Positions 1-64,000 of a stretch of 64,000 bases of DNA are shown here, piece by piece. Positions within the stretch are counted from its first letter, which is position 1; the number at the start of each line of letters is the position of its first letter. The stretch covers positions 186,001 to 250,000 of the forward strand of contig NZ_NESJ01000004.1 of NCBI RefSeq assembly GCF_003063645.1, read 5' to 3'. The stretch comes from Limnohabitans sp. 2KL-51 (GTDB lineage Bacteria > Pseudomonadota > Gammaproteobacteria > Burkholderiales > Burkholderiaceae_C). The notes under the pieces are model-generated. The model saw only the letters and a list, made by a program, of their open reading frames with translations, ran no database searches and was not told where the DNA came from. The translations under genes were made by a program, and so were the position numbers.

Positions 1-1
1 C

Positions 2-1159
2 GTCACGCCCGAAGGCACCAACCTCCAACGATTCTTGCCGCGCACCATCGACGAAGACCAGTGGCAATGCGCCAACCGTGCCATGTACTGGCTCTGGCAG
101 CAATACGGCATCAAGCATGTGCCCAAGCGTGAGCGTAAAGAGGGCGAACGTCCTCGCGTCAACATCATCGGGCCCAGCTACGGAACCTTCAACTGCCCGA
201 GCGATTTGGCTGAAATTCGCCGTTTGGTGCAAGGCATTGGCGCCGACGTCAACATGGTTTTCCCATTGGGTTCACACCTTGCAGATGTTTCGCGTTTGGT
301 CGAAGCTGATGTGAACATTTGCATGTACCGCGAATTCGGCCGCATGTTGTGTGAGGCGCTGGAGCGTCCTTATTTGCAAGCGCCTATTGGGTTGCACAGC
401 ACCACCAAATTTCTGCGCTCTTTGGGTGAACTGCTCGGCCTCGACCCTGAGCCGTTTATCGAAAGAGAAAAACACAGCACCATCAAACCCATTTGGGATT
501 TGTGGCGGTCTGTGACACAAGACTTTTTTGGCACCGCCAACTTTGGCGTGGTGGCCAATGAAACCTACACACGCGGCATTCGTCACTTCTTGGAAGACGA
601 AATGGGCCTGCCCTGCAACTTTGCCATCTCGCGCATCGCTGGTGCCAAAACAGACAACGCAGAAGTGCGCAAACTGGTCACCGAAAAAACACCACTCATT
701 TTGTACGGCAGCTACAACGAGCGCATTTATTTGGCCGAGTGTGGCGGCGGCGGGATGATGAAAACCAGTTTCATACCGGCCAGTTTTCCCTTGCCGATTA
801 TTCGTCGCCATACCGGAACGCCGTTCATGGGTTATGCCGGTGCAACTTACATTATTCAAGAGTTTTGTAACGGTCTCTTCGATGCCCTTTTCCATATCTT
901 GCCCTTGGGTACAGAGATGGACAAGATCGAAGGCACCTTGGGTCGCTCTGCGCCCAACACCACCGTGCCTTGGGAGCCCGAGGCGCAAGACAGATTAGAG
1001 GCTTTGCTGGAACAGCAACCTGTATTGGTTCGAATTTCAGCAGCCAAACGCATGCGCGATCAAGCGGAGCGAGATGCACGGGAAACCGGCCGCTCTCTTG
1101 TGGAAGCAGAAAGATTCACAGAATTGTTCGGAAAAGCGAATGAAGGAGCACATGCATGA
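2..1159 (+). CDS. bchZ: Chlorophyllide a reductase subunit Z, 5'-truncated by the window edge
   Basis: Subunit Z of chlorophyllide a reductase (COR), the nitrogenase-like BchXYZ enzyme that reduces ring B of chlorophyllide a on the way to bacteriochlorophyll a. The reading frame is open from base 2 (first residues [11 protein letters not shown]), so the N-terminal part lies outside the window; about 385 residues are visible against a usual length near 480. The BchZ-type core is seen ([16 protein letters not shown], then [20 protein letters not shown]). The stop at 1157 is followed by about 150 bp of puf leader. bchC, bchX and bchY presumably lie just upstream. The end of bchZ commonly carries puf promoter elements in purple bacteria, but I cannot pinpoint one here. 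Confidence 0.95.
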
Positions 1160-1248
1160 AAGATGTGCACTTGAATTCGGTGGCCCGATCAATCCTTCGG
1201 CCTGGCCGAGGGTCCACCTGTTGCGGTGTCAAAGCCACAACAGTCCGT

Positions 1249-1270
1249 CCTGAACCCGCAAGGGTTCAGG
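1249..1270 (+). promoter_or_regulatory. puf leader hairpin with GCAA tetraloop
   Basis: A perfect 9-bp stem (CCTGAACCC / GGGTTCAGG) closes a GCAA tetraloop of the GNRA class, 36 nt upstream of the pufB start in the untranslated leader. There is no T-run after it, so it is not an intrinsic terminator. Such 5' hairpins can shield puf mRNA from decay or act as processing marks; that role is inferred. The same leader (1160-1306) holds no TGT-N12-ACA PpsR-type site. Confidence 0.6.
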
Positions 1271-1306
1271 GAGTTGCCGTAAGGCATATTGAAAGAGGCA
1301 CAAACT

Positions 1307-1450
1307 ATGACTGATGCATCTAACCCGTCAGGGTTGACAGACCAGGAAGCCCAAGAGTTCCACACGTACTTCACACAGGGTTACCTGTTGTGGGCCGCTG
1401 GCGCTTTTTTCGCCCACAGCTTGGTGTGGATCTGGCGTCCCTGGTTTTAA
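1307..1450 (+). CDS. pufB: Light-harvesting 1 (core antenna) beta polypeptide
   Basis: The 47-residue beta subunit of the LH1 ring, a single-span inner-membrane protein that binds bacteriochlorophyll and carotenoid. It shows the family pattern: acidic N-terminus with [10 protein letters not shown], two histidines 18 residues apart (H19 and H37, the latter in an AxxxH context as BChl ligand) and the C-terminal WIWRPWF signature. It starts at ATG 1307, preceded by AAAGAGG. First gene of the puf operon; 22 nt separate it from the next ORF, which is not pufA as is usual. Confidence 0.96.
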
Positions 1451-1472
1451 AGACCAAACAACGGAGGTAAAT

Positions 1473-1697
1473 ATGACCCACCCGAACAAAAGTACTGCAA
1501 GCGCTCATGCCCATGGCTATTTACATGGTTATGGCGTGGTGTTTGTTTTGCTCTTCTTGGTGTTCATGGTTCTCGCTTTGGCGGGACAGTTGATGGTACT
1601 GAATTGGCGCAACTGGCTCCCTGGAGCAGAAGGATCAACGAACACTTTTGACGGTGTGACGTCTTCTGTTTACACCGTTATTTCTCAATTAAATTGA
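1473..1697 (+). CDS. Unrecognised 74-aa single-span membrane protein between pufB and pufA
   Basis: I do not recognise this protein. It is encoded in the puf operon between pufB and pufA, a position where purple bacteria normally have only a short spacer. The start is well supported: ACGGAGGT lies a few bases before ATG 1473, and gaps to neighbours are 22 and 13 nt. Residues 1-20 are polar and rich in His/Ala/Gly, about 21-43 form one strongly hydrophobic helix (VVFVLLFLVFMVLALAGQLM), then NWRNWLPG and a polar Ser/Thr-rich tail to residue 74. It lacks the beta His-N17-His pattern, the alpha MWRIW start and an AxxxH ligand inside the helix, so it is not an obvious antenna paralogue. Its length equals that of typical PufQ (about 74 aa, one helix), but PufQ sits before pufB and I see no convincing motif match. 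An RC-LH1 accessory subunit or assembly factor is the best guess from position only. Confidence 0.8.
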   Translation: MTHPNKSTASAHAHGYLHGYGVVFVLLFLVFMVLALAGQLMVLNWRNWLPGAEGSTNTFDGVTSSVYTVISQLN

Positions 1698-1710
1698 AAA
1701 GGAAATGATT

Positions 1711-1905
1711 ATGTGGCGCATTTGGCGAGTGATAGATCCCCGCATGGCAATCCTGAGTGTAGGACTCTTGATTGCTTTTGTCTCAACAACGATCCACCTG
1801 ATTCAAATCAGTGGCGATCGTTACAGCATCAACAACTGGCATCCCGATACGGCCAAGATGGCGGCGAAAGCTCAGCCACAGAACGCGGCTTTGCCGCAAA
1901 AGTAA
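1711..1905 (+). CDS. pufA: Light-harvesting 1 (core antenna) alpha polypeptide
   Basis: The 64-residue alpha subunit of LH1. The canonical MWRIWRVIDPR start is seen, followed by one membrane helix with the BChl-ligand histidine H29; the usual A at -4 is Ser here (STTIH). After the helix comes DRYSINNWHP and an Ala/Gln/Lys-rich tail of about 20 residues, a length common in betaproteobacterial alpha chains. An in-frame ATG occurs at 1705, but AAGGA lies 7 nt before ATG 1711 and the family starts with MWRIW, so 1711 is chosen. Separated from pufL by a stem-loop. Confidence 0.96.
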   Translation: MWRIWRVIDPRMAILSVGLLIAFVSTTIHLIQISGDRYSINNWHPDTAKMAAKAQPQNAALPQK

Positions 1906-1925
1906 GGACCCTTGGTCTTTATTCA

Positions 1926-1964
1926 GACAGACGTACATCGCTCACATTGAACGGTACGTCTGTC
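1926..1964 (+). promoter_or_regulatory. pufA-pufL intercistronic stem-loop
   Basis: A perfect 11-bp inverted repeat (GACAGACGTAC / GTACGTCTGTC) with a 17-nt loop lies 20 nt after the pufA stop, followed by an AT-rich stretch. In Rhodobacter a hairpin at this same position protects the pufBA segment from 3' decay and so raises LH1 over RC subunits; by position the same role is inferred here. It may also end some transcripts, as a T-rich stretch (CCTTTTATT) follows. Confidence 0.75.
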
Positions 1965-2028
1965 CTTTTATTAAAAAATTGAAGCCTACAAGACCTCACA
2001 AACAGTCACCCGGTCGGAGGATGCAACC

Positions 2029-2856
2029 ATGTCCATGTTAAGTTTTGAACGCAAATACCGTGTGCGCGGCGGTACCCTTTTTGGGGGCGACCTGTTTGAT
2101 TTCTGGGTCGGTCCTTTTTACGTTGGGTTCTTTGGAATCACAACCTTGTTTTTTGCCCTATCGGGCACCCTGTTGATTTTGTGGGGCGCGGCCATGGGGC
2201 CCACCTGGAACGTCTGGCAAATCAACATCGCACCGCCAGACCTCTCTTATGGGTTGCGATTTGCACCCATGATGGAAGGGGGCTTGTGGCAACTCATCAC
2301 GGTGTGTGCCCTGGGCTCATTTGTCTCGTGGGCGCTTCGGGAAGTTGAAATTTGCCGCAAATTGGGCATGGGTCTGCATGTGCCTGCGGCCTTTTCCATG
2401 GCCATCTTGGCGTATTTCAGTTTGCAAGTGGTGCGTCCCGTGTTGATGGGTGCCTGGGGACATGCTTTCCCTTACGGTATCTACAGCCACTTGGATTGGG
2501 TGAGCAACACCGCTTACCAGTACCTGCATTTTCACTACAACCCATGGCACATGATTGCTGTGACTTTTTTCTTTGCAACGGTGCTTGCGCTGTCCATGCA
2601 CGGTGGCTTGGTGCTCTCAGCAACCAACCCCGGAAAAGGTAAGACCGTGAAGACGCCTGAGCATGAAGACACGTTCTTTCGTGACCTGATCGGGTACTCG
2701 GTGGGCACCCTGGGCATTCACCGCTTGGGCTTGTTTTTGGCGCTCGCCGGTGTTTGGTTTGGCATTGTCTGCATTGTGGTCAGCGGACCTTTTTGGACCG
2801 GGGCTTGGCCTGAATGGTGGAGCTGGTGGCTGAATATGCCTATCTGGCGCACTTAA
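2029..2856 (+). CDS. pufL: Photosynthetic reaction centre L subunit
   Basis: The 275-residue L chain of the type-II reaction centre, with five membrane helices; with PufM it binds the special pair, accessory BChls, bacteriopheophytins, quinones and the non-haem iron. Diagnostic segments are the N-terminus [38 protein letters not shown] (special-pair side) and HYNPWHM. GGAGG ends 8 nt before ATG 2029, which favours that codon over the second in-frame ATG at 2035. Second part of the puf operon after the stem-loop; pufM follows after 21 nt. Confidence 0.98.
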
Positions 2857-2877
2857 TTAAAAAGAGAGGAAATTGAA

Positions 2878-3852
2878 ATGGCTCAGTATCAGAATCTTTT
2901 CACCTCAGTGCAGCCGGTAGGGCCCTTGCACGACGGCGTTGACTTGCCCCGCGGGGACGCCAAGCGATTGGGAAAACCGTTTTTGGTGCATCTGCTAGGT
3001 CGCATTGGCAATGCCCAGATCGGCCCCGTTTATTTGGGAACGCTTGGACTGGCGTCCTTGATTTTCGGCATCGCTGCTTTCAACATCATTGGTTTCAACA
3101 TGTTGGCGTCTGTAGACTGGAATCCAATTCAGTTGCTGCGTCAGCTATTTTGGCTTGCGCTGGAGCCACCGCCTCCGGCCTATGGTTTGAGTATTCCCCC
3201 CCTTGCTCAGGGAGGATGGTGGCTCATTGTTGGCTTCATGCTCACTGTGTCAATTTTGCTGTGGTGGGCAAGAACATACCGACGCGCTCGTCAATTGGGC
3301 CTGGGAACACATGTGGCGTGGGCTTATGCTGCAGCCATTTGGTTGTATCTGGTGTGCGGTTTTTTCCGTCCGATCATGATGGGCAGTTGGTCCGAGGCGG
3401 TGCCTTTTGGCATCTTCCCTCACCTGGACTGGGTGTCTGCCTTGTCTCTGCGTCACGGCAACTTGTTTTACAACCCCTTCCACGCGCTGTCGATCGTCTT
3501 CTTGTACGGGTCGGTTCTGCTGTTTGCCATGCACGGCGCCACCATTTTGGCGGTGACTCGGTATGGCGGAGAGCGCGAGATCGAGCAAATTGTGGACCGC
3601 GGAACCGCCTCTGAGCGTGCTGGCTTGTTCTGGCGCTGGACCATGGGCTTCAATGCCACGATGGAGTCCATCCACCGTTGGGCTTGGTGGTTTGCTGTGC
3701 TGTGTCCGTTGGTTGGCGGCGTGGGTATCTTGTTGACTGGCCCCGTGGTGGATAACTGGTACCTGTGGTCGGTCAAACACCATGTGGTCCCTGCATATCC
3801 CTTGGTCAGCCCAGTCGTCCTCGATCCTGCATTGATGGGAGTCAAACCATGA
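2878..3852 (+). CDS. pufM: Photosynthetic reaction centre M subunit
   Basis: The 324-residue M chain of the type-II reaction centre, partner of PufL. It starts with the family [16 protein letters not shown] segment, has five membrane helices and shows [24 protein letters not shown] and YNPFHALSI, the regions around BChl and iron/quinone ligands. RBS AGAGGA precedes ATG 2878. Its stop overlaps the pufC start by 4 nt (ATGA), so translation of the two is probably coupled. Confidence 0.98.
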
Positions 3853-4868
3853 AATTATTGTCAAAATTAGCGCTGTGCTTGGGTGCCGCCGTGCTGCTGT
3901 CGGGCTGTGAACGGCCGCCGATTGAAACGGTCCAAACAGGCTACCGTGGAACGGGCATGGAGCAAATCTACAACCCAAGAACCTTGGCCAAGGAAGCCGC
4001 TTTGAACCAAGCGCCCGTCGCGGCAGAAGCCGCGTCAGCAGACGGTCCCAAAGCCAGCGAGGTTTATCAGAACGTGAAGGTTCTGGGAGATTTGAGTGTG
4101 GGCCAATTCAACCGTCAAATGGCGGCCATCACGCAGTGGGTCGCACCTGATCAGGGCTGTGCTTACTGCCACAACGTTCAAAACTTTGCAGATGACAGCA
4201 TGTACACCAAGGTGGTGGCCAGACGCATGATTGAAATGACCCAAAAAGTCAATCAGGACTGGAAGACCCACGTGGCGGACACGGGTGTGACTTGTTACAC
4301 CTGCCACCGTGGCAACAACGTACCCACCCAAGTTTGGAATGCACCCAAAGACCGCAAGTACGCGAACAGCTTGTTGGGTAATTTGGCGGGCCAAAACATT
4401 GCCACCAAAGAAGCTGGACTGTCTTCGTTGCCGTTTGATCCTTTCACGCCTTTCCTGAAAGACGCTTTGCCTATCCGGGTCAATGGCAATGAGGCGATGG
4501 CAGGTGTGGGCTCCTACGCCAACCGTGCATCGACCAAGCAAACGGAGTACACCTACTCTTTGATGGTGCACATGTCTGATTCCTTGGGTGTGAACTGTAC
4601 TTATTGCCACAACACACGCAACTTCCAATCTTGGGAGGAATCCAGGCCTCAACGGGTGACCTCTTGGTATGGCATTCGGATGGCGCGTGAATTGAACAAC
4701 GATTACATGACGCCCCTGACCGATACCTTCCCTGCGCACCGCTTGGGCCCCAAGGGCGATGTCGCCAAAGTCAACTGCACCACTTGCCACCAAGGCGCTT
4801 TCAAGCCTCTTTATGGTGCGCAGATGGCCAAAGACTATCCTGAACTTCAAGTCGTAGCAAAGCCTTAA
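3849..4868 (+). CDS. pufC: Tetrahaem reaction-centre cytochrome c subunit (lipoprotein)
   Basis: The RC-bound cytochrome that reduces the photo-oxidised special pair from the periplasmic side. 339 residues. The N-terminus is a lipoprotein signal (LLSGC, Cys20 the expected lipidated residue). Four CXXCH haem sites are visible in order: CAYCH, CYTCH, CTYCH and CTTCH, paired in two repeats as in the family, with Met ligands in the helices before them. ATG 3849 overlaps the pufM stop; longer in-frame starts would destroy the signal peptide. The ccmA-I genes needed for haem attachment lie 35 kb downstream in this window. Last gene of the puf operon, before a strong terminator. Confidence 0.97.
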
Positions 4869-4884
4869 ACTCTGGAATTCACAA

Positions 4885-4916
4885 GGCCTGCACCTGTTGT
4901 GGTGCAGGCCTTTTTT
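4885..4916 (+). terminator. Rho-independent terminator of the puf operon
   Basis: A perfect 10-bp GC-rich stem (GGCCTGCACC / GGTGCAGGCC) with a TGTTGT loop runs directly into six T residues, 16 nt after the pufC stop. It is the clearest intrinsic terminator in the window and ends puf transcription before crtA, which starts only 15 nt later and may depend on read-through or on a promoter inside pufC. Confidence 0.93.
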
Positions 4917-4931
4917 ACGGAAATTGGGCAC

Positions 4932-5642
4932 ATGCATTTGGGACCAACAGAACCTGTTAATGGTCAAGTGGTTGTGATCTTGCTGGCTGACATCGTTCAG
5001 ACTTCCAGGTGGTGGGGCTGGTGGCGCATTGTCCAAGGTTCAGCCGCTTTGCGCAGCGTGCCTGGCTTGCTTTTTGCCAAGTTGCTGGGCAGTGGACACG
5101 AGGGTGGCTTTGGATTGAAACCCAGTGCATCCCGACAAGGTTTGTTTGCCTTGTTTGATTCAGCACAAACAGCCGATGATTTCGTGGCGCATGCGCAATG
5201 GGTTCAAAATTACCAGCAGAGATCTGCAGATTTTTGCTGCGTCAAACTTCAAACATGGTCATGTCGTGGCACTTGGGATGGCTTTTCGCTGGGTGCAGTG
5301 GCACCGGAACCGACCGATGGGCCTGTGGCTGCCCTCACAAGGGCTTCGATCAAGCTCAGCAAAGCCCCGGCTTTTTGGCGACATGCGCCCCCGTCTGAGC
5401 GCGCCCTTGAAGGGGTCCATGGCTGTCAATTGGCAGTCGGCCTTGGTGAGGCGCCTTTGCTCCGACAAGCGACCTTCACCATCTGGGACAGCGTGGCCGA
5501 CATGAACGCCTATGCGCGCACAGGCGCCCATTTGCAAGCCATTCAGGCGGCCGCGCAACACGGCTATTTTGCCGAGTCCATGTTTGCCCGGTTTGTGCCA
5601 TTGCAGGTGCAGGGCCAGTGGCAAGGCAAGTCCTATGCTTAA
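4932..5642 (+). CDS. crtA: Spheroidene monooxygenase
   Basis: CrtA adds the C-2 keto group to spheroidene or demethylated precursors, using O2, giving spheroidenone-type carotenoids. 236 residues from ATG 4932, near the family length. The conserved CrtA core is seen: KAPAFWRHAPPSERAL, GLGEAPLLRQATFTIWDS, then MNAYARTGAHLQAI and YFAESMFARFVP at the C-terminus. The stop overlaps the crtD start (5635) by 8 nt, so crtA-crtD-crtC form one unit. Presence of crtA implies ketocarotenoids under oxygen. Confidence 0.93.
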   Translation: MHLGPTEPVNGQVVVILLADIVQTSRWWGWWRIVQGSAALRSVPGLLFAKLLGSGHEGGFGLKPSASRQGLFALFDSAQTADDFVAHAQWVQNYQQRSADFCCVKLQTWSCRGTWDGFSLGAVAPEPTDGPVAALTRASIKLSKAPAFWRHAPPSERALEGVHGCQLAVGLGEAPLLRQATFTIWDSVADMNAYARTGAHLQAIQAAAQHGYFAESMFARFVPLQVQGQWQGKSYA

Positions 5643-7188
5643 GACCCGTCAAACCCCGCGTGTGGTGGTGGTGGGTGCGGGCATTGGGGGATTGGTGAGT
5701 GCCCTGGTTTTGGCTCACAACGGGCTGGATGTTACGTTGCTTGAAAGTGCCAGCACCCCCGGCGGCAAAATTCGGCAAGTGCAGGTCGACGGCGTCGGCG
5801 TGGATTCCGGCCCCACGGTGTTCACCATGCGTTGGGTGTTGGACCAGATGCTGCAAGAGTTGGGCACTTCGCTGAAAGATATTTTGCAACTCGAGCCCAT
5901 TGGGGTTTTGGCGCGCCATGCTTGGGATGGCAGTTCGTCAACACTTGATCTGTATGCCGACACGTCCCGCACGGCCGATGCCATCGCCCAATTCAGCAGC
6001 CCCCAAGAGGCGAGGCGCTTTTTGGGCTTTTGTGAACAAGCTCGAAATTTGTACAACACCCTGGAAAAACCATATATCCGAAGCGAACGCCCTGACCTGC
6101 TCAGCATGGTGGGCGATTTGGGTTTGAAGGGTATGGCCACACTGACGGGCTTGGGCCCATTTGCCAGTTTGTGGCGCAGCCTGGGACGGCACTTTCACGA
6201 TCCGCGTTTACAGCAGCTGTTTGGTCGTTATGCCACGTATTGCGGCTCTTCACCCTGGTCTGCACCCGCCACGTTGATGCTGGTGGCGCAAGTGGAGCTC
6301 GACGGCGTGTGGTCGGTTTCAGGCGGCATGCACCGTGTGGCGCAGGCGCTGGCTCAGCTGGCTGAAAACCGGGGTGTGACGCTGCGTTACAACAGCCGCT
6401 GCGAGCGCATTGAGACGGACGGTGCCCGAGTGACTGGCGTGCAGCTGGCATCGGGCGAGCGGGTACCCGCCGAGCATGTGGTTTTTAATGGCGATGTTGC
6501 GGCGCTGGCCCAAGGCCTGTTGGGTCAAGACTTGCGTGACCGCTTTGCGCCTGTGCCGCCAGCGCAGCGTTCTTTGTCGGCATTTACCCTGTCCATGCAT
6601 GCGCAGACCCAGGGTTTCGACCTGGTGCGGCACAACGTTTTTTTCAATCAAGACTACCGCCGTGAATTCGATGATATTTTTAACAAACGCAATTTACCCA
6701 CACAGGGAACGGTCTATGTTTGTGCACAAGACCGCAGCGATCAAGGTCTGGCTCAACCGGGCTTGGAAAGGCTGTTGTGCTTGGTCAATGCGCCTGCGGA
6801 TGGTGATGCGCGCACATTCAATTCTTCGGAGGTTCAAGCATGCGAATCGAACAGTTTGGCGCTGATGCGCCGCTGTGGCTTGGAAATAACAGCCTCGCCC
6901 CAGCAAGTGGTGCGCACCTTGCCACAGGACTTTGCCCACCTGTTTCCAGGCAGTGGGGGAGCACTCTATGGCCAAGCGACGCACGGTTGGATGTCGGCCT
7001 TTGCGCGCCCCAGTGCGCGCAGCAAAATACCGGGCTTGTATACAGCGGGGGGCAGCGTGCACCCGGGGCCGGGCGTACCGATGGCAGCCATGTCGGGGCG
7101 TTTGGCGGCCGCGACGCTGATGGCGGACCTCGGTTTGACCAAACCGTCGCGCCGGGTGGTTATCTCTGGTGGTACGTCGATGCGCTGA
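5635..7188 (+). CDS. crtD: Hydroxyneurosporene (methoxyneurosporene) dehydrogenase
   Basis: A CrtI-family FAD-dependent desaturase that introduces the C-3,4 double bond in 1-hydroxy- or methoxy-neurosporene on the spheroidene route. 517 residues. The N-terminal dinucleotide fold is visible (RVVVVGAGIGGLVSALVLA, then LLESASTPGGKIRQ), followed by VDSGPTVFTMRWVLDQM, and the C-terminal FAD-binding block GLYTAGGSVHPGPGVPMAAMSG. Identity as CrtD rather than CrtI rests on the neighbours crtA and crtC and on a separate CrtI at 10727-12310. Its last 349 nt overlap the longest crtC frame. Confidence 0.93.
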   Translation: MLKTRQTPRVVVVGAGIGGLVSALVLAHNGLDVTLLESASTPGGKIRQVQVDGVGVDSGPTVFTMRWVLDQMLQELGTSLKDILQLEPIGVLARHAWDGSSSTLDLYADTSRTADAIAQFSSPQEARRFLGFCEQARNLYNTLEKPYIRSERPDLLSMVGDLGLKGMATLTGLGPFASLWRSLGRHFHDPRLQQLFGRYATYCGSSPWSAPATLMLVAQVELDGVWSVSGGMHRVAQALAQLAENRGVTLRYNSRCERIETDGARVTGVQLASGERVPAEHVVFNGDVAALAQGLLGQDLRDRFAPVPPAQRSLSAFTLSMHAQTQGFDLVRHNVFFNQDYRREFDDIFNKRNLPTQGTVYVCAQDRSDQGLAQPGLERLLCLVNAPADGDARTFNSSEVQACESNSLALMRRCGLEITASPQQVVRTLPQDFAHLFPGSGGALYGQATHGWMSAFARPSARSKIPGLYTAGGSVHPGPGVPMAAMSGRLAAATLMADLGLTKPSRRVVISGGTSMR

Positions 7189-8060
7189 GTGATGATGGCC
7201 AGCACGGCCTGACCATCATCGCTTTTGTGGGCAGTGTGTTTTCGCCTTATTACGCCTGGGCGCGCCGCCAAGGCGGTGGTGTGGCCGATCCCGAAAATTT
7301 CTGCGCCTTGAACGTTGCGCTGTACGGCAAAGGTGGCAAGCGCTGGACCATGACCGAGCGGGGGCGTCAACACACGTCGCGCAGTGCACAGCAATTCAAC
7401 ATTGGGCCCAGCAGCTTGCATTGGGATGGCCAAGCCCTGACGATCGACATTGACGAAATCAATGTTCCATGGCCCATGCGTGTGCGCGGTCGCGTGACCG
7501 TTCGCCCAGAGGGTCTTTGTCGTTTTGTCACGCCTTTGGACAACGCTGGACGGCACCGTTGGGGCCCGATTGCGCCCTGTTCGCGCATCGAGGTGGACAT
7601 GAGCAGCCCGGGCCTGAGCTGGCGAGGTCACGCTTACATGGACTCCAACGAAGGCGACGAACCGGTGGAAAATGGATTCAATGACTGGGATTGGGCGCGT
7701 GCAGAGATGGCCCAAGGCGATACCAATGTGGTGTACGACGTCAGGCCTTTGACGGGCCCTGGGCGGGTGGTGGCTCAGCGATTTTCGCCGGATGGTAGCC
7801 ACGTGGCCTTCGACGCGCCGCCGCGGCATGCTTTACCCTCATCGGGCTGGCGTATTGCCCGCAACATGTCCAGCGAAGCGGGCCATCCCCCAGAAATCAT
7901 CAGCACTTTGGAAGACACGCCTTTTTATGTGCGTTCATTGGTGCGCACCCAATGGCAGTCTGAGCAAGTGACTGCGGTGCACGAGTCTTTGGACATTCCC
8001 CGGCTGGTTTCATGGCCTGTGCGATTCATGTTGCCTTGGCGCATGCCCAGACGGGCTTGA
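6840..8060 (+). CDS. crtC: Hydroxyneurosporene synthase (carotenoid 1,2-hydratase); start uncertain
   Basis: CrtC adds water across the C-1,2 double bond of acyclic carotenoids. The conserved domain begins near base 7128 (PRFDQTVAPGGYLWWYVDAL, then FVGSVFSPYYAWARR) and runs to the stop at 8058. There is no ATG, GTG or TTG close to that point: the only in-frame starts upstream are TTG 6987 (no visible RBS) and ATG 6840. ATG 6840 has GGAGG with 7 nt spacing and gives 406 residues, about 44 kDa, so it is used here, at the price of a 349-nt overlap with crtD. The N-terminal 95 residues are then read from within crtD in another frame and may not be functional. A shorter product from a rare start codon is the alternative. 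Confidence 0.8.
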   Translation: MRIEQFGADAPLWLGNNSLAPASGAHLATGLCPPVSRQWGSTLWPSDARLDVGLCAPQCAQQNTGLVYSGGQRAPGAGRTDGSHVGAFGGRDADGGPRFDQTVAPGGYLWWYVDALSDDGQHGLTIIAFVGSVFSPYYAWARRQGGGVADPENFCALNVALYGKGGKRWTMTERGRQHTSRSAQQFNIGPSSLHWDGQALTIDIDEINVPWPMRVRGRVTVRPEGLCRFVTPLDNAGRHRWGPIAPCSRIEVDMSSPGLSWRGHAYMDSNEGDEPVENGFNDWDWARAEMAQGDTNVVYDVRPLTGPGRVVAQRFSPDGSHVAFDAPPRHALPSSGWRIARNMSSEAGHPPEIISTLEDTPFYVRSLVRTQWQSEQVTAVHESLDIPRLVSWPVRFMLPWRMPRRA

Positions 8061-8065
8061 ACGCG

Positions 8066-8995
8066 TCAGCTTTTTTGCCGGGCCCGCTGTAGAGTTCGTT
8101 CGCGTTCTCGGGGGCCAAAGCTGGAGGCCAAAGCCCCTTCAGAGGCCAAACCCTCCAAGTAAAGGGCCTCAATTTCAGGGGCTGCACGCAGCAATTGGCG
8201 TTCTGCAAAAGGCATGTGCAAGAGGGCCCGCAATGCAAACAAAATGCGCATCCAACCGGGCAGCCACACCCTTCGCTCTCGCTTGGCCATCGCACGCACA
8301 ATGGCACGCGCTGCATCTTGTGCCGATGATTCGCCGTTCAACGGGCCCGGCATGGTGGCGCGTAAGCGAACAAAACCAGGGTGCAACGCCCCTTCTGTGA
8401 CCAAGGGTGTGCGCACCCACCCGGCGTGCAAGACGCCCACGCCGACGCGATGTGCTGCCAACTCAATGCGCCATGAATTGCCCATGGCTTCTACGGCCGA
8501 TTTGCTGGCTGCGTAGGCCGACATCACCGGTGGGTGGGCAAACGAAGACACGGAGGCATTGATCAAGACATAGCCTTGCTGCTGCATCAGGGCTGGCAAG
8601 GCCGCTCGCACGGTGTTGAAAACACCAAAAACATTCACTTCAATACAGCGACGCCAAGCGTTCGGATCGATATGGGCCAAAGGTCCAAAAGCGGCCACCC
8701 CCGCGTTGGCAAATACCACATCGATTTGGCCATGTATTGACAGTGCTTTGGACACCACTTCGTGCATGGCGTCGAGCTGTGTGACATCGGCCACACAATG
8801 CAAGGTGTTGGGACCACAGCGCAGCGCCATGTCGGCCAAGGGCGCTGCGTCACAATCCACCAAAACCGGTGTACCGCCTTGTGCCATCACCTCCAAGGCC
8901 GTGGCCGCACCGATGCCAGAGGCCGCACCTGTGATCAACACCACATGCTTGCTTTTGCCCCAATAGGGCTTGAATGTGGGCTCAGTCGCGGTCAT
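8066..8995 (-). CDS. Short-chain dehydrogenase/reductase (SDR) family protein
   Basis: A 309-residue classical-type SDR oxidoreductase. Seen: the NAD(P)-binding TGAASGIG motif near residue 23, NAG (FANAGVAAFG), the catalytic Ser region (INASVSSF) and YAASK supplying the catalytic Tyr and Lys. A C-terminal extension of about 60 residues (residues 230-309) lies beyond the core. The substrate cannot be told. It is the last gene of the long minus-strand photosynthesis run, 13 nt after the DUF2269 gene, and converges on crtC with only 5 nt between stops. Start ATG 8995 places TGxxxGIG at the usual distance from the N-terminus. Confidence 0.85.
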   Translation of the reverse strand: MTATEPTFKPYWGKSKHVVLITGAASGIGAATALEVMAQGGTPVLVDCDAAPLADMALRCGPNTLHCVADVTQLDAMHEVVSKALSIHGQIDVVFANAGVAAFGPLAHIDPNAWRRCIEVNVFGVFNTVRAALPALMQQQGYVLINASVSSFAHPPVMSAYAASKSAVEAMGNSWRIELAAHRVGVGVLHAGWVRTPLVTEGALHPGFVRLRATMPGPLNGESSAQDAARAIVRAMAKRERRVWLPGWMRILFALRALLHMPFAERQLLRAAPEIEALYLEGLASEGALASSFGPRERERTLQRARQKS

Positions 8996-9008
8996 GCCAA
9001 GGACTGTT

Positions 9009-9461
9009 TCAAGCAGCTTTGGTGACCATGAGGTAAACAATGGGCAGCGGCAACAAGGTGGCAATCGCGCCCGAAATTTGCCAGATGCGTGACAAACGCC
9101 AATAGTCTTCGCTCAAGGTGGTACTTTTGCGCAGCAAGGCGCGTTGTTTGAGTTGAATGGGCACCAAGACACCGATCCAAATCAATCCAGAAAAACTGAG
9201 CAAAACATAGGACCATTGAATCCAAAGCTGGTTGGCCTCACCGCCAAAAGAGTGGGCCATCAGATGACCTGTCCACACCACGCCCACGGCACCTGTCAAG
9301 GTGAACAAAACATCGGTGATCAATACCAAGCGGTTGCTGAAGCTAATGATGGTGTGGTTGCGCGTGCGTTCGGCCAACAAGGCCCAGATACCGCTGATGA
9401 TCACATTGCCTAAAAACAAGCAAGCACACACCAGGTGCAAAATTTTCAGATTAACCTCCAT
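9009..9461 (-). CDS. Integral membrane protein, DUF2269-like
   Basis: A 150-residue protein with four predicted membrane helices (near residues 5-25, 45-65, 80-100 and 125-145). It resembles the DUF2269 family of predicted integral membrane proteins: FLGNVIISGIW near the start and the RLVLITDVLFT segment. Start ATG 9461 is preceded by AAGGAAC. It lies within the crt end of the photosynthesis run, overlapping the small upstream ORF by 11 nt. No function is known to me; co-transcription with crtB suggests a membrane role linked to pigment growth, but this is guesswork. Confidence 0.75.
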   Translation of the reverse strand: MEVNLKILHLVCACLFLGNVIISGIWALLAERTRNHTIISFSNRLVLITDVLFTLTGAVGVVWTGHLMAHSFGGEANQLWIQWSYVLLSFSGLIWIGVLVPIQLKQRALLRKSTTLSEDYWRLSRIWQISGAIATLLPLPIVYLMVTKAA

Positions 9462-9660
9462 CTGTTCCTTTCTCAGTGCCCGGAGGTTCTGAGCCCGGTT
9501 GAGCGGACTTATTTGAAGCGGATGAGGGCTCTGCACGAGCTTTTTTTTCGTTTTCCAGACGTGTGATTTCTCGGGCTTTTTTCAAATCGCGCCATTGCCA
9601 GACGAAAAACAAAACGCCCGCGATCAGCAGCACCAGGACTTCAATGACTTTCAGTGACAC
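9451..9660 (-). CDS. Small single-span membrane protein of unknown function
   Basis: 69 residues from a GTG start at 9660, six bases after the crtB stop. One N-terminal helix (residues 4-22, VIEVLVLLIAGVLFFVWQW), then a basic stretch DLKKAREITRLENEKKAR and a Ser/Pro/Gly-rich tail. It overlaps the following gene by 11 nt. No family recognised. Its tight spacing within the operon argues that it is translated; the weak RBS and GTG start lower confidence. Confidence 0.6.
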   Translation of the reverse strand: MSLKVIEVLVLLIAGVLFFVWQWRDLKKAREITRLENEKKARAEPSSASNKSAQPGSEPPGTEKGTDGG

Positions 9661-9666
9661 GACCGT

Positions 9667-10746
9667 TCAGCGCTCCGCTCTTTCACGTTGCTCTAATCGG
9701 CTGAACAAATCCACCATCCAAGCCACGCGTTGATCGAAGCTTCGAGACGGCACAGTCCAAGGCAACTGGATGGCCAATGCATGCCTCTCGCAGCTGACGA
9801 TGTCTACCAAATAATGGATGGCGGGTACGGGACTCAAAGGGACATCGGGTAATGCTGGTGCCTTGACTGCCACGGCGGTCGCTTTGGCAATCAAGGCCAG
9901 TTTGCGCGCTGTTGAAACCACCGTGCGGTGGTTCACAGAGTTGAGGCCTTCACGGTCTAATTGTTTGCCAATTTCGGCATAGACCAAACGAGCGGCCTGT
10001 ATCGCAGGGCGGCAATCCCAGGGCAATTCAGCCAAACCAAATTCACCGCGGCGGTACAGTGCGTCTGCACGCAACAACAAGCGCTGGGTGAAACCCGCAA
10101 TGCGTGAATCAAAAACAGGCTTAGCCAACCAAGCGTCTGCGTCCATGCCAATTTCGCGGAACCATGCGCGTGGAATATACAAGCGCCCCATGCGCGCGTC
10201 GTCACCAATGTCTCTGGCAATGTTGGTCAATTGCATGGCCACGCCCAGCTCGCTGGCGCGTGCAATGGCCGTATCGGTGCTCGCCCCCATGATGATGGAC
10301 ATCATGGCGCCGACGGTGCCCGCAACTCTGGCGCCATAGGCTTCCACATCGGCCAGAGTTTCGTAACGGCGGCCTTGCGAGTCCCACAAGAAACCATCCA
10401 ACAAGGCCTCCAGCAAGCCACAGGGAATACCGTAGCGATGAACCACCACAGTCAAAGCGCGGTCGGCGTCTTCGGTGCCGGGACGTCCAGCATAAATGGC
10501 CGCTAAGCGCGACTTCAAATCAGCCATGGCCAAAACCGGGTCATCGCCATCGTCAATCGCGTCATCGGCCAAGCGGCAAAACGCGTAGAGCGCAATCGCG
10601 GGTGGTCGCAAACGGGCTGGCAGCAACCTGGAAGCTGCAAAAAAAGATTTGGAGCCACCGCGCATCAGTTCTGTGCAGGCCTCCAAGTCATAAGACAAAG
10701 CCACTGGCGTAAATTTCAAGCTTGGGTCAGACGAAAGATTTGACAT
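9667..10746 (-). CDS. crtB: Phytoene synthase
   Basis: Condenses two geranylgeranyl diphosphates to phytoene, the first committed carotenoid step. 359 residues from ATG 10746, which has AGGTGG 6 nt upstream; a longer TTG start at 10764 is less likely. Both aspartate-rich Mg-diphosphate motifs of squalene/phytoene synthases are present: FCRLADDAIDDGDD near residue 57 and QLTNIARDIGDDARMGR. Overlaps the crtI stop by 20 nt, the usual crtI-crtB pairing. crtE, which would supply GGPP, is not in the window. Confidence 0.95.
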   Translation of the reverse strand: MSNLSSDPSLKFTPVALSYDLEACTELMRGGSKSFFAASRLLPARLRPPAIALYAFCRLADDAIDDGDDPVLAMADLKSRLAAIYAGRPGTEDADRALTVVVHRYGIPCGLLEALLDGFLWDSQGRRYETLADVEAYGARVAGTVGAMMSIIMGASTDTAIARASELGVAMQLTNIARDIGDDARMGRLYIPRAWFREIGMDADAWLAKPVFDSRIAGFTQRLLLRADALYRRGEFGLAELPWDCRPAIQAARLVYAEIGKQLDREGLNSVNHRTVVSTARKLALIAKATAVAVKAPALPDVPLSPVPAIHYLVDIVSCERHALAIQLPWTVPSRSFDQRVAWMVDLFSRLEQRERAER

Positions 10747-12310
10747 CGGGAACCACCTGTTCAAGCATTTTTGCGGACATCAAGACACTGGGTACGCCTG
10801 CGCCTGGCTGGCTGCTGGCTCCCACCATGAACAAACCTTCTACGTCCTGGCATCTGTTGTGTGGCCGAAACCATGCACTTTGTACCAAGATGGGTTCCAG
10901 GCCAAAACCTGCCCCTTTGTAAGACCACAAGCGGTCTTGGAAATCTTGCGGCGTGGTGACCTTAGACGACACCACATGCTGCTTCAGATCGGGCAACACA
11001 CTTTCTTGCAGCACGGTGGCAATGGCATCGCGGTACTGCTCGGTGATCGCAGGCCAATCGGTCTCACTGCTCAAATTAGGCACCACCGACAGTGCATAAA
11101 AACTGTCGCAACCCTCAGGCGCAAGGGATGGATCGGTGGCGGTGGGTCGGTACAAATACAAACTGAAATCTTTGGACAGCTTGTGATTTTTGAAAATATC
11201 TTGCAGCAAGCCTTTGTAGCGTGGGCCCAAGACCATCATGTGGTGCGGTACATCTTCGTACCTTCGGTTGGTGCCGAAGTACCAAACAAACAAGCCCGAC
11301 GAATACTTGCCTTTGGCAATCCGTTTGTCGGTCCAGTGCTTGCGGTGCTGTGGTTCTATGAGGTGGCGGTAAGTCCAAGAAGCATCGCCGTTGCTCACCA
11401 CGATGTCGGCCGGCAAGTATTCACCGTTGGCCAACTCGACGCCTTTGGCACGGCCATCCTCGACACGGATGCGTGTGACGGGCGCGTTGTAGCGAATGGG
11501 CACTTGGCGTTCATCGAGCAACTTGACCAATTCTTTCACAATGGCGCCAGTACCGCCCATGGCAGAGTGAACCCCCCAGCGGCGCTCTAATGAATGGATG
11601 AGGGAATAGACGCAAGTGACTGAATAAGGATTGCCGCCAATGAGCAAGGGGTGAAAGCTCATGACGATGCGCAATTTGGGGTGCTTGATGTGCTGAGCCA
11701 CCAAGCTGTAAATGGAGCGCCAAGCTTGCATGCGGGCCAAATTGGGCATGGCCTTGATCACATCGCCAATGGTTTCAAAGGGCACCATGCCCAGCTCGAC
11801 AAAACCCAGCTGGAAACACTTCTCGGAAGCCACCATCAGGTTCTTGAAACCTTGCACATCTTCGGGGCTGAACTTGGCAATTTGCTCCAGCATCTGTTCG
11901 TCGTTGTTGCTGTAGTCAAAGTGGGTGCCATCGTCAAACCGGATGCGGTAGAAGGGCGACATCAAGCGCAGATCGACGTGGTCTTTCATCTCTCGACCAC
12001 ACAGCGTGAACAGCTCGGCGATGAGGTGCGGCAAGGTGATGATGGTGGGGCCCGCGTCAAAGGTAAAACCATCTTGCTTGTGCACATACGCACGGCCACC
12101 CGGTGCATCGAGTTTTTCCAGCATTTGAACGCGATAACCTTTGACGCTCAAACGTATGGCGGCAGCCAAGCCACCGAAACCGGTGCCAATCACAATGGCC
12201 GTCGGTGGACGATCTCCCAAATCTGACGCTGAGCCCGTTGGATGGTTTTGAAGACCACCACCTCCCTCTGAGCCCGCGTCGGCATGGATGGATTTGAAGA
12301 GATTTGTCAT
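10727..12310 (-). CDS. crtI: Phytoene desaturase
   Basis: FAD-dependent desaturase converting phytoene to neurosporene or lycopene. 527 residues. A polar N-terminal extension of about 35 residues precedes the dinucleotide-binding fold (AIVIGTGFGGLAAAIRLSVK, LEKLDAPGGRAYVHKQDG, FDAGPTIITLP). The C-terminal bacterial-type desaturase signature is seen around LFMVGASSQPGAGVPSVLMS. Start ATG 12310 lies 19 nt after the puhE stop, so no separate promoter is evident. Whether it performs three or four desaturations cannot be read from the sequence; the crtA/C/D set suggests a product feeding spheroidene. Confidence 0.95.
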   Translation of the reverse strand: MTNLFKSIHADAGSEGGGGLQNHPTGSASDLGDRPPTAIVIGTGFGGLAAAIRLSVKGYRVQMLEKLDAPGGRAYVHKQDGFTFDAGPTIITLPHLIAELFTLCGREMKDHVDLRLMSPFYRIRFDDGTHFDYSNNDEQMLEQIAKFSPEDVQGFKNLMVASEKCFQLGFVELGMVPFETIGDVIKAMPNLARMQAWRSIYSLVAQHIKHPKLRIVMSFHPLLIGGNPYSVTCVYSLIHSLERRWGVHSAMGGTGAIVKELVKLLDERQVPIRYNAPVTRIRVEDGRAKGVELANGEYLPADIVVSNGDASWTYRHLIEPQHRKHWTDKRIAKGKYSSGLFVWYFGTNRRYEDVPHHMMVLGPRYKGLLQDIFKNHKLSKDFSLYLYRPTATDPSLAPEGCDSFYALSVVPNLSSETDWPAITEQYRDAIATVLQESVLPDLKQHVVSSKVTTPQDFQDRLWSYKGAGFGLEPILVQSAWFRPHNRCQDVEGLFMVGASSQPGAGVPSVLMSAKMLEQVVPDVKSFV

Positions 12311-12329
12311 GTGAGTCTAAGTGGGCAGG

Positions 12330-13133
12330 CTAAACCGGCGGCACATGCGCCGCGTAGGGCGCAGGGGTTGCTGTGTTCTGCTTGCGAATGGCCCAGCGCC
12401 ACAATGCCGTGGTGTCCAGTGGCAGCACCAGCATCAGGTGTTCGAGAATGGCCAATGCCAACATGGTGCCCACCAAGACCGAGCCCACCACTTGCGCAGG
12501 TGTGGTCATGGGCTGATTTGCAAAGTCAACCAACCACCACAAACAGGCACTGGCTGAGACCACAGCGAAGGGGAAAAATGCGTTCATACGGCGGCGCTTG
12601 AAAAAACTTTCCAAATACGCCAAATGAACAGGCAAAAATTCTTCGCTCAGGTTGCGCACACCCAAAAACAGGTTCAGCTTGGCACTGGTGCGCATGGTCC
12701 ATAAAACCAAATAAGTGCCTGTACCCACTTGGTTGGGTGCATCCCAGGTGATGGCCACAATGGCCAAGCCCACCATGAGGATGGCCAATTCATGCCAAAC
12801 CACCGCATTGAAGGAGGCCGCAAACCGCGGCCAACCTGTTGTACTTTTCAAGATGGCTGTTTTTTGCGGGCCGGTGATCCAACCCGTTAGAAAACTCAAC
12901 TCGTTCCAACCCCAAGCCAGCAAGGCACAGGTGAAAGCGCAATAGGCGCCCGTGATGCCGGTTTGCTGAGCGGTATGTGACAAACCCAACAAGGCGCCAA
13001 TGCCTAACGCAGAAGAAATGACCAAACTCAAGGTGACTGCAGTGCGCGACATGCGATTCAAAAGGATCACAATGCCCGTGCTGAACCACCAGATGAAAAT
13101 CGCAAATCCCAATGCAATCAAGGTGTCGGTCAT
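12330..13133 (-). CDS. puhE: Photosynthetic complex assembly protein 2 (PuhE, DUF3623)
   Basis: A 267-residue membrane protein with about seven predicted helices, matching the PuhE/DUF3623 family linked to assembly of the RC-LH1 complex and BChl supply in Rhodobacter. Recognised from its place beside acsF and puhABC, its length, and family stretches such as WHELAILMVG and TSAKLNLFLGVRNLSEEFLP followed by FKRRRMNAFFPF. It follows acsF by 23 nt and precedes crtI by 19 nt in the same operon. Confidence 0.88.
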   Translation of the reverse strand: MTDTLIALGFAIFIWWFSTGIVILLNRMSRTAVTLSLVISSALGIGALLGLSHTAQQTGITGAYCAFTCALLAWGWNELSFLTGWITGPQKTAILKSTTGWPRFAASFNAVVWHELAILMVGLAIVAITWDAPNQVGTGTYLVLWTMRTSAKLNLFLGVRNLSEEFLPVHLAYLESFFKRRRMNAFFPFAVVSASACLWWLVDFANQPMTTPAQVVGSVLVGTMLALAILEHLMLVLPLDTTALWRWAIRKQNTATPAPYAAHVPPV

Positions 13134-13156
13134 CCTTGGCTTTCAGTGTTTGTTCA

Positions 13157-14233
13157 TCACCAAGCAGGCACCATGCGAACATCAGCGGGCAGCGCGTGGT
13201 GTTTCACCGGCAAAAAGTACAAGCGAAGGAAAGTGAGGCCACCGGCAATGGCCCAACGTGCACGCTGGAGATTCCCCACCAAACCACCCTTGGCCTTGGC
13301 CGCATCCATTTGCGTTTGAATGTGGAACAGGTGCGACATGCATTCCCTAAAGACGGGGTTGTCAATGTCCAAGCTCACAGGGAAGACTTGCTTGGTTATT
13401 TCGTTGGTGATGCGGAATACTTCGTAGTCGTAGGTGGACGACTCCAGACCCATCTCTTGGTGCAGCATGGGGCGAGTATGGTCACGAACGTACATCGTGG
13501 CATAGACGGCGACCAAGAAAAAGCGAATCCAAAAAACATTGCCACCACGCAGCAAATGCGGATTAGCGCGCATGATCAATGCAAAAGATTCGCCATGGCG
13601 AAACTCGTCGTTGCACCAGCGCTCAAACCACCTAAAAATAGGGTGGAAACGTTTGTCTGGATTCTTTTCCAATTGACGGTAAATGGTGATGTAACGGGCG
13701 TAGCCAATTTTCTCGGACAAATAGGTCGCGTAAAAAATGTACTTGGGCTTGAAGTAGGTGTAGGCCTTGGTGCGCTTCAAATTACCCAAGTCGATCCCCA
13801 AGCCAAAGTCTTTCAATGACTGGTTGATGAAACTGGCATGGCGAGACTCGTCTCGTGCCATGTAACGCATCAACTGTTTGATATCGGGGTTCTCCACATT
13901 TTTGAAAATTTCGTTGTACAGAATGCAACCTGAAAACTCTGAGGTCAGTGATGAAATCAAAAAGTCTAAAAACTCTTGGCGCATTTCAGGACTGACTTGT
14001 GAGAATCTTTCGGCCAGTTCTTTGGCAAACTCTTCATCACGCTGGAAGTGATCATGGTTATTGTCACCCTCGTATTCCGCCATCATTTTGTCCCACTCCG
14101 CTCGCATGGGGGACATGTCCAGTTTGTCCATGGCAGCAAAGTCTGTCGTATAAAAGCGTGGGCTGAGCATCGTGCTCTCGACGGCTTTATTAGACGCTTT
14201 TTCAGCGCTGTCAATGGTTGAAGTGGTTTGCAT
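13157..14233 (-). CDS. acsF: Aerobic Mg-protoporphyrin IX monomethyl ester oxidative cyclase
   Basis: The oxygen-dependent di-iron enzyme that forms ring E (3,8-divinyl protochlorophyllide) of bacteriochlorophyll. 358 residues. Di-iron ligand motifs of the ExxH type are visible: [10 protein letters not shown] and [10 protein letters not shown], with further carboxylates in [15 protein letters not shown]. No bchE (the anaerobic radical-SAM cyclase) is in the window. Betaproteobacterial AcsF is known to need the small auxiliary protein BciE, which I do not see here. Located between puhC and puhE, a typical purple-bacterial order. Confidence 0.96.
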
Positions 14234-14272
14234 AAACGAATATCCCAGTTTCTTAAAAAAGCTGTTGCGTCT

Positions 14273-14743
14273 TTATTCAGGCTGCATGGCCAAGAACCGT
14301 GCAAATTCACCCGTATTGGTCGGTCCAAAGGACTCCAAGTCCACCCGTTGTCCAGTGCTTGGGTCAAATAAAGTGACGCGGCCATCCACGCGGGCAATCA
14401 ATTCAAAGGGCAATTCAGAACCAATGCCCCGTGAGTACCTCTCACGCGTGAGTGCGCGAAGAGTTCCTCGCACAAAGCCTTGCTCGCCTTGCAAAACTGT
14501 CAAGGTTTTTCCAGTCACGCCGTCTTCCACACGGACACCACCGTCATTGTGATCCTGAAAAACCAGTGATCGTTGGACAGTGGGGGCTGCGGCTTTTTGG
14601 TCCGGACCGTTGCCGGTGATGCGAACCAGTCCGACAGAAATGAGCGAGAACGCGATGATGCCCGCCGCGCAATACAAAACCCACTGAGGGAAGTGATCCG
14701 GTGCGATTTTGCGTGTCAAGGTTGATGCTTGCAATCCGCTCAT
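14273..14743 (-). CDS. puhC: Photosynthetic complex assembly protein PuhC
   Basis: 156 residues: a short cytoplasmic N-terminus, one membrane helix (about residues 20-42, VLYCAAGIIAFSLISVGLV) and a periplasmic domain with LVFQDHNDGGVRVEDGVTGK and FVRGTLRALTRERYSRG, the PuhC family signature. In Rhodobacter PuhC helps LH1 and RC accumulate. ATG 14743 overlaps the puhB stop by 4 nt (ATGA), indicating translational coupling. Confidence 0.93.
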   Translation of the reverse strand: MSGLQASTLTRKIAPDHFPQWVLYCAAGIIAFSLISVGLVRITGNGPDQKAAAPTVQRSLVFQDHNDGGVRVEDGVTGKTLTVLQGEQGFVRGTLRALTRERYSRGIGSELPFELIARVDGRVTLFDPSTGQRVDLESFGPTNTGEFARFLAMQPE

Positions 14744-15411
14744 GTCAGACTCACTTGAAGTTCATTTGAATTGGGTTTTCCACTCGTAACAAAAGCAGTC
14801 GCATTAGCAGGAAGACCCGTATTTTGTGACCATGCCTCTCGCAACTTGACGGACACCTCTTCAACGTGGGGTATGGCGCGCAGGGAGGGCTCGGGTTTGT
14901 TAATTTTCCAGGGCCTCACACTGGGCCATAAGTGAATCCATGCAATGCGGTCTGAACCTTTCAACGTCAAAGTGATGTCCCCAAAACCGTTCTGCAACCT
15001 CCGAATATCCGCTGATGCCACTTGTTTTAACGGGAAGTTGAACGACACGGTGAACACGATGCCCAAACGCATGACCACCCGCTTGTTGGTCAAGGTATAA
15101 ACCGTCGTGCGAGAAGTCATGTAAGCCATCAGCCACACGGAACCCAGGCCGATGATGGCCAATGGCGTAATCCATTTGATGGACAGCAGCACTGCCATAA
15201 CACCAGCGCCTTCTTCCAAAGCCGGCCACGCGCAGGCCACAATGAGTACCGCAAAATAGATGATCAGCTTTTTGATGTGAAAGGCCGAAGAGGCAAGCGC
15301 TGCAACTTCTGGTGAGCCTTGCCAAACTATGAACTCATCAGAGGGCAACCTTTCAGGGAGGCCGTACTGCGGTTCAAACTCGTATTCATGACCAAGGTTT
15401 TCGATGGGCAT
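14740..15411 (-). CDS. puhB: Photosynthetic complex assembly protein PuhB
   Basis: 223 residues from ATG 15411, which has AGAGGA upstream; a longer start at 15441 is possible. A membrane protein with three helices (around residues 45-65, 72-92 and 96-112) followed by a PH-like domain (TVYTLTNKRVVMRLGIVFTV, then FNFPLKQVASADIRRL). The N-terminal EYEFEPQYGLPERLPSDE and WQGSPE are family marks. PuhB assists reaction-centre assembly in Rhodobacter. Lies between puhA and puhC. Confidence 0.93.
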   Translation of the reverse strand: MPIENLGHEYEFEPQYGLPERLPSDEFIVWQGSPEVAALASSAFHIKKLIIYFAVLIVACAWPALEEGAGVMAVLLSIKWITPLAIIGLGSVWLMAYMTSRTTVYTLTNKRVVMRLGIVFTVSFNFPLKQVASADIRRLQNGFGDITLTLKGSDRIAWIHLWPSVRPWKINKPEPSLRAIPHVEEVSVKLREAWSQNTGLPANATAFVTSGKPNSNELQVSLT

Positions 15412-15457
15412 TTGATTCCTCTTCAGCTGTTCATTCTGCACGCATGGCTGTGAAACC

Positions 15458-16219
15458 TTAAATCAGTGGCTCACTGCGCTTGGCATCGGCATACAAAGTT
15501 CCGGCCCCGTAATAAGCACTGATTTTTTCTTCTTCCAATTTTGTGACTTGGTCTGGATTTTTCAGGGCAGGCACATCAGCGAAATGACGTGCATAGACAG
15601 CATGCACCTCAACTTGGTTTCTGCGAACTAGGGAAAACGTGATGGGCAGCAAAACGGTGCGGCCACCCGCGATTTCAACTTCCAAATATCGGAACATCAT
15701 TTCAGCGGAATCAATCCAGATGTCTTTGACGGTGCCACCTTGTTTGCCATCGCCAGCCATGACGGGCAGGCCACGTGGGTCGACGTCTTGCGCTGCGACG
15801 GTGTAATCGCTGGCGATCCGCAAAGGTTGAATCAGCGGCACCCCATGGGATGTCCGTTCGGGGACATCTTCGCGCATGGTGTATGCGCCTGGGCCGACGG
15901 ATGCAATCATGGCGTTTCCAGTGGGCTCAATGGGAGCGCCTGTACTTCGATTACTTGCCACGGCGTTGTAGGCCGGCTCTTTGCGTGTCAGATCAGGCAC
16001 CGTGACGCTTTTGCCGCCTTCAAGCAAGAAAGTTTTGGGGGCGGGAATGGGGAACCCTTTGACCACGGCGCGTCCGCTGCTGCTGGACTCCAGGGGATAG
16101 CCCTCGCGGTGGTTTTCCGCGACCAGATACCAAATCAGGCCTGCAAAAAATATCCAAAATACATAAAGCAGTATTTGGGCTAAATCGACATAACCAGTGA
16201 TGTTGCCAACTGTTTGCAT
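15458..16219 (-). CDS. puhA: Photosynthetic reaction centre H subunit
   Basis: The H chain caps the cytoplasmic face of the reaction centre and shapes proton paths to QB. 253 residues from ATG 16219, with AAAGGAGAA in the right place; longer in-frame starts are not needed. One N-terminal helix (residues 11-33) follows GNITGYVDLAQ, then WYLVAENHREGYPLE and a soluble PRC-barrel-type domain with the family segments DVDPRGLPVMAGDGK and VKDIWIDSAEMMFRYLE. Upstream is lhaA, 21 nt away. Confidence 0.97.
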   Translation of the reverse strand: MQTVGNITGYVDLAQILLYVFWIFFAGLIWYLVAENHREGYPLESSSSGRAVVKGFPIPAPKTFLLEGGKSVTVPDLTRKEPAYNAVASNRSTGAPIEPTGNAMIASVGPGAYTMREDVPERTSHGVPLIQPLRIASDYTVAAQDVDPRGLPVMAGDGKQGGTVKDIWIDSAEMMFRYLEVEIAGGRTVLLPITFSLVRRNQVEVHAVYARHFADVPALKNPDQVTKLEEEKISAYYGAGTLYADAKRSEPLI

Positions 16220-16240
16220 AACGTCTTCTCCTTTGAACAA

Positions 16241-17677
16241 TTAAATGCGTGACTCGGTCAAACCGAGGGTTGGGGGGACAGCGATAGAAAAAGAAGTGTT
16301 GCGTTTGACCAAGGGACCAACCGCAACCAAGGTGAGAAACAACAAAAGCATTTCAACGTGGTAAACCATGCTGTACGCCACCGAGGGGTCCGTCAAACCC
16401 TCGCCCAAAGCGCCTTGCGAGGCCAGTGTGTTCACGATGTCGCGCAATGCACCGCCAAAGAACATGGCCAGGCCTGCGGCGGCGGCTTGCACCGCGCCCC
16501 AAGCACCTAAGGCCAAGCCTATAAAGTTCGACTCGATGCGCATGGCGGTGAACAATGTGCCCACCGCAAACAAGCCGCCACCAAAGCCAATGCCCATGGC
16601 GCCAAACCTGAACAGCCAACCCGCATCCAGGGGCGCTGAAAAAATCACGGCTGCAAATGCAGGTAAGCCTGCCAATGCCCCATAAGCGGCAAGACGCATC
16701 GGGTCAACGCCTTTGGCCAATTGGCGGCCAGCCACATAAAAACCCAATAAGCCACCCGCAGACAACATGGCAGTCAGAGCGCTGGTGGCACCCACACTCA
16801 ATTTCAGAATTTCACCACCATAGGGCTCCAGCACAATGTCCTGCATGTTGAATCCCATGGTACCCAAAGCCGTGGCCCATAAAAACCGTTTGGCGTGGGG
16901 TAAAGCGATGAATTCGGCCCAAACCTCTTTGAATGGGCGACGAATTTCGGTTTTCATGGCCTTGACACGTTCATGATTGCGAGGCTCTTGCTTCCAAAGC
17001 GCGACGCAGTTGAGCAGCAATACCACCAGCGCCGTTCCCTGCACGACTTGAACCAAAATTTCTGGTGTGAAGTTGGCGAGCAAAAAGCTGTACACCAAAC
17101 TGCCAAAGACGGCTCCGACCAAGAGCATGGTGTACATCAGTGCCACGACACGTGGCCGAGTTTCTTCACTGGCTTGGTCGGTGGCCAAAGCCAAGCCTGC
17201 AGTTTGCGAAGTTTGCAAGCCTGCGCCCACCATCAAGAATGCAATGGCAGCAGCGCCTTGACCCACCCACTCAGGCACAGGAACCTGTCCTCCACCCGAC
17301 AGGACCAGCAATGCAAAAGGCATGACTGCAAGCCCCAAAAATTGAATCATGGTGCCGCCCCACATATATGGCACCCGGCGCCAGCCAAATGCAGAGATGT
17401 GGACATCGGATTGGTAGCCCGTGACGGCCCTGAAAGGCGCCACCAGCAGGGGAAGGGCCAACATCAATGACACCAACCAAGCGGGCACAAACAATTCCAC
17501 AATCATGACGCGGTTCAATGTCCCAATCATCAAGGCGGTCGTGATGCCCATGGTGAACTTGAACAGTGACAAGCGCAACAAACGGGCCAAGGGCAAGCCA
17601 GGGCTGGCCACATCCGCAAACGGGAGCCAGTTCGCAGGCATTTGTTTTGCAAACTTGGAAAATGTTTTGGCTCTCAT
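16241..17677 (-). CDS. lhaA: LH1 assembly protein LhaA (PucC/BCD family MFS-type carrier)
   Basis: 478 residues with about twelve membrane helices, in the PucC/LhaA branch of the major facilitator superfamily. In Rhodobacter LhaA works with BChl synthase (BchG) and YajC during LH1 assembly. Seen: SLFKFTMGITTALMIGTLNR near the start, GWRRVPYMWGGTMIQFLG, MLLVGAVFGS and GTMGFNMQDIVLEPYGGE, typical of the family. ATG 17677 overlaps the bchM stop (ATGA). A second, more distant family member is at 29924-31270. Confidence 0.93.
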   Translation of the reverse strand: MRAKTFSKFAKQMPANWLPFADVASPGLPLARLLRLSLFKFTMGITTALMIGTLNRVMIVELFVPAWLVSLMLALPLLVAPFRAVTGYQSDVHISAFGWRRVPYMWGGTMIQFLGLAVMPFALLVLSGGGQVPVPEWVGQGAAAIAFLMVGAGLQTSQTAGLALATDQASEETRPRVVALMYTMLLVGAVFGSLVYSFLLANFTPEILVQVVQGTALVVLLLNCVALWKQEPRNHERVKAMKTEIRRPFKEVWAEFIALPHAKRFLWATALGTMGFNMQDIVLEPYGGEILKLSVGATSALTAMLSAGGLLGFYVAGRQLAKGVDPMRLAAYGALAGLPAFAAVIFSAPLDAGWLFRFGAMGIGFGGGLFAVGTLFTAMRIESNFIGLALGAWGAVQAAAAGLAMFFGGALRDIVNTLASQGALGEGLTDPSVAYSMVYHVEMLLLFLTLVAVGPLVKRNTSFSIAVPPTLGLTESRI

Positions 17678-18372
17678 GAGCGGACCCACTCCATCGCTTT
17701 GGATTTGTAAAAGCCGCTCGACACTTTGTGCGCGCGGGCACATTGCCAGCCGTTCAACGATGGATGCGTCTTCATCAACTCAGCAATGCGTGTCTCAGCC
17801 ATCGGCTCTAGCCAAGGTGCACGGTCGCCCCTTGGAAGCAAACGACCCACAGAGATCATCAAGGCCAACATGGGTGTGCGGGGTGCAAAGGTAAACACAA
17901 TGGACTGGCTGGTGCGCTCAGCCAACTGTGCCAATGCATGGACAGCATCTTCGGTGTCATAGTGAATGATGGAATCCATTGCCACCACATGGTCAAAGTG
18001 CCCCAAGCCTTTGTCGAGCATGTCGCCGCTGTGAAACTCAACCAAATGTGCGACATCCGCTGGAATTCTTTCCCGCGCCAAGTCGACCAAGGTGGGGGAT
18101 AAATCAATGGCCACCACTTCAGCGCCTAGGCGGGCAGCCTCTACAGCCAAAGCACCGGTGCCACAACCTGCATCCAAAATGCGTTTGCCTTTGAGGTCTT
18201 GACCTAACCATGACACCAAAGTCGACCGCATTTGATCGCGCCCTGCTCGAACCGAGGCGCGAATGCGACCCACCGGCGCATCGGAGGTCAATTTTTCCCA
18301 CGCGGCAGCGGCTGTACGATCGAAGTAGTTTTCGATTTGGCCGCGGCGTTGTTCGTAAGTGATGTCACTCAT
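17674..18372 (-). CDS. bchM: Mg-protoporphyrin IX O-methyltransferase
   Basis: Methylates the ring-C propionate of Mg-protoporphyrin IX with S-adenosylmethionine, giving the substrate of AcsF. 232 residues. The SAM-binding motif I is clear (ILDAGCGTGALAVEAARLGA), followed by VVAIDLSPTLVDLARER, and MDSIIHYDTEDA, RTPMLALMISVGRLLPRGDR at the C-terminal half, as in BchM/ChlM. Sits 11 nt after bchL and overlaps lhaA by 4 nt. Confidence 0.95.
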   Translation of the reverse strand: MSDITYEQRRGQIENYFDRTAAAAWEKLTSDAPVGRIRASVRAGRDQMRSTLVSWLGQDLKGKRILDAGCGTGALAVEAARLGAEVVAIDLSPTLVDLARERIPADVAHLVEFHSGDMLDKGLGHFDHVVAMDSIIHYDTEDAVHALAQLAERTSQSIVFTFAPRTPMLALMISVGRLLPRGDRAPWLEPMAETRIAELMKTHPSLNGWQCARAHKVSSGFYKSKAMEWVRS

Positions 18373-18383
18373 GATTCAAAACC

Positions 18384-23086
<4,703 letters not shown>

Positions 23087-24654
23087 ACAGTGTCTCCGTC
23101 GTGATCACCGAGATGCCGCGTTCGGTGGCGTATCGCTCGGTATTTCGCCGGGCCTTGCCGCGGACGAAAAATGGTATTTTTTTGAGCTCTTTCTCTGCGC
23201 CTGCATCCCATGCCGCTACGGTGATACTTTCTGAAGCGGTGGACGCGTGGGTCGTTTGTGGCTGATCCAAGGGCATCGCTTTTAATGTGTCTTGCTGACT
23301 TTGCGCATGGACACCACCGCCCAAGTGAGAAGGCGCAGCATCTTCATGGAATTCTGAATCGCCGCGGAACATCCCAATCAGATGCTCTTCCAGGCCCATC
23401 ATCAGGGGGTGCACCCAGGTGTCGAACAACACGCTGGCGCCCTCAAAGCCCATTTGAGGTGAGTAGCGAGCAGGGTAATCTTGCACATGCACTGGGGCTG
23501 AAATGACCGCACACGGCACACCCAAACGCTTGGCAATGTGTCGCTCCATTTGGGTGCCCAGCACCAACTCAGGATTCAACTGCGCGATGTGTGCTTCTAT
23601 TTCCAAATAGTCGTCACTGATCAAGGGCTCCACACCGTAAATCTTTGCGGCGTCACGCACTTCTCGCGCAAACTCTCGGCTGTAAGTGCCAATGCCCACC
23701 ACCGTGAAGCCCATTTCTTGCGCTGCCACTTTGGCGGCGGCCACGGCATGTGTGGCATCGCCAAACACAAACACCCGTTTGCCCGTCAAGTAGTTGGAAT
23801 CGACCGAGCGGCTGTACCAAGCGGCTCGTGACACGGCCTTGGACAAGGTGGCTTCTGGATCGAACCCGGCAAGTTCTGCGACTTCCCGAATAAAAGCACA
23901 GGTTGCGTTGTGCCCAATGGGGATGGTTTTGGTGAAGGGCTGTTGAAAATTGCGTTGTAACCACTGCGCGCTCAATTGGGCAATTTCAGGGTAGAGAACC
24001 ACATTGAAATCTGCATCGGCCAAGCGCGCGATATCGTCAGGAGTGGCCGTCAAAGGGGCCACTACATTGATCTCCACGCCCATGTCGGTCAGCAGCTTGC
24101 GTATTTCTGCCAAGTCATCGCGGTGCCTGAATCCCAAGGCGGTGGGGCCCAAGATGTTGCACCGTGGCTTGGCAGACTCTGCCCTTTGATCGGCGGTTTT
24201 GGGAGCAGCCAGGTGACGAACCAGTTGGTAGAAAGTTTCTGAAGCGCCCCAATTTTCTTTGCGCTGATACGACGGCAACTCCAGGGCCACCACCGGTATC
24301 GGCAATTGCAGGGCTTTGCACAAACCGCCCGGGTCGTCTTGAATCAATTCGGCCGTGCAAGAGGCACCCACCAGCATGGCTTTGGGGGCAAATCGCTCAA
24401 ACGCATCGCGCGCAGCGGTCTTGAACAATTCGGCGGTGTCGCCGCCCAAGTCTCGCGCTTGGAATGTGGTGTAAGTGACGGGCGGGCGTTTTTGCAAACG
24501 CTCGATCATGGTGAACAGCAAATCGGCGTAAGTGTCACCTTGCGGGGCATGCAACACGTAGTGCACGTCTTCCATCGCCGTGGCCACCCGCATCGCGCCC
24601 ACATGAGGCGGCCCTTCGTAAGTCCAGAGTGTCAATTGCATGGTGTGGACTCCT

Positions 24655-26444
<1,790 letters not shown>

Positions 26445-26474
26445 CTCTGACCTTTTTGAACATCAACTGAGCTC

Positions 26475-26503
26475 ACTTTAAGGACTGAAGCAGCGAGTGT
26501 CAA
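26475..26503 (-). promoter_or_regulatory. Predicted promoter of the bchF-to-SDR operon
   Basis: On the minus strand a perfect TTGACA (plus 26498-26503) is followed after 17 nt by TAAAGT (plus 26475-26480), 4 of 6 to the -10 consensus. The -35 box is one arm of the palindrome at 26498-26515, so a bound PpsR dimer would block RNA polymerase. The transcript would have a leader of about 25 nt before bchF. Predicted from sequence only. Confidence 0.6.
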
Positions 26504-26515
26504 TATAAATTGACA
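26498..26515. promoter_or_regulatory. PpsR/CrtJ-type operator, perfect palindrome
   Basis: TGTCAATATAAATTGACA fits the PpsR/CrtJ consensus TGT-N12-ACA in its full form TGTC-N10-GACA. It lies between the divergent bchF and aerR genes. Its minus-strand arm doubles as a predicted -35 box for bchF. The ppsR gene itself is about 1 kb away at 27532. Confidence 0.85.
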
Positions 26516-26522
26516 ATAAACG

Positions 26523-26540
26523 TGACATTCAGGGTTTACA
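26523..26540. promoter_or_regulatory. Second, degenerate PpsR-type half-site pair
   Basis: TGACATTCAGGGTTTACA has the length and spacing of a PpsR site with one arm changed (TGA for TGT). It starts 25 bp after the first site, leaving a 7-bp gap, close to the tandem spacing known for cooperative CrtJ binding at bchC and crt promoters in Rhodobacter capsulatus. It may serve the rightward aerR promoter. Confidence 0.5.
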
Positions 26541-26604
26541 CCTAAATGGGTTGGCTCCAATTTACTTCACACTAGAGCGTCAAATCGAACAAGAGGTGGT
26601 TGTA

Positions 26605-27408
26605 GTGGCTCAATTTAAATTTGAGAAGGCGGCTGTTTCACAGAACAAACGGTGGACGTTTGAAAGTCAAGTTTCAAAGGCCAATTTTCGTCTGGGCGCC
26701 AGTCCACGTCTGGTTGGCGGCTCGACATTTGACCAAAAGTCAGCGCTCGATCACCGCCAGGTGGTCTTGCTGGCTGAGGCTGCCCTCAACAGCATGGATG
26801 CAACCCGGGATATCTTGATGGGGTGGCACCGGCAGGGCCACGCATTGGCGGATATTTACCTCAGCGGCATAGGACTTGCAGCCCAATTATTGGGGGAGCG
26901 TTGGTTGTCCGACGAGGTCGACTTTGTCCATTGCACCATCGCCCATTCCCGACTGCACCAAACCTTACATGAATTCAGCGCTGAATTTCTATCGGAAGGC
27001 TGCGCTCAGCCCAACGGCTTGAACTTGCTGCTGATGACCGAGCCCGGGTCACACCATGGCTTAGGGGTTTTCATGTTGAGTGAATTTTTCCGCCATTCGG
27101 GCTGGAATGTGACCCTCTGTTCCCCCCAGGACATGGCCGAATTCAAGCGTGTCTTTCAATCGGATTGGTTTGATGCGGTGACCCTGTCCATGTCTACGGA
27201 TCGCCATTTAGACGCTGTGGCCCAGGCGTTGTCAGACATCTTGCCCCTGTTGGTGAACCCGAATTTGAAAGTGTATGTGGGCGGCCCCATGGCGCAGATT
27301 GCGCCCCTGAGGCTGAGTTGGCCGGGGACCTGTCTCTTGAATGGAAAGGCCGATGAGGCCGTGGCCATCGTGACGCAGTCGGTCAAAAAGGCCGATCGTC
27401 AACCTTGA
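26605..27408 (+). CDS. aerR: AerR/PpaA-type cobalamin-binding antirepressor of PpsR
   Basis: Homologue of AerR (R. capsulatus) / PpaA (R. sphaeroides), a B12-binding light- and redox-responsive regulator that modulates CrtJ/PpsR. An N-terminal helical part (ALNSMDATRDILMGWHRQGH, YLSGIGLAAQLLGERWLSD) precedes a B12-binding Rossmann domain with EPGSHHGLGVFMLSEFFRHS and a C-terminal YVGGPMA loop. The start is uncertain: no ATG fits; GTG 26605 has AAGAGG before it and gives 267 residues, while TTG 26551 would start only 10 nt from the operator. It is directly upstream of ppsR, the usual pairing. Confidence 0.88.
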   Translation: MAQFKFEKAAVSQNKRWTFESQVSKANFRLGASPRLVGGSTFDQKSALDHRQVVLLAEAALNSMDATRDILMGWHRQGHALADIYLSGIGLAAQLLGERWLSDEVDFVHCTIAHSRLHQTLHEFSAEFLSEGCAQPNGLNLLLMTEPGSHHGLGVFMLSEFFRHSGWNVTLCSPQDMAEFKRVFQSDWFDAVTLSMSTDRHLDAVAQALSDILPLLVNPNLKVYVGGPMAQIAPLRLSWPGTCLLNGKADEAVAIVTQSVKKADRQP

Positions 27409-27481
27409 GTGACATTGGGTCTGTCTGAATAATCCCTCATTCATAACCCGTAATTTCATTTGAAGTCACAATGTGTATAAT

Positions 27482-27505
27482 AACCATTAAATAAAAATGG
27501 TTTTT
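27482..27505 (+). terminator. AT-rich hairpin with T-run between aerR and ppsR
   Basis: AACCATT and AATGGTT form a 7-bp stem around a 7-nt A-rich loop, followed by TTT. It could weakly end aerR transcription. A TATAAT hexamer at 27476-27481 abuts it and could be the -10 box of a ppsR promoter without a recognisable -35; the two readings compete. No TGT-N12-ACA site lies in 27409-27531, so ppsR autoregulation is not indicated. Confidence 0.4.
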
Positions 27506-27531
27506 CTGCCCGCCACCACCCAAAGTCATTC

Positions 27532-28926
27532 ATGAACATTGAACAGCTCGAGCCACACACTTTCTCCAGGTTATTGGGGATGGTTTCGGATGTGAGCCTG
27601 ATCATCAATAGTCAAGGCGTGGTCGAGGATGTGTCAACAGGACAGGACATGATGGCTTCCTTGGGCTGCCAAGCTTGGATTGGCAAGCGCTGGAAAGACA
27701 CGGTCACGGTGGAAAGTAAACTAAAAATTCAAGACTTGCTCCAAGTTCAAGCCGATACCCCGTCCCTCCTGTGGCGGCATGTTAACCATCCCACCCCCTC
27801 GGGGGGGGAGGCCGCTATCCAGTACATCACGGTCAACCTCAAAGGGCATAAGCTGCTGGCTGTGGGGCGCAACATGGAGCGTTTGGCCGAACTGCAACGC
27901 CGTTTGGTGGAGACGCAACAGTCGGTGGAGCGTGATTATTTGAGGCTGCGGCACATTGAGGCGCGTTACCGCGTTTTGTTTGAATCCTCTCCTGAAGCCG
28001 TGATGGTGGTTGATGCCCATTCTTTCCGCTTGTTGGAAGTCAATGTCGGTGCGCAAGCGCTGTTCAAAGACGCTGGCAAACGCTTGGTGGGGCGGGATTT
28101 TCGCGAGTGCTTTGAGTTGGGTAATCAAGGTGAAGTTCAGGCCTTGCTCAGGACCGCACTGGCCACCGGTCGTATTGAAATGTGCTCAGCCAGCATGTTC
28201 GGTTCGGCGTCGGTCATGACGGTCTCTGCCACGGTCTTCAGGCAAGAGGGAGGTGCGCAGTTTTTGGTGCGCTTGACCCCGCAAGAAAGCTCGGCGGCTG
28301 TGGGCCTGGAGTCAGATGTGTCGGCCGTTCTGAGCCAGGCCATGGCGCATTTCCCAGACGGATGGCTGCTCACCGACACCTCAGGCACGGTCAAAAGTGT
28401 CAATGAAGAAGGCATGGCGCTTTTGGGTTTGACGGCCGCATCCCAAGTGATCGGGCAACCTCTTGAGCGCTGGTTGGTCAGGGGTGCAGTCGATTGGGGT
28501 GTTCTGAACACCTCATTGAAGCAACAATTGACGGTGCGAAATTTCGCCACCGAAGTGACCACTTTGTCGGGCATGACCTTGCCCGTGGAGATTTCAGCGG
28601 TTTATTTGGCCAAGCCAGAGCCGTTGTTCGCTGTGTTTGTTCGAGACATGAACCGCCGCATGCAAGGGACTTCCCTTGCTGCCCAGGCGCTTCCCAACCC
28701 CTACCTGGAGTTGTCGCAGTTGGTTGGGCGTCGGCCCATCAAGGACATTGTGGGCGAAACGGTGGACACCATCGAGCGCATGTGCATTGAGGCGGCGTTG
28801 GAGCTCACGCACAACAACCGCGCCTCCGCCGCCGAAATGTTAGGGCTCTCGCGGCAAAGCCTGTATGTCAAGTTGCGTCGCTTTGGCATTTTGTCGGACA
28901 ACGACCCCGATCCATCAGCCCTTTGA
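27532..28926 (+). CDS. ppsR: Redox-responsive repressor PpsR/CrtJ
   Basis: Aerobic repressor of photosynthesis genes. 464 residues: an N-terminal PAS-like domain (to about 110), a Gln/Arg-rich linker helix (112-140), two further PAS domains (about 145-250 and 265-372) and a C-terminal Fis-type helix-turn-helix (ASAAEMLGLSRQSLYVKLRR). Cysteines are at 46, 193, 218 and 418; Cys418, just before the HTH, corresponds by position to the redox-sensitive cysteine of CrtJ/PpsR. Its expected targets, TGT-N12-ACA palindromes, are found at 26498, 28935, 28958, 36548 and 36704. Paired with aerR upstream. Confidence 0.95.
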   Translation: MNIEQLEPHTFSRLLGMVSDVSLIINSQGVVEDVSTGQDMMASLGCQAWIGKRWKDTVTVESKLKIQDLLQVQADTPSLLWRHVNHPTPSGGEAAIQYITVNLKGHKLLAVGRNMERLAELQRRLVETQQSVERDYLRLRHIEARYRVLFESSPEAVMVVDAHSFRLLEVNVGAQALFKDAGKRLVGRDFRECFELGNQGEVQALLRTALATGRIEMCSASMFGSASVMTVSATVFRQEGGAQFLVRLTPQESSAAVGLESDVSAVLSQAMAHFPDGWLLTDTSGTVKSVNEEGMALLGLTAASQVIGQPLERWLVRGAVDWGVLNTSLKQQLTVRNFATEVTTLSGMTLPVEISAVYLAKPEPLFAVFVRDMNRRMQGTSLAAQALPNPYLELSQLVGRRPIKDIVGETVDTIERMCIEAALELTHNNRASAAEMLGLSRQSLYVKLRRFGILSDNDPDPSAL

Positions 28927-28934
28927 TGGCGGAG

Positions 28935-28952
28935 TGTCTCAATTTTTTTACA
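28935..28952. promoter_or_regulatory. PpsR-type operator upstream of bchG (distal)
   Basis: TGTCTCAATTTTTTTACA fits TGT-N12-ACA, 8 nt after the ppsR stop. With the second site at 28958 it forms a tandem pair (23 bp start to start, 5-bp gap), an arrangement suited to cooperative binding. Confidence 0.65.
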
Positions 28953-28957
28953 CTCAG

Positions 28958-28975
28958 TGTAAACAATGATTGACA
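28958..28975. promoter_or_regulatory. PpsR-type operator upstream of bchG (proximal)
   Basis: TGTAAACAATGATTGACA fits TGT-N12-ACA. Its right arm forms the TTGACA -35 box of the predicted bchG promoter, so binding would directly exclude RNA polymerase. Confidence 0.7.
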
Positions 28976-28997
28976 GCATCGGAAGTCTTCTCATAAT
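28970..28997 (+). promoter_or_regulatory. Predicted bchG promoter, possibly giving a leaderless mRNA
   Basis: TTGACA (28970-28975), a 16-nt spacer and CATAAT (28992-28997, 5 of 6 to consensus) make the best sigma-70 promoter I see in the window. Transcription would begin about 7 nt after the -10 box, at or next to the bchG ATG at 29004. No Shine-Dalgarno sequence precedes that ATG, which agrees with a leaderless transcript. Confidence 0.6.
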
Positions 28998-29003
28998 GGG
29001 CGC

Positions 29004-29927
29004 ATGGACACCCAGAGCCTTGAACTGACAAAACCGCTGATCCGGCCGCGTTTGCGCACCGTGGCGGAGTTGCTCAAACCGATCACTTGGTTTCCACCGG
29101 TATGGGCTTTTGCCTGTGGTGCCGTCGCTTCGGGCCAAAGCCTGTCAGACCATTGGTTGTTGATTTGTTCGGGGCTGATTTTGACTGGGCCCCTGGTTTG
29201 CGCCAGCAGCCAAGCGGTGAATGACTGGTTTGATCGCCATGTGGACGCCATCAACGAACCGCAAAGACCCATCCCTTCAGGCCGCATGCCTGGCCAATGG
29301 GGCTTGGGCATCGCTGTCTTGTGGACGGTTCTGTCTTTGCTGTGGGCCACCCTGATGGGCACTTGGGGCTTTGTGGCTTGCGCCCTGGCCATTGCCTTGT
29401 CTTGGGCCTACAGCGCGCCACCGGTGCGACTGAAAAACAATGGTTGGTATGGCAATGCGGCATGTGCGCTCAGTTACGAAGGCTTGGCATGGCTGACTGG
29501 CACGGCCGTCATGTTGGGTGGTGCGTGGCCGGGTGAGAAGGCGATTTACTTGGCCCTGCTGTACAGCTTGGGTGCCCACGGCATCATGACCTTGAACGAC
29601 TTCAAGGCCATCGAGGGAGACCGGCAAATGGGGGTGGCCTCTTTGCCCGTTCAGCTGGGGGCCTCGGGCGCGGCGCGTGTGGCCTGTGTGCTGATGTGGC
29701 TGCCCCAAGTGGCGGTCGCTGCGCTACTGATGCATTGGCAATTGCCTTGGCATGCCTTGGCTGTGCTGGTCTTGAGTTTCTTGCAGTGGCCCTTGATGTG
29801 GAAATTTTTGAAGCATCCTATTGAGCGGGCTTTGTATGTCAGTGCTTTTGGGGTGCCCCTGTTTGTCAGCGGCATGATGGTCAGTGCCTGGGGCTTGCGC
29901 CAGATCAATGCGATGGGGGTCTCATGA
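29004..29927 (+). CDS. bchG: Bacteriochlorophyll synthase
   Basis: UbiA-family prenyltransferase that esterifies bacteriochlorophyllide a with geranylgeranyl or phytyl diphosphate at the membrane. 307 residues, about eight helices. Asp-rich motif I is seen in ASSQAVNDWFDRHVDAINEP and motif II in LNDFKAIEGDRQMGVASLP; LKPITWFPPVWAFACG is the family N-terminus. ATG 29004 has no RBS; see the promoter at 28970. The stop overlaps the next gene by 4 nt, forming a bchG-carrier-bchP unit. Confidence 0.96.
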   Translation: MDTQSLELTKPLIRPRLRTVAELLKPITWFPPVWAFACGAVASGQSLSDHWLLICSGLILTGPLVCASSQAVNDWFDRHVDAINEPQRPIPSGRMPGQWGLGIAVLWTVLSLLWATLMGTWGFVACALAIALSWAYSAPPVRLKNNGWYGNAACALSYEGLAWLTGTAVMLGGAWPGEKAIYLALLYSLGAHGIMTLNDFKAIEGDRQMGVASLPVQLGASGAARVACVLMWLPQVAVAALLMHWQLPWHALAVLVLSFLQWPLMWKFLKHPIERALYVSAFGVPLFVSGMMVSAWGLRQINAMGVS

Positions 29928-31270
29928 ACGCTCAAATCTTTGGTTGGTTGGACATCATCCGTTTGGGCCTCATCCAAGCTTGTTTGGGGGCGGTGGTGGT
30001 GGTGACGACCTCCACCCTCAACCGCATCATGGTGGTTGAGTTGGCACTGCCCGCGTTGTTGCCGGGTTTTTTGGTGGCTTGGCATTACACAGTACAAATG
30101 GTGCGTCCGCGCATGGGCTTTGGCGCAGATCAGGGTCGGCGCAGTACGCCTTGGATGATGGGCGGCATGGTCGTTTTGGGGGTGGGCGGTATGCTGGCGG
30201 CCTTGTCGACTCTGTGGATGGCCACTTCGCTTTGGCAGGGCATGGCCTTGGCCGTGCTGGCCTTCAGTCTGATCGGCTTGGGTGTGAGCGCCTGTGGCAC
30301 CTCACTCTTGACGCTGATGGCCAAGCGTGTACCGGCTGAGCGTCGGGCGCAAGCGGCCACCACCGTGTGGCTGATGATGATCATGGGTTTTGCCGTCACC
30401 GCTGGCGTCGTTGGAAAACTGATTGACCCCTACACGCCCGATATTTTGTGGCGGGTGTCGGCAGGCTTGAGCATTTTGACCACGGTGCTGACGGCCCTGT
30501 GTCTGTGGGGTTTGGAGAAGCCCGATGCACAGGGGGTGTCCGAGAAACCCAGTATCCCTGTCAATTTCAAGCGCACCTTGCAGGGCATTTGGGCCGAGCC
30601 TCAGGCGAAAACCTTCACGATTTTTATCTTCCTGTCGATGCTGGCCTACAGCGCGCAAGATTTGATTTTGGAGCCTTTCGCAGGGGCTGTTCACGGCATG
30701 TCGCCTGGCCAGACCACGCAGCTTTCTGGGTGGCACCACATGGGGGTCTTGGTGGGCATGCTGTCTGTGGCCGTGGCCAGTTCGCGCTGGGTCGCGGGGC
30801 GCCTGGGTTCTCTGCAGGTCTGGATGTGGGGTGGTTGCTTGCTGTCTGCCCTGGCCACGGTGGGCTTGTCCCTCTCGGCGACAGCCATCTTGGCAATGCC
30901 CTGGCCCATCAAAGCCAATGTGATTTTCTTGGGCGTGGCCAATGGCGCGTTCTCAATTGCCGCCATTGCCACCATGATGCGTCTGGCGGGTGAAGGAGGT
31001 TCTGGCACCGAGGGCACGCGCATGGGCTTGTGGGGCGCTGCACAAGCCATGGCGTTTGCCATGGGGGGATTGGTCGGCACCGGTGCGAGTGATTTGGCGC
31101 ACTGGGTGCTGGGCGAGTCTCAGTCCGCATATCAGGCGGTATTTGCATTTCAAGCACTGATGTTTTTGGCTTCAGCATGGGTGGCTTTGCGCATTCGCGC
31201 AGCGCACACCACGGCCCAGCACAAAGCACCAGATCATCAAGTCTTATGGAAAGATGGGGCAACCACATGA
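29924..31270 (+). CDS. PucC/BCD-family carrier linked to bchG and bchP
   Basis: 448 residues, about twelve membrane helices, in the same PucC/LhaA branch of the major facilitator superfamily as the gene at 16241, but clearly diverged. Comparable to ORF428/Bch2, which sits between bchG and bchP in Rhodobacter. Seen: VVTTSTLNRIMVVELALPAL, FGADQGRRSTPWMMGGMVVL, SAQDLILEPFAGAVHGMSPG. Role inferred: pigment or antenna delivery. Overlaps bchG and bchP by 4 nt on each side. Confidence 0.9.
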   Translation: MNAQIFGWLDIIRLGLIQACLGAVVVVTTSTLNRIMVVELALPALLPGFLVAWHYTVQMVRPRMGFGADQGRRSTPWMMGGMVVLGVGGMLAALSTLWMATSLWQGMALAVLAFSLIGLGVSACGTSLLTLMAKRVPAERRAQAATTVWLMMIMGFAVTAGVVGKLIDPYTPDILWRVSAGLSILTTVLTALCLWGLEKPDAQGVSEKPSIPVNFKRTLQGIWAEPQAKTFTIFIFLSMLAYSAQDLILEPFAGAVHGMSPGQTTQLSGWHHMGVLVGMLSVAVASSRWVAGRLGSLQVWMWGGCLLSALATVGLSLSATAILAMPWPIKANVIFLGVANGAFSIAAIATMMRLAGEGGSGTEGTRMGLWGAAQAMAFAMGGLVGTGASDLAHWVLGESQSAYQAVFAFQALMFLASAWVALRIRAAHTTAQHKAPDHQVLWKDGATT

Positions 31271-32475
31271 CAGCAACTGATTTTGATTTCGTCGTCGTTG
31301 GGGGCGGCCCCTCTGGTGCCACCGCTGCACATGATTTGTCGAGCGAGGGTTGGCGCGTCTTGTTGCTGGACAGGCAAGGGCGCCCCAAGCCTTGTGGGGG
31401 TGCCATCCCCCCTCGCTTGATCAAGGATTTTAATATTCCAGACCATTTGCTGGTAGCCAAAATCAAATGCGCCCGCATGATCTCGCCGGCGGACAAGCAA
31501 GTCGACATGCACATCGACAACGGCTTTGTGGGTATGGTTGATCGGCAAGATTTTGATGAATTTTTGCGCGTGCGAGCAGCGCAATCGGGTGCGATTCGCC
31601 AGCAGGCCATCTTTGACAAAGTTGAACACGATGCCGAAGGCACTTTGTGGGTCCAGTACACACCCGTCTCAGGCAAGGAGCATGCGGCCATTGAGCCAGC
31701 CAAACCGGTCAAGGTCAGCGCCCGAATGGTCATCGGAGCCGATGGGGCGCGCTCTGAAGTGGCGAGGCAACAAATCCCATTGTCCGATCGCACAAAGTAT
31801 GTGTTCGCTTACCACGAGATCATCCAAGCCCCGTTGGAAAAGCAATCGCACGATGGCGAGCGTTGTGATGTTTACTACCAGGGCGAAGTTTCCCCAGATT
31901 TTTATGGCTGGGTATTTCCGCATGGCAAAACCATGAGCGTGGGAACGGGCAGTGCCGACAAGGGTTTTTCTTTGCGCGGTGCAACAGGCCACCTGAGAAA
32001 AGCAGCCGGGCTTGCCGACATGCCCACACTGCGTCGTGAAGGGGCACCGATTCCTTTGAAGCCCTTGCCGCATTGGGATAACGGCCGCGATGTGCTGGTG
32101 ATCGGCGATGCAGCGGGGGTGGTGGCACCCTCCTCAGGAGAGGGTATTTATTACGCCATGGACTGCGCGCGCACCATGGCGCATGCAGCGCACATGGCTT
32201 TGAAAACAGGCGACCCCAAGTGCCTCAAAAAAGGCCGTCAGCGTTTCATGAAACAGCATGGGAAGGTGTTTTGGATTCTGGGCATGATGCAGTATTTTTG
32301 GTACCAAAATGACAAACGTCGTGAGAAATTCGTGAAAATTTGCGAAGACAAAGACGTGCAGCGGCTCACCTTTGAGTCCTATATGAACAAAGAGCTGACC
32401 CGCAGGGATCCCATGGCGCATCTGCGGATTTTCCTGAAGGACACCGCCCATTTGCTGGGACTGGCCAAAACCTGA
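31267..32475 (+). CDS. bchP: Geranylgeranyl (bacteriochlorophyll) reductase
   Basis: FAD-dependent reductase that hydrogenates the geranylgeranyl tail of bacteriochlorophyll or the free diphosphate to phytyl. 402 residues from ATG 31267. The FAD fold is visible at the N-terminus (FDFVVVGGGPSGATAAHDL, LLDRQGRPKPCGGAIPPRL), with GDAAGVVAPSSGEGIYYAMD near residue 280 and the C-terminal PMAHLRIFLKDTAHLLGL, typical of BchP. Starts elsewhere upstream would disrupt the overlap with the preceding gene. The frame continues open for 62 codons after the stop (see findings). Confidence 0.96.
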   Translation: MTATDFDFVVVGGGPSGATAAHDLSSEGWRVLLLDRQGRPKPCGGAIPPRLIKDFNIPDHLLVAKIKCARMISPADKQVDMHIDNGFVGMVDRQDFDEFLRVRAAQSGAIRQQAIFDKVEHDAEGTLWVQYTPVSGKEHAAIEPAKPVKVSARMVIGADGARSEVARQQIPLSDRTKYVFAYHEIIQAPLEKQSHDGERCDVYYQGEVSPDFYGWVFPHGKTMSVGTGSADKGFSLRGATGHLRKAAGLADMPTLRREGAPIPLKPLPHWDNGRDVLVIGDAAGVVAPSSGEGIYYAMDCARTMAHAAHMALKTGDPKCLKKGRQRFMKQHGKVFWILGMMQYFWYQNDKRREKFVKICEDKDVQRLTFESYMNKELTRRDPMAHLRIFLKDTAHLLGLAKT

Positions 32476-32511
32476 TGGGTCGATGACGGAGGGCGCAAGA
32501 AAAACTTGGGC

Positions 32512-32529
32512 CACCCTCAGGTCAGGGTG
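32512..32529 (-). terminator. Possible terminator between convergent bchP and bchO
   Basis: CACCCT and AGGGTG form a 6-bp stem with a 6-nt loop. Read on the minus strand it is followed after a few bases by GTTTTTC, so it may end bchIDO transcription. The stem is short. The rest of the 151-bp gap between bchP and bchO holds no other signal except an open frame described in the findings. Confidence 0.35.
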
Positions 32530-32626
32530 CTCTTGGGCGCGCCTGTTTTCATGCTGGTGAATACCGTGCCACAAATGTTCGGTGCCGATGCCATCTCCAA
32601 CAACCCCCTCGAGTTGTTGTCCTTCC

Positions 32627-33532
32627 TCAAAGGTTTTGTGCCCAAGGCTGACCGCAGTCTTTGAAAATCAGGGCGGCTGTGCCCTGCGGGTCTTCTTCGT
32701 GCGCCAAGTGGCCCAAGTGGTGCTGCAGATGCAGTTTGGCGTGTGGCATCAAGCTGCAGGCTTCTTGCGCCAGTTGGGGCGGTACCGTTTTATCGGCCGA
32801 GCCGACCAAAATCGACACCGGGTTGGCGATGCGGTGAAGGGTGCTGGACAAAGCTTGCAGTTTCCAAGCGGCCATCATGGCCAGCACACTGTGCACATGG
32901 CCTGGGTGACCGAAGACACGCCGGTAAAGTGACATGCCTTCCTCGTCCAGTTGTGAGCCCGTTTGGTCCATCGATTTGGCCAACAGGTTGGGGCGGTTGG
33001 CCAATTTGGCTGTGGCCCAAGCAGACAGTGGATTGAGGGCTGCCAATTTGGCGGTGGGGCCGAAAATCCAAGATGGCAATCCAGGAATAGGCAGCCAAGC
33101 CGGATTCATGCCGATCAAATGCGTCTGCGACAGCGCGCCTTGGTGCAAGACCATGTGGGCGGCAATGGCTGCACCCGCGGAGTGGCCTGCGATCACGGTG
33201 GGCGTGATGTCCATTTGCAGCAGCAAAGCCCTCAGCCCTTCGGCCATGCCGTGCAGTGACAGACTGTCGTTACTGCCTCTGCTGGTGAAGGCGTGACCAG
33301 GCAAATCTGGCGCAATGACTTGAAAGTGTTGGCTCAGCAAGGGCATCAGTCCACGCCAACTGAAACTGCCTGAGCCGGTGCCGTGTAAGAGCAACAGGGC
33401 GGGGCCTTGCCCCATGCGCTGAACATGCCATCGAATTCCACCCGCGTTGACAAAATGGCTCTGCGCTGCATGGGGCCAAGCGTGTCGATGTTCGGCCCAG
33501 TCCATGGTGGGGTAAAACCGCTCGTACATCAT
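32627..33532 (-). CDS. bchO: BchO, alpha/beta-hydrolase linked to Mg-chelatase
   Basis: 301-residue alpha/beta-hydrolase fold protein, the usual partner of bchI and bchD in purple bacteria; its exact reaction is unproven. Seen: oxyanion region LLLHGTGSGSFSW, nucleophile elbow AGHSAGAA, an acidic residue in ILVGSADKTVPP and the C-terminal HHLGHLAHEEDP supplying the His. Starts at ATG 33532 or 33529; no clear RBS. Lies 4 nt after bchD. Confidence 0.9.
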   Translation of the reverse strand: MMYERFYPTMDWAEHRHAWPHAAQSHFVNAGGIRWHVQRMGQGPALLLLHGTGSGSFSWRGLMPLLSQHFQVIAPDLPGHAFTSRGSNDSLSLHGMAEGLRALLLQMDITPTVIAGHSAGAAIAAHMVLHQGALSQTHLIGMNPAWLPIPGLPSWIFGPTAKLAALNPLSAWATAKLANRPNLLAKSMDQTGSQLDEEGMSLYRRVFGHPGHVHSVLAMMAAWKLQALSSTLHRIANPVSILVGSADKTVPPQLAQEACSLMPHAKLHLQHHLGHLAHEEDPQGTAALIFKDCGQPWAQNL

Positions 33533-33536
33533 GCGC

Positions 33537-35444
33537 TCAAAGTCGACTTAAGTTGTCCATCGCCGAGGCCATTCGTTGCGCTTGAACCTGCGGCATGGGC
33601 AGGTAATGGCCCCCCATGGTGCTGGCCATGTTTTGCACCTGCGCATCGGGTTTAACCGAGGTGTCTATCCACATAGAACGGTGCCCAGTGAGCCGCCACT
33701 GCGTCGCCCACTGAACCGCATCGGCTTGGGCTTGCGCGCGCCCACCCACGCCGGCCAATGAGATGTTGGCGCGGCCGTCACTCAAAACCACCAAGAGGGG
33801 GGTGACCCCTTGCCGGTGCAACTGCTGGGCTTGCTCGCAGGCCATTTTCAGTGCCAAAGCCAAAGGTGTGCCGCCGCCGCCGGGCAGTCCCGTCATGGCC
33901 CGCTTGGCGCGCACCAATGAGCGCGTCATGGGCAACAGCAATTGGGCTTGCGCGCCTCTGAACGCCACGATGCACACGCTGTCGCGGCGGGCGTAGGATT
34001 GTTGCAGCAGCAGCTCGACCGCCCCTTTGGCTTCTGCCAGGCGTTGCAGTGCGGCCGAGCCTGAAGCGTCCAGGGCCAAGATCAGGCAGGTGGCGCTGTT
34101 TTGTTGGTAACGGTGGACATGAAAGTCTTCTGCACGGATGGCCACACGCGCTGAATGGGTGCCGTTTCTCAAGCGTTGCTTGGGCGCGGCAGCGCGCAAG
34201 GTGGCCAAAACGTGCAAGCGCGCGAGCCCGCCTGGTCGTCCCGGCCGAGGGGGCAGGGGCCTGCCGCGCTGCATGCCCGATCGCACTGTGCCGCTGCGCC
34301 CCGAGCTTTGGCCTGTATTGCTGCCTGTCTTGGTCATCAGGCGCTCCAAAATATTGGCAGGCAAACTCGCCAGCGCGGCCGCAATCAGCAACTCCTTCAG
34401 ATCTTGCGGACTCGGTTCATTCACCTCGGAGCTGTCCTGTTCGCTTTCATCGGAGGAGGGCGGTTCATGGGCATCGGTGGGCGGTGGCGGGTCTTCTTGT
34501 GAAGGGGACTGATCAGGCTGGGATTCTGATTCTTCCGTTGACTCTGAAGCCGCTTTGGGCTCAGGTTCTTGGGGTGTGGTCTCTGTGGGGTCGGACGCGT
34601 TCTCGGGGGGTGATGGCCATAGGGTCGCCCTAGGGGCCAGCACAGCGCGGGTGGAAAATGCCAAATCTTCTTGCACCACTTCGCTTCTCGAATGCAAGGC
34701 GGCGTGGACGCAAGCCACCCTTAGCGCCAAGCTGGGCACGCGCAAGGAATCGATGCCCAGCGCCATGGCGGTGGCGCAGATGGCCGTGGCCTGCTCATCG
34801 TTGAACTGCATGTGTTGAAGCAATGGGCGCATCTCGGCCAAGGACTGCGCAGGTAAAACAGCATTGACAGCACCTTCGTCGATGTCCTTGTTTTGTAACG
34901 CGAACGCCAGATCGGAGACCGCAGAGGGGGGCAGTTCTTGCAGGTTCAGCCAAAGCCCCAGGCGTTCTTGCAACGCCGGGCTGATGGGCGGATCGTCACC
35001 CACGGACTCGTCCAAGGCAACGACACCAAAGGTGGTCTGAGCGGGTGGACTCGCGCTGTCGTTCATGCGCAAAGGGGGCAAGCATTGGGTGTCCATGGCT
35101 TGTGTCAATGGGGCCATCAAGGACGCAGGAAACCGCTCCGCCATGCTGATGCAAACCAAGCCCTGGTGAGCTTGCGCCAGCAAACCCGATTGCAGGTGCA
35201 ATTGACCGGTTTGCAGCGTGAGAGACAAATCGATGCCCCCCAACAAGCGTTCCAAATCGACACTGCCTGGCAGCTTGATGGTGTTCATCTTTGTGTTGGC
35301 GAGCTGTCGCAGCCATTGATCGCGCACAGGGCCAAAGGGGGCTCGAAGCCACACACCGCCAAAGCCGTGGGGGTCAATTTGCAGCAATTGCAACGCGGTC
35401 AGGGCATCGTTCCAGGTTTCCAGATCTTGCAGCGCGTTGGACAT
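33537..35444 (-). CDS. bchD: Magnesium chelatase subunit D
   Basis: AAA+/integrin-like subunit of Mg-chelatase that bridges BchI and BchH. 635 residues: an N-terminal AAA+-like domain with degenerate nucleotide motifs, an acidic Pro/Glu/Ser-rich linker (about residues 275-350), and a C-terminal von Willebrand A domain with the MIDAS motif LDASGSAALQRLAEAKGAV. LPGGGGTPLALALKMA and SDGRANISL complete the domain. Between bchI (9 nt gap) and bchO. Confidence 0.95.
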   Translation of the reverse strand: MSNALQDLETWNDALTALQLLQIDPHGFGGVWLRAPFGPVRDQWLRQLANTKMNTIKLPGSVDLERLLGGIDLSLTLQTGQLHLQSGLLAQAHQGLVCISMAERFPASLMAPLTQAMDTQCLPPLRMNDSASPPAQTTFGVVALDESVGDDPPISPALQERLGLWLNLQELPPSAVSDLAFALQNKDIDEGAVNAVLPAQSLAEMRPLLQHMQFNDEQATAICATAMALGIDSLRVPSLALRVACVHAALHSRSEVVQEDLAFSTRAVLAPRATLWPSPPENASDPTETTPQEPEPKAASESTEESESQPDQSPSQEDPPPPTDAHEPPSSDESEQDSSEVNEPSPQDLKELLIAAALASLPANILERLMTKTGSNTGQSSGRSGTVRSGMQRGRPLPPRPGRPGGLARLHVLATLRAAAPKQRLRNGTHSARVAIRAEDFHVHRYQQNSATCLILALDASGSAALQRLAEAKGAVELLLQQSYARRDSVCIVAFRGAQAQLLLPMTRSLVRAKRAMTGLPGGGGTPLALALKMACEQAQQLHRQGVTPLLVVLSDGRANISLAGVGGRAQAQADAVQWATQWRLTGHRSMWIDTSVKPDAQVQNMASTMGGHYLPMPQVQAQRMASAMDNLSRL

Positions 35445-35453
35445 GGTGGGCCC

Positions 35454-36494
35454 TCAGGTCGCCAAAATGTCTTGTAGGCATCTTTGCACGCGTTCGCCTG
35501 AATCGGTGTCATCCAGAGGGTTGCGGCGCAGGCGATGGCGCAAGGCCAGGGGGGCAATGGTTTTCAGGTGTTTCGGTTGAACCGCTTTGTCACCCTGCAT
35601 GGCCGCCAGCGCCCGCGTGGCGCGCAGCAGCGTCAATTCGGCACGCAGGCCATCGGTGCCCAGTTGCTGGCACAGCCGAGCGCACAAGGTGAGCATCTCA
35701 TCGTCCACCACCACCGTTAAGAGTGCTTTTCTGGCTTTCACGATGCGCTTTTGCAGCTTGTTGTTTTCCGATTGCCATTGGGCTTTGTAAGCCAAGGGGT
35801 CTTTGTCAAAGGCATCGCGGCGTTTGATGACCTCGACCCGCAAGGCCACGTCTTGCGGTGTCTTGACATTGACCGACAGACCAAAACGGTCCAGCAACTG
35901 CGGGCGCAGTTCGCCCTCTTCAGGGTTGCCGCTGCCTACGAGCACAAAACGGGCCGGGTGGCGAATGGAAAGGCCTTCGCGCTCCACCAGGTTTTCACCC
36001 GAAGCGGCCACGTCGATCAACAAATCCACCAAGTGATCGTCCAGCAAATTCACTTCATCTATATACAAAAAACCCCGATGGGCTTGCGCCAGCAAACCGG
36101 GCGAAAACTCTTTGATGCCCTGCGACAAGGCTTTCTCTAAATCCAGTGCACCCACGATGCGGTCCTCGGTGGCCCCCAAGGGCAGGTCCACCACGCTCAC
36201 AGGGCGTGTCTCAGAAATTCGTTTGGTGGCCTTGGCCGGTTGAATGCTGGCAGGGGGCGTACAGACAGGGCAAGCCTCGGCCGGTTTCGTCGGATCGCAT
36301 TTGTAAGGGCAACCCTTCACCACTTGAATCGGCGGCAGCAAGTCTGCCAAAGCCCGAACTGCGGTGGATTTGCCCGTGCCCCTGTCACCCAAAACCAAAA
36401 CACCGCCCACCGTGGGGTCGATGGCCACCACTTGGATGGCCAAGGTCATTTCGTCTTGTCCGACGATGGCTGCAAAGGGAAACGTAGAGGCCAT
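35454..36494 (-). CDS. bchI: Magnesium chelatase subunit I
   Basis: AAA+ ATPase that drives Mg insertion with BchD and BchH. 346 residues. Walker A is VLGDRGTGKSTAVRAL, Walker B GFLYIDEVNLLDDHLVDLL, sensor region VLVGSGNPEEGELRPQLLDR. The Cys-containing insert CPYKCDPTKPAEACPVC is a BchI hallmark. ATG 36494; the operon promoter is predicted at 36525-36553. First gene of bchIDO, divergent from dxs. Confidence 0.97.
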   Translation of the reverse strand: MASTFPFAAIVGQDEMTLAIQVVAIDPTVGGVLVLGDRGTGKSTAVRALADLLPPIQVVKGCPYKCDPTKPAEACPVCTPPASIQPAKATKRISETRPVSVVDLPLGATEDRIVGALDLEKALSQGIKEFSPGLLAQAHRGFLYIDEVNLLDDHLVDLLIDVAASGENLVEREGLSIRHPARFVLVGSGNPEEGELRPQLLDRFGLSVNVKTPQDVALRVEVIKRRDAFDKDPLAYKAQWQSENNKLQKRIVKARKALLTVVVDDEMLTLCARLCQQLGTDGLRAELTLLRATRALAAMQGDKAVQPKHLKTIAPLALRHRLRRNPLDDTDSGERVQRCLQDILAT

Positions 36495-36524
36495 GAAAGT
36501 GTTCAGAGGGATTGCGGAGTGAAC

Positions 36525-36553
36525 ATCATCTAAAAATCAAGAAGAAATGTCAA
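36525..36553 (-). promoter_or_regulatory. Predicted bchIDO promoter
   Basis: Minus-strand TTGACA (plus 36548-36553), 17-nt spacer and GATGAT (plus 36525-36530). The -35 box is an arm of the PpsR-type palindrome 36548-36565, the same design as at bchF. The predicted leader to bchI is about 25 nt. Confidence 0.6.
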
Positions 36554-36565
36554 GTTTAATTGACA
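36548..36565. promoter_or_regulatory. PpsR-type operator, perfect, at bchI
   Basis: TGTCAAGTTTAATTGACA is a full TGTC-N10-GACA palindrome and one of the two best PpsR sites in the window. It overlaps the predicted bchI -35 box. Confidence 0.85.
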
Positions 36566-36703
36566 CAATGTGATTTTGAGCAGTCAACGATGCAGGGGTC
36601 TTGGACCGACCTGTTTGAGATTTTTTTAAACGGTTCTCCAATAGAAAAAGCTTTATAGGTGCCTTTATGACCTGAGAGATTTTTTAAATAAATTGGAATA
36701 AAG

Positions 36704-36721
36704 TGTCAATTTTGCTTGACG
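36704..36721. promoter_or_regulatory. PpsR-type operator at dxs
   Basis: TGTCAATTTTGCTTGACG differs from the perfect palindrome only in the last base. It overlaps the predicted dxs -35 box, 55 nt before the start codon. The remaining part of the 281-bp bchI-dxs gap (36566-36703) is AT-rich with no further motif that I can name. Confidence 0.7.
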
Positions 36722-36743
36722 TTTTTGGAAATGACGGTAAATT
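36716..36743 (+). promoter_or_regulatory. Predicted dxs promoter
   Basis: TTGACG (36716-36721), a 16-nt spacer and TAAATT (36738-36743) give a moderate sigma-70 promoter. The -35 box is shared with the PpsR site. The leader to ATG 36776 would be about 25 nt. Confidence 0.5.
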
Positions 36744-36775
36744 GCAGGTCTGTCTATCACCTTTTCAGGCCCACC

Positions 36776-38653
36776 ATGGATGCTTTGCTGGAATGGATTC
36801 AGTCGCCATCGCACTTGAAAAAGCTTTCGCGTGAAAACCTGCCGTCTTTGGCCCAAGAGTTGCGCGAGCGCTTGGTGGAGACCGTGTCTCAAACCGGAGG
36901 GCATTTCAGTTCCAATTTGGGGACGGTGGAATTGACCATTGCCCTGCACTATGTGTTCAACACCCCCGAAGATCGCCTGGTTTGGGATGTGGGCCACCAA
37001 ACCTATCCCCACAAAATACTGACCGGCCGCAACGCGCTGATGGGTTCTTTGCGTCAAAAAGGGGGCTTGAGCGGTTTTCCCCGAAGAGAAGAAAGCGTTT
37101 ACGACGCCTTTGGCACCGCACATTCTTCGACCAGTATTTCTGCCGCATTGGGCATGGCGGTGGCGCACAAGCAAACCGGCAGCCAACGCAAAGCGGTGGC
37201 CATCATCGGCGATGGGGCCCTGACCGCAGGCATGGCCTACGAAGCGATGAACAACGCGGGCAACAGCCCCTATGATTTGTTGGTCATTTTGAACGACAAC
37301 GACATGTCGATCAGCCCGCCTGTGGGCGCCTTGAACCGTTACTTGGCCGAGTTGATGGGGGGGCGCTTTTATGCCCAAGCCAAAAAATTGGGTGAGCAGG
37401 TGTTGCGCAATGCGCCTCCTTTGTTTGCACTGGCCAAGCACCTGGAGGAACAGACCCAAAACCTGATTCAGCCGCACACGATTTTTGAAAAACTGGGATT
37501 CACCTACACCGGGCCTGTAGACGGCCATGATGTCCAGGGCTTGGTGGATACCTTGCAAAAACTGCACAAGACCCCCGGCCCTCAGTTTTTGCATGTGGTC
37601 ACGCGCAAAGGCAAGGGTTATGCCCAGGCCGAGTTGGATCCTGTGGCCTACCACGGCCCTGGCAAATTTGATCCGGCGGTGGGCTTGCGCAGTGCGGGCC
37701 AGTCCCCAGTCACTTTCACCCAGGTCTTTGGCCAATGGCTGTGCGACATGGCAGACAAAGACCCGCGCCTGGTGGCCATTACGCCCGCCATGCGAGAAGG
37801 CTCGGGCATGGTGGCCTTCAGTGAACGCTTTCCCAGTCGTTACCACGATGTCGGCATTGCTGAGCAACATGCCGTGACGTTTGCCGCGGGCTTGGCCTGC
37901 GAAGGCCTCAAACCCGTGGTGGCCATTTATTCGACGTTTTTACAACGCGCTTATGACCAGTTGATCCACGATGTGGCCTTGCAAAAATTGCCCGTCGTTT
38001 TTGCCTTGGACCGCGCCGGATTGGTGGGCGCCGACGGCCCTACCCATGCAGGCATGTATGACATTGCCTTCACCCGCTGCATTCCCAACATGAGCGTGGC
38101 TTGCCCGGCCGATGAAAAAGAATGCCGACAATTGCTCAGTACGGCTTACACACTGGACCACCCGGTCACGGTGCGCTATCCCCGAGGTGCCGGTGTGGGC
38201 ACGCCCGTTGATGCCGACTTGTCCACTTTGCCTTGGGGGCAGGCAGAGGTAAAGCGCCAAGGCCAAGGCGTGGCCATTTTGGCCTTTGGTCCCTTGCTCT
38301 ACGAAGCTTTGAAGGCTGCGCAAAACTTGAACGCCACGGTGGTCAACATGCGCTGGGCCAAACCCCTGGATTTGCAAATATTGAAAGAAATGGCCCTGAC
38401 GCATGACCGCTTGGTCACGGTGGAAGACGGCACCCGCAAGGGTGGTGCAGGCGCTGCTGTGCTGGAGGCCTTGCAAGACATGGGCCTCGTCAAACCGGTG
38501 TTGGTCATCGGGTTTGAAGATGAGTTCACGGAACACGGTGACCCCAAGGTGTTGATGAAGGATTACGGCCTGACGGCTGAAGGCATTGCGCAGCGCATTT
38601 CGCAGCAATGGCCGGATGTACAAAGTACACCGATGCTCAGAAGGGTTGTCTGA
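36776..38653 (+). CDS. dxs: 1-deoxy-D-xylulose-5-phosphate synthase
   Basis: Thiamine-diphosphate enzyme making DXP from pyruvate and glyceraldehyde 3-phosphate, entry point of the MEP isoprenoid route. 625 residues from ATG 36776, the normal Dxs length; the longer TTG reading would include the promoter. Seen: [13 protein letters not shown], the ThDP motif [18 protein letters not shown] with downstream [20 protein letters not shown], and [17 protein letters not shown]. hemA begins directly after its stop. A PpsR site in the promoter suggests a photosynthesis-dedicated copy. Confidence 0.96.
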
Positions 38654-39907
38654 ATGGCTGTTTGGACATTGGGCCTGAACCACCGGACTGCCCCCATTGA
38701 TTTGCGGGAACGTTTTGCGTTCGCGTCTGAAAAACTCGAGCAATCCTTGCAGGGGCTGCGTCAAAGCTTTGCGACGCACAAAGAAGTGGCCATTTTGTCC
38801 ACTTGCAATCGGACAGAAATTTACTGCGCAGGGGATGCCGTGCATTGGCCAGAAACACTGGCGTGGTTGGCGCAAACCGGACAAACGCAGGTGGACGTGC
38901 TGAAATCGCACACCTACCGAATGGAGGGGGATGCTTCGGCACGCCACGCGTTCAGGGTGGCCAGTGGGCTCGATTCCATGGTGCTGGGCGAGTCCCAAAT
39001 TTTGGGCCAACTCAAGGACGCCGTCAGATTGGCCGCCAACACAGGGGCCTTGGGCACCACGCTGAACCAACTGTTTCAACGCTCATTTGCGGTAGCCAAA
39101 GAAGTCAGAAGCTCCACCGACATTGGCGCGCACTCCATCAGCATGGCGGCCGCATCCGTTCGACTGGCCAGCCGCATTTTTGAAAGAATCCAAGACACCC
39201 ATGTCTTGTTTGTGGGCGCTGGCGACATGATTGAGCTGTGTGTGGCGCACTTTGCCGCCAAGTCGCCGCGCAGCATCACCATCGCCAACCGTTCTGCCGA
39301 GCGGGCCGAGGCATTGGCCGCTCTGCATGGCGGGCGGTGCATGGCTTTGGCCGATTTGCCGACCCGCTTGCACGAATTTGATGTGGTAATCAGTTGCACC
39401 GCCAGCACCTTGCCCTTGATTGGATTGGGGGCGGTGAATCGGGCTTTGCGAGCCCGGAAAAACCGGCCCATTTTTATGGTCGATTTGGCGGTGCCGCGCG
39501 ACATTGAGCCCGAAGTCAAGAGTTTGTCTGATGTGTATTTGTACACCGTGGACGACCTGACCGAAGTGATCAACAGTGGGCAATCGCACAGGAAGGAAGC
39601 GGTGGTGGATGCCGAGGCCATCATCGACGAGGGGGTTCAAAAATTCATGTCCTGGTTGGACCACCGCACCCATGTGCCTGTGATCCAAGAACTCCGAGTG
39701 CAAGCCGATGCTTGGCGACAAACAGAATTGGCCCGTGCCCGCAAGCAAATTGAAAAAGGCCAAGACATTGAGAGTGTTCTCGAGTCGCTGTCAGTGGGGG
39801 TGATGAAAAAAATGCTCAATGGCCCTTTGCGGGAATTGCACCATGCCGAAGGCGCACACAGGCAGCACACCCTTGAAACCGTGCGGCACATGTTTTTGAA
39901 TACCTGA
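38654..39907 (+). CDS. hemA: Glutamyl-tRNA reductase
   Basis: NADPH-dependent reductase of glutamyl-tRNA, the first committed step of the C5 route to 5-aminolevulinate. 417 residues. The catalytic Cys lies in ILSTCNRTEIYC, then GLDSMVLGESQILGQLKDAV and AKEVRSSTDIGAHSISMAAA; the NADPH domain has VLFVGAGDMIELC, and a C-terminal dimerisation domain follows. Its ATG abuts the dxs TGA with no gap. Use of the C5 route fits beta- rather than alphaproteobacteria. Whether a second hemA exists elsewhere cannot be seen. Confidence 0.96.
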   Translation: MAVWTLGLNHRTAPIDLRERFAFASEKLEQSLQGLRQSFATHKEVAILSTCNRTEIYCAGDAVHWPETLAWLAQTGQTQVDVLKSHTYRMEGDASARHAFRVASGLDSMVLGESQILGQLKDAVRLAANTGALGTTLNQLFQRSFAVAKEVRSSTDIGAHSISMAAASVRLASRIFERIQDTHVLFVGAGDMIELCVAHFAAKSPRSITIANRSAERAEALAALHGGRCMALADLPTRLHEFDVVISCTASTLPLIGLGAVNRALRARKNRPIFMVDLAVPRDIEPEVKSLSDVYLYTVDDLTEVINSGQSHRKEAVVDAEAIIDEGVQKFMSWLDHRTHVPVIQELRVQADAWRQTELARARKQIEKGQDIESVLESLSVGVMKKMLNGPLRELHHAEGAHRQHTLETVRHMFLNT

Positions 39908-39985
39908 TGGTGCTCGGATCTGTGGGTGGTTTTTTTTTGACACATGGTCCTTCCATGCGGGCATGATCTGCGAAGATTCAGCCAC

Positions 39986-40600
39986 ATGCTCACCGTATCC
40001 CACCTTTCACTCAGTCGGGGCCACCGCCGGCTATTTTCTGATGTCTCCTTCAGCTTGATGCCGGGGCAATGGCTGCATTTGGAGGGCGACAATGGCGTTG
40101 GCAAAACCAGTTTGCTGCGCCTGCTGTGTGGCCTGGGCGTCTGGGAGCAAGGCGAAGTGACCTGGAAAAACCAGTCCATCGTTCAAGAGCCCGAAAACTT
40201 CAGGGCCGATTTGCTTTATTTGGGCCACCAATTGGCCCTCAAAGAAGATTTAAGCCCACTTGAAAACCTGCGCGCGGATGCCCTCGTGGCGGGTCGCGAT
40301 GGTTCTGTTGACCGTGTCATGGCCGCCTTGGGCCAAATGGGTTTGAGAGGGCGTGAGCACCTGCCTGTTCGGGTGCTGTCTCAGGGGCAAAAAAGGCGCA
40401 CGGCCTTGGCCCGTTTGCTCATCAGTCGCGCACCCCTGTGGATTTTGGACGAGCCTTTTGTGGCCCTGGATGCGGCCGCACAAAATGCTTTGTCAGGTGT
40501 GATCAACGCGCATTTGAATGACGCCGGCATGCTGCTGGTCACCAGCCACCAGCCTCTGTCTTTGCAAGGCCAGGCGCTTTCTTACCGGTTGACCGCATGA
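39986..40600 (+). CDS. ccmA: Haem exporter ATP-binding protein CcmA
   Basis: ATPase of the CcmABCD complex, which releases haem-loaded CcmE for cytochrome c maturation. 204 residues from ATG 39986. Walker A is EGDNGVGKTSLLRLL, ABC signature LSQGQKRRTALARLL, Walker B LWILDEPFVALD, with TSHQP as the switch His region. The 78-nt gap after hemA has a T9-A-type run and TTGACA at 39937, a possible weak promoter without a good -10. Overlaps ccmB by 4 nt. Confidence 0.94.
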   Translation: MLTVSHLSLSRGHRRLFSDVSFSLMPGQWLHLEGDNGVGKTSLLRLLCGLGVWEQGEVTWKNQSIVQEPENFRADLLYLGHQLALKEDLSPLENLRADALVAGRDGSVDRVMAALGQMGLRGREHLPVRVLSQGQKRRTALARLLISRAPLWILDEPFVALDAAAQNALSGVINAHLNDAGMLLVTSHQPLSLQGQALSYRLTA

Positions 40601-41265
40601 GCGCTTTTTGGGCCGTTGTTCAGCGCGATTTGGTTTTGGCCATGCGGCGCAAAACCGAGGTCATCACCGCCGTTTTCTTTTTTGTCGTGGTGGCCGCCTT
40701 GTTTCCTTTGGGCATTGGCCCGGAAATCAACACTTTGCGCTTGGTCGCACCCGGCATTTTGTGGGTGGGGGCTTTGCTGGCCAGCATGCTTTCCTTGGGG
40801 CGCTTGTTTGCGGCAGACTTTGCCGATGGCACGCTGGAGCAAATGGCCTTATCTCCGAACAGTTTATCGGTTCTGGTGGCCGCCAAAATTTTGGCGCATT
40901 GGTTACTCTCTGGCCTGCCATTGGTCTTGCTGGCCCCTGTTTTGGGCTTGCAATTTGACCTGACCGAAGAGGCTTTGTGGACTTTGACGATCGGTCTTTT
41001 GCTGGGGACGCCCATTTTGTCTCTGATAGGGGCCGTGGGCGCGGCACTCACCTTAGGCGTTCGTGGGGGGGATGTTTTGTTGTCTCTGTTGATCTTGCCT
41101 TTGTACGTGCCCGCTTTGATTTTTGGTGCTGGCGCGGTGCAGGCACAAATGAGTGGCCTAGGTGCCGCGGCACATTTGTCCATTTTGGCCGCCATGGCCT
41201 TGGTCGCCGCCGTCTTCAGCCCGTGGGTGAGCGCGGCCTCGCTTCGCATTGCGCTGGAGTCATGA
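40597..41265 (+). CDS. ccmB: Haem exporter permease CcmB
   Basis: Membrane permease of the CcmABCD complex. 222 residues with about six helices. Family marks: FWAVVQRDLVLAMRRKTEV at the start, FVVVAALFPLGIGPE and GILWVGALLASMLSLGRLF. Overlaps the ccmA stop by 4 nt; ccmC follows after 18 nt. Confidence 0.94.
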   Translation: MSAFWAVVQRDLVLAMRRKTEVITAVFFFVVVAALFPLGIGPEINTLRLVAPGILWVGALLASMLSLGRLFAADFADGTLEQMALSPNSLSVLVAAKILAHWLLSGLPLVLLAPVLGLQFDLTEEALWTLTIGLLLGTPILSLIGAVGAALTLGVRGGDVLLSLLILPLYVPALIFGAGAVQAQMSGLGAAAHLSILAAMALVAAVFSPWVSAASLRIALES

Positions 41266-41283
41266 GCTTTGCTTGATTGAACG

Positions 41284-42045
41284 ATGAATAAAATTTTCTT
41301 TCACTACGCTGCGCCGCAAAACTTCTACGCCTTGGCCGGTCGTTTGTGGCCTTGGGTGGCTGCCTTGGCTTCGGCGCTGGCGGTTTGGGGTTTGTGGTTA
41401 GGCTTTTTTGTGGCGCCCACCGATTTTCAGCAAGGTCAGGGTTATCGCATTATTTTTGTGCATGTCCCCGTGTCATGGATGTCCATGATCATTTATTTGG
41501 CCATGGCTTTTTGGGCTTTTTTAGGCCTCACCTTCAACACACGCTTGTCCGGCATGATGTGCCGCGCACTGGCACCCACCGGGGCCATTTGTGCTTTCTT
41601 GTCACTTTGGACGGGCGCTCTCTGGGGCAAACCCATGTGGGGCACTTGGTGGGTCTGGGATGCCCGCCTGACTTCTGAGTTGATTTTGTTTTTCTTGTAC
41701 TTGGGCTACATCGCTTTGACCAATGCCATCGACGACACCCGCCGCGCCGACAAAGCCGGTGGCATCTTGGCCTTGGTCGGGGCGCTCAATGTGCCTGTGA
41801 TTTACTTCTCCGTGAAGTGGTGGAACACCTTGCACCAGGGCGCGTCGGTGTCCTTGACCCAAGGCTCGAAAATGGCGGAAATCATGTTGCAAGCCATGCT
41901 CATCATGGCCATCGCGTTTTGGCTTTATGCCATTGCCATCGCTTTGTACCGAGTCAGAAGCATGATTTTGATGCGTGAAAGGCACGCGCAATGGGTGGCT
42001 GATTTGCCCGAAATCAAAGCCCAATTCAAGGGAGCTTTGCCATGA
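41284..42045 (+). CDS. ccmC: Haem-handling protein CcmC
   Basis: Integral membrane haem-handling protein that loads haem onto CcmE. 253 residues, six helices. The WWD signature is seen in PMWGTWWVWDARLTSELILF, flanked by conserved histidines (FVHVPVSWM and NTLHQGASVS). Overlaps ccmD by 4 nt. Confidence 0.96.
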   Translation: MNKIFFHYAAPQNFYALAGRLWPWVAALASALAVWGLWLGFFVAPTDFQQGQGYRIIFVHVPVSWMSMIIYLAMAFWAFLGLTFNTRLSGMMCRALAPTGAICAFLSLWTGALWGKPMWGTWWVWDARLTSELILFFLYLGYIALTNAIDDTRRADKAGGILALVGALNVPVIYFSVKWWNTLHQGASVSLTQGSKMAEIMLQAMLIMAIAFWLYAIAIALYRVRSMILMRERHAQWVADLPEIKAQFKGALP

Positions 42046-42236
42046 TTTGGAACAGTGCGGCCGATTTTTGGGCCATGGGTGGGTATGGGTTTTATGTCTG
42101 GGGCAGTTTTGGTGTCACCGCCCTCCTCATGGCCCTCGAAGTGGGCTGGGTCAGGCAGCAACGCCAGCGTGCCTTGGCGCAAGTGGCAGCAGAATCGGCC
42201 TCTGAACACGGTTTGAGCAAGGATTGGCAGTCATGA
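42042..42236 (+). CDS. ccmD: Haem exporter small subunit CcmD
   Basis: A 64-residue single-span protein of the CcmABC complex needed for release of holo-CcmE. Seen: FWAMGGYGFYVWGSFGVTAL, the usual CcmD start, then a basic region (VRQQRQR). Overlaps ccmC and ccmE by 4 nt at either end. Confidence 0.9.
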   Translation: MIWNSAADFWAMGGYGFYVWGSFGVTALLMALEVGWVRQQRQRALAQVAAESASEHGLSKDWQS

Positions 42237-42685
42237 AGCCCCGTCATCAACGCATGCTGTGGATCAGCGCCGGCTTACTGGCCTTGGCCGCAGCGGGCAC
42301 GCTTGTTTTGAATGCCTTTCAAAGCAACTTGGTTTTCTTTTTCACCCCCACCCAAGTCGCGCAAGGGGAGGCCCCTCAAGGCCGGGCCTTTCGCGTGGGC
42401 GGCATGGTCAAAGAGGGCAGTGTGAAGAAAGACGGTGAGAACGTGCAATTTGTGGTGACTGACTTTGCACACGATGTGGCCGTGTCGTACACCGGTTTTT
42501 TGCCCGATTTGTTCAAAGAAGGCAAAGGCGTGGTGGCACAAGGGAAAATGCAAGAGGGCCGAGCATTCAAGGCCTCCGAAGTTTTGGCCAAACACGACGA
42601 AAACTACATGCCGCCTGAGGCGCAACATGCTTTAGACCAGGCTGCAGCCGACAAAGCGGCAAAGTCGCTCAAGCTGCCTAACTGA
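42233..42685 (+). CDS. ccmE: Cytochrome c maturation haem chaperone CcmE
   Basis: Periplasmic membrane-anchored chaperone that binds haem covalently and passes it to CcmFH. 150 residues from ATG 42233, with an N-terminal helix (residues 10-30) and an OB-fold domain. The haem-binding His is in VLAKHDENYMPPE. GGMVKEGSVKKDGENVQFVV and YTGFLPDLFKEGKGVVAQG are family segments. Confidence 0.96.
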   Translation: MKPRHQRMLWISAGLLALAAAGTLVLNAFQSNLVFFFTPTQVAQGEAPQGRAFRVGGMVKEGSVKKDGENVQFVVTDFAHDVAVSYTGFLPDLFKEGKGVVAQGKMQEGRAFKASEVLAKHDENYMPPEAQHALDQAAADKAAKSLKLPN

Positions 42686-42701
42686 GAGAAAAGAGCTTTC
42701 A

Positions 42702-44630
42702 ATGATTGTTGAAATTGGTCACTTTGCGTTGATCCTCGCCACTTGCGTCGCTTTTTTGCAAGCGGTTTTGCCGCTGGCGGGCACGATGTTGGACCGACCC
42801 CGGTGGCAGGCGCTGGCCAAACCCACGGCCTTGCTTCAGTTTGCACTCATCGTATTGGCCTATGCGGTGTTGACGCATGGGGCGGTCACAGACGACTTTT
42901 CCATCAAATACATCGCCGGACACTCCAACTCGCTCTTGCCCATGGAATTCAAGGTGTCTGCAGTGTGGGGTGGCCATGAGGGCTCATTGCTGTTGTGGGT
43001 GCTGATGTTGTCGGGTTGGACAGTGGCTGTGGCCCTGTTTTCGAAAACCTTGCCCTTGGCCATGGTGGCTCGGGTGATTGGTGTTTTGGGCTGGGTGTCT
43101 GTCGGATTTTTGTCTTTCACTGTGATCACCTCCAGTCCGTTTGAGCGCCTGATCCCAGCACCCGCTGACGGGCGCGATTTGAATCCATTGCTGCAAGACC
43201 CGGGCTTGATCATTCACCCGCCGATGTTGTACATGGGCTATGTGGGGTTTTCGGTGGCCTTTGCCTTTGCTATTGCCGCCTTGTTGTCGGGCCGCATGGA
43301 TGCAGCTTGGGCCCGCTGGTCACGGCCGTGGACGATTGTGGCCTGGATGTTCATGACCGCCGGCATCGCGCTGGGCTCTTGGTGGGCTTATTACGAGTTG
43401 GGTTGGGGCGGTTGGTGGTTTTGGGACCCGGTGGAAAACGCTTCACTTTTGCCGTGGCTGTTTGGCACTGCTTTGATTCATGCTTTGATGGTGACTGACA
43501 AGCGTGGTGGCTTCAAGGCTTGGTCGATCTTGTTGGCCATTGGGGCTTTTTCATTGTCTTTGCTGGGCACGTTCTTGGTGCGCTCGGGCGTGCTGACCTC
43601 TGTTCATTCGTTTGCCTCAGACCCCAAACGGGGGGTGTTCATCTTGATCTTTTTGGCCTTGGTGGTGGGTATTTCGCTCACGCTGTTTGCCTGGCGTGCA
43701 CCAAAAGCCACCTTGGGCGGCAAGATGGGATTGGTGTCACGCGAGTCGATGCTATTGGCCAACAGCGTGCTTCTGGTGGTGGCCACCGCTGCCGTGTTGT
43801 TGGGTACGGTTTACCCCCTGATCGTGGACGCCTTGAACTTGGGCAAACTCTCGGTGGGGGCACCTTATTTCAATGCGGTGTTTGTGCCTTTGATGGTGCC
43901 TGTGGTGTTCCTGATGGTGCCAGGGGGTGTTGCGCATTGGCGCGAAGCCCGATGGGCAGAGTTGGCTCATGCCATGCGCTGGCCGGCTTTGGCCGCTGTG
44001 CTGGTGGGCTTGGGCGTCTTGTTCTTTAGCGCCCGCGGCACTTGGCTGACCGTCATGGGCATGGCCTTGGCCACATGGGTGGTGGCGGGTTTGTTGCACC
44101 AAATTGTTAACCGCACGCAAAAACCTGGCCGCATCCCGCCGTCTTTTTGGGGCATGCACCTGGCGCATCTGGGCATTGCGGTGGTGGTGGTGGGCATCAC
44201 GTTGGTCAAGGGCTACGAAGTCGAGCGCGATGTGCGCATGGGCGTGGGCGATACCGTTCAAATTGAAAATTACAGTTTTGAGTTGATGGATGTCTCCGAA
44301 GTGAATGGCCCCAATTACAAAGCGCTGCGAGGCGAGGTACGGGTCAACAAGGATGAAAAACTGCTCGAGGTGTTGTATCCAGAAAAGCGCCGCTATTTCT
44401 CCAGCAACATGCCCATGACCGAGGCGGCCATTGATTCGGGCTTTTTCCGCGACTTGTATGTGTCACTGGGCGAGCCCATTGAAGGCGAGCGCCCACAGTG
44501 GAGCGTGCGTGTTTATTACAAGCCGTTTGTGTCCTGGCTTTGGTACGGATCCATCTTGATGGTCTTGGGTGGTTTGTTGGCGGTCAGCGACCGTCGCTAC
44601 CGCAAGTCTCCGGCGGCTGTTGCCGCCTAA
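42702..44630 (+). CDS. ccmF: Haem lyase CcmF
   Basis: Large membrane component of the haem lyase that attaches haem to apocytochrome CXXCH motifs. 642 residues, about fifteen helices. The WWD motif is visible in ELGWGGWWFWDPVENASLLP, preceded by LNPLLQDPGLIIHPPMLYMG, and conserved His residues frame it. Follows ccmE by 16 nt. Confidence 0.97.
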   Translation: MIVEIGHFALILATCVAFLQAVLPLAGTMLDRPRWQALAKPTALLQFALIVLAYAVLTHGAVTDDFSIKYIAGHSNSLLPMEFKVSAVWGGHEGSLLLWVLMLSGWTVAVALFSKTLPLAMVARVIGVLGWVSVGFLSFTVITSSPFERLIPAPADGRDLNPLLQDPGLIIHPPMLYMGYVGFSVAFAFAIAALLSGRMDAAWARWSRPWTIVAWMFMTAGIALGSWWAYYELGWGGWWFWDPVENASLLPWLFGTALIHALMVTDKRGGFKAWSILLAIGAFSLSLLGTFLVRSGVLTSVHSFASDPKRGVFILIFLALVVGISLTLFAWRAPKATLGGKMGLVSRESMLLANSVLLVVATAAVLLGTVYPLIVDALNLGKLSVGAPYFNAVFVPLMVPVVFLMVPGGVAHWREARWAELAHAMRWPALAAVLVGLGVLFFSARGTWLTVMGMALATWVVAGLLHQIVNRTQKPGRIPPSFWGMHLAHLGIAVVVVGITLVKGYEVERDVRMGVGDTVQIENYSFELMDVSEVNGPNYKALRGEVRVNKDEKLLEVLYPEKRRYFSSNMPMTEAAIDSGFFRDLYVSLGEPIEGERPQWSVRVYYKPFVSWLWYGSILMVLGGLLAVSDRRYRKSPAAVAA

Positions 44631-44645
44631 GGGGAGAGGCTTGGC

Positions 44646-45233
44646 ATGAAAAAGTTTTTGATTCCCCTAGGGCTGTTTCTGGTCTTGGTGGGTTTTCTGG
44701 CGGTTGGATTGACCCGCAACCCGCAAGAAATCCCTTCGCCCTTGGTGGGCAAGTCAGCGCCTGCATTTGCCTTACCGACTTTGGACCGCAGCGCGCCCCC
44801 ATTTGGGCCGCAAGACATGCGGGGTCAAATTTGGATGCTCAACGTGTGGGCCACATGGTGTGTGGCCTGCAGGGAGGAACATCCCTTGTTGGTGGCATTC
44901 TCAAAAGCCAACCAACTGCCCATTGTGGGCTTGAGTTACAAAGAAATTCAAAGCCAGGATATGCCCTCGGGCAGCAAGCTGTCACCCGAAGACAAATTGC
45001 AACGCGCTCGTGAGCGCAGCGCGCAGTGGTTGCAACGCTATGGCAACCCGTATGCCGCCACTGTGTTTGATTTGGATGGTCGTGTGGGCATTGACTACGG
45101 CGTATACGGCGTACCAGAAACCTACGTCATCGATCAAAAAGGCGTGATCCGCTACAAACGCGTGGGGGTCATCACGCAGGAACTGTTGGACGCCCAAATC
45201 TTGCCTTTGGTGAAGAAGTTAAACGCCTTGTAA
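44646..45233 (+). CDS. ccmG: Thiol:disulfide interchange protein CcmG/DsbE
   Basis: Membrane-anchored periplasmic thioredoxin-like protein that keeps apocytochrome cysteines reduced for haem attachment. 195 residues: N-terminal anchor (residues 4-22), then a thioredoxin fold with the active site LNVWATWCVACREEHP. YGVYGVPETYVIDQKG is the cis-Pro region of DsbE proteins. Confidence 0.95.
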   Translation: MKKFLIPLGLFLVLVGFLAVGLTRNPQEIPSPLVGKSAPAFALPTLDRSAPPFGPQDMRGQIWMLNVWATWCVACREEHPLLVAFSKANQLPIVGLSYKEIQSQDMPSGSKLSPEDKLQRARERSAQWLQRYGNPYAATVFDLDGRVGIDYGVYGVPETYVIDQKGVIRYKRVGVITQELLDAQILPLVKKLNAL

Positions 45234-45251
45234 GGCAGGTTGAAAGAGTCC

Positions 45252-45749
45252 ATGATCACGAATATTCTTGGAATCAAGCGGCTAATGCAGGGGGTTTTGT
45301 TCCTGCTTGCCGCAGCAGCAGTAGCGACTGCCCAAAGCAAAGAGGCTGAACCTTCGGCCAAGGAGCCACTGATCGAGCAGCGTTTGATTCATATCTCTGA
45401 AGAGCTGCGCTGTTTGGTTTGCCAAAATGAATCGCTGGCTTCTTCGCGGGCTGAATTGGCGAACGACTTGCGCGAAGAAGTTCGCCTGCTGATTCGCCAA
45501 GACAAAAGTGATGCCGCCATCAAAGCCTACTTGGTCGAGCGCTATGGCGACTTTGTGCTTTACCGACCCGAAGTCAAACCCTTGACTTGGCTGTTGTGGT
45601 TTGGCCCTTTTGCCTTGCTGCTGTGCGGTTTGGTGGGCATGGCCCTTTATGTGCGTCAGCGCCAGGCGGTTCAGAAGTTGGCAAAACCTTTGAGTGAAAA
45701 AGAACGCGACCAAGTTCGTGTCTTGTTGAAAAACGGAGAGTCGCCATGA
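45252..45749 (+). CDS. ccmH: Cytochrome c maturation protein CcmH (thiol-disulfide)
   Basis: 165 residues from ATG 45252: a signal peptide, the periplasmic redox motif LRCLVCQNESLASS, then a C-terminal membrane helix (LLWFGPFALLLCGLVGMALY). It reduces or holds apocytochrome c for CcmF. The equivalent of the N-terminal part of E. coli CcmH; the TPR part is the separate ccmI that follows with a 4-nt overlap. Confidence 0.94.
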   Translation: MITNILGIKRLMQGVLFLLAAAAVATAQSKEAEPSAKEPLIEQRLIHISEELRCLVCQNESLASSRAELANDLREEVRLLIRQDKSDAAIKAYLVERYGDFVLYRPEVKPLTWLLWFGPFALLLCGLVGMALYVRQRQAVQKLAKPLSEKERDQVRVLLKNGESP

Positions 45750-47077
45750 CTGAACTGCTGATGTTTCTGGCCGTCACGCTGGGCATGGCGCTGTGTGTGG
45801 CGGGTGTGGTGGTGTGGGTCTTGCTGCGTCAGGGCCCAGTGGTCACTTCGGCAAGCCAGTCGCAAGCCAACGTCAAGGTTTATCGAGAGCAAATTTTGGA
45901 CCTGGACCGTGAACACGCCAACGGCCACCTCAGTGATGCCGAGTGGCAACAGTCACGCGATGAACTGAGTGTGCGCTTGCTGCAAGACACGGCGGTTGAA
46001 GACGAGCCACAGCTCATCACCCAAGCGCAATCATGGCGCACAGCGGTGGTGATCGCTTTGGTCTTTCCCATTTCGGCTTTGGGCTTGTACATCTGGCTGG
46101 GTGCTCCTGAAGCTATAAGTCCGATGCCACCCGCATCAGCGTTGGCCGAAGCAGCGACTGAGCAGGCAGCGGCCCCAAATCTCGACCAAATCGTAGAGAA
46201 TTTGGCGAGCAAATTGCAGGCCGATCCGAACAACCTCGAAGGCTGGGTCTTGCTGGGGCGGACTCACCGCAGCATAGGCAACCTGGATGCGGCTTTGTCA
46301 GCCTTTGACCGTGCGTTGAAGCTCAATGCAGACGACGAGCTGATTTTGGCGCGGGCCGAGGTGTTGGCGGCCAAGAACCAAGGCCGATTTGATGGAGAAC
46401 CTTGGCGCGTGATTCGCGAAGTCTTGCAGCGCGATCCCCAAAACTATGCCGCATTGTTGTTGGCTGGCAGCGCTTCTTATGCAAACAACCGCTACGCCGA
46501 TGCCCTTGAATTTTGGCAACGCGCTCGGCTTCGGCTGTCAGCAGATCACCCCGATGTCCCGAACTTGATCGAAGCCATGTCGACCGTTCAAGCCAAACTG
46601 AAAAACCCAGCCAGCCCATCGTCTACCCCGGCTGCTCAGAGCGCGCAAGGAGCGGTGCCTGCGCAAGGCAGCGCTGCTTCAGGAGCGGCGCCAGCAGCTG
46701 CCGTAGCCTCTGCTGCAGGGGGCGCTGCATCGGCGCTGAATGTCTCAGGGCAAGTGCGTCTGTCAGCGGCATTAAAAAGCCAAACCAGCCCTACGGATGT
46801 GGTGTTTGTCTATGCCGTGCCCGCCAATGGCGAGCGGATGCCACTGGCGTTGTTGAAGACCACCGTGGCCCAATTACCGTTGAGCTTCACCCTCGACGAC
46901 AGCAGTGCCATGCTGCCCGATCGCAAGCTCTCAGGTGCCAGTCAGGTGCTTGTGAAAGCCCGGATTTCGAAGTCGGGCAATGCGATCCCGCAGTCGGGTG
47001 ATTGGGAGGGCAGCTTGGGTCCTGTCAAAGTGGGCGCAACCGGCTTGGATCTGGAAATCAAAACCCAACGGCCCTGA
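45746..47077 (+). CDS. ccmI: Cytochrome c maturation protein CcmI (TPR chaperone)
   Basis: 443 residues: two membrane helices (residues 5-27 and about 95-115) with a cytoplasmic loop, then a periplasmic TPR region (ADPNNLEGWVLLGRTHRSIG and following repeats), an Ala/Gly/Ser-rich linker (about 280-325) and a C-terminal domain with VSGQVRLSAAL and VFVYAVPANGERMPLAL. CcmI delivers the apocytochrome C-terminus to the lyase. Last gene of the ccm set, converging on hemE. Confidence 0.93.
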   Translation: MTELLMFLAVTLGMALCVAGVVVWVLLRQGPVVTSASQSQANVKVYREQILDLDREHANGHLSDAEWQQSRDELSVRLLQDTAVEDEPQLITQAQSWRTAVVIALVFPISALGLYIWLGAPEAISPMPPASALAEAATEQAAAPNLDQIVENLASKLQADPNNLEGWVLLGRTHRSIGNLDAALSAFDRALKLNADDELILARAEVLAAKNQGRFDGEPWRVIREVLQRDPQNYAALLLAGSASYANNRYADALEFWQRARLRLSADHPDVPNLIEAMSTVQAKLKNPASPSSTPAAQSAQGAVPAQGSAASGAAPAAAVASAAGGAASALNVSGQVRLSAALKSQTSPTDVVFVYAVPANGERMPLALLKTTVAQLPLSFTLDDSSAMLPDRKLSGASQVLVKARISKSGNAIPQSGDWEGSLGPVKVGATGLDLEIKTQRP

Positions 47078-47093
47078 GACACCCAGAGCTCAA

Positions 47094-48215
47094 TTAAGCG
47101 GTGCGGCGCATCTGGCGGGAATGCTGGTGCACCGCCTCGACCAAGGCCGTCACATGCTCGGGCGGGGTGTATTGGCTGATGCCGTGGCCCAGGTTGAAGA
47201 TGTGCGTGGGGCCTGTGGAACTGCGGCCGGTGTGCGGGGTGCCAAAGCTGTCCAGCACGCGGTGCACCTCGGTGGCGATTTGCGCAGGCGGCGCAAACAG
47301 GATGTTCGGGTCGATGTTGCCTTGCAGCGCTTTGCCGGGGCCGCCCACTTCACCTCCCACCAGGGCGCGTGCGCGGCCCAGGTTCATGGTCCAGTCCAGA
47401 CCCAGCACGTCGCAGTTCAGGCCCGCCATCTCGGGCAGCCACAGGCCGCCGCCTTTGGTGAAGACGATGCTGGGGATGCGCTGGCCGTTGTGCTCGGTTT
47501 TGAGTTGGGCAAGCACGCGAGCGGTGTAGGCCAGGCTGAACTGCTGGAAAGCCCCGTCGGCCAGCACACCGCCCCAGCTGTCAAACACCATGACGGCTTG
47601 CGCACCGGCTTCGATTTGCGTGTTCAGGTACAGGGCCACGGCGTCGGCGTTGATGGCCAAAATGCGGTGCATCAGGTCTGGGCGGCTGTACATCAGGGTT
47701 TTGACGTGACGGTAATCGTCAGACCCCGCGCCCTCGACCATGTAGCACGCCAGCGTCCAGGGGCTTCCGGAAAAGCCGATGAGGGGCACGCGGCCGTTCA
47801 GTGCCTTGCGAATGGACGTCACCGCATCGAAGACGTAGCGCAGCTTGTTCATGTCGGGCACGGCCAGCTCGGCCACGGCGGCTTCGTCGCGCACGTTTTT
47901 GGCAAAGCGGGGGCCTTCACCCAAAGCGAAGCTCAGGCCCAGGCCCATGGCGTCGGGCACGGTGAGGATGTCGCTGAACAGGATGGACGCGTCCAGTGCA
48001 TAACGTTCCAGCGGCTGCAGAGTGACTTCGGTGGCGTAGTCGACGTTGGTGGCCAGGCCCATGAAGCTGCCGGCTTTGGCGCGGGTGTCGCGGTACTCGG
48101 GCAGGTAGCGCCCGGCTTGGCGCATGAGCCAGACGGGGGTGTGGTCAGTGGCTTGGCGCAGGCAGGCGCGCAAGAAGCTGTCGTTTTGGAGGGGGGCGAA
48201 AGATGAATGACTCAT
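47094..48215 (-). CDS. hemE: Uroporphyrinogen decarboxylase
   Basis: Decarboxylates uroporphyrinogen III to coproporphyrinogen III, common to haem and chlorophyll. 373 residues from ATG 48215; a much longer reading upstream lacks family similarity. Seen: the N-terminal signature [33 protein letters not shown], and [32 protein letters not shown] at the C-terminus. It converges with ccmI, 16 nt between stops. Confidence 0.96.
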
Positions 48216-48472
48216 GTCCAGATTGTCGCAGGCTCCAAGCCATGGATCGATGATCCGCTGCCCTTTGTAGATGAGGTTCACGGTCACATTTTTCTTCTTA
48301 TGTCGCTGATGCTGGCGCATGAGTTTGATGCCTGCGCCATTAAGGGTAGGCTCCATCGCAGGGGAGCTGCGAGAATGTCGTCCATGCCTTCGGTCTGGGT
48401 GCTCAAGCCGGTTGACCCTTGTGATCCAGATCTTGACTTCGTGTGCCGTTCGTGTGCACTTCATGTTCAAAA

Positions 48473-49510
48473 ATGCCTTCAATGCAGCAAATTTCAGAAG
48501 AAAAAGACAGCAGCCACCCGCCACCAAGCCCGTGGCGTTTAAGTGTCGCTCCCATGATGGACTGGACCGATCGGCATTGCCGTTTTTTCCACCGCCTGTT
48601 GACCCGCCACACCTTGCTCTACTCCGAAATGGTGACCACAGGCGCTTTGCGACACGGTAGCGTGCAGCGGCATTTGCGCTTCAATGCCGAAGAGCACCCT
48701 GTGGCTTTGCAATTGGGCGGCAGCGAAGCGGCCGATCTGGCCTATGCCGCCAAGCTGGGCCAGGAGTGGGGTTACGACGAAATCAACCTGAACTGCGGCT
48801 GCCCCAGTGACCGGGTGCAGCGCGGCGCATTTGGCGCCTGCCTGATGAACGAGCCGCGCACCGTGGCCGACGGCGTGAAAGCTATGCTTGATGTGGTGGA
48901 TGTGCCGGTGACGGTCAAGCACCGCATTGGCCTGGACCGCATCGAGAGCTACGACTTTGTGCGCGACTTTGTGGGCACAGTGAGCGAGGCCGGCAGCCGG
49001 GTTTTCATCGTGCACGCCCGCAATGCCTGGCTCGATGGCCTGAGTCCTAAGGAAAATCGCGAGATCCCGCCGCTGCGCTATGAATTGGCCTACCAGCTCA
49101 AACAAGATTTTCCGGGACTGGTGATTGCCGTGAACGGCGGCATCAAGACCAACGAAGACATCGCCAGCCATTTGCAGCATGCCGACGGTGTGATGGTCGG
49201 GCGCGAGGCCTATTACAACCCATGGCTATTGGGCAGCTGGGACGTCACTTTTTTTGGCGACGCCCACGAGGTGCCCAGCCGCGAAGCGGTGGAAGAGGCC
49301 ATGGTGGCCTACATGGAGCGAGCCTTTGCCGAAGACGGCTGCCCTTGGTATGCAATTGCGCGGCACATGCTGGGCCTGTACCACGGGCAACGCGGTGGTC
49401 GCTTGTGGCGGCAAGTGTGGAGCGACCACAAACTCAAGCCCTTGCCGCCGCGTGAGGTCTGGCAGCTGGCCCGCGCTGCGTTGGCGCGGGGGGCGGTGGT
49501 CACCGACTGA
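48473..49510 (+). CDS. dusA: tRNA-dihydrouridine(20/20a) synthase DusA
   Basis: FMN-dependent enzyme that reduces uridine 20 and 20a in tRNA D-loops. 345 residues from ATG 48473; ATG 48482 is equally possible and neither has a clear RBS. Seen: the FMN-binding start [15 protein letters not shown], the catalytic Cys segment [20 protein letters not shown] and the DusA-type [20 protein letters not shown]. The 257-bp gap to hemE holds no clear promoter. Confidence 0.94.
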
Positions 49511-49511
49511 T

Positions 49512-50147
49512 TTATTGGGCGGCCTGCAGGCCGTTCGTGAAGTGCGCCGACATGCGCTCGGCCGCTTGCTCGGGCTGGCGCTGGGTCAGGGCCTGCACGA
49601 TGGCGCGGTGCTCGGCCAGAGATTGTTCAATCCGGCCTTCCTTGAACAGGGAGCTGTGGCGGTTGAGCTTCATCACCTTGCGCAGGTCGGCCACCATCTG
49701 GTCGCGCCAGCGGTTGTCGGCCAACTCCAGCAGCAACATGTGAAAAGCTTCGTTGATCTCGAAGAATCGGTCGCGGTCGCCCACGGCCTCTTCCAAGTTC
49801 TGGTGCAAGGCTTCAATTTGCGCCATTTGTTCGACGCTGGCGTTTTGTGCCACCACGCGGGCCGCGTCCGATTCCATCAGGGCCAGCAGGTGGTAGACAT
49901 CGCGCAGGTCTTTGTCACTGACCTCGGTGACATAAGCGCCTCGGCGCACCTTCATGGTCACCAAACCCTCAGCGGCCAGCACCTTCAAGGCCTCGCGCAA
50001 GGGGGTGCGGCTTATGCCCAGCGCTTCGGCGATGCGCAACTCGTCGATCCAGCTACCGGGCTCCAGTTCGCGCGCAAAAATACGCTGCCGCATTAGTTCG
50101 GCAACTTCTTCGTACAGGGCGCGAGGGGCAAGGGACAGGGCGGACAT
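49512..50147 (-). CDS. GntR-family (FadR subfamily, FCD) transcriptional regulator
   Basis: 211 residues: an N-terminal winged helix-turn-helix (LYEEVAELMRQRIFARELEP, then IAEALGISRTPLREALKVLA) and a C-terminal all-helical FCD ligand-binding domain with acidic/His metal-site residues (FFEINEAFHMLLLELADN and ESLAEHRAIV-like helix). Divergent from the methylmalonyl-CoA mutase gene at 50332, so it probably regulates the propionyl-CoA/methylmalonyl-CoA genes; ligand unknown. Converges with dusA. Confidence 0.9.
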   Translation of the reverse strand: MSALSLAPRALYEEVAELMRQRIFARELEPGSWIDELRIAEALGISRTPLREALKVLAAEGLVTMKVRRGAYVTEVSDKDLRDVYHLLALMESDAARVVAQNASVEQMAQIEALHQNLEEAVGDRDRFFEINEAFHMLLLELADNRWRDQMVADLRKVMKLNRHSSLFKEGRIEQSLAEHRAIVQALTQRQPEQAAERMSAHFTNGLQAAQ

Positions 50148-50184
50148 GAGGCGTGGCGTGCCGGGGAAACCGGTTTTTGAGGCG

Positions 50185-50331
50185 TTGACAGAAAATTTTT
50201 CAGATGCTGAATTGTAAGCCGGTTAAAATATTCTGCATCAATAATTATGAATCACGGTACTTGTCAGCCGGTAGGCAGCCCCAGGCTGCCAAAATCCGGC
50301 TCAGCCATTTTTGTCCCGAAAGCACAGCGCC
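50185..50331 (+). promoter_or_regulatory. Intergenic control region upstream of the methylmalonyl-CoA mutase operon
   Basis: Between the divergent GntR gene and the mutase. TTGACA at 50185-50190 is the best -35-like hexamer, but a matching -10 is poor (TGAATT at 17 nt). An AT-rich stretch around 50221-50252 (TTAAAATATTC, then AATAATTATGAAT) has a faint dyad that could bind the GntR protein. Exact elements cannot be assigned. Confidence 0.35.
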
Positions 50332-52509
<2,178 letters not shown>

Positions 52510-52520
52510 AGATGCTTGTG

Positions 52521-52536
52521 ATACAGTAATACAGTA
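52521..52536 (+). repeat. Tandem 8-bp repeat, likely autoregulatory operator of the RHH/PIN pair
   Basis: ATACAGTA occurs twice in direct succession, 27 nt before the RHH antitoxin start. Ribbon-helix-helix antitoxins usually bind tandem short repeats upstream of their own gene, so an autoregulatory role is likely. It lies in the 53-nt gap after the mutase stop. Confidence 0.6.
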
Positions 52537-52562
52537 TTGCGAACATCATCAAGGAGTCTGCC

Positions 52563-52895
52563 ATGGCTGTTTCCGTTCGATTGGAGCCTTTGCTCGAAAA
52601 AGAGCTGGAGCTGACCGCCAAACGAATGGGCGTGACCAAGTCACAGTTCATCGTTTCGGCGCTGGAGAGGGCATTGGGGCGCAAGAATCCCTATGACCTG
52701 CTGCTCAAGGTGCAGGCTGAGGTGCGAGAGTCTTTGCCAGAAGGCCATGAATCCCTTTCGCCAACCAAGGTGGCCATTCGGTCCAAACTCAAAACCAAAC
52801 GGGATGCCCATCAAGCCGATTGGCTGGCTTTTCAAGAGGCCAAAAAGCAGGGCAAAGTGTGGTCAGGCTCAGACCAGGAAACGGACACGCCGTGA
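52563..52895 (+). CDS. Ribbon-helix-helix (CopG-type) antitoxin
   Basis: 110 residues. The N-terminal VSVRLEPLLEKELELTAKRM plus GVTKSQFIVSALERAL is a typical RHH DNA-binding fold with the beta-strand VSVRL. The C-terminal half is charged (IRSKLKTKRDAHQADW) and would bind the toxin. AAGGAG precedes ATG 52563. Overlaps the PIN gene by 4 nt (GTGA). Confidence 0.88.
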   Translation: MAVSVRLEPLLEKELELTAKRMGVTKSQFIVSALERALGRKNPYDLLLKVQAEVRESLPEGHESLSPTKVAIRSKLKTKRDAHQADWLAFQEAKKQGKVWSGSDQETDTP

Positions 52896-53299
52896 AGGTG
52901 GCCTTGATCGACACCGGGCCCATGGTGGCGCTGTTTGACGCCAGTGATGTGGCGCATCGGCACTACACCCGTTTGTTGGCCGAAAACTGGCGGTTGACGA
53001 CCACTTGGCCTTGTGTGGTGGAGGTGTGCCATTTTCTGGGTGCCAATGCCGTCCAGCGATTTCTGCGATGGGTGTCCGAAGGTGGTGTCATCGTGTTCCC
53101 GTTTGACGTGTCGAACCTCCCCGACTTGGCGGAGCTGATGGCGCGTTATACCGCTGAGCCTCGGACAGAAATGGACTTGGCGGATGCCTCTTTGGTTTGG
53201 TTGGCGCAAGACACGAACACCATCAACGTGATGACCATGGATGTGCGCGACTTCTCGCGGTATCGCCTGCCCGATGGGCGCAGATTCGAGATCTTATGA
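52892..53299 (+). CDS. PIN-domain ribonuclease toxin (VapC-like)
   Basis: 135 residues from GTG 52892, which overlaps the antitoxin stop. PIN-domain acidic residues are visible: [14 protein letters not shown], the Glu in [24 protein letters not shown] and [11 protein letters not shown]. The longer reading upstream would run through the antitoxin gene. Predicted RNase toxin held by the upstream RHH protein. Its stop overlaps the meaB start by 4 nt, so the pair is fully embedded in the mutase-meaB operon. Confidence 0.87.
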
Positions 53300-54345
53300 G
53301 CATGCCAAGCACTGACCAGCTTTTGCAGGGCATGCGCCATGGCACTGCCTCCCTGCAGCGCCGTGCCATGGCCAAAGCGATCACTCTGCTGGAATCCACG
53401 CGTGCGGACCACCGTGCCCTGGCCGATGAGCTGCTCACGGCCATGCTGCCGCACACGGGCAATTCGTTCCGGCTGGGCATCAGCGGCGTGCCGGGGGTGG
53501 GCAAGTCCACTTTCATCGAGGCGCTGGGCCTGTACCTGATTGCGCAAGGCCACCGCGTGGCGGTTTTGACCATCGATCCGTCTTCCACCGTGTCGGGCGG
53601 CTCCATCTTGGGGGACAAGACCCGCATGGAGTTGCTCAGCGTGCACGAGCGCGCCTACATCCGCCCCAGCCCCAGCAGCGGCACCTTGGGTGGTGTGGCC
53701 GAAAAAACCCGCGAGTCCATGTTGGTCTGCGAAGCGGCGGGCTACGACGTGGTGATTGTCGAGACGGTGGGCGTGGGCCAGTCCGAAACGGCGGTGGCCA
53801 ACATGACCGACATGTTTGTGCTGATGCAGCTGCCCAACGCGGGCGACGATTTGCAAGCCATCAAAAAAGGCGTGATGGAAATCGCCGATTTGGTGGTCAT
53901 CAACAAGGCCGACATCGATGCCATCGCTGCCACCCGCGCCGAGTTGCAGATCACCAGTGCCTTGCAGCTTTTGGGCATGCACGGCGGCTCGGGTCATGCG
54001 CACGCCGACACCACGCAGTGGCACCCCAAGGTGGTGCAGCTGAGCGCTTTGCTGGGCCAGGGCGTGGACAGTTTTTGGGCCGCAGTCAGCGAGTTCCGAA
54101 GTCTGCAAACGGCCAATGGCCGCTTGGCCGAGCGACGCCAGTATCAAGCCCTGTCGTGGATGTGGGAACGCATCGACGCTGGGCTCAAACACAATTTTCG
54201 GGCGCAGTCGCGTGTGCAAACACTGCTGCCCCAACTGAGCCAACAAGTCGCTTCTGGCCAGTTGGTCGCCTCGACAGCAGCGCGCCAGTTGCTGGCCGCG
54301 CAATCGCATTCCCAACCCGTTCGCGCTGATGAGCGCCCTACCTGA
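53296..54345 (+). CDS. meaB: Methylmalonyl-CoA mutase-associated GTPase MeaB
   Basis: G3E-family GTPase (MeaB/ArgK) that guards and reloads cobalamin in methylmalonyl-CoA mutase. 349 residues from ATG 53296. Walker [59 protein letters not shown] and NKADIDA (NKAD base-recognition) are all present. Separated from its partner mutase by the toxin-antitoxin pair. Confidence 0.95.
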
Positions 54346-54364
54346 TTTTTGAGAGAGAGCAAGC

Positions 54365-55897
54365 ATGCAAGACATCATTGAACAACTGGAAAAAAAGCGC
54401 GCTGCGGCCCGCTTGGGTGGCGGGCAAAAGCGCATTGACGCGCAACACGCCAAAGGCAAGCTCACAGCCCGTGAGCGCATTGAGGTTTTGCTGGACGAAG
54501 GCACCTTCGAAGAGTGGGACATGTTCGTTGAGCACCGCTGCACCGACTTCGGCATGGAAAACAACAAAATCCCCGGCGACGGCGTGGTCACCGGCTACGG
54601 CATGATCAACGGCCGTTTGGTGTTTGTGTACAGCCAAGACTTCACCGTGTATGGCGGTGCCTTGTCTGAAACGCACGCCGAGAAGATCTGCAAAGTCATG
54701 GACCAGGCCATGAAGGTCGGTGCGCCGGTGATTGGCCTGAACGATTCGGGCGGTGCCCGCATTCAAGAAGGTGTGGCGTCCTTGGGTGGTTATGCCGATG
54801 TGTTCCAGCGCAACGTGATGGCCTCGGGCGTGGTGCCCCAGATCAGCATGATCATGGGCCCATCGGCCGGTGGTGCGGTGTACTCGCCAGCCTTGACCGA
54901 CTTCATCTTCATGGTCAAGGATACGTCGTACATGTTTGTGACGGGCCCTGAAGTGGTCAAGACCGTGACCCACGAAGAAGTCACGGCCGAAGAATTGGGC
55001 GGTGCATTGACCCACACCACCAAGAGCGGCGTGGCCGACATGGCGTTTGAAAACGATGTGGAAGCGCTGCTCATGGTGCGCCGCCTGTACAACTACTTGC
55101 CGCTGAACAACCGCGAAAAAGCACCCGTTCGCAAGAGCGGCGACACCATCGACCGAGTTGACATGAGCCTGGACACCTTGGTGCCCGAGAACCCCAACAA
55201 AGCCTATGACATGAAGGAGCTCATCCTCAAAACCGTGGATGACGGCGACTTCTTTGAACTGCAGCCCGATTACGCCAAGAACATCCTGATCGGCTTTGCC
55301 CGTATCGATGGCCAAACCGTGGGCATTGTGGCCAACCAGCCTTTGGTGTTGGCCGGTTGCCTGGACATCAAAAGCTCCATCAAAGCGGCGCGCTTTGTGC
55401 GTTTTTGCGATGCGTTCAACATCCCCGTTATCACCTTTGTGGACGTGCCCGGCTTCATGCCTGGTACCAGCCAAGAATACGGTGGCATCATCAAGCATGG
55501 TGCCAAATTGCTCTATGCGTATGCCGAGTGCACCGTGCCCAAAATCACCGTCATTACCCGCAAGGCTTACGGCGGCGCATACGACGTGATGGCCTCCAAG
55601 CACCTGCGCGGCGACGTGAACTTTGCCTGGCCCAATGCCGAGATTGCAGTGATGGGTGCCAAAGACGCTGTGGAAATCATCTTCCGCGAAGACAAAGGCG
55701 ACCCCGAAAAACTGGCCGCCAAAGAAGCCGAATACAAAGCCCGCTTTGCCAACCCGTTTGTGGCGGCGAACCGGGGTTACATCGACGACGTCATCATGCC
55801 GCACAACACCCGCAAACGCATTGCCCGATCGCTGGTCATGCTCAAAGACAAGAAGATTGAAAACCCATGGCGCAAGCACGGGAACATTCCGCTTTGA
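54365..55897 (+). CDS. pccB: Propionyl-CoA carboxylase, carboxyltransferase (beta) subunit
   Basis: Transfers CO2 from carboxybiotin to propionyl-CoA, giving methylmalonyl-CoA. 510 residues, two crotonase-like halves. Seen: [40 protein letters not shown]-type motif ([19 protein letters not shown]), [19 protein letters not shown] and the C-terminal [20 protein letters not shown] and [18 protein letters not shown]. Followed by a palindromic repeat and pccA. Confidence 0.95.
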
Positions 55898-55903
55898 TCG
55901 GCA

Positions 55904-55962
55904 CCCCGTCATGACGGACTTGATCCGCCATCCATGGATCCCGGGTCAAGCCCGGGAAGACA
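55904..55962. repeat. REP-like palindromic intergenic repeat between pccB and pccA
   Basis: The 81-nt gap is almost filled by a sequence of the type CCGTCATGACGG ... CATGGATCCCGGGTCAAGCC, which resembles dispersed palindromes common in beta- and other proteobacteria. An inner perfect stem TCCCGGG / CCCGGGA (55939-55957) with a TCAAG loop is present, without a T-run. Copy number elsewhere cannot be checked here. Confidence 0.6.
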
Positions 55963-55978
55963 GATAAAAGGATTCCCT

Positions 55979-58027
55979 ATGTTCAAGAAAATTCTGATTG
56001 CCAACCGTGGCGAAATCGCCTGCCGCGTCATCGCCACCGCCCAAAAAATGGGCATCCAAACCGTGGCCGTTTATTCTGAAGCCGACAAAGAAGCGCGCCA
56101 TGTTCAACTGGCCGATGAAGCCGTGCTGATTGGTCCAGCAGCCTCGCGCGAGTCCTACCTCGTGGCTGACAAAATCATCGCCGCAGCCAAAGCCACAGGC
56201 GCACAAGCCATTCACCCCGGCTACGGTTTTTTGAGCGAGAACGCCGAGTTCTCCAAGCGCTGCGAAGATGAAGGCATCGCCTTCATTGGGCCGCGTCACT
56301 TTTCAATTGCCGCCATGGGCGACAAGATCGAGTCCAAGAAACTGGCTGGCGCTGCAGGCGTGAACTGCATTCCCGGCGTGAACCACGCGATTGAGACGGC
56401 TGAGAAAGCCGTCGAAATTGCCAAGGGCATCGGCTACCCGGTGATGATCAAAGCCTCGGCGGGCGGCGGCGGCAAGGGCCTGCGCGTGGCCTTCAACGAC
56501 AAGGAAGCGTTTGAAGGCTTTACGTCCTGCCGCAACGAAGCGCGCAACAGCTTTGGCGACGACCGTGTGTTCATCGAGAAGTTTGTTGAGGAACCTCGTC
56601 ATATCGAAATTCAGGTGCTGGGCGACAGCCACGGCAACGTGATTTATTTGAACGAGCGCGAGTGTTCGATTCAGCGCCGTCACCAAAAAGTGATCGAGGA
56701 AGCGCCTTCACCCTTTATCTCTGATGCCACCCGCAAAGCCATGGGCGAGCAGGCGGTGCAACTGGCCAAGGCGGTGAAATACCAATCGGCCGGTACGGTG
56801 GAGTTTGTGGTCGGCAAAGACCAGAGCTTTTACTTTTTGGAGATGAACACCCGTTTACAGGTCGAGCACCCGGTGACCGAAGCCATCACCGGCCTGGACC
56901 TGGTCGAGATGATGATCCGCGTGGCCGCGGGCGAGAAATTGCCAATCGAGCAAAAAGACGTACAGCGCAACGGCTGGGCCATCGAGTGCCGGATCAACGC
57001 TGAAGACCCGTTCCGCAATTTCTTGCCTTCTACGGGCCGTTTGGTGCGTTTTCAGACGCCCAAACAAACCATGTTCCAAGGCAATACCGCCGACTTGTTC
57101 GGCGTGCGTGTGGACACGGGGGTGCAAGACGGCGGCGAGATACCGATGTTCTACGACTCGATGATTGCCAAGCTCATCGTGCACGGCAAAGACCGCAACG
57201 ACGCAATTCACAAAATGCGCGAAGCCTTGAATGGTTTTGTGATCCGCGGCATCAGCACCAACATCCCTTTCCAGGCTGCTTTGTTGGCGCACCCTCGTTT
57301 TGTGTCGGGTGACTTCAACACCGGCTTCATTGCCGAGCAATACAGCCATGGTTTCCGCGCTGAAGATGTGCCCCACGAAGACCACGATTTCTTGGCCGCA
57401 CTGGCGGCCTTCGTTCGTCGCAAGTCGCGCGAGCGTGCCGCGGGTTTAAGTGGTCAGTTGCCAGGATACGACGTGCAAGTGGGCCAAGACTACGCTGTGG
57501 TCGAACTGGGCAAGGCGGGCAACAACCGTTATGTGCCCGTGCATGTTGACGAATTTGCGGGCAAGCACGGCGAAGCGCAGATCACAGTGAATGGCAAAAT
57601 CTACGCCATCGCCAGCAACTCGCGCTTGAACGACATCCGCATCGAAGGCACTTGCAACGGCCTGCCATTCACCGCGCAAATCGAGCGTGGTACCTTGAAG
57701 AACCCATTGGCTTTGCAAGTGCAGCACAACGGTACCCGCATTGAAGCGCTGGTCATGTCGCCCCGCATGGCCGAGTTGCACCAGCTCATGCCTTACAAGG
57801 CCCCCCCCGACTTGAGCCGCTTTGTTTTGTCACCCATGCCTGGCCTTTTGGTCGACGTGGCCGTGTCGGTGGGCCAAAAGGTGCAAGCGGGTGAACGCGT
57901 GGCCGTGATCGAAGCCATGAAGATGGAAAACGTACTCTTTGCCGCGCAAGACGGCGTGGTCAAGAAAGTGGTGGCCGCCAAAGGCGAATCGCTCACGGTG
58001 GACCAGATGATCGTGGAGTTTGAGTAA
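55979..58027 (+). CDS. pccA: Propionyl-CoA carboxylase, biotin carboxylase (alpha) subunit
   Basis: ATP-dependent biotin carboxylase with its own biotin carrier domain. 682 residues from ATG 55979 (AAGGA upstream): N-terminal biotin carboxylase domain (FKKILIANRGEIACRVIATA, KASAGGGGKGLRVAF, EMNTRLQVEHPVTEAITGLD), a BT linker domain, and a C-terminal biotinyl domain with VIEAMKMENVLFA, Lys being the biotinylated residue. Starts upstream would read through the palindrome. Confidence 0.95.
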   Translation: MFKKILIANRGEIACRVIATAQKMGIQTVAVYSEADKEARHVQLADEAVLIGPAASRESYLVADKIIAAAKATGAQAIHPGYGFLSENAEFSKRCEDEGIAFIGPRHFSIAAMGDKIESKKLAGAAGVNCIPGVNHAIETAEKAVEIAKGIGYPVMIKASAGGGGKGLRVAFNDKEAFEGFTSCRNEARNSFGDDRVFIEKFVEEPRHIEIQVLGDSHGNVIYLNERECSIQRRHQKVIEEAPSPFISDATRKAMGEQAVQLAKAVKYQSAGTVEFVVGKDQSFYFLEMNTRLQVEHPVTEAITGLDLVEMMIRVAAGEKLPIEQKDVQRNGWAIECRINAEDPFRNFLPSTGRLVRFQTPKQTMFQGNTADLFGVRVDTGVQDGGEIPMFYDSMIAKLIVHGKDRNDAIHKMREALNGFVIRGISTNIPFQAALLAHPRFVSGDFNTGFIAEQYSHGFRAEDVPHEDHDFLAALAAFVRRKSRERAAGLSGQLPGYDVQVGQDYAVVELGKAGNNRYVPVHVDEFAGKHGEAQITVNGKIYAIASNSRLNDIRIEGTCNGLPFTAQIERGTLKNPLALQVQHNGTRIEALVMSPRMAELHQLMPYKAPPDLSRFVLSPMPGLLVDVAVSVGQKVQAGERVAVIEAMKMENVLFAAQDGVVKKVVAAKGESLTVDQMIVEFE

Positions 58028-58510
58028 ATGCCCCGCCCTTTCAAAGTGCTGGGTGTCCAGCAAATTGCCATTGGCGGGCCTGACAAAGGTCGCTTGCAAA
58101 AGCTCTGGGTCGACATGTTTGGCCTGGAGGTGACCGGCACCTACAAAAGCGAACGCGAGAACGTGGACGAAGACATCTGCGCCATCGGCACCGGCCCGTT
58201 CAAGGTCGAGGTCGATTTGATGCAGCCACTCGACCCCGAGAAAAAACCTGCCGTGCACACCACGCCGCTCAACCACATCGGTTTGTGGATTGATGACTTG
58301 CCGGTGGCGGTGGATTGGCTCACATCACAAGGCGTGCGCTTTGCGCCCGGTGGCATCCGCAAGGGCGCTGCTGGATTTGACATCACGTTTTTGCACCCCA
58401 AGGCGAATGAAGAGTTTCCGATTGGCGGCGAGGGCGTGTTGATCGAATTGGTGCAGGCACCCGATGAAGTGGTGAAGGCTTTTGCGGCATTGGCGGCCAA
58501 CGCGCATTGA
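58028..58510 (+). CDS. VOC-superfamily protein, probable methylmalonyl-CoA epimerase
   Basis: 160 residues, vicinal oxygen chelate fold (glyoxalase/bleomycin resistance). Metal-ligand positions are seen in [24 protein letters not shown] (His) and [10 protein letters not shown] (Glu). It starts directly after the pccA stop. Between PCC, which makes (S)-methylmalonyl-CoA, and MCM, which uses the (R) form, an epimerase is needed; that is why this role is inferred. Annotation as a generic lactoylglutathione lyase-like protein would also fit. Confidence 0.75.
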
Positions 58511-58547
58511 ATTTTGTCGGACCTGAAGGGCTGATTGAAAATATGGC

Positions 58548-58604
58548 GGGGCTAAAGCCACCGACTTGCAATAAACCGTCTCGTAGGTCGGTGGCTTCAG
58601 CCCC
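58548..58604. repeat. Long imperfect hairpin repeat between convergent operons
   Basis: GGGGCTAAAGCCACCGAC and GTCGGTGGCTTCAGCCCC pair over about 18 bp with one mismatch, enclosing a 21-nt loop. It fills the gap between the convergent epimerase-like and rnfB genes and could end transcription from both sides, though no T-run follows. The core resembles GTCGG...TTCAGCC palindromes scattered in many proteobacterial genomes. Confidence 0.6.
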
Positions 58605-58625
58605 GACATGACCTTCAAAAGCCCG

Positions 58626-59312
58626 TCATGCTCCGGCTTGGCGGGCTTTTGCTTTGGCCAGTGCCGCTTCAATGATGGCGCGTTTGCGGTCCATCTCAGG
58701 GGCGTTTTCAGTGCCTTTTGTGTGTGCGTTCAAGTCGGCCAGCTTGTGCTCGGCTTTGGCCACTTGTTGCTGTTGGTGGGTGGCTTCTTCGCGCACCAGA
58801 CGCTGCTGGCGCGAGGTGTAGCGCTCGCGTGCGGTGTGAGCTTGCTCGGCAGACCAGGCAGCCCAGCCAGAATCTGCACCGGTCATATTTTCCAGCGCAA
58901 TGCAGTCCACCGGGCACACCGGGATGCACAACTCACACCCCGTGCACCAAGGCTCAATCACGGTGTGCATGACTTTGTTGGCCCCCAAAATCGCATCGGT
59001 CGGACAGGCCTTGATGCACAGCGTGCAGCCGATGCACCATGCCTCGTCGATGATGGCCACGTGCCGTGGGCCTTCAATGCCATGCTCGGGGTTCAGCATG
59101 ACCATAGGCTGGCCAGTCAGTGCAGCCAGACGCTCAATACCGGCCTGTCCACCCGGCGGGCATTGGTTGATGGCCGCTTGCCCTTCGGCCATGGCGCGGG
59201 CATAGCTGGCGCAATCGGGAAAGCCGCAACGTGTGCACTGCGTTTGAGGCAGGGCATCGTTGAGGGCAAGAAAAAGCGCCTGGGTCTCAGGCGCTGTGGG
59301 CTTCAGGGGCAT
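58626..59312 (-). CDS. RnfB/RsxB-like electron transport iron-sulfur protein
   Basis: 228 residues. An N-terminal [4Fe-4S]-type motif (CTRCGFPDCASYARAMAEG ... QCPPGG) is followed by two ferredoxin clusters: CIGCTLCIKACPTDAI and CTGCELCIPVCPVDCI. The RnfB membrane anchor is absent, and a charged helical tail of about 80 residues (residues 150-228, rich in Glu/Gln/Lys/Arg) follows. No rnfACDGE genes are nearby, so this is a stand-alone soluble relative, as is common in Burkholderiales; partner unknown. Starts 5 nt after phaZ. Confidence 0.85.
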   Translation of the reverse strand: MPLKPTAPETQALFLALNDALPQTQCTRCGFPDCASYARAMAEGQAAINQCPPGGQAGIERLAALTGQPMVMLNPEHGIEGPRHVAIIDEAWCIGCTLCIKACPTDAILGANKVMHTVIEPWCTGCELCIPVCPVDCIALENMTGADSGWAAWSAEQAHTARERYTSRQQRLVREEATHQQQQVAKAEHKLADLNAHTKGTENAPEMDRKRAIIEAALAKAKARQAGA

Positions 59313-59317
59313 GGGCC

Positions 59318-60907
59318 TCAGGCTTTGGGGGCCACCCAGGTGGTTTTGACTGTGCCTTTTGGCTGGGCTGCCGCTTTGCCGTTTTTGTCGGGTGCTTTGG
59401 CCACAGCTTTGACCGATGTTTTGACCAGAGTTTTGACAGGCGCTGCGGCTTTGGTCACAGGCTTGGCTGCTGGTGTTGCCACGGCTTTGACGGCAGCTTT
59501 GGCCACGCTTGTGGCTGCTGGCTTGATCGCTGGCTTGACTGGGGCCTTTAGCGGGGTCTTGGCAGGTGCCTTGACCACGGCTTTCGCGGCTTTGGCCGCC
59601 ACAGGCGCTGCAGCAACTGCCTTGGGCGCTGACGCCTTGGCCTTGAGTGCATGAGCTTGGATGAATTTCACCACCTGTGGGTACACGATGTCACGCCAGC
59701 GGCGACCACTGAAGATACCGTAATGGCCTGCGCCAGGCACTTCCAGGTGCTGGCGTTCGCTGGCAGGTACGCCAGTGCAGAGGTCTTGTGCAGCGCGGGT
59801 CTGGCCCGAGCCCGAGATGTCATCCAGCTCGCCCTCGACAGTCATCAAGCCCGTGCCTTTGATGTCCTGAGGGCGAACGCGCTCCACTTTGCCGTCCACA
59901 CCCTTGACGTCCCAAGTGCCCTTGACCAGCTTGAAGTCCTGGAACACGGTCTGGATGGTTTCCAAATAGTAATCGGCATCCATGTCGAGCACGGCGTTGT
60001 ACTCGTCGTAAAACTTACGGTGCGCTTCGGTGCTGGCGTCGTCACCCTTGATCAGGTCCTTGAAGTAGTCGTAATGGCTGGTGGCATGGCGGTCGGGGTT
60101 CATGGCCACAAAGCCAGTGTGTTGCAAAAACCCGGGGTACACACGGCGACCGGCACCTGCGAAATTGGCCGGTACGCGGTAGATCACATTGTTTTCAAAC
60201 CAATCAAAGCTCTTGTTGGTCGCCAAGTTGTTCACCGCTGTGGGTGATTTGCGTGCATCGATGGGGCCGCCCATCATGGTCATGGTCAATGGGTTTTTTT
60301 CGCCACGGCTGGCCATCAATGACACTGCCGCCAACACCGGCACGGTAGGCTGGCACACGCTCACCACATGGCAATGGCCGTAGATGGATTGCAGGTGGCG
60401 GATGAATTCCTGCACGTAGTTGATGTAGTCGTCCAGGTGGAATTCGCCTTCGGACATGGGCACCAAGCGGGCGTTTTTCCAGTCGGTGATGTAGACCTTG
60501 TGGCCTTGCAGCATGGTTTTGACAGTGTCACGCAGCAACGTGGCGTAGTGGCCGGACAAAGGCGCTACCATCAAAACGACGGGCTGGCTTTTGAGGAGTG
60601 ACAGGGTTGCAGGATCGTCCGTGAAGCGCTTGAAGCGGCGCAGCTCACAAAAGGGCTTGTCGATCTCGATGCGCTCATGGATGGCGACGTCCGTTTGGTT
60701 GACCTTGACGGTCTGAATGCCAAACGTTGGTTTCTCGTAATCTTTGCCCAAACGGTGCATCAGGGCGTAGCCAGCGGACACTCGCTGGGCCAAAGGCGTT
60801 TGCGCCATGGGGTTCAGGGGGTTGCTGTAGAGCTTGGCTGCAGCTTGTGCCAGATCGGAAAAAGGCTCCATGATCGAGCGTTGCGTTTCATAAATCTGAT
60901 AAAGCAT
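59318..60907 (-). CDS. phaZ: Intracellular polyhydroxyalkanoate depolymerase with histone H1-like C-terminal tail
   Basis: Degrades stored poly(3-hydroxybutyrate). 529 residues. Residues 1-420 match intracellular PhaZ of the Ralstonia/Cupriavidus type: YALMHRLGKDYEKPTFGI, a Cys nucleophile in HVVSVCQPTVPVLAAVSLM, Asp in VEGELDDISGSGQT and His in EVPGAGHYGIFSGRRWRD. Residues about 421-529 are an Ala/Lys/Pro-rich repeat tail of the AlgP/PhaF/histone H1 type (for example KAVVKAPAKTPLKAPVK), absent from the standard enzyme. Such tails bind DNA non-specifically in PhaF. Start ATG 60907. Confidence 0.9.
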   Translation of the reverse strand: MLYQIYETQRSIMEPFSDLAQAAAKLYSNPLNPMAQTPLAQRVSAGYALMHRLGKDYEKPTFGIQTVKVNQTDVAIHERIEIDKPFCELRRFKRFTDDPATLSLLKSQPVVLMVAPLSGHYATLLRDTVKTMLQGHKVYITDWKNARLVPMSEGEFHLDDYINYVQEFIRHLQSIYGHCHVVSVCQPTVPVLAAVSLMASRGEKNPLTMTMMGGPIDARKSPTAVNNLATNKSFDWFENNVIYRVPANFAGAGRRVYPGFLQHTGFVAMNPDRHATSHYDYFKDLIKGDDASTEAHRKFYDEYNAVLDMDADYYLETIQTVFQDFKLVKGTWDVKGVDGKVERVRPQDIKGTGLMTVEGELDDISGSGQTRAAQDLCTGVPASERQHLEVPGAGHYGIFSGRRWRDIVYPQVVKFIQAHALKAKASAPKAVAAAPVAAKAAKAVVKAPAKTPLKAPVKPAIKPAATSVAKAAVKAVATPAAKPVTKAAAPVKTLVKTSVKAVAKAPDKNGKAAAQPKGTVKTTWVAPKA

Positions 60908-60920
60908 GTGACAGTTTCCC

Positions 60921-60947
60921 TTGCAACAAAATGATGCACTGCAGCAA
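60921..60947. promoter_or_regulatory. TGC-rich repeats upstream of phaZ, possible PhaR site
   Basis: TTGCAACAA and TGCACTGCAGCAA lie 14-40 nt upstream of the phaZ start. PhaR repressors of PHA genes bind TGC-rich dyads, so this is a candidate operator. The match is by general character only. The remainder of 60948-61015 shows no motif that I can name. Confidence 0.3.
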
Positions 60948-61015
60948 TAGTACAGGAGACCAGCATATATTTTTTGAGTTTGCCCCCTAATTGACAGTCA
61001 CCTTCCGGACCGTCC

Positions 61016-61046
61016 AAAAAGAAACCGCCCCGTCAGGGGCGGTTTC
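61016..61046 (-). terminator. Rho-independent terminator after the aminotransferase
   Basis: An 11-bp perfect stem (GAAACCGCCCC / GGGGCGGTTTC) with a 4-nt loop, read on the minus strand into CTTTTTGG. It lies 30 nt after the aminotransferase stop and ends its transcript before phaZ. Confidence 0.88.
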
Positions 61047-61075
61047 AAACCGGATTTCAGTCTTGAAGGGGGCGG

Positions 61076-62272
61076 TCAGACGACTTTGGCAATCGATGCG
61101 CAGACGTAATCGATGTTTTTGCTGTTCAGCGCGGCGACGCACATGCGGCCGGTGTCGGTGCCATACACGCCAAACTCGCTGCGCAGGCGCACCATTTGGT
61201 CTTTGGTCAGACCCGAATAGCTGAACATGCCAATCTGGGTGGTGATAAAGCTCATGTCTTGTTTCACGCCAGCGGCTTTGAGGCTGTCCACCAGTTTTTG
61301 GCGCATGGCCTTGATGCGCACGCGCATCTCGGCCAGTTCGCTTTCCCACTGGGCGCGCAGTTCGGGGTTGTTCAGAACAGCCGCCACCACCGCGCCACCG
61401 TGGATGGGTGGGTTGGAGTAGTTGGTGCGGATGGCGATTTTGAGTTGCGACAACACGCGGGAGGCTTCTTCTTTGTCAGAGGCCACCACCGACAAGGCGC
61501 CCACCCGCTCACCGTACAGGCTGAAGCTCTTGGAGAACGACGTCGACACGAAGATGTTCAGGCCCGCAGCCACAAACTTGCCGATCACGGCACCGTCCTC
61601 TTGGATGCCGTGGCCAAAGCCCTGGTAAGCCATGTCCAAAAAGGCGGTCAGGTTTTTCGCCTTGACGACGGCAATGACCTGGTCCCACTCTGCTGCAGTG
61701 ATGTCGTAGCCGGTCGGGTTGTGGCAGCAGGCGTGTAACACAACGATGGTGCCCGCGGCCGCGGCGTTCAGGCTGGCCAACATGCCATCGAAGTTCACGC
61801 CCCGATTGACCGCGTCGTAATAGGCGTAGCTCTCTACTTCAAAACCGGCGTTCACGAAGATGGCGCGGTGGTTTTCCCAGCTGGGGTCAGAAATCAGCAC
61901 TTTGGCCTTGGGGCTGACTTTTTTCAGAAAGTCGGCACCGATTTTCAGGCCGCCCGTGCCGCCGATGGCCTGCACGGTGGACACGCGGCCCGACTTGACC
62001 ACGTCGGATTCAGCGCCAAACACCAGCGCTTTGACGGCGTTGTCATAGGCCACGATGCCGTCAATTGGCAGGTAGCCACGCGCGGTGGGGGTGGCCATCA
62101 TGGTTTTTTCAGCCGCTTGCACGCATTGCAGCAGGGGCAGTTTGCCGTTGTCGTCGAAGTAAACGCCCACGCCTAAGTTCACTTTGTTGGGGTTGGTGTC
62201 GGCGTTGAATTGTTCGTTCAGACCCAGGATCGGGTCGCGGGGGGCCATTTCGACGGCGGAAAACAAAGACAT
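61076..62272 (-). CDS. Aromatic/aspartate aminotransferase (class I PLP enzyme)
   Basis: 398 residues, AspC/TyrB type, fold type I. Seen: ILGLNEQFNADTNPNKVNLG at the N-terminus, ISDPSWENHRAIFVNAG, HACCHNPTGYD (PLP contact), LDMAYQGFGHG, the Schiff-base lysine in STSFSKSFSLYGERVGAL, and the substrate-carboxylate Arg in SEFGVYGTDTGRMCVAAL. Aspartate versus tyrosine preference cannot be decided. ATG 62272; the leader has no special feature. Confidence 0.93.
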   Translation of the reverse strand: MSLFSAVEMAPRDPILGLNEQFNADTNPNKVNLGVGVYFDDNGKLPLLQCVQAAEKTMMATPTARGYLPIDGIVAYDNAVKALVFGAESDVVKSGRVSTVQAIGGTGGLKIGADFLKKVSPKAKVLISDPSWENHRAIFVNAGFEVESYAYYDAVNRGVNFDGMLASLNAAAAGTIVVLHACCHNPTGYDITAAEWDQVIAVVKAKNLTAFLDMAYQGFGHGIQEDGAVIGKFVAAGLNIFVSTSFSKSFSLYGERVGALSVVASDKEEASRVLSQLKIAIRTNYSNPPIHGGAVVAAVLNNPELRAQWESELAEMRVRIKAMRQKLVDSLKAAGVKQDMSFITTQIGMFSYSGLTKDQMVRLRSEFGVYGTDTGRMCVAALNSKNIDYVCASIAKVV

Positions 62273-62445
62273 GGTGACAATCCTGTGTAGTCAATGGGGA
62301 AAAGCCCTTTATTTTAGGCTCAAACCACTGCACCGGCGCGTTCCAACTCAAGGCGGTGTGGGCTCCGTAATCCGTTGGCTTTGGGTCTTGGGCAGATGGA
62401 TTGGACTGCAGACACTTGGTCTTGCAAAGCACTTTAATGTTATTT

Positions 62446-62464
62446 TGCGCATAAACTATGCGCA
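62446..62464. promoter_or_regulatory. Perfect palindrome at the ccdAB promoter
   Basis: TGCGCATA and TATGCGCA are a perfect 8-bp inverted repeat with a 3-nt centre, 20 nt before ccdA. CcdA-type antitoxins bind dyads at their own promoter, so this is the likely autoregulatory operator. The rest of 62273-62445 is the shared upstream region with the aminotransferase and shows no other clear signal. Confidence 0.65.
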
Positions 62465-62483
62465 TACTTCTCGGAGGTTCCGC

Positions 62484-62723
62484 ATGTTGCGCTTTGAAGA
62501 TGCCCCGAAAAAGCCCGTCAATTTATCGCTCAACGCTGAGGTGCTGGCCATGGCGCGTGAACTGGACATGAATGTGTCACGCACGGTGGATGCCTTGCTG
62601 GCTCAAGAAGTCAAGCGCCAGTATTGGGCGCGCTGGCAGGCGCAAAACCTGGATGCCATTGCCAGCTACAACGCCCGCATCGAGCAAGAGGGCTTGCCCC
62701 TGGACGCTTACCGCAGTTTCTGA
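62484..62723 (+). CDS. ccdA: CcdA-type antitoxin
   Basis: 79 residues from ATG 62484, with GGAGG 7 nt upstream. N-terminal RHH fold (KKPVNLSLNAEVLAMARELD, then MNVSRTVDALLAQEVKR) and the CcdA C-terminal toxin-binding region (RWQAQNLDAIASYNARIEQE, GLPLDAYRSF). Followed after 3 nt by ccdB. Confidence 0.93.
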   Translation: MLRFEDAPKKPVNLSLNAEVLAMARELDMNVSRTVDALLAQEVKRQYWARWQAQNLDAIASYNARIEQEGLPLDAYRSF

Positions 62724-62726
62724 GCC

Positions 62727-63041
62727 ATGGCCCAGTTCGACGTGTATGCCCACCCGGATGCCCACATGCGCGAGCGCACCCCCTATTTGCTGGACGTTCA
62801 AAACAGCTTTTTGGACAAGATTGCCACGCGTATCGTGATTCCCTTGCGAAGCGCCGAATATGCCCCTTTGCCGATGCGTGACCTCAACCCTGTCTGTACG
62901 GTGGATGGTCAGGCGCTGGTGCTGGACAGTGCTGCGCTTGCCGCAGTGCCTCTGCGCTGGTTGGGTGCGCCGCTGTTGAATTTGCGCGCCCAAGCACCCG
63001 ATGTGGTCAATGCGCTCGACATTTTGTTTGGCGGCTATTGA
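62727..63041 (+). CDS. ccdB: CcdB-type gyrase toxin
   Basis: 104 residues. FDVYAHPDAHMRERTPYLLD and VQNSFLDKIATRIVIPLRS at the N-terminus, and the C-terminal VNALDILFGGY; the Trp-Gly-Ile end of F-plasmid CcdB is replaced by GGY. Predicted DNA gyrase poison neutralised by CcdA. Chromosomal ccdAB between an aminotransferase gene and uvrB; no adjacent mobile element seen. Confidence 0.92.
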   Translation: MAQFDVYAHPDAHMRERTPYLLDVQNSFLDKIATRIVIPLRSAEYAPLPMRDLNPVCTVDGQALVLDSAALAAVPLRWLGAPLLNLRAQAPDVVNALDILFGGY

Positions 63042-63113
63042 CCTCAGGGCGTGCTCTGAGCAGGCAGATTCAGTCCGGTCAGTCGCTCCTCTTTCCACAA
63101 AAAACGAGTTCCC

Positions 63114-64000
63114 ATGTCTGAAATCATTCCTCTGTCAGAGGTCACATCTGTCCCACTCGATGGCCAATTTATTAGCTACCCGGGCTCGCCCTTTGAGCTG
63201 TTCCAGCCTTACCCGCCCGCTGGCGACCAGCCCGTGGCCATTGAGCAGCTGGTCGAAGGCGTGCACGATGGCGAGGTGTTCCAGACCCTGTTGGGCGTGA
63301 CCGGCTCTGGTAAGACTTTCACCATGGCCAATGTGATCGCACAAATAGGCAAGCCCGCCATTGTGTTTGCGCCTAACAAAACGTTGGCGGCGCAGCTGTA
63401 CAGCGAGTTCCGAGAGTTCTTTCCCAAAAACGCGGTCGAGTACTTTGTCAGTTATTACGACTACTACCAACCTGAGGCCTATGTGCCGCAGCGCGACCTG
63501 TTCATTGAAAAAGACAGCGCGATCAACGAGCACATCGAGCAGATGCGCCTGTCGTGTACCAAAAGCATCATGGAGCGGCGCGATGTGGTGATCGTGGCCA
63601 CGGTCTCGGCCATCTACGGCATTGGCGAGCCTGAGAGCTACCACCGCATGATCATGACGCTGCGCACCGGCGACAAGCTGGGCCAGCGCGACGTGATCGC
63701 GCAGCTGATCCGCATGCAGTACCAGCGCAACGACATGGAATTCAGCCGAGGCAAATTCCGCGTACGGGGCGACACCATCGACGTGTTTCCGGCCGAGCAT
63801 TCCGAGTTAGCCATCCGCATCGAGCTTTTTGACGACGAGATTGAGAGCCTGCAACTGTTCGATCCGCTCACCGGGCGCATTCGCCAGAAGATCCCGCGCT
63901 TCACGGTTTACCCGTCCAGTCACTACGTGACGCCGCGCGACAAGGTGTTGGCGGCGGTAGAAACCATCAAGGTGGAGCTGGCTCAGCGCTTGAAAGAACT
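63114..64000 (+). CDS. uvrB: UvrABC system protein B, 3' end beyond the window
   Basis: Helicase-like damage-loading subunit of nucleotide excision repair. About 295 residues are visible of a usual 670-700; the frame is open to the window end. Walker A is [17 protein letters not shown]; the beta-hairpin that probes damage is visible in [17 protein letters not shown], followed by [20 protein letters not shown] 63114 is used; RBS unclear. A short leader (63042-63113) separates it from ccdB. Confidence 0.95.

Follow-up and report, generated by a model that had tools for sequence, protein, structure and literature searches.

The window analysed here, a 64,000-nucleotide stretch of the Limnohabitans sp. 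2KL-51 genome, begins within bchZ and continues on the forward strand with pufB, a small open reading frame (hereafter the ORF), pufA, a hairpin, pufL, pufM and pufC. pufB (1307–1450) encodes a short LH1 β-polypeptide of 47 residues with the ligand histidine (PF00556, E = 3.9e-9; NF040862, E = 3.3e-19). pufA (1711–1905, with a second in-frame ATG at 1705) encodes an LH1 α-polypeptide of 64 residues that scores 22.5 bits against PF00556 (cut-off 23) and 30 bits against NF040861 (cut-off 35; E = 3.9e-7). Downstream, pufL (2029–2856), assigned from its frame and translation and as the second match of the pufM model, is followed by pufM (2878–3852; TIGR01115, E = 2.5e-159) and pufC (3849–4868), the gene for the RC cytochrome c, with CxxCH motifs read from the translation.

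The ORF itself (1473–1697, forward strand) runs from ATG to TGA, encodes 74 residues and is present once in the genome. The preliminary description had credited its 74 codons with a strong Shine–Dalgarno sequence and tight spacing on both sides, and both are borne out: the motif ACGGAGGT is read from the sequence at 1461–1468, and gaps of 22 and 13 nt separate the ORF from pufB and from the pufA ATG at 1711, respectively. A single hydrophobic helix, also part of that description, is placed at residues 17–40 by an AlphaFold2 model with a mean pLDDT of only 66. The position of the gene ahead of a pufA–pufL hairpin stands as well, folding energy locating the hairpin at 1926–1964, followed by CUUUUAUU, in a region (1906–2028) that folds with −32 kcal/mol (z = −2.75; 1 of 200 shuffles equally stable).

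Between bchZ and pufB lies the puf leader (1160–1306, forward strand), which folds as a structured RNA with several hairpins (−62.8 kcal/mol, z = −4.21; none of 200 shuffles as stable). Its consensus over 14 loci (the window with L002–L010, L012, L013, L015 and L016) has 32 pairs, seven of which change on both sides; Rfam gave no match in 1100–2100 at E values up to 1. A 52-codon frame (1156–1314) overlaps the leader in most relatives, but L013, L015 and L016 do not preserve it.

The ORF is a conserved gene of puf operons

A genome scan returned 16 loci, from Limnohabitans, Curvibacter, Comamonadaceae or Burkholderiales, and the full gene lies between pufB and pufA in 15 of them, with 49–99% identity; in the exception, L017, it is cut by a contig end. 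For a sample chosen without using the ORF, pufM (TIGR01115) was searched in 399 genomes of the bacterial family of the window, of which 65 matched, and 61 loci were read, the window included, leaving out four with incomplete pufM. Short pufB, an ORF homologue and pufA follow one another in 52 of these 61 loci. Six have a long pufB and no ORF homologue, one pairs a short pufB with another small gene, located upstream of it, and two were unreadable, L058 because of a contig end and L033 for lack of recognisable antenna genes. Synteny is thus the same in 15 of 16 scanned and 52 of 61 pufM-selected loci, and what had been viewed as an insertion into a standard pufB–pufA pair is the usual arrangement in this family.

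At the level of the order, a search with the family profile of the ORF matched 59 of 399 genomes at E values up to 0.01, many of them through pufB or by chance only; four of these belonged to the family set as well, 11 weak matches were not taken and 44 loci were read. An ORF homologue lies between pufB and pufA in 34 of these, and one more locus ends at a contig end directly after the gene; a long pufB alone occurs in five, an upstream gene in three, and the match in L125 was taken as chance. Selection by the ORF family's own profiles biases these proportions, as it does those given below for loci outside the order. About 99 genomes stand behind the 101 loci that show the full arrangement, as L002/L079 and L016/L078 are pairs lying on contigs of equal length. 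Twelve genomes whose pufB–pufA interval holds no ORF homologue were searched in full with the family and upstream-gene profiles, which returned the genomes' own pufB, three weak matches in long frames and, in one genome, the upstream gene.

Across 97 loci, the ORF homologue begins 3–87 nt after the preceding gene and ends 10–22 nt before the next. In L060 (about 2040–2253) the gene lacks an ATG start; a GTG that overlaps the stop codon of pufB may serve instead, and such an overlap would point to translational coupling. L124 (1579–1809) carries a divergent family member with a long-β-like ending, AANSVIPLMFM, a possible intermediate.

The median pairwise dN/dS of the ORF over 13 close loci is 0.23, compared with 0.14 for pufB, 0.19 for pufA and 0.04 for pufL. 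The gene is under purifying selection, and its frame is intact in related puf operons. Constraint is unevenly distributed, with mean dN falling from 0.38 (residues 1–20) through 0.18 (21–44) to 0.08 (45–74). This last segment (1605–1694, forward strand) coincides with a C-terminal module conserved in the alignments, WRxWLPGAEG...GV...VYT..S.L, and would be the periplasmic end of the protein if its topology is β-like. Conservation rules out a chance reading frame: the ORF is a real gene, common among photosynthetic relatives.

A paralogue of the LH1 β-polypeptide

Searched singly, the ORF sequence goes unrecognised by Pfam and NCBIfam (PF00556, 10.4 bits against a cut-off of 23, E = 0.79), and the preliminary description had left it without a family. 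Among 34 relatives, however, 11 match PF00556 at E values up to 1 and 18 match the pufB model NF040862 at up to 0.1. With phmmer, the ORF retrieves LH1 β chains of solved structures directly (7xxf_B, E = 2.5e-7; 8z81_B, 1.1e-6), and the family profile A2 reaches lower E values (8z81_B, 1.5e-17; 7xxf_B, 9.1e-14; 9m8m_B, 1.3e-13), the best of its 46 matches among PDB sequences being an LH1 β with histidine. Profile–profile alignment with hhalign gives 121.7 against the long β-polypeptides, collinear across 72 columns, and 79.7–120.4 against ten single long β chains (80–122 overall); no reversed-profile control out of 30 exceeds 19.4, and none of 125 other transmembrane windows exceeds 17.5. The α profile, by comparison, reaches 18.2, inside the control range, and an α-type origin was rejected. 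Foldseek with the low-confidence model of the ORF product found nothing significant in the PDB (one match, E = 7.7). By these profile comparisons, the ORF is shown to encode a paralogue of LH1 β (PufB), most like the long β-polypeptides of about 75 residues.

The earlier view that the protein lacks both α and β signatures therefore holds for α and fails for β. The ORF product retains the transmembrane frame of β and its WRxWLPG turn, whose W, R and W residues are kept in nearly all aligned family members, as well as the C-terminal extension of long β chains; the alignments lack the cytoplasmic N-terminal LTxxEAxEFH motif. With long-extension LH1 β-polypeptides such as Rhodopila globiformis 7XXF chain B and 8z81_B it shares size, a single helix, the turn and the extension, from which it differs in the missing N-terminal motif, in the absence of histidine from 94 of 96 family sequences and in being encoded beside a normal pufB. 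A first tree of β and family sequences had its long branches meeting, and a pruned tree was used instead, from which five divergent family rows and three upstream-gene rows had been left out beforehand. There, the ORF family falls on one side of a branch from the β-polypeptides and the upstream genes (support 90/88, with the branch recovered in 87% of 200 bootstrap trees), a weak tree given that its 84 rows, 38 of them from the ORF family, span 74 columns only.

The bacteriochlorophyll-ligand histidine of β aligns with Gln39 of the ORF. Among 96 distinct family sequences, which do not include L060 and L119, this position is Gln in 73, Thr in 7, Ala, Ser, Leu and Lys in 3 each, His in 2, and Cys and Gly in 1 each. 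The missing antenna ligand reported at first sight is thus a property of 94 of 96 distinct relatives. PufB, by contrast, has the histidine in all 91 distinct sequences (82 short and 9 long β), as picked by the N-terminal EAxxFH motif, which leaves a few with EC for EA uncounted. By the histidine criterion, the ORF product is a β paralogue that would not be a pigment-binding β. The two histidine-bearing sequences, which are distinct, are those of Curvibacter L015 and L016 (4001–4222); a return to histidine looks likelier than retention, because both trees, that of PufL and that of the short proteins, place them inside the Gln group, albeit with weak likelihood support in the latter.

The gene upstream of pufB, PufQ and PufX

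Some loci carry another small gene, upstream of pufB in the position of PufQ (L130–L132, L140–L144, L147, L149, L150 and L152; L126–L128 and L072). A one-helix gene of this kind occurs in 12 of 21 loci outside the order, a set found with the family profile and biased accordingly; read by eye, 10 of the 12 have Arg at the β-histidine position, while His is present in L130 and neither residue in L132. With hhalign scores of 86.7 against long β-polypeptides and 72.2 against the ORF family, the upstream gene is, at the level of sequence profiles, also β-related.

In the family and order loci the two genes follow an either-or pattern: short pufB occurs with an ORF homologue (52 + 34 + 15 loci) or with the upstream gene (1 + 3), and long pufB occurs alone (6 + 5), making eleven loci of the order with neither gene. 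No complete and readable locus there has a short pufB alone or a long pufB with an ORF homologue, and the upstream gene and the ORF homologue are never found together in loci of the order. A quick PufL tree requires eight changes of the replacement label. A general rule, in which the C-terminal module is carried either by β or by a separate protein, holds in the loci of the order but was rejected for others, because 11 of the 21 loci from outside the order combine the upstream gene with a long pufB and 4 have a short pufB with neither gene.

The preliminary description had likened the ORF product to PufQ and PufX. PufQ is a small puf-operon protein whose deletion is reported to leave 6% of bacteriochlorophyll (PMC5725709). 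It shares with the ORF product its size (72–75 residues in ten relatives), one helix, a place in the puf operon and a conserved C-terminal end, and differs in lying upstream of pufB and in a weak direct profile score (23.8 with the ORF family). The ORF has no match to PF05398 (PufQ) at E values up to 10, and this model is absent when the hits of 34 relatives at up to 1, 20 families in all, are pooled. The profile relation to PufQ is weak and indirect. The upstream genes score 27.2–31.0 against ten PufQ proteins, presumably of Rhodobacteraceae, or 26.4 with a larger upstream set; controls reach 19.4 for reversed profiles and 21.2 for other segments (a PufL helix), and 29.9 and 37.4 for two membrane segments of loci fetched on a weak match to the PufQ model. 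The Pfam PufQ model picks up a single one of the 10 upstream proteins scanned (E = 0.021). We regard the link between the upstream gene and PufQ as a lead, not a result, and homology of the ORF to PufQ as suggested at most by these scores.

The likeness to PufX was not upheld: PF11511 matches 1 of 34 relatives at E = 0.27 and not the ORF, and the candidate was set aside. PufX and protein-W, as small RC–LH1 membrane proteins, may still be analogous in role; for PufX, no sequence relation was found and its gene lies elsewhere in puf, encoded after pufQBALM in Rhodobacteraceae (PMC6052148). The LH1 γ and γ-like polypeptides of Blastochloris and Rhodopila offer another possible analogy, as third LH1-associated polypeptides, although that of Rhodopila has 22 residues, the opposite orientation and a gene described as far from pufLMC (PMC9640540).

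Earlier descriptions and expression in relatives

The Rubrivivax gelatinosus puf operon is on record as holding two ORFs with no assigned function, of which ORF2 lies upstream of pufA (PMC12817894); it is described there as having low identity to PufA2 and no α histidine, and as probably not the source of an α gene. Roseateles depolymerans has ORF74, between pufB and pufA by locus number and of unknown function, whose co-transcription with these two genes yields a major 1-kb transcript (PMC10037100). In a sigma-factor mutant of that species, 2.34% of the TPM of ORF74 is left, compared with 1.09% for pufB and 0.71% for pufA, and under starvation ORF74, pufA and pufB are the three most changed loci (PMC10037100). 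The ORF, ORF2 and ORF74 are very probably the same gene, judging by position beside pufA, length (74 by name) and, as reported for ORF2, the lack of histidine. Beyond ORF2 and ORF74, open-licence full texts yielded no earlier description of the β nature or the structure of this protein. The gene is already in print; with the assignment to the LH1 β family, an ORF of unknown function in the Rubrivivax gelatinosus operon (PMC12817894), present also in freshwater phototrophs such as Limnohabitans, acquires a family and testable roles.

Possible roles in LH1

The gene had been proposed to encode a new LH1 subunit or an assembly factor; either role is plausible. We propose, with about an even chance of being right, an accessory protein, pigment-less and β-like, that assists LH1 assembly or the supply of bacteriochlorophyll. 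The antenna part of the puf mRNA would yield this product along with the antenna polypeptides. As a β look-alike that does not hold pigment through histidine, it might then act in assembly or pigment supply, its conserved, presumably periplasmic module engaging α/β assembly intermediates or the edge of the RC–LH1 complex; a membrane orientation as in β and contact through the C-terminal module would both be expected on this model. The ORF would stand in for the PufQ-position gene of other purple bacteria, itself β-related and mostly without histidine. A helper role is favoured because the ORF homologue and the upstream gene replace each other in the loci of the order, a replacement counted on related genomes; PufQ would be a precedent for such a helper encoded in the puf operon.

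A non-pigmented subunit of the RC–LH1 complex is a serious possibility, if somewhat short of even. One or a few copies in a β-like place, at the edge of the ring or within it, could interrupt it or hold open a quinone passage, like PufX or protein-W, or many could lie between the β-polypeptides, like γ. This role is favoured by a message at antenna level, which suits a subunit of fixed stoichiometry no less than an assembly factor; ORF74 mRNA is among the three loci most changed under starvation, together with pufA and pufB (PMC10037100). The strong Shine–Dalgarno sequence and the place before the pufA–pufL hairpin likewise predict high output, and a β without the ligand and the N-terminal motif could presumably not continue the pigment ring. 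Precedents include the extra transmembrane subunits PufX, protein-W and protein-Y (PMC10214105) and the 11 γ-like copies described in Rhodopila (PMC9640540). Against it stand the PF11511 result (1 of 34 members, E = 0.27), the location of the PufX gene after pufQBALM in Rhodobacteraceae and not in the antenna segment (PMC6052148), and the structural matches, where the best of the 46 is an LH1 β with histidine and no solved chain is known as the ORF protein.

We consider it improbable that the protein is a true minor β that binds bacteriochlorophyll through Gln or water and forms α–X pairs with shifted absorption. Glutamine is a possible Mg ligand. It occupies the position in 73 of the 96 distinct sequences, the turn residues persist in nearly all aligned members and two distinct Curvibacter sequences have histidine; yet the residue is Thr, Ala, Ser, Leu, Lys, Cys or Gly in 21 of the 96, and a published table gives R. 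depolymerans, a carrier of ORF74, an LH1 peak at 873 nm without a second band (PMC12654162). A decaying, functionless duplicate of pufB, for which the fast-evolving N terminus might speak (mean dN 0.38 compared with 0.08 in the C-terminal part), is hardly credible and largely refuted because the gene is conserved, with purifying selection, intact frames, tight spacing and presence in most readable puf loci of the family.

If the protein is a ring subunit, a core-antenna model with α and β alone would be incomplete in these bacteria; if it is an assembly factor, it would provide a handle on how LH1 is built. More tentatively, and on balance doubtfully, the puf helpers (the ORF in Burkholderiales, the PufQ-position gene of many other purple bacteria and perhaps PufQ) may form a class descended from antenna β by loss of the ligand, antenna subunits converted to assembly subunits free of pigment, one of which would now be a regular third LH1-associated polypeptide throughout the order. 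Were PufQ-position genes to derive from an antenna subunit, they would clearly exemplify an antenna protein turned helper.

Other light-harvesting genes

Against PF00556 at E values up to 10, the genome of the window gives six matches: pufB, pufA, the ORF and three in frames of 255–331 residues, which are taken as chance; an LH2 gene was rejected as a candidate on this result. Three related genomes give pufB, pufA, the ORF homologue in one case and two weak matches, both from a single genome. In a review, Limnohabitans appears with LH2 genes located within the photosynthesis cluster and with bands at 799–813 nm (PMC12654162), compared with which this genome shows no convincing LHC gene beyond puf. 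The ORF as the source of the 799–813 nm bands reported for Limnohabitans planktonicus was also considered and found no support, since R. depolymerans, with ORF74, is listed in the same review without such a band (PMC12654162).
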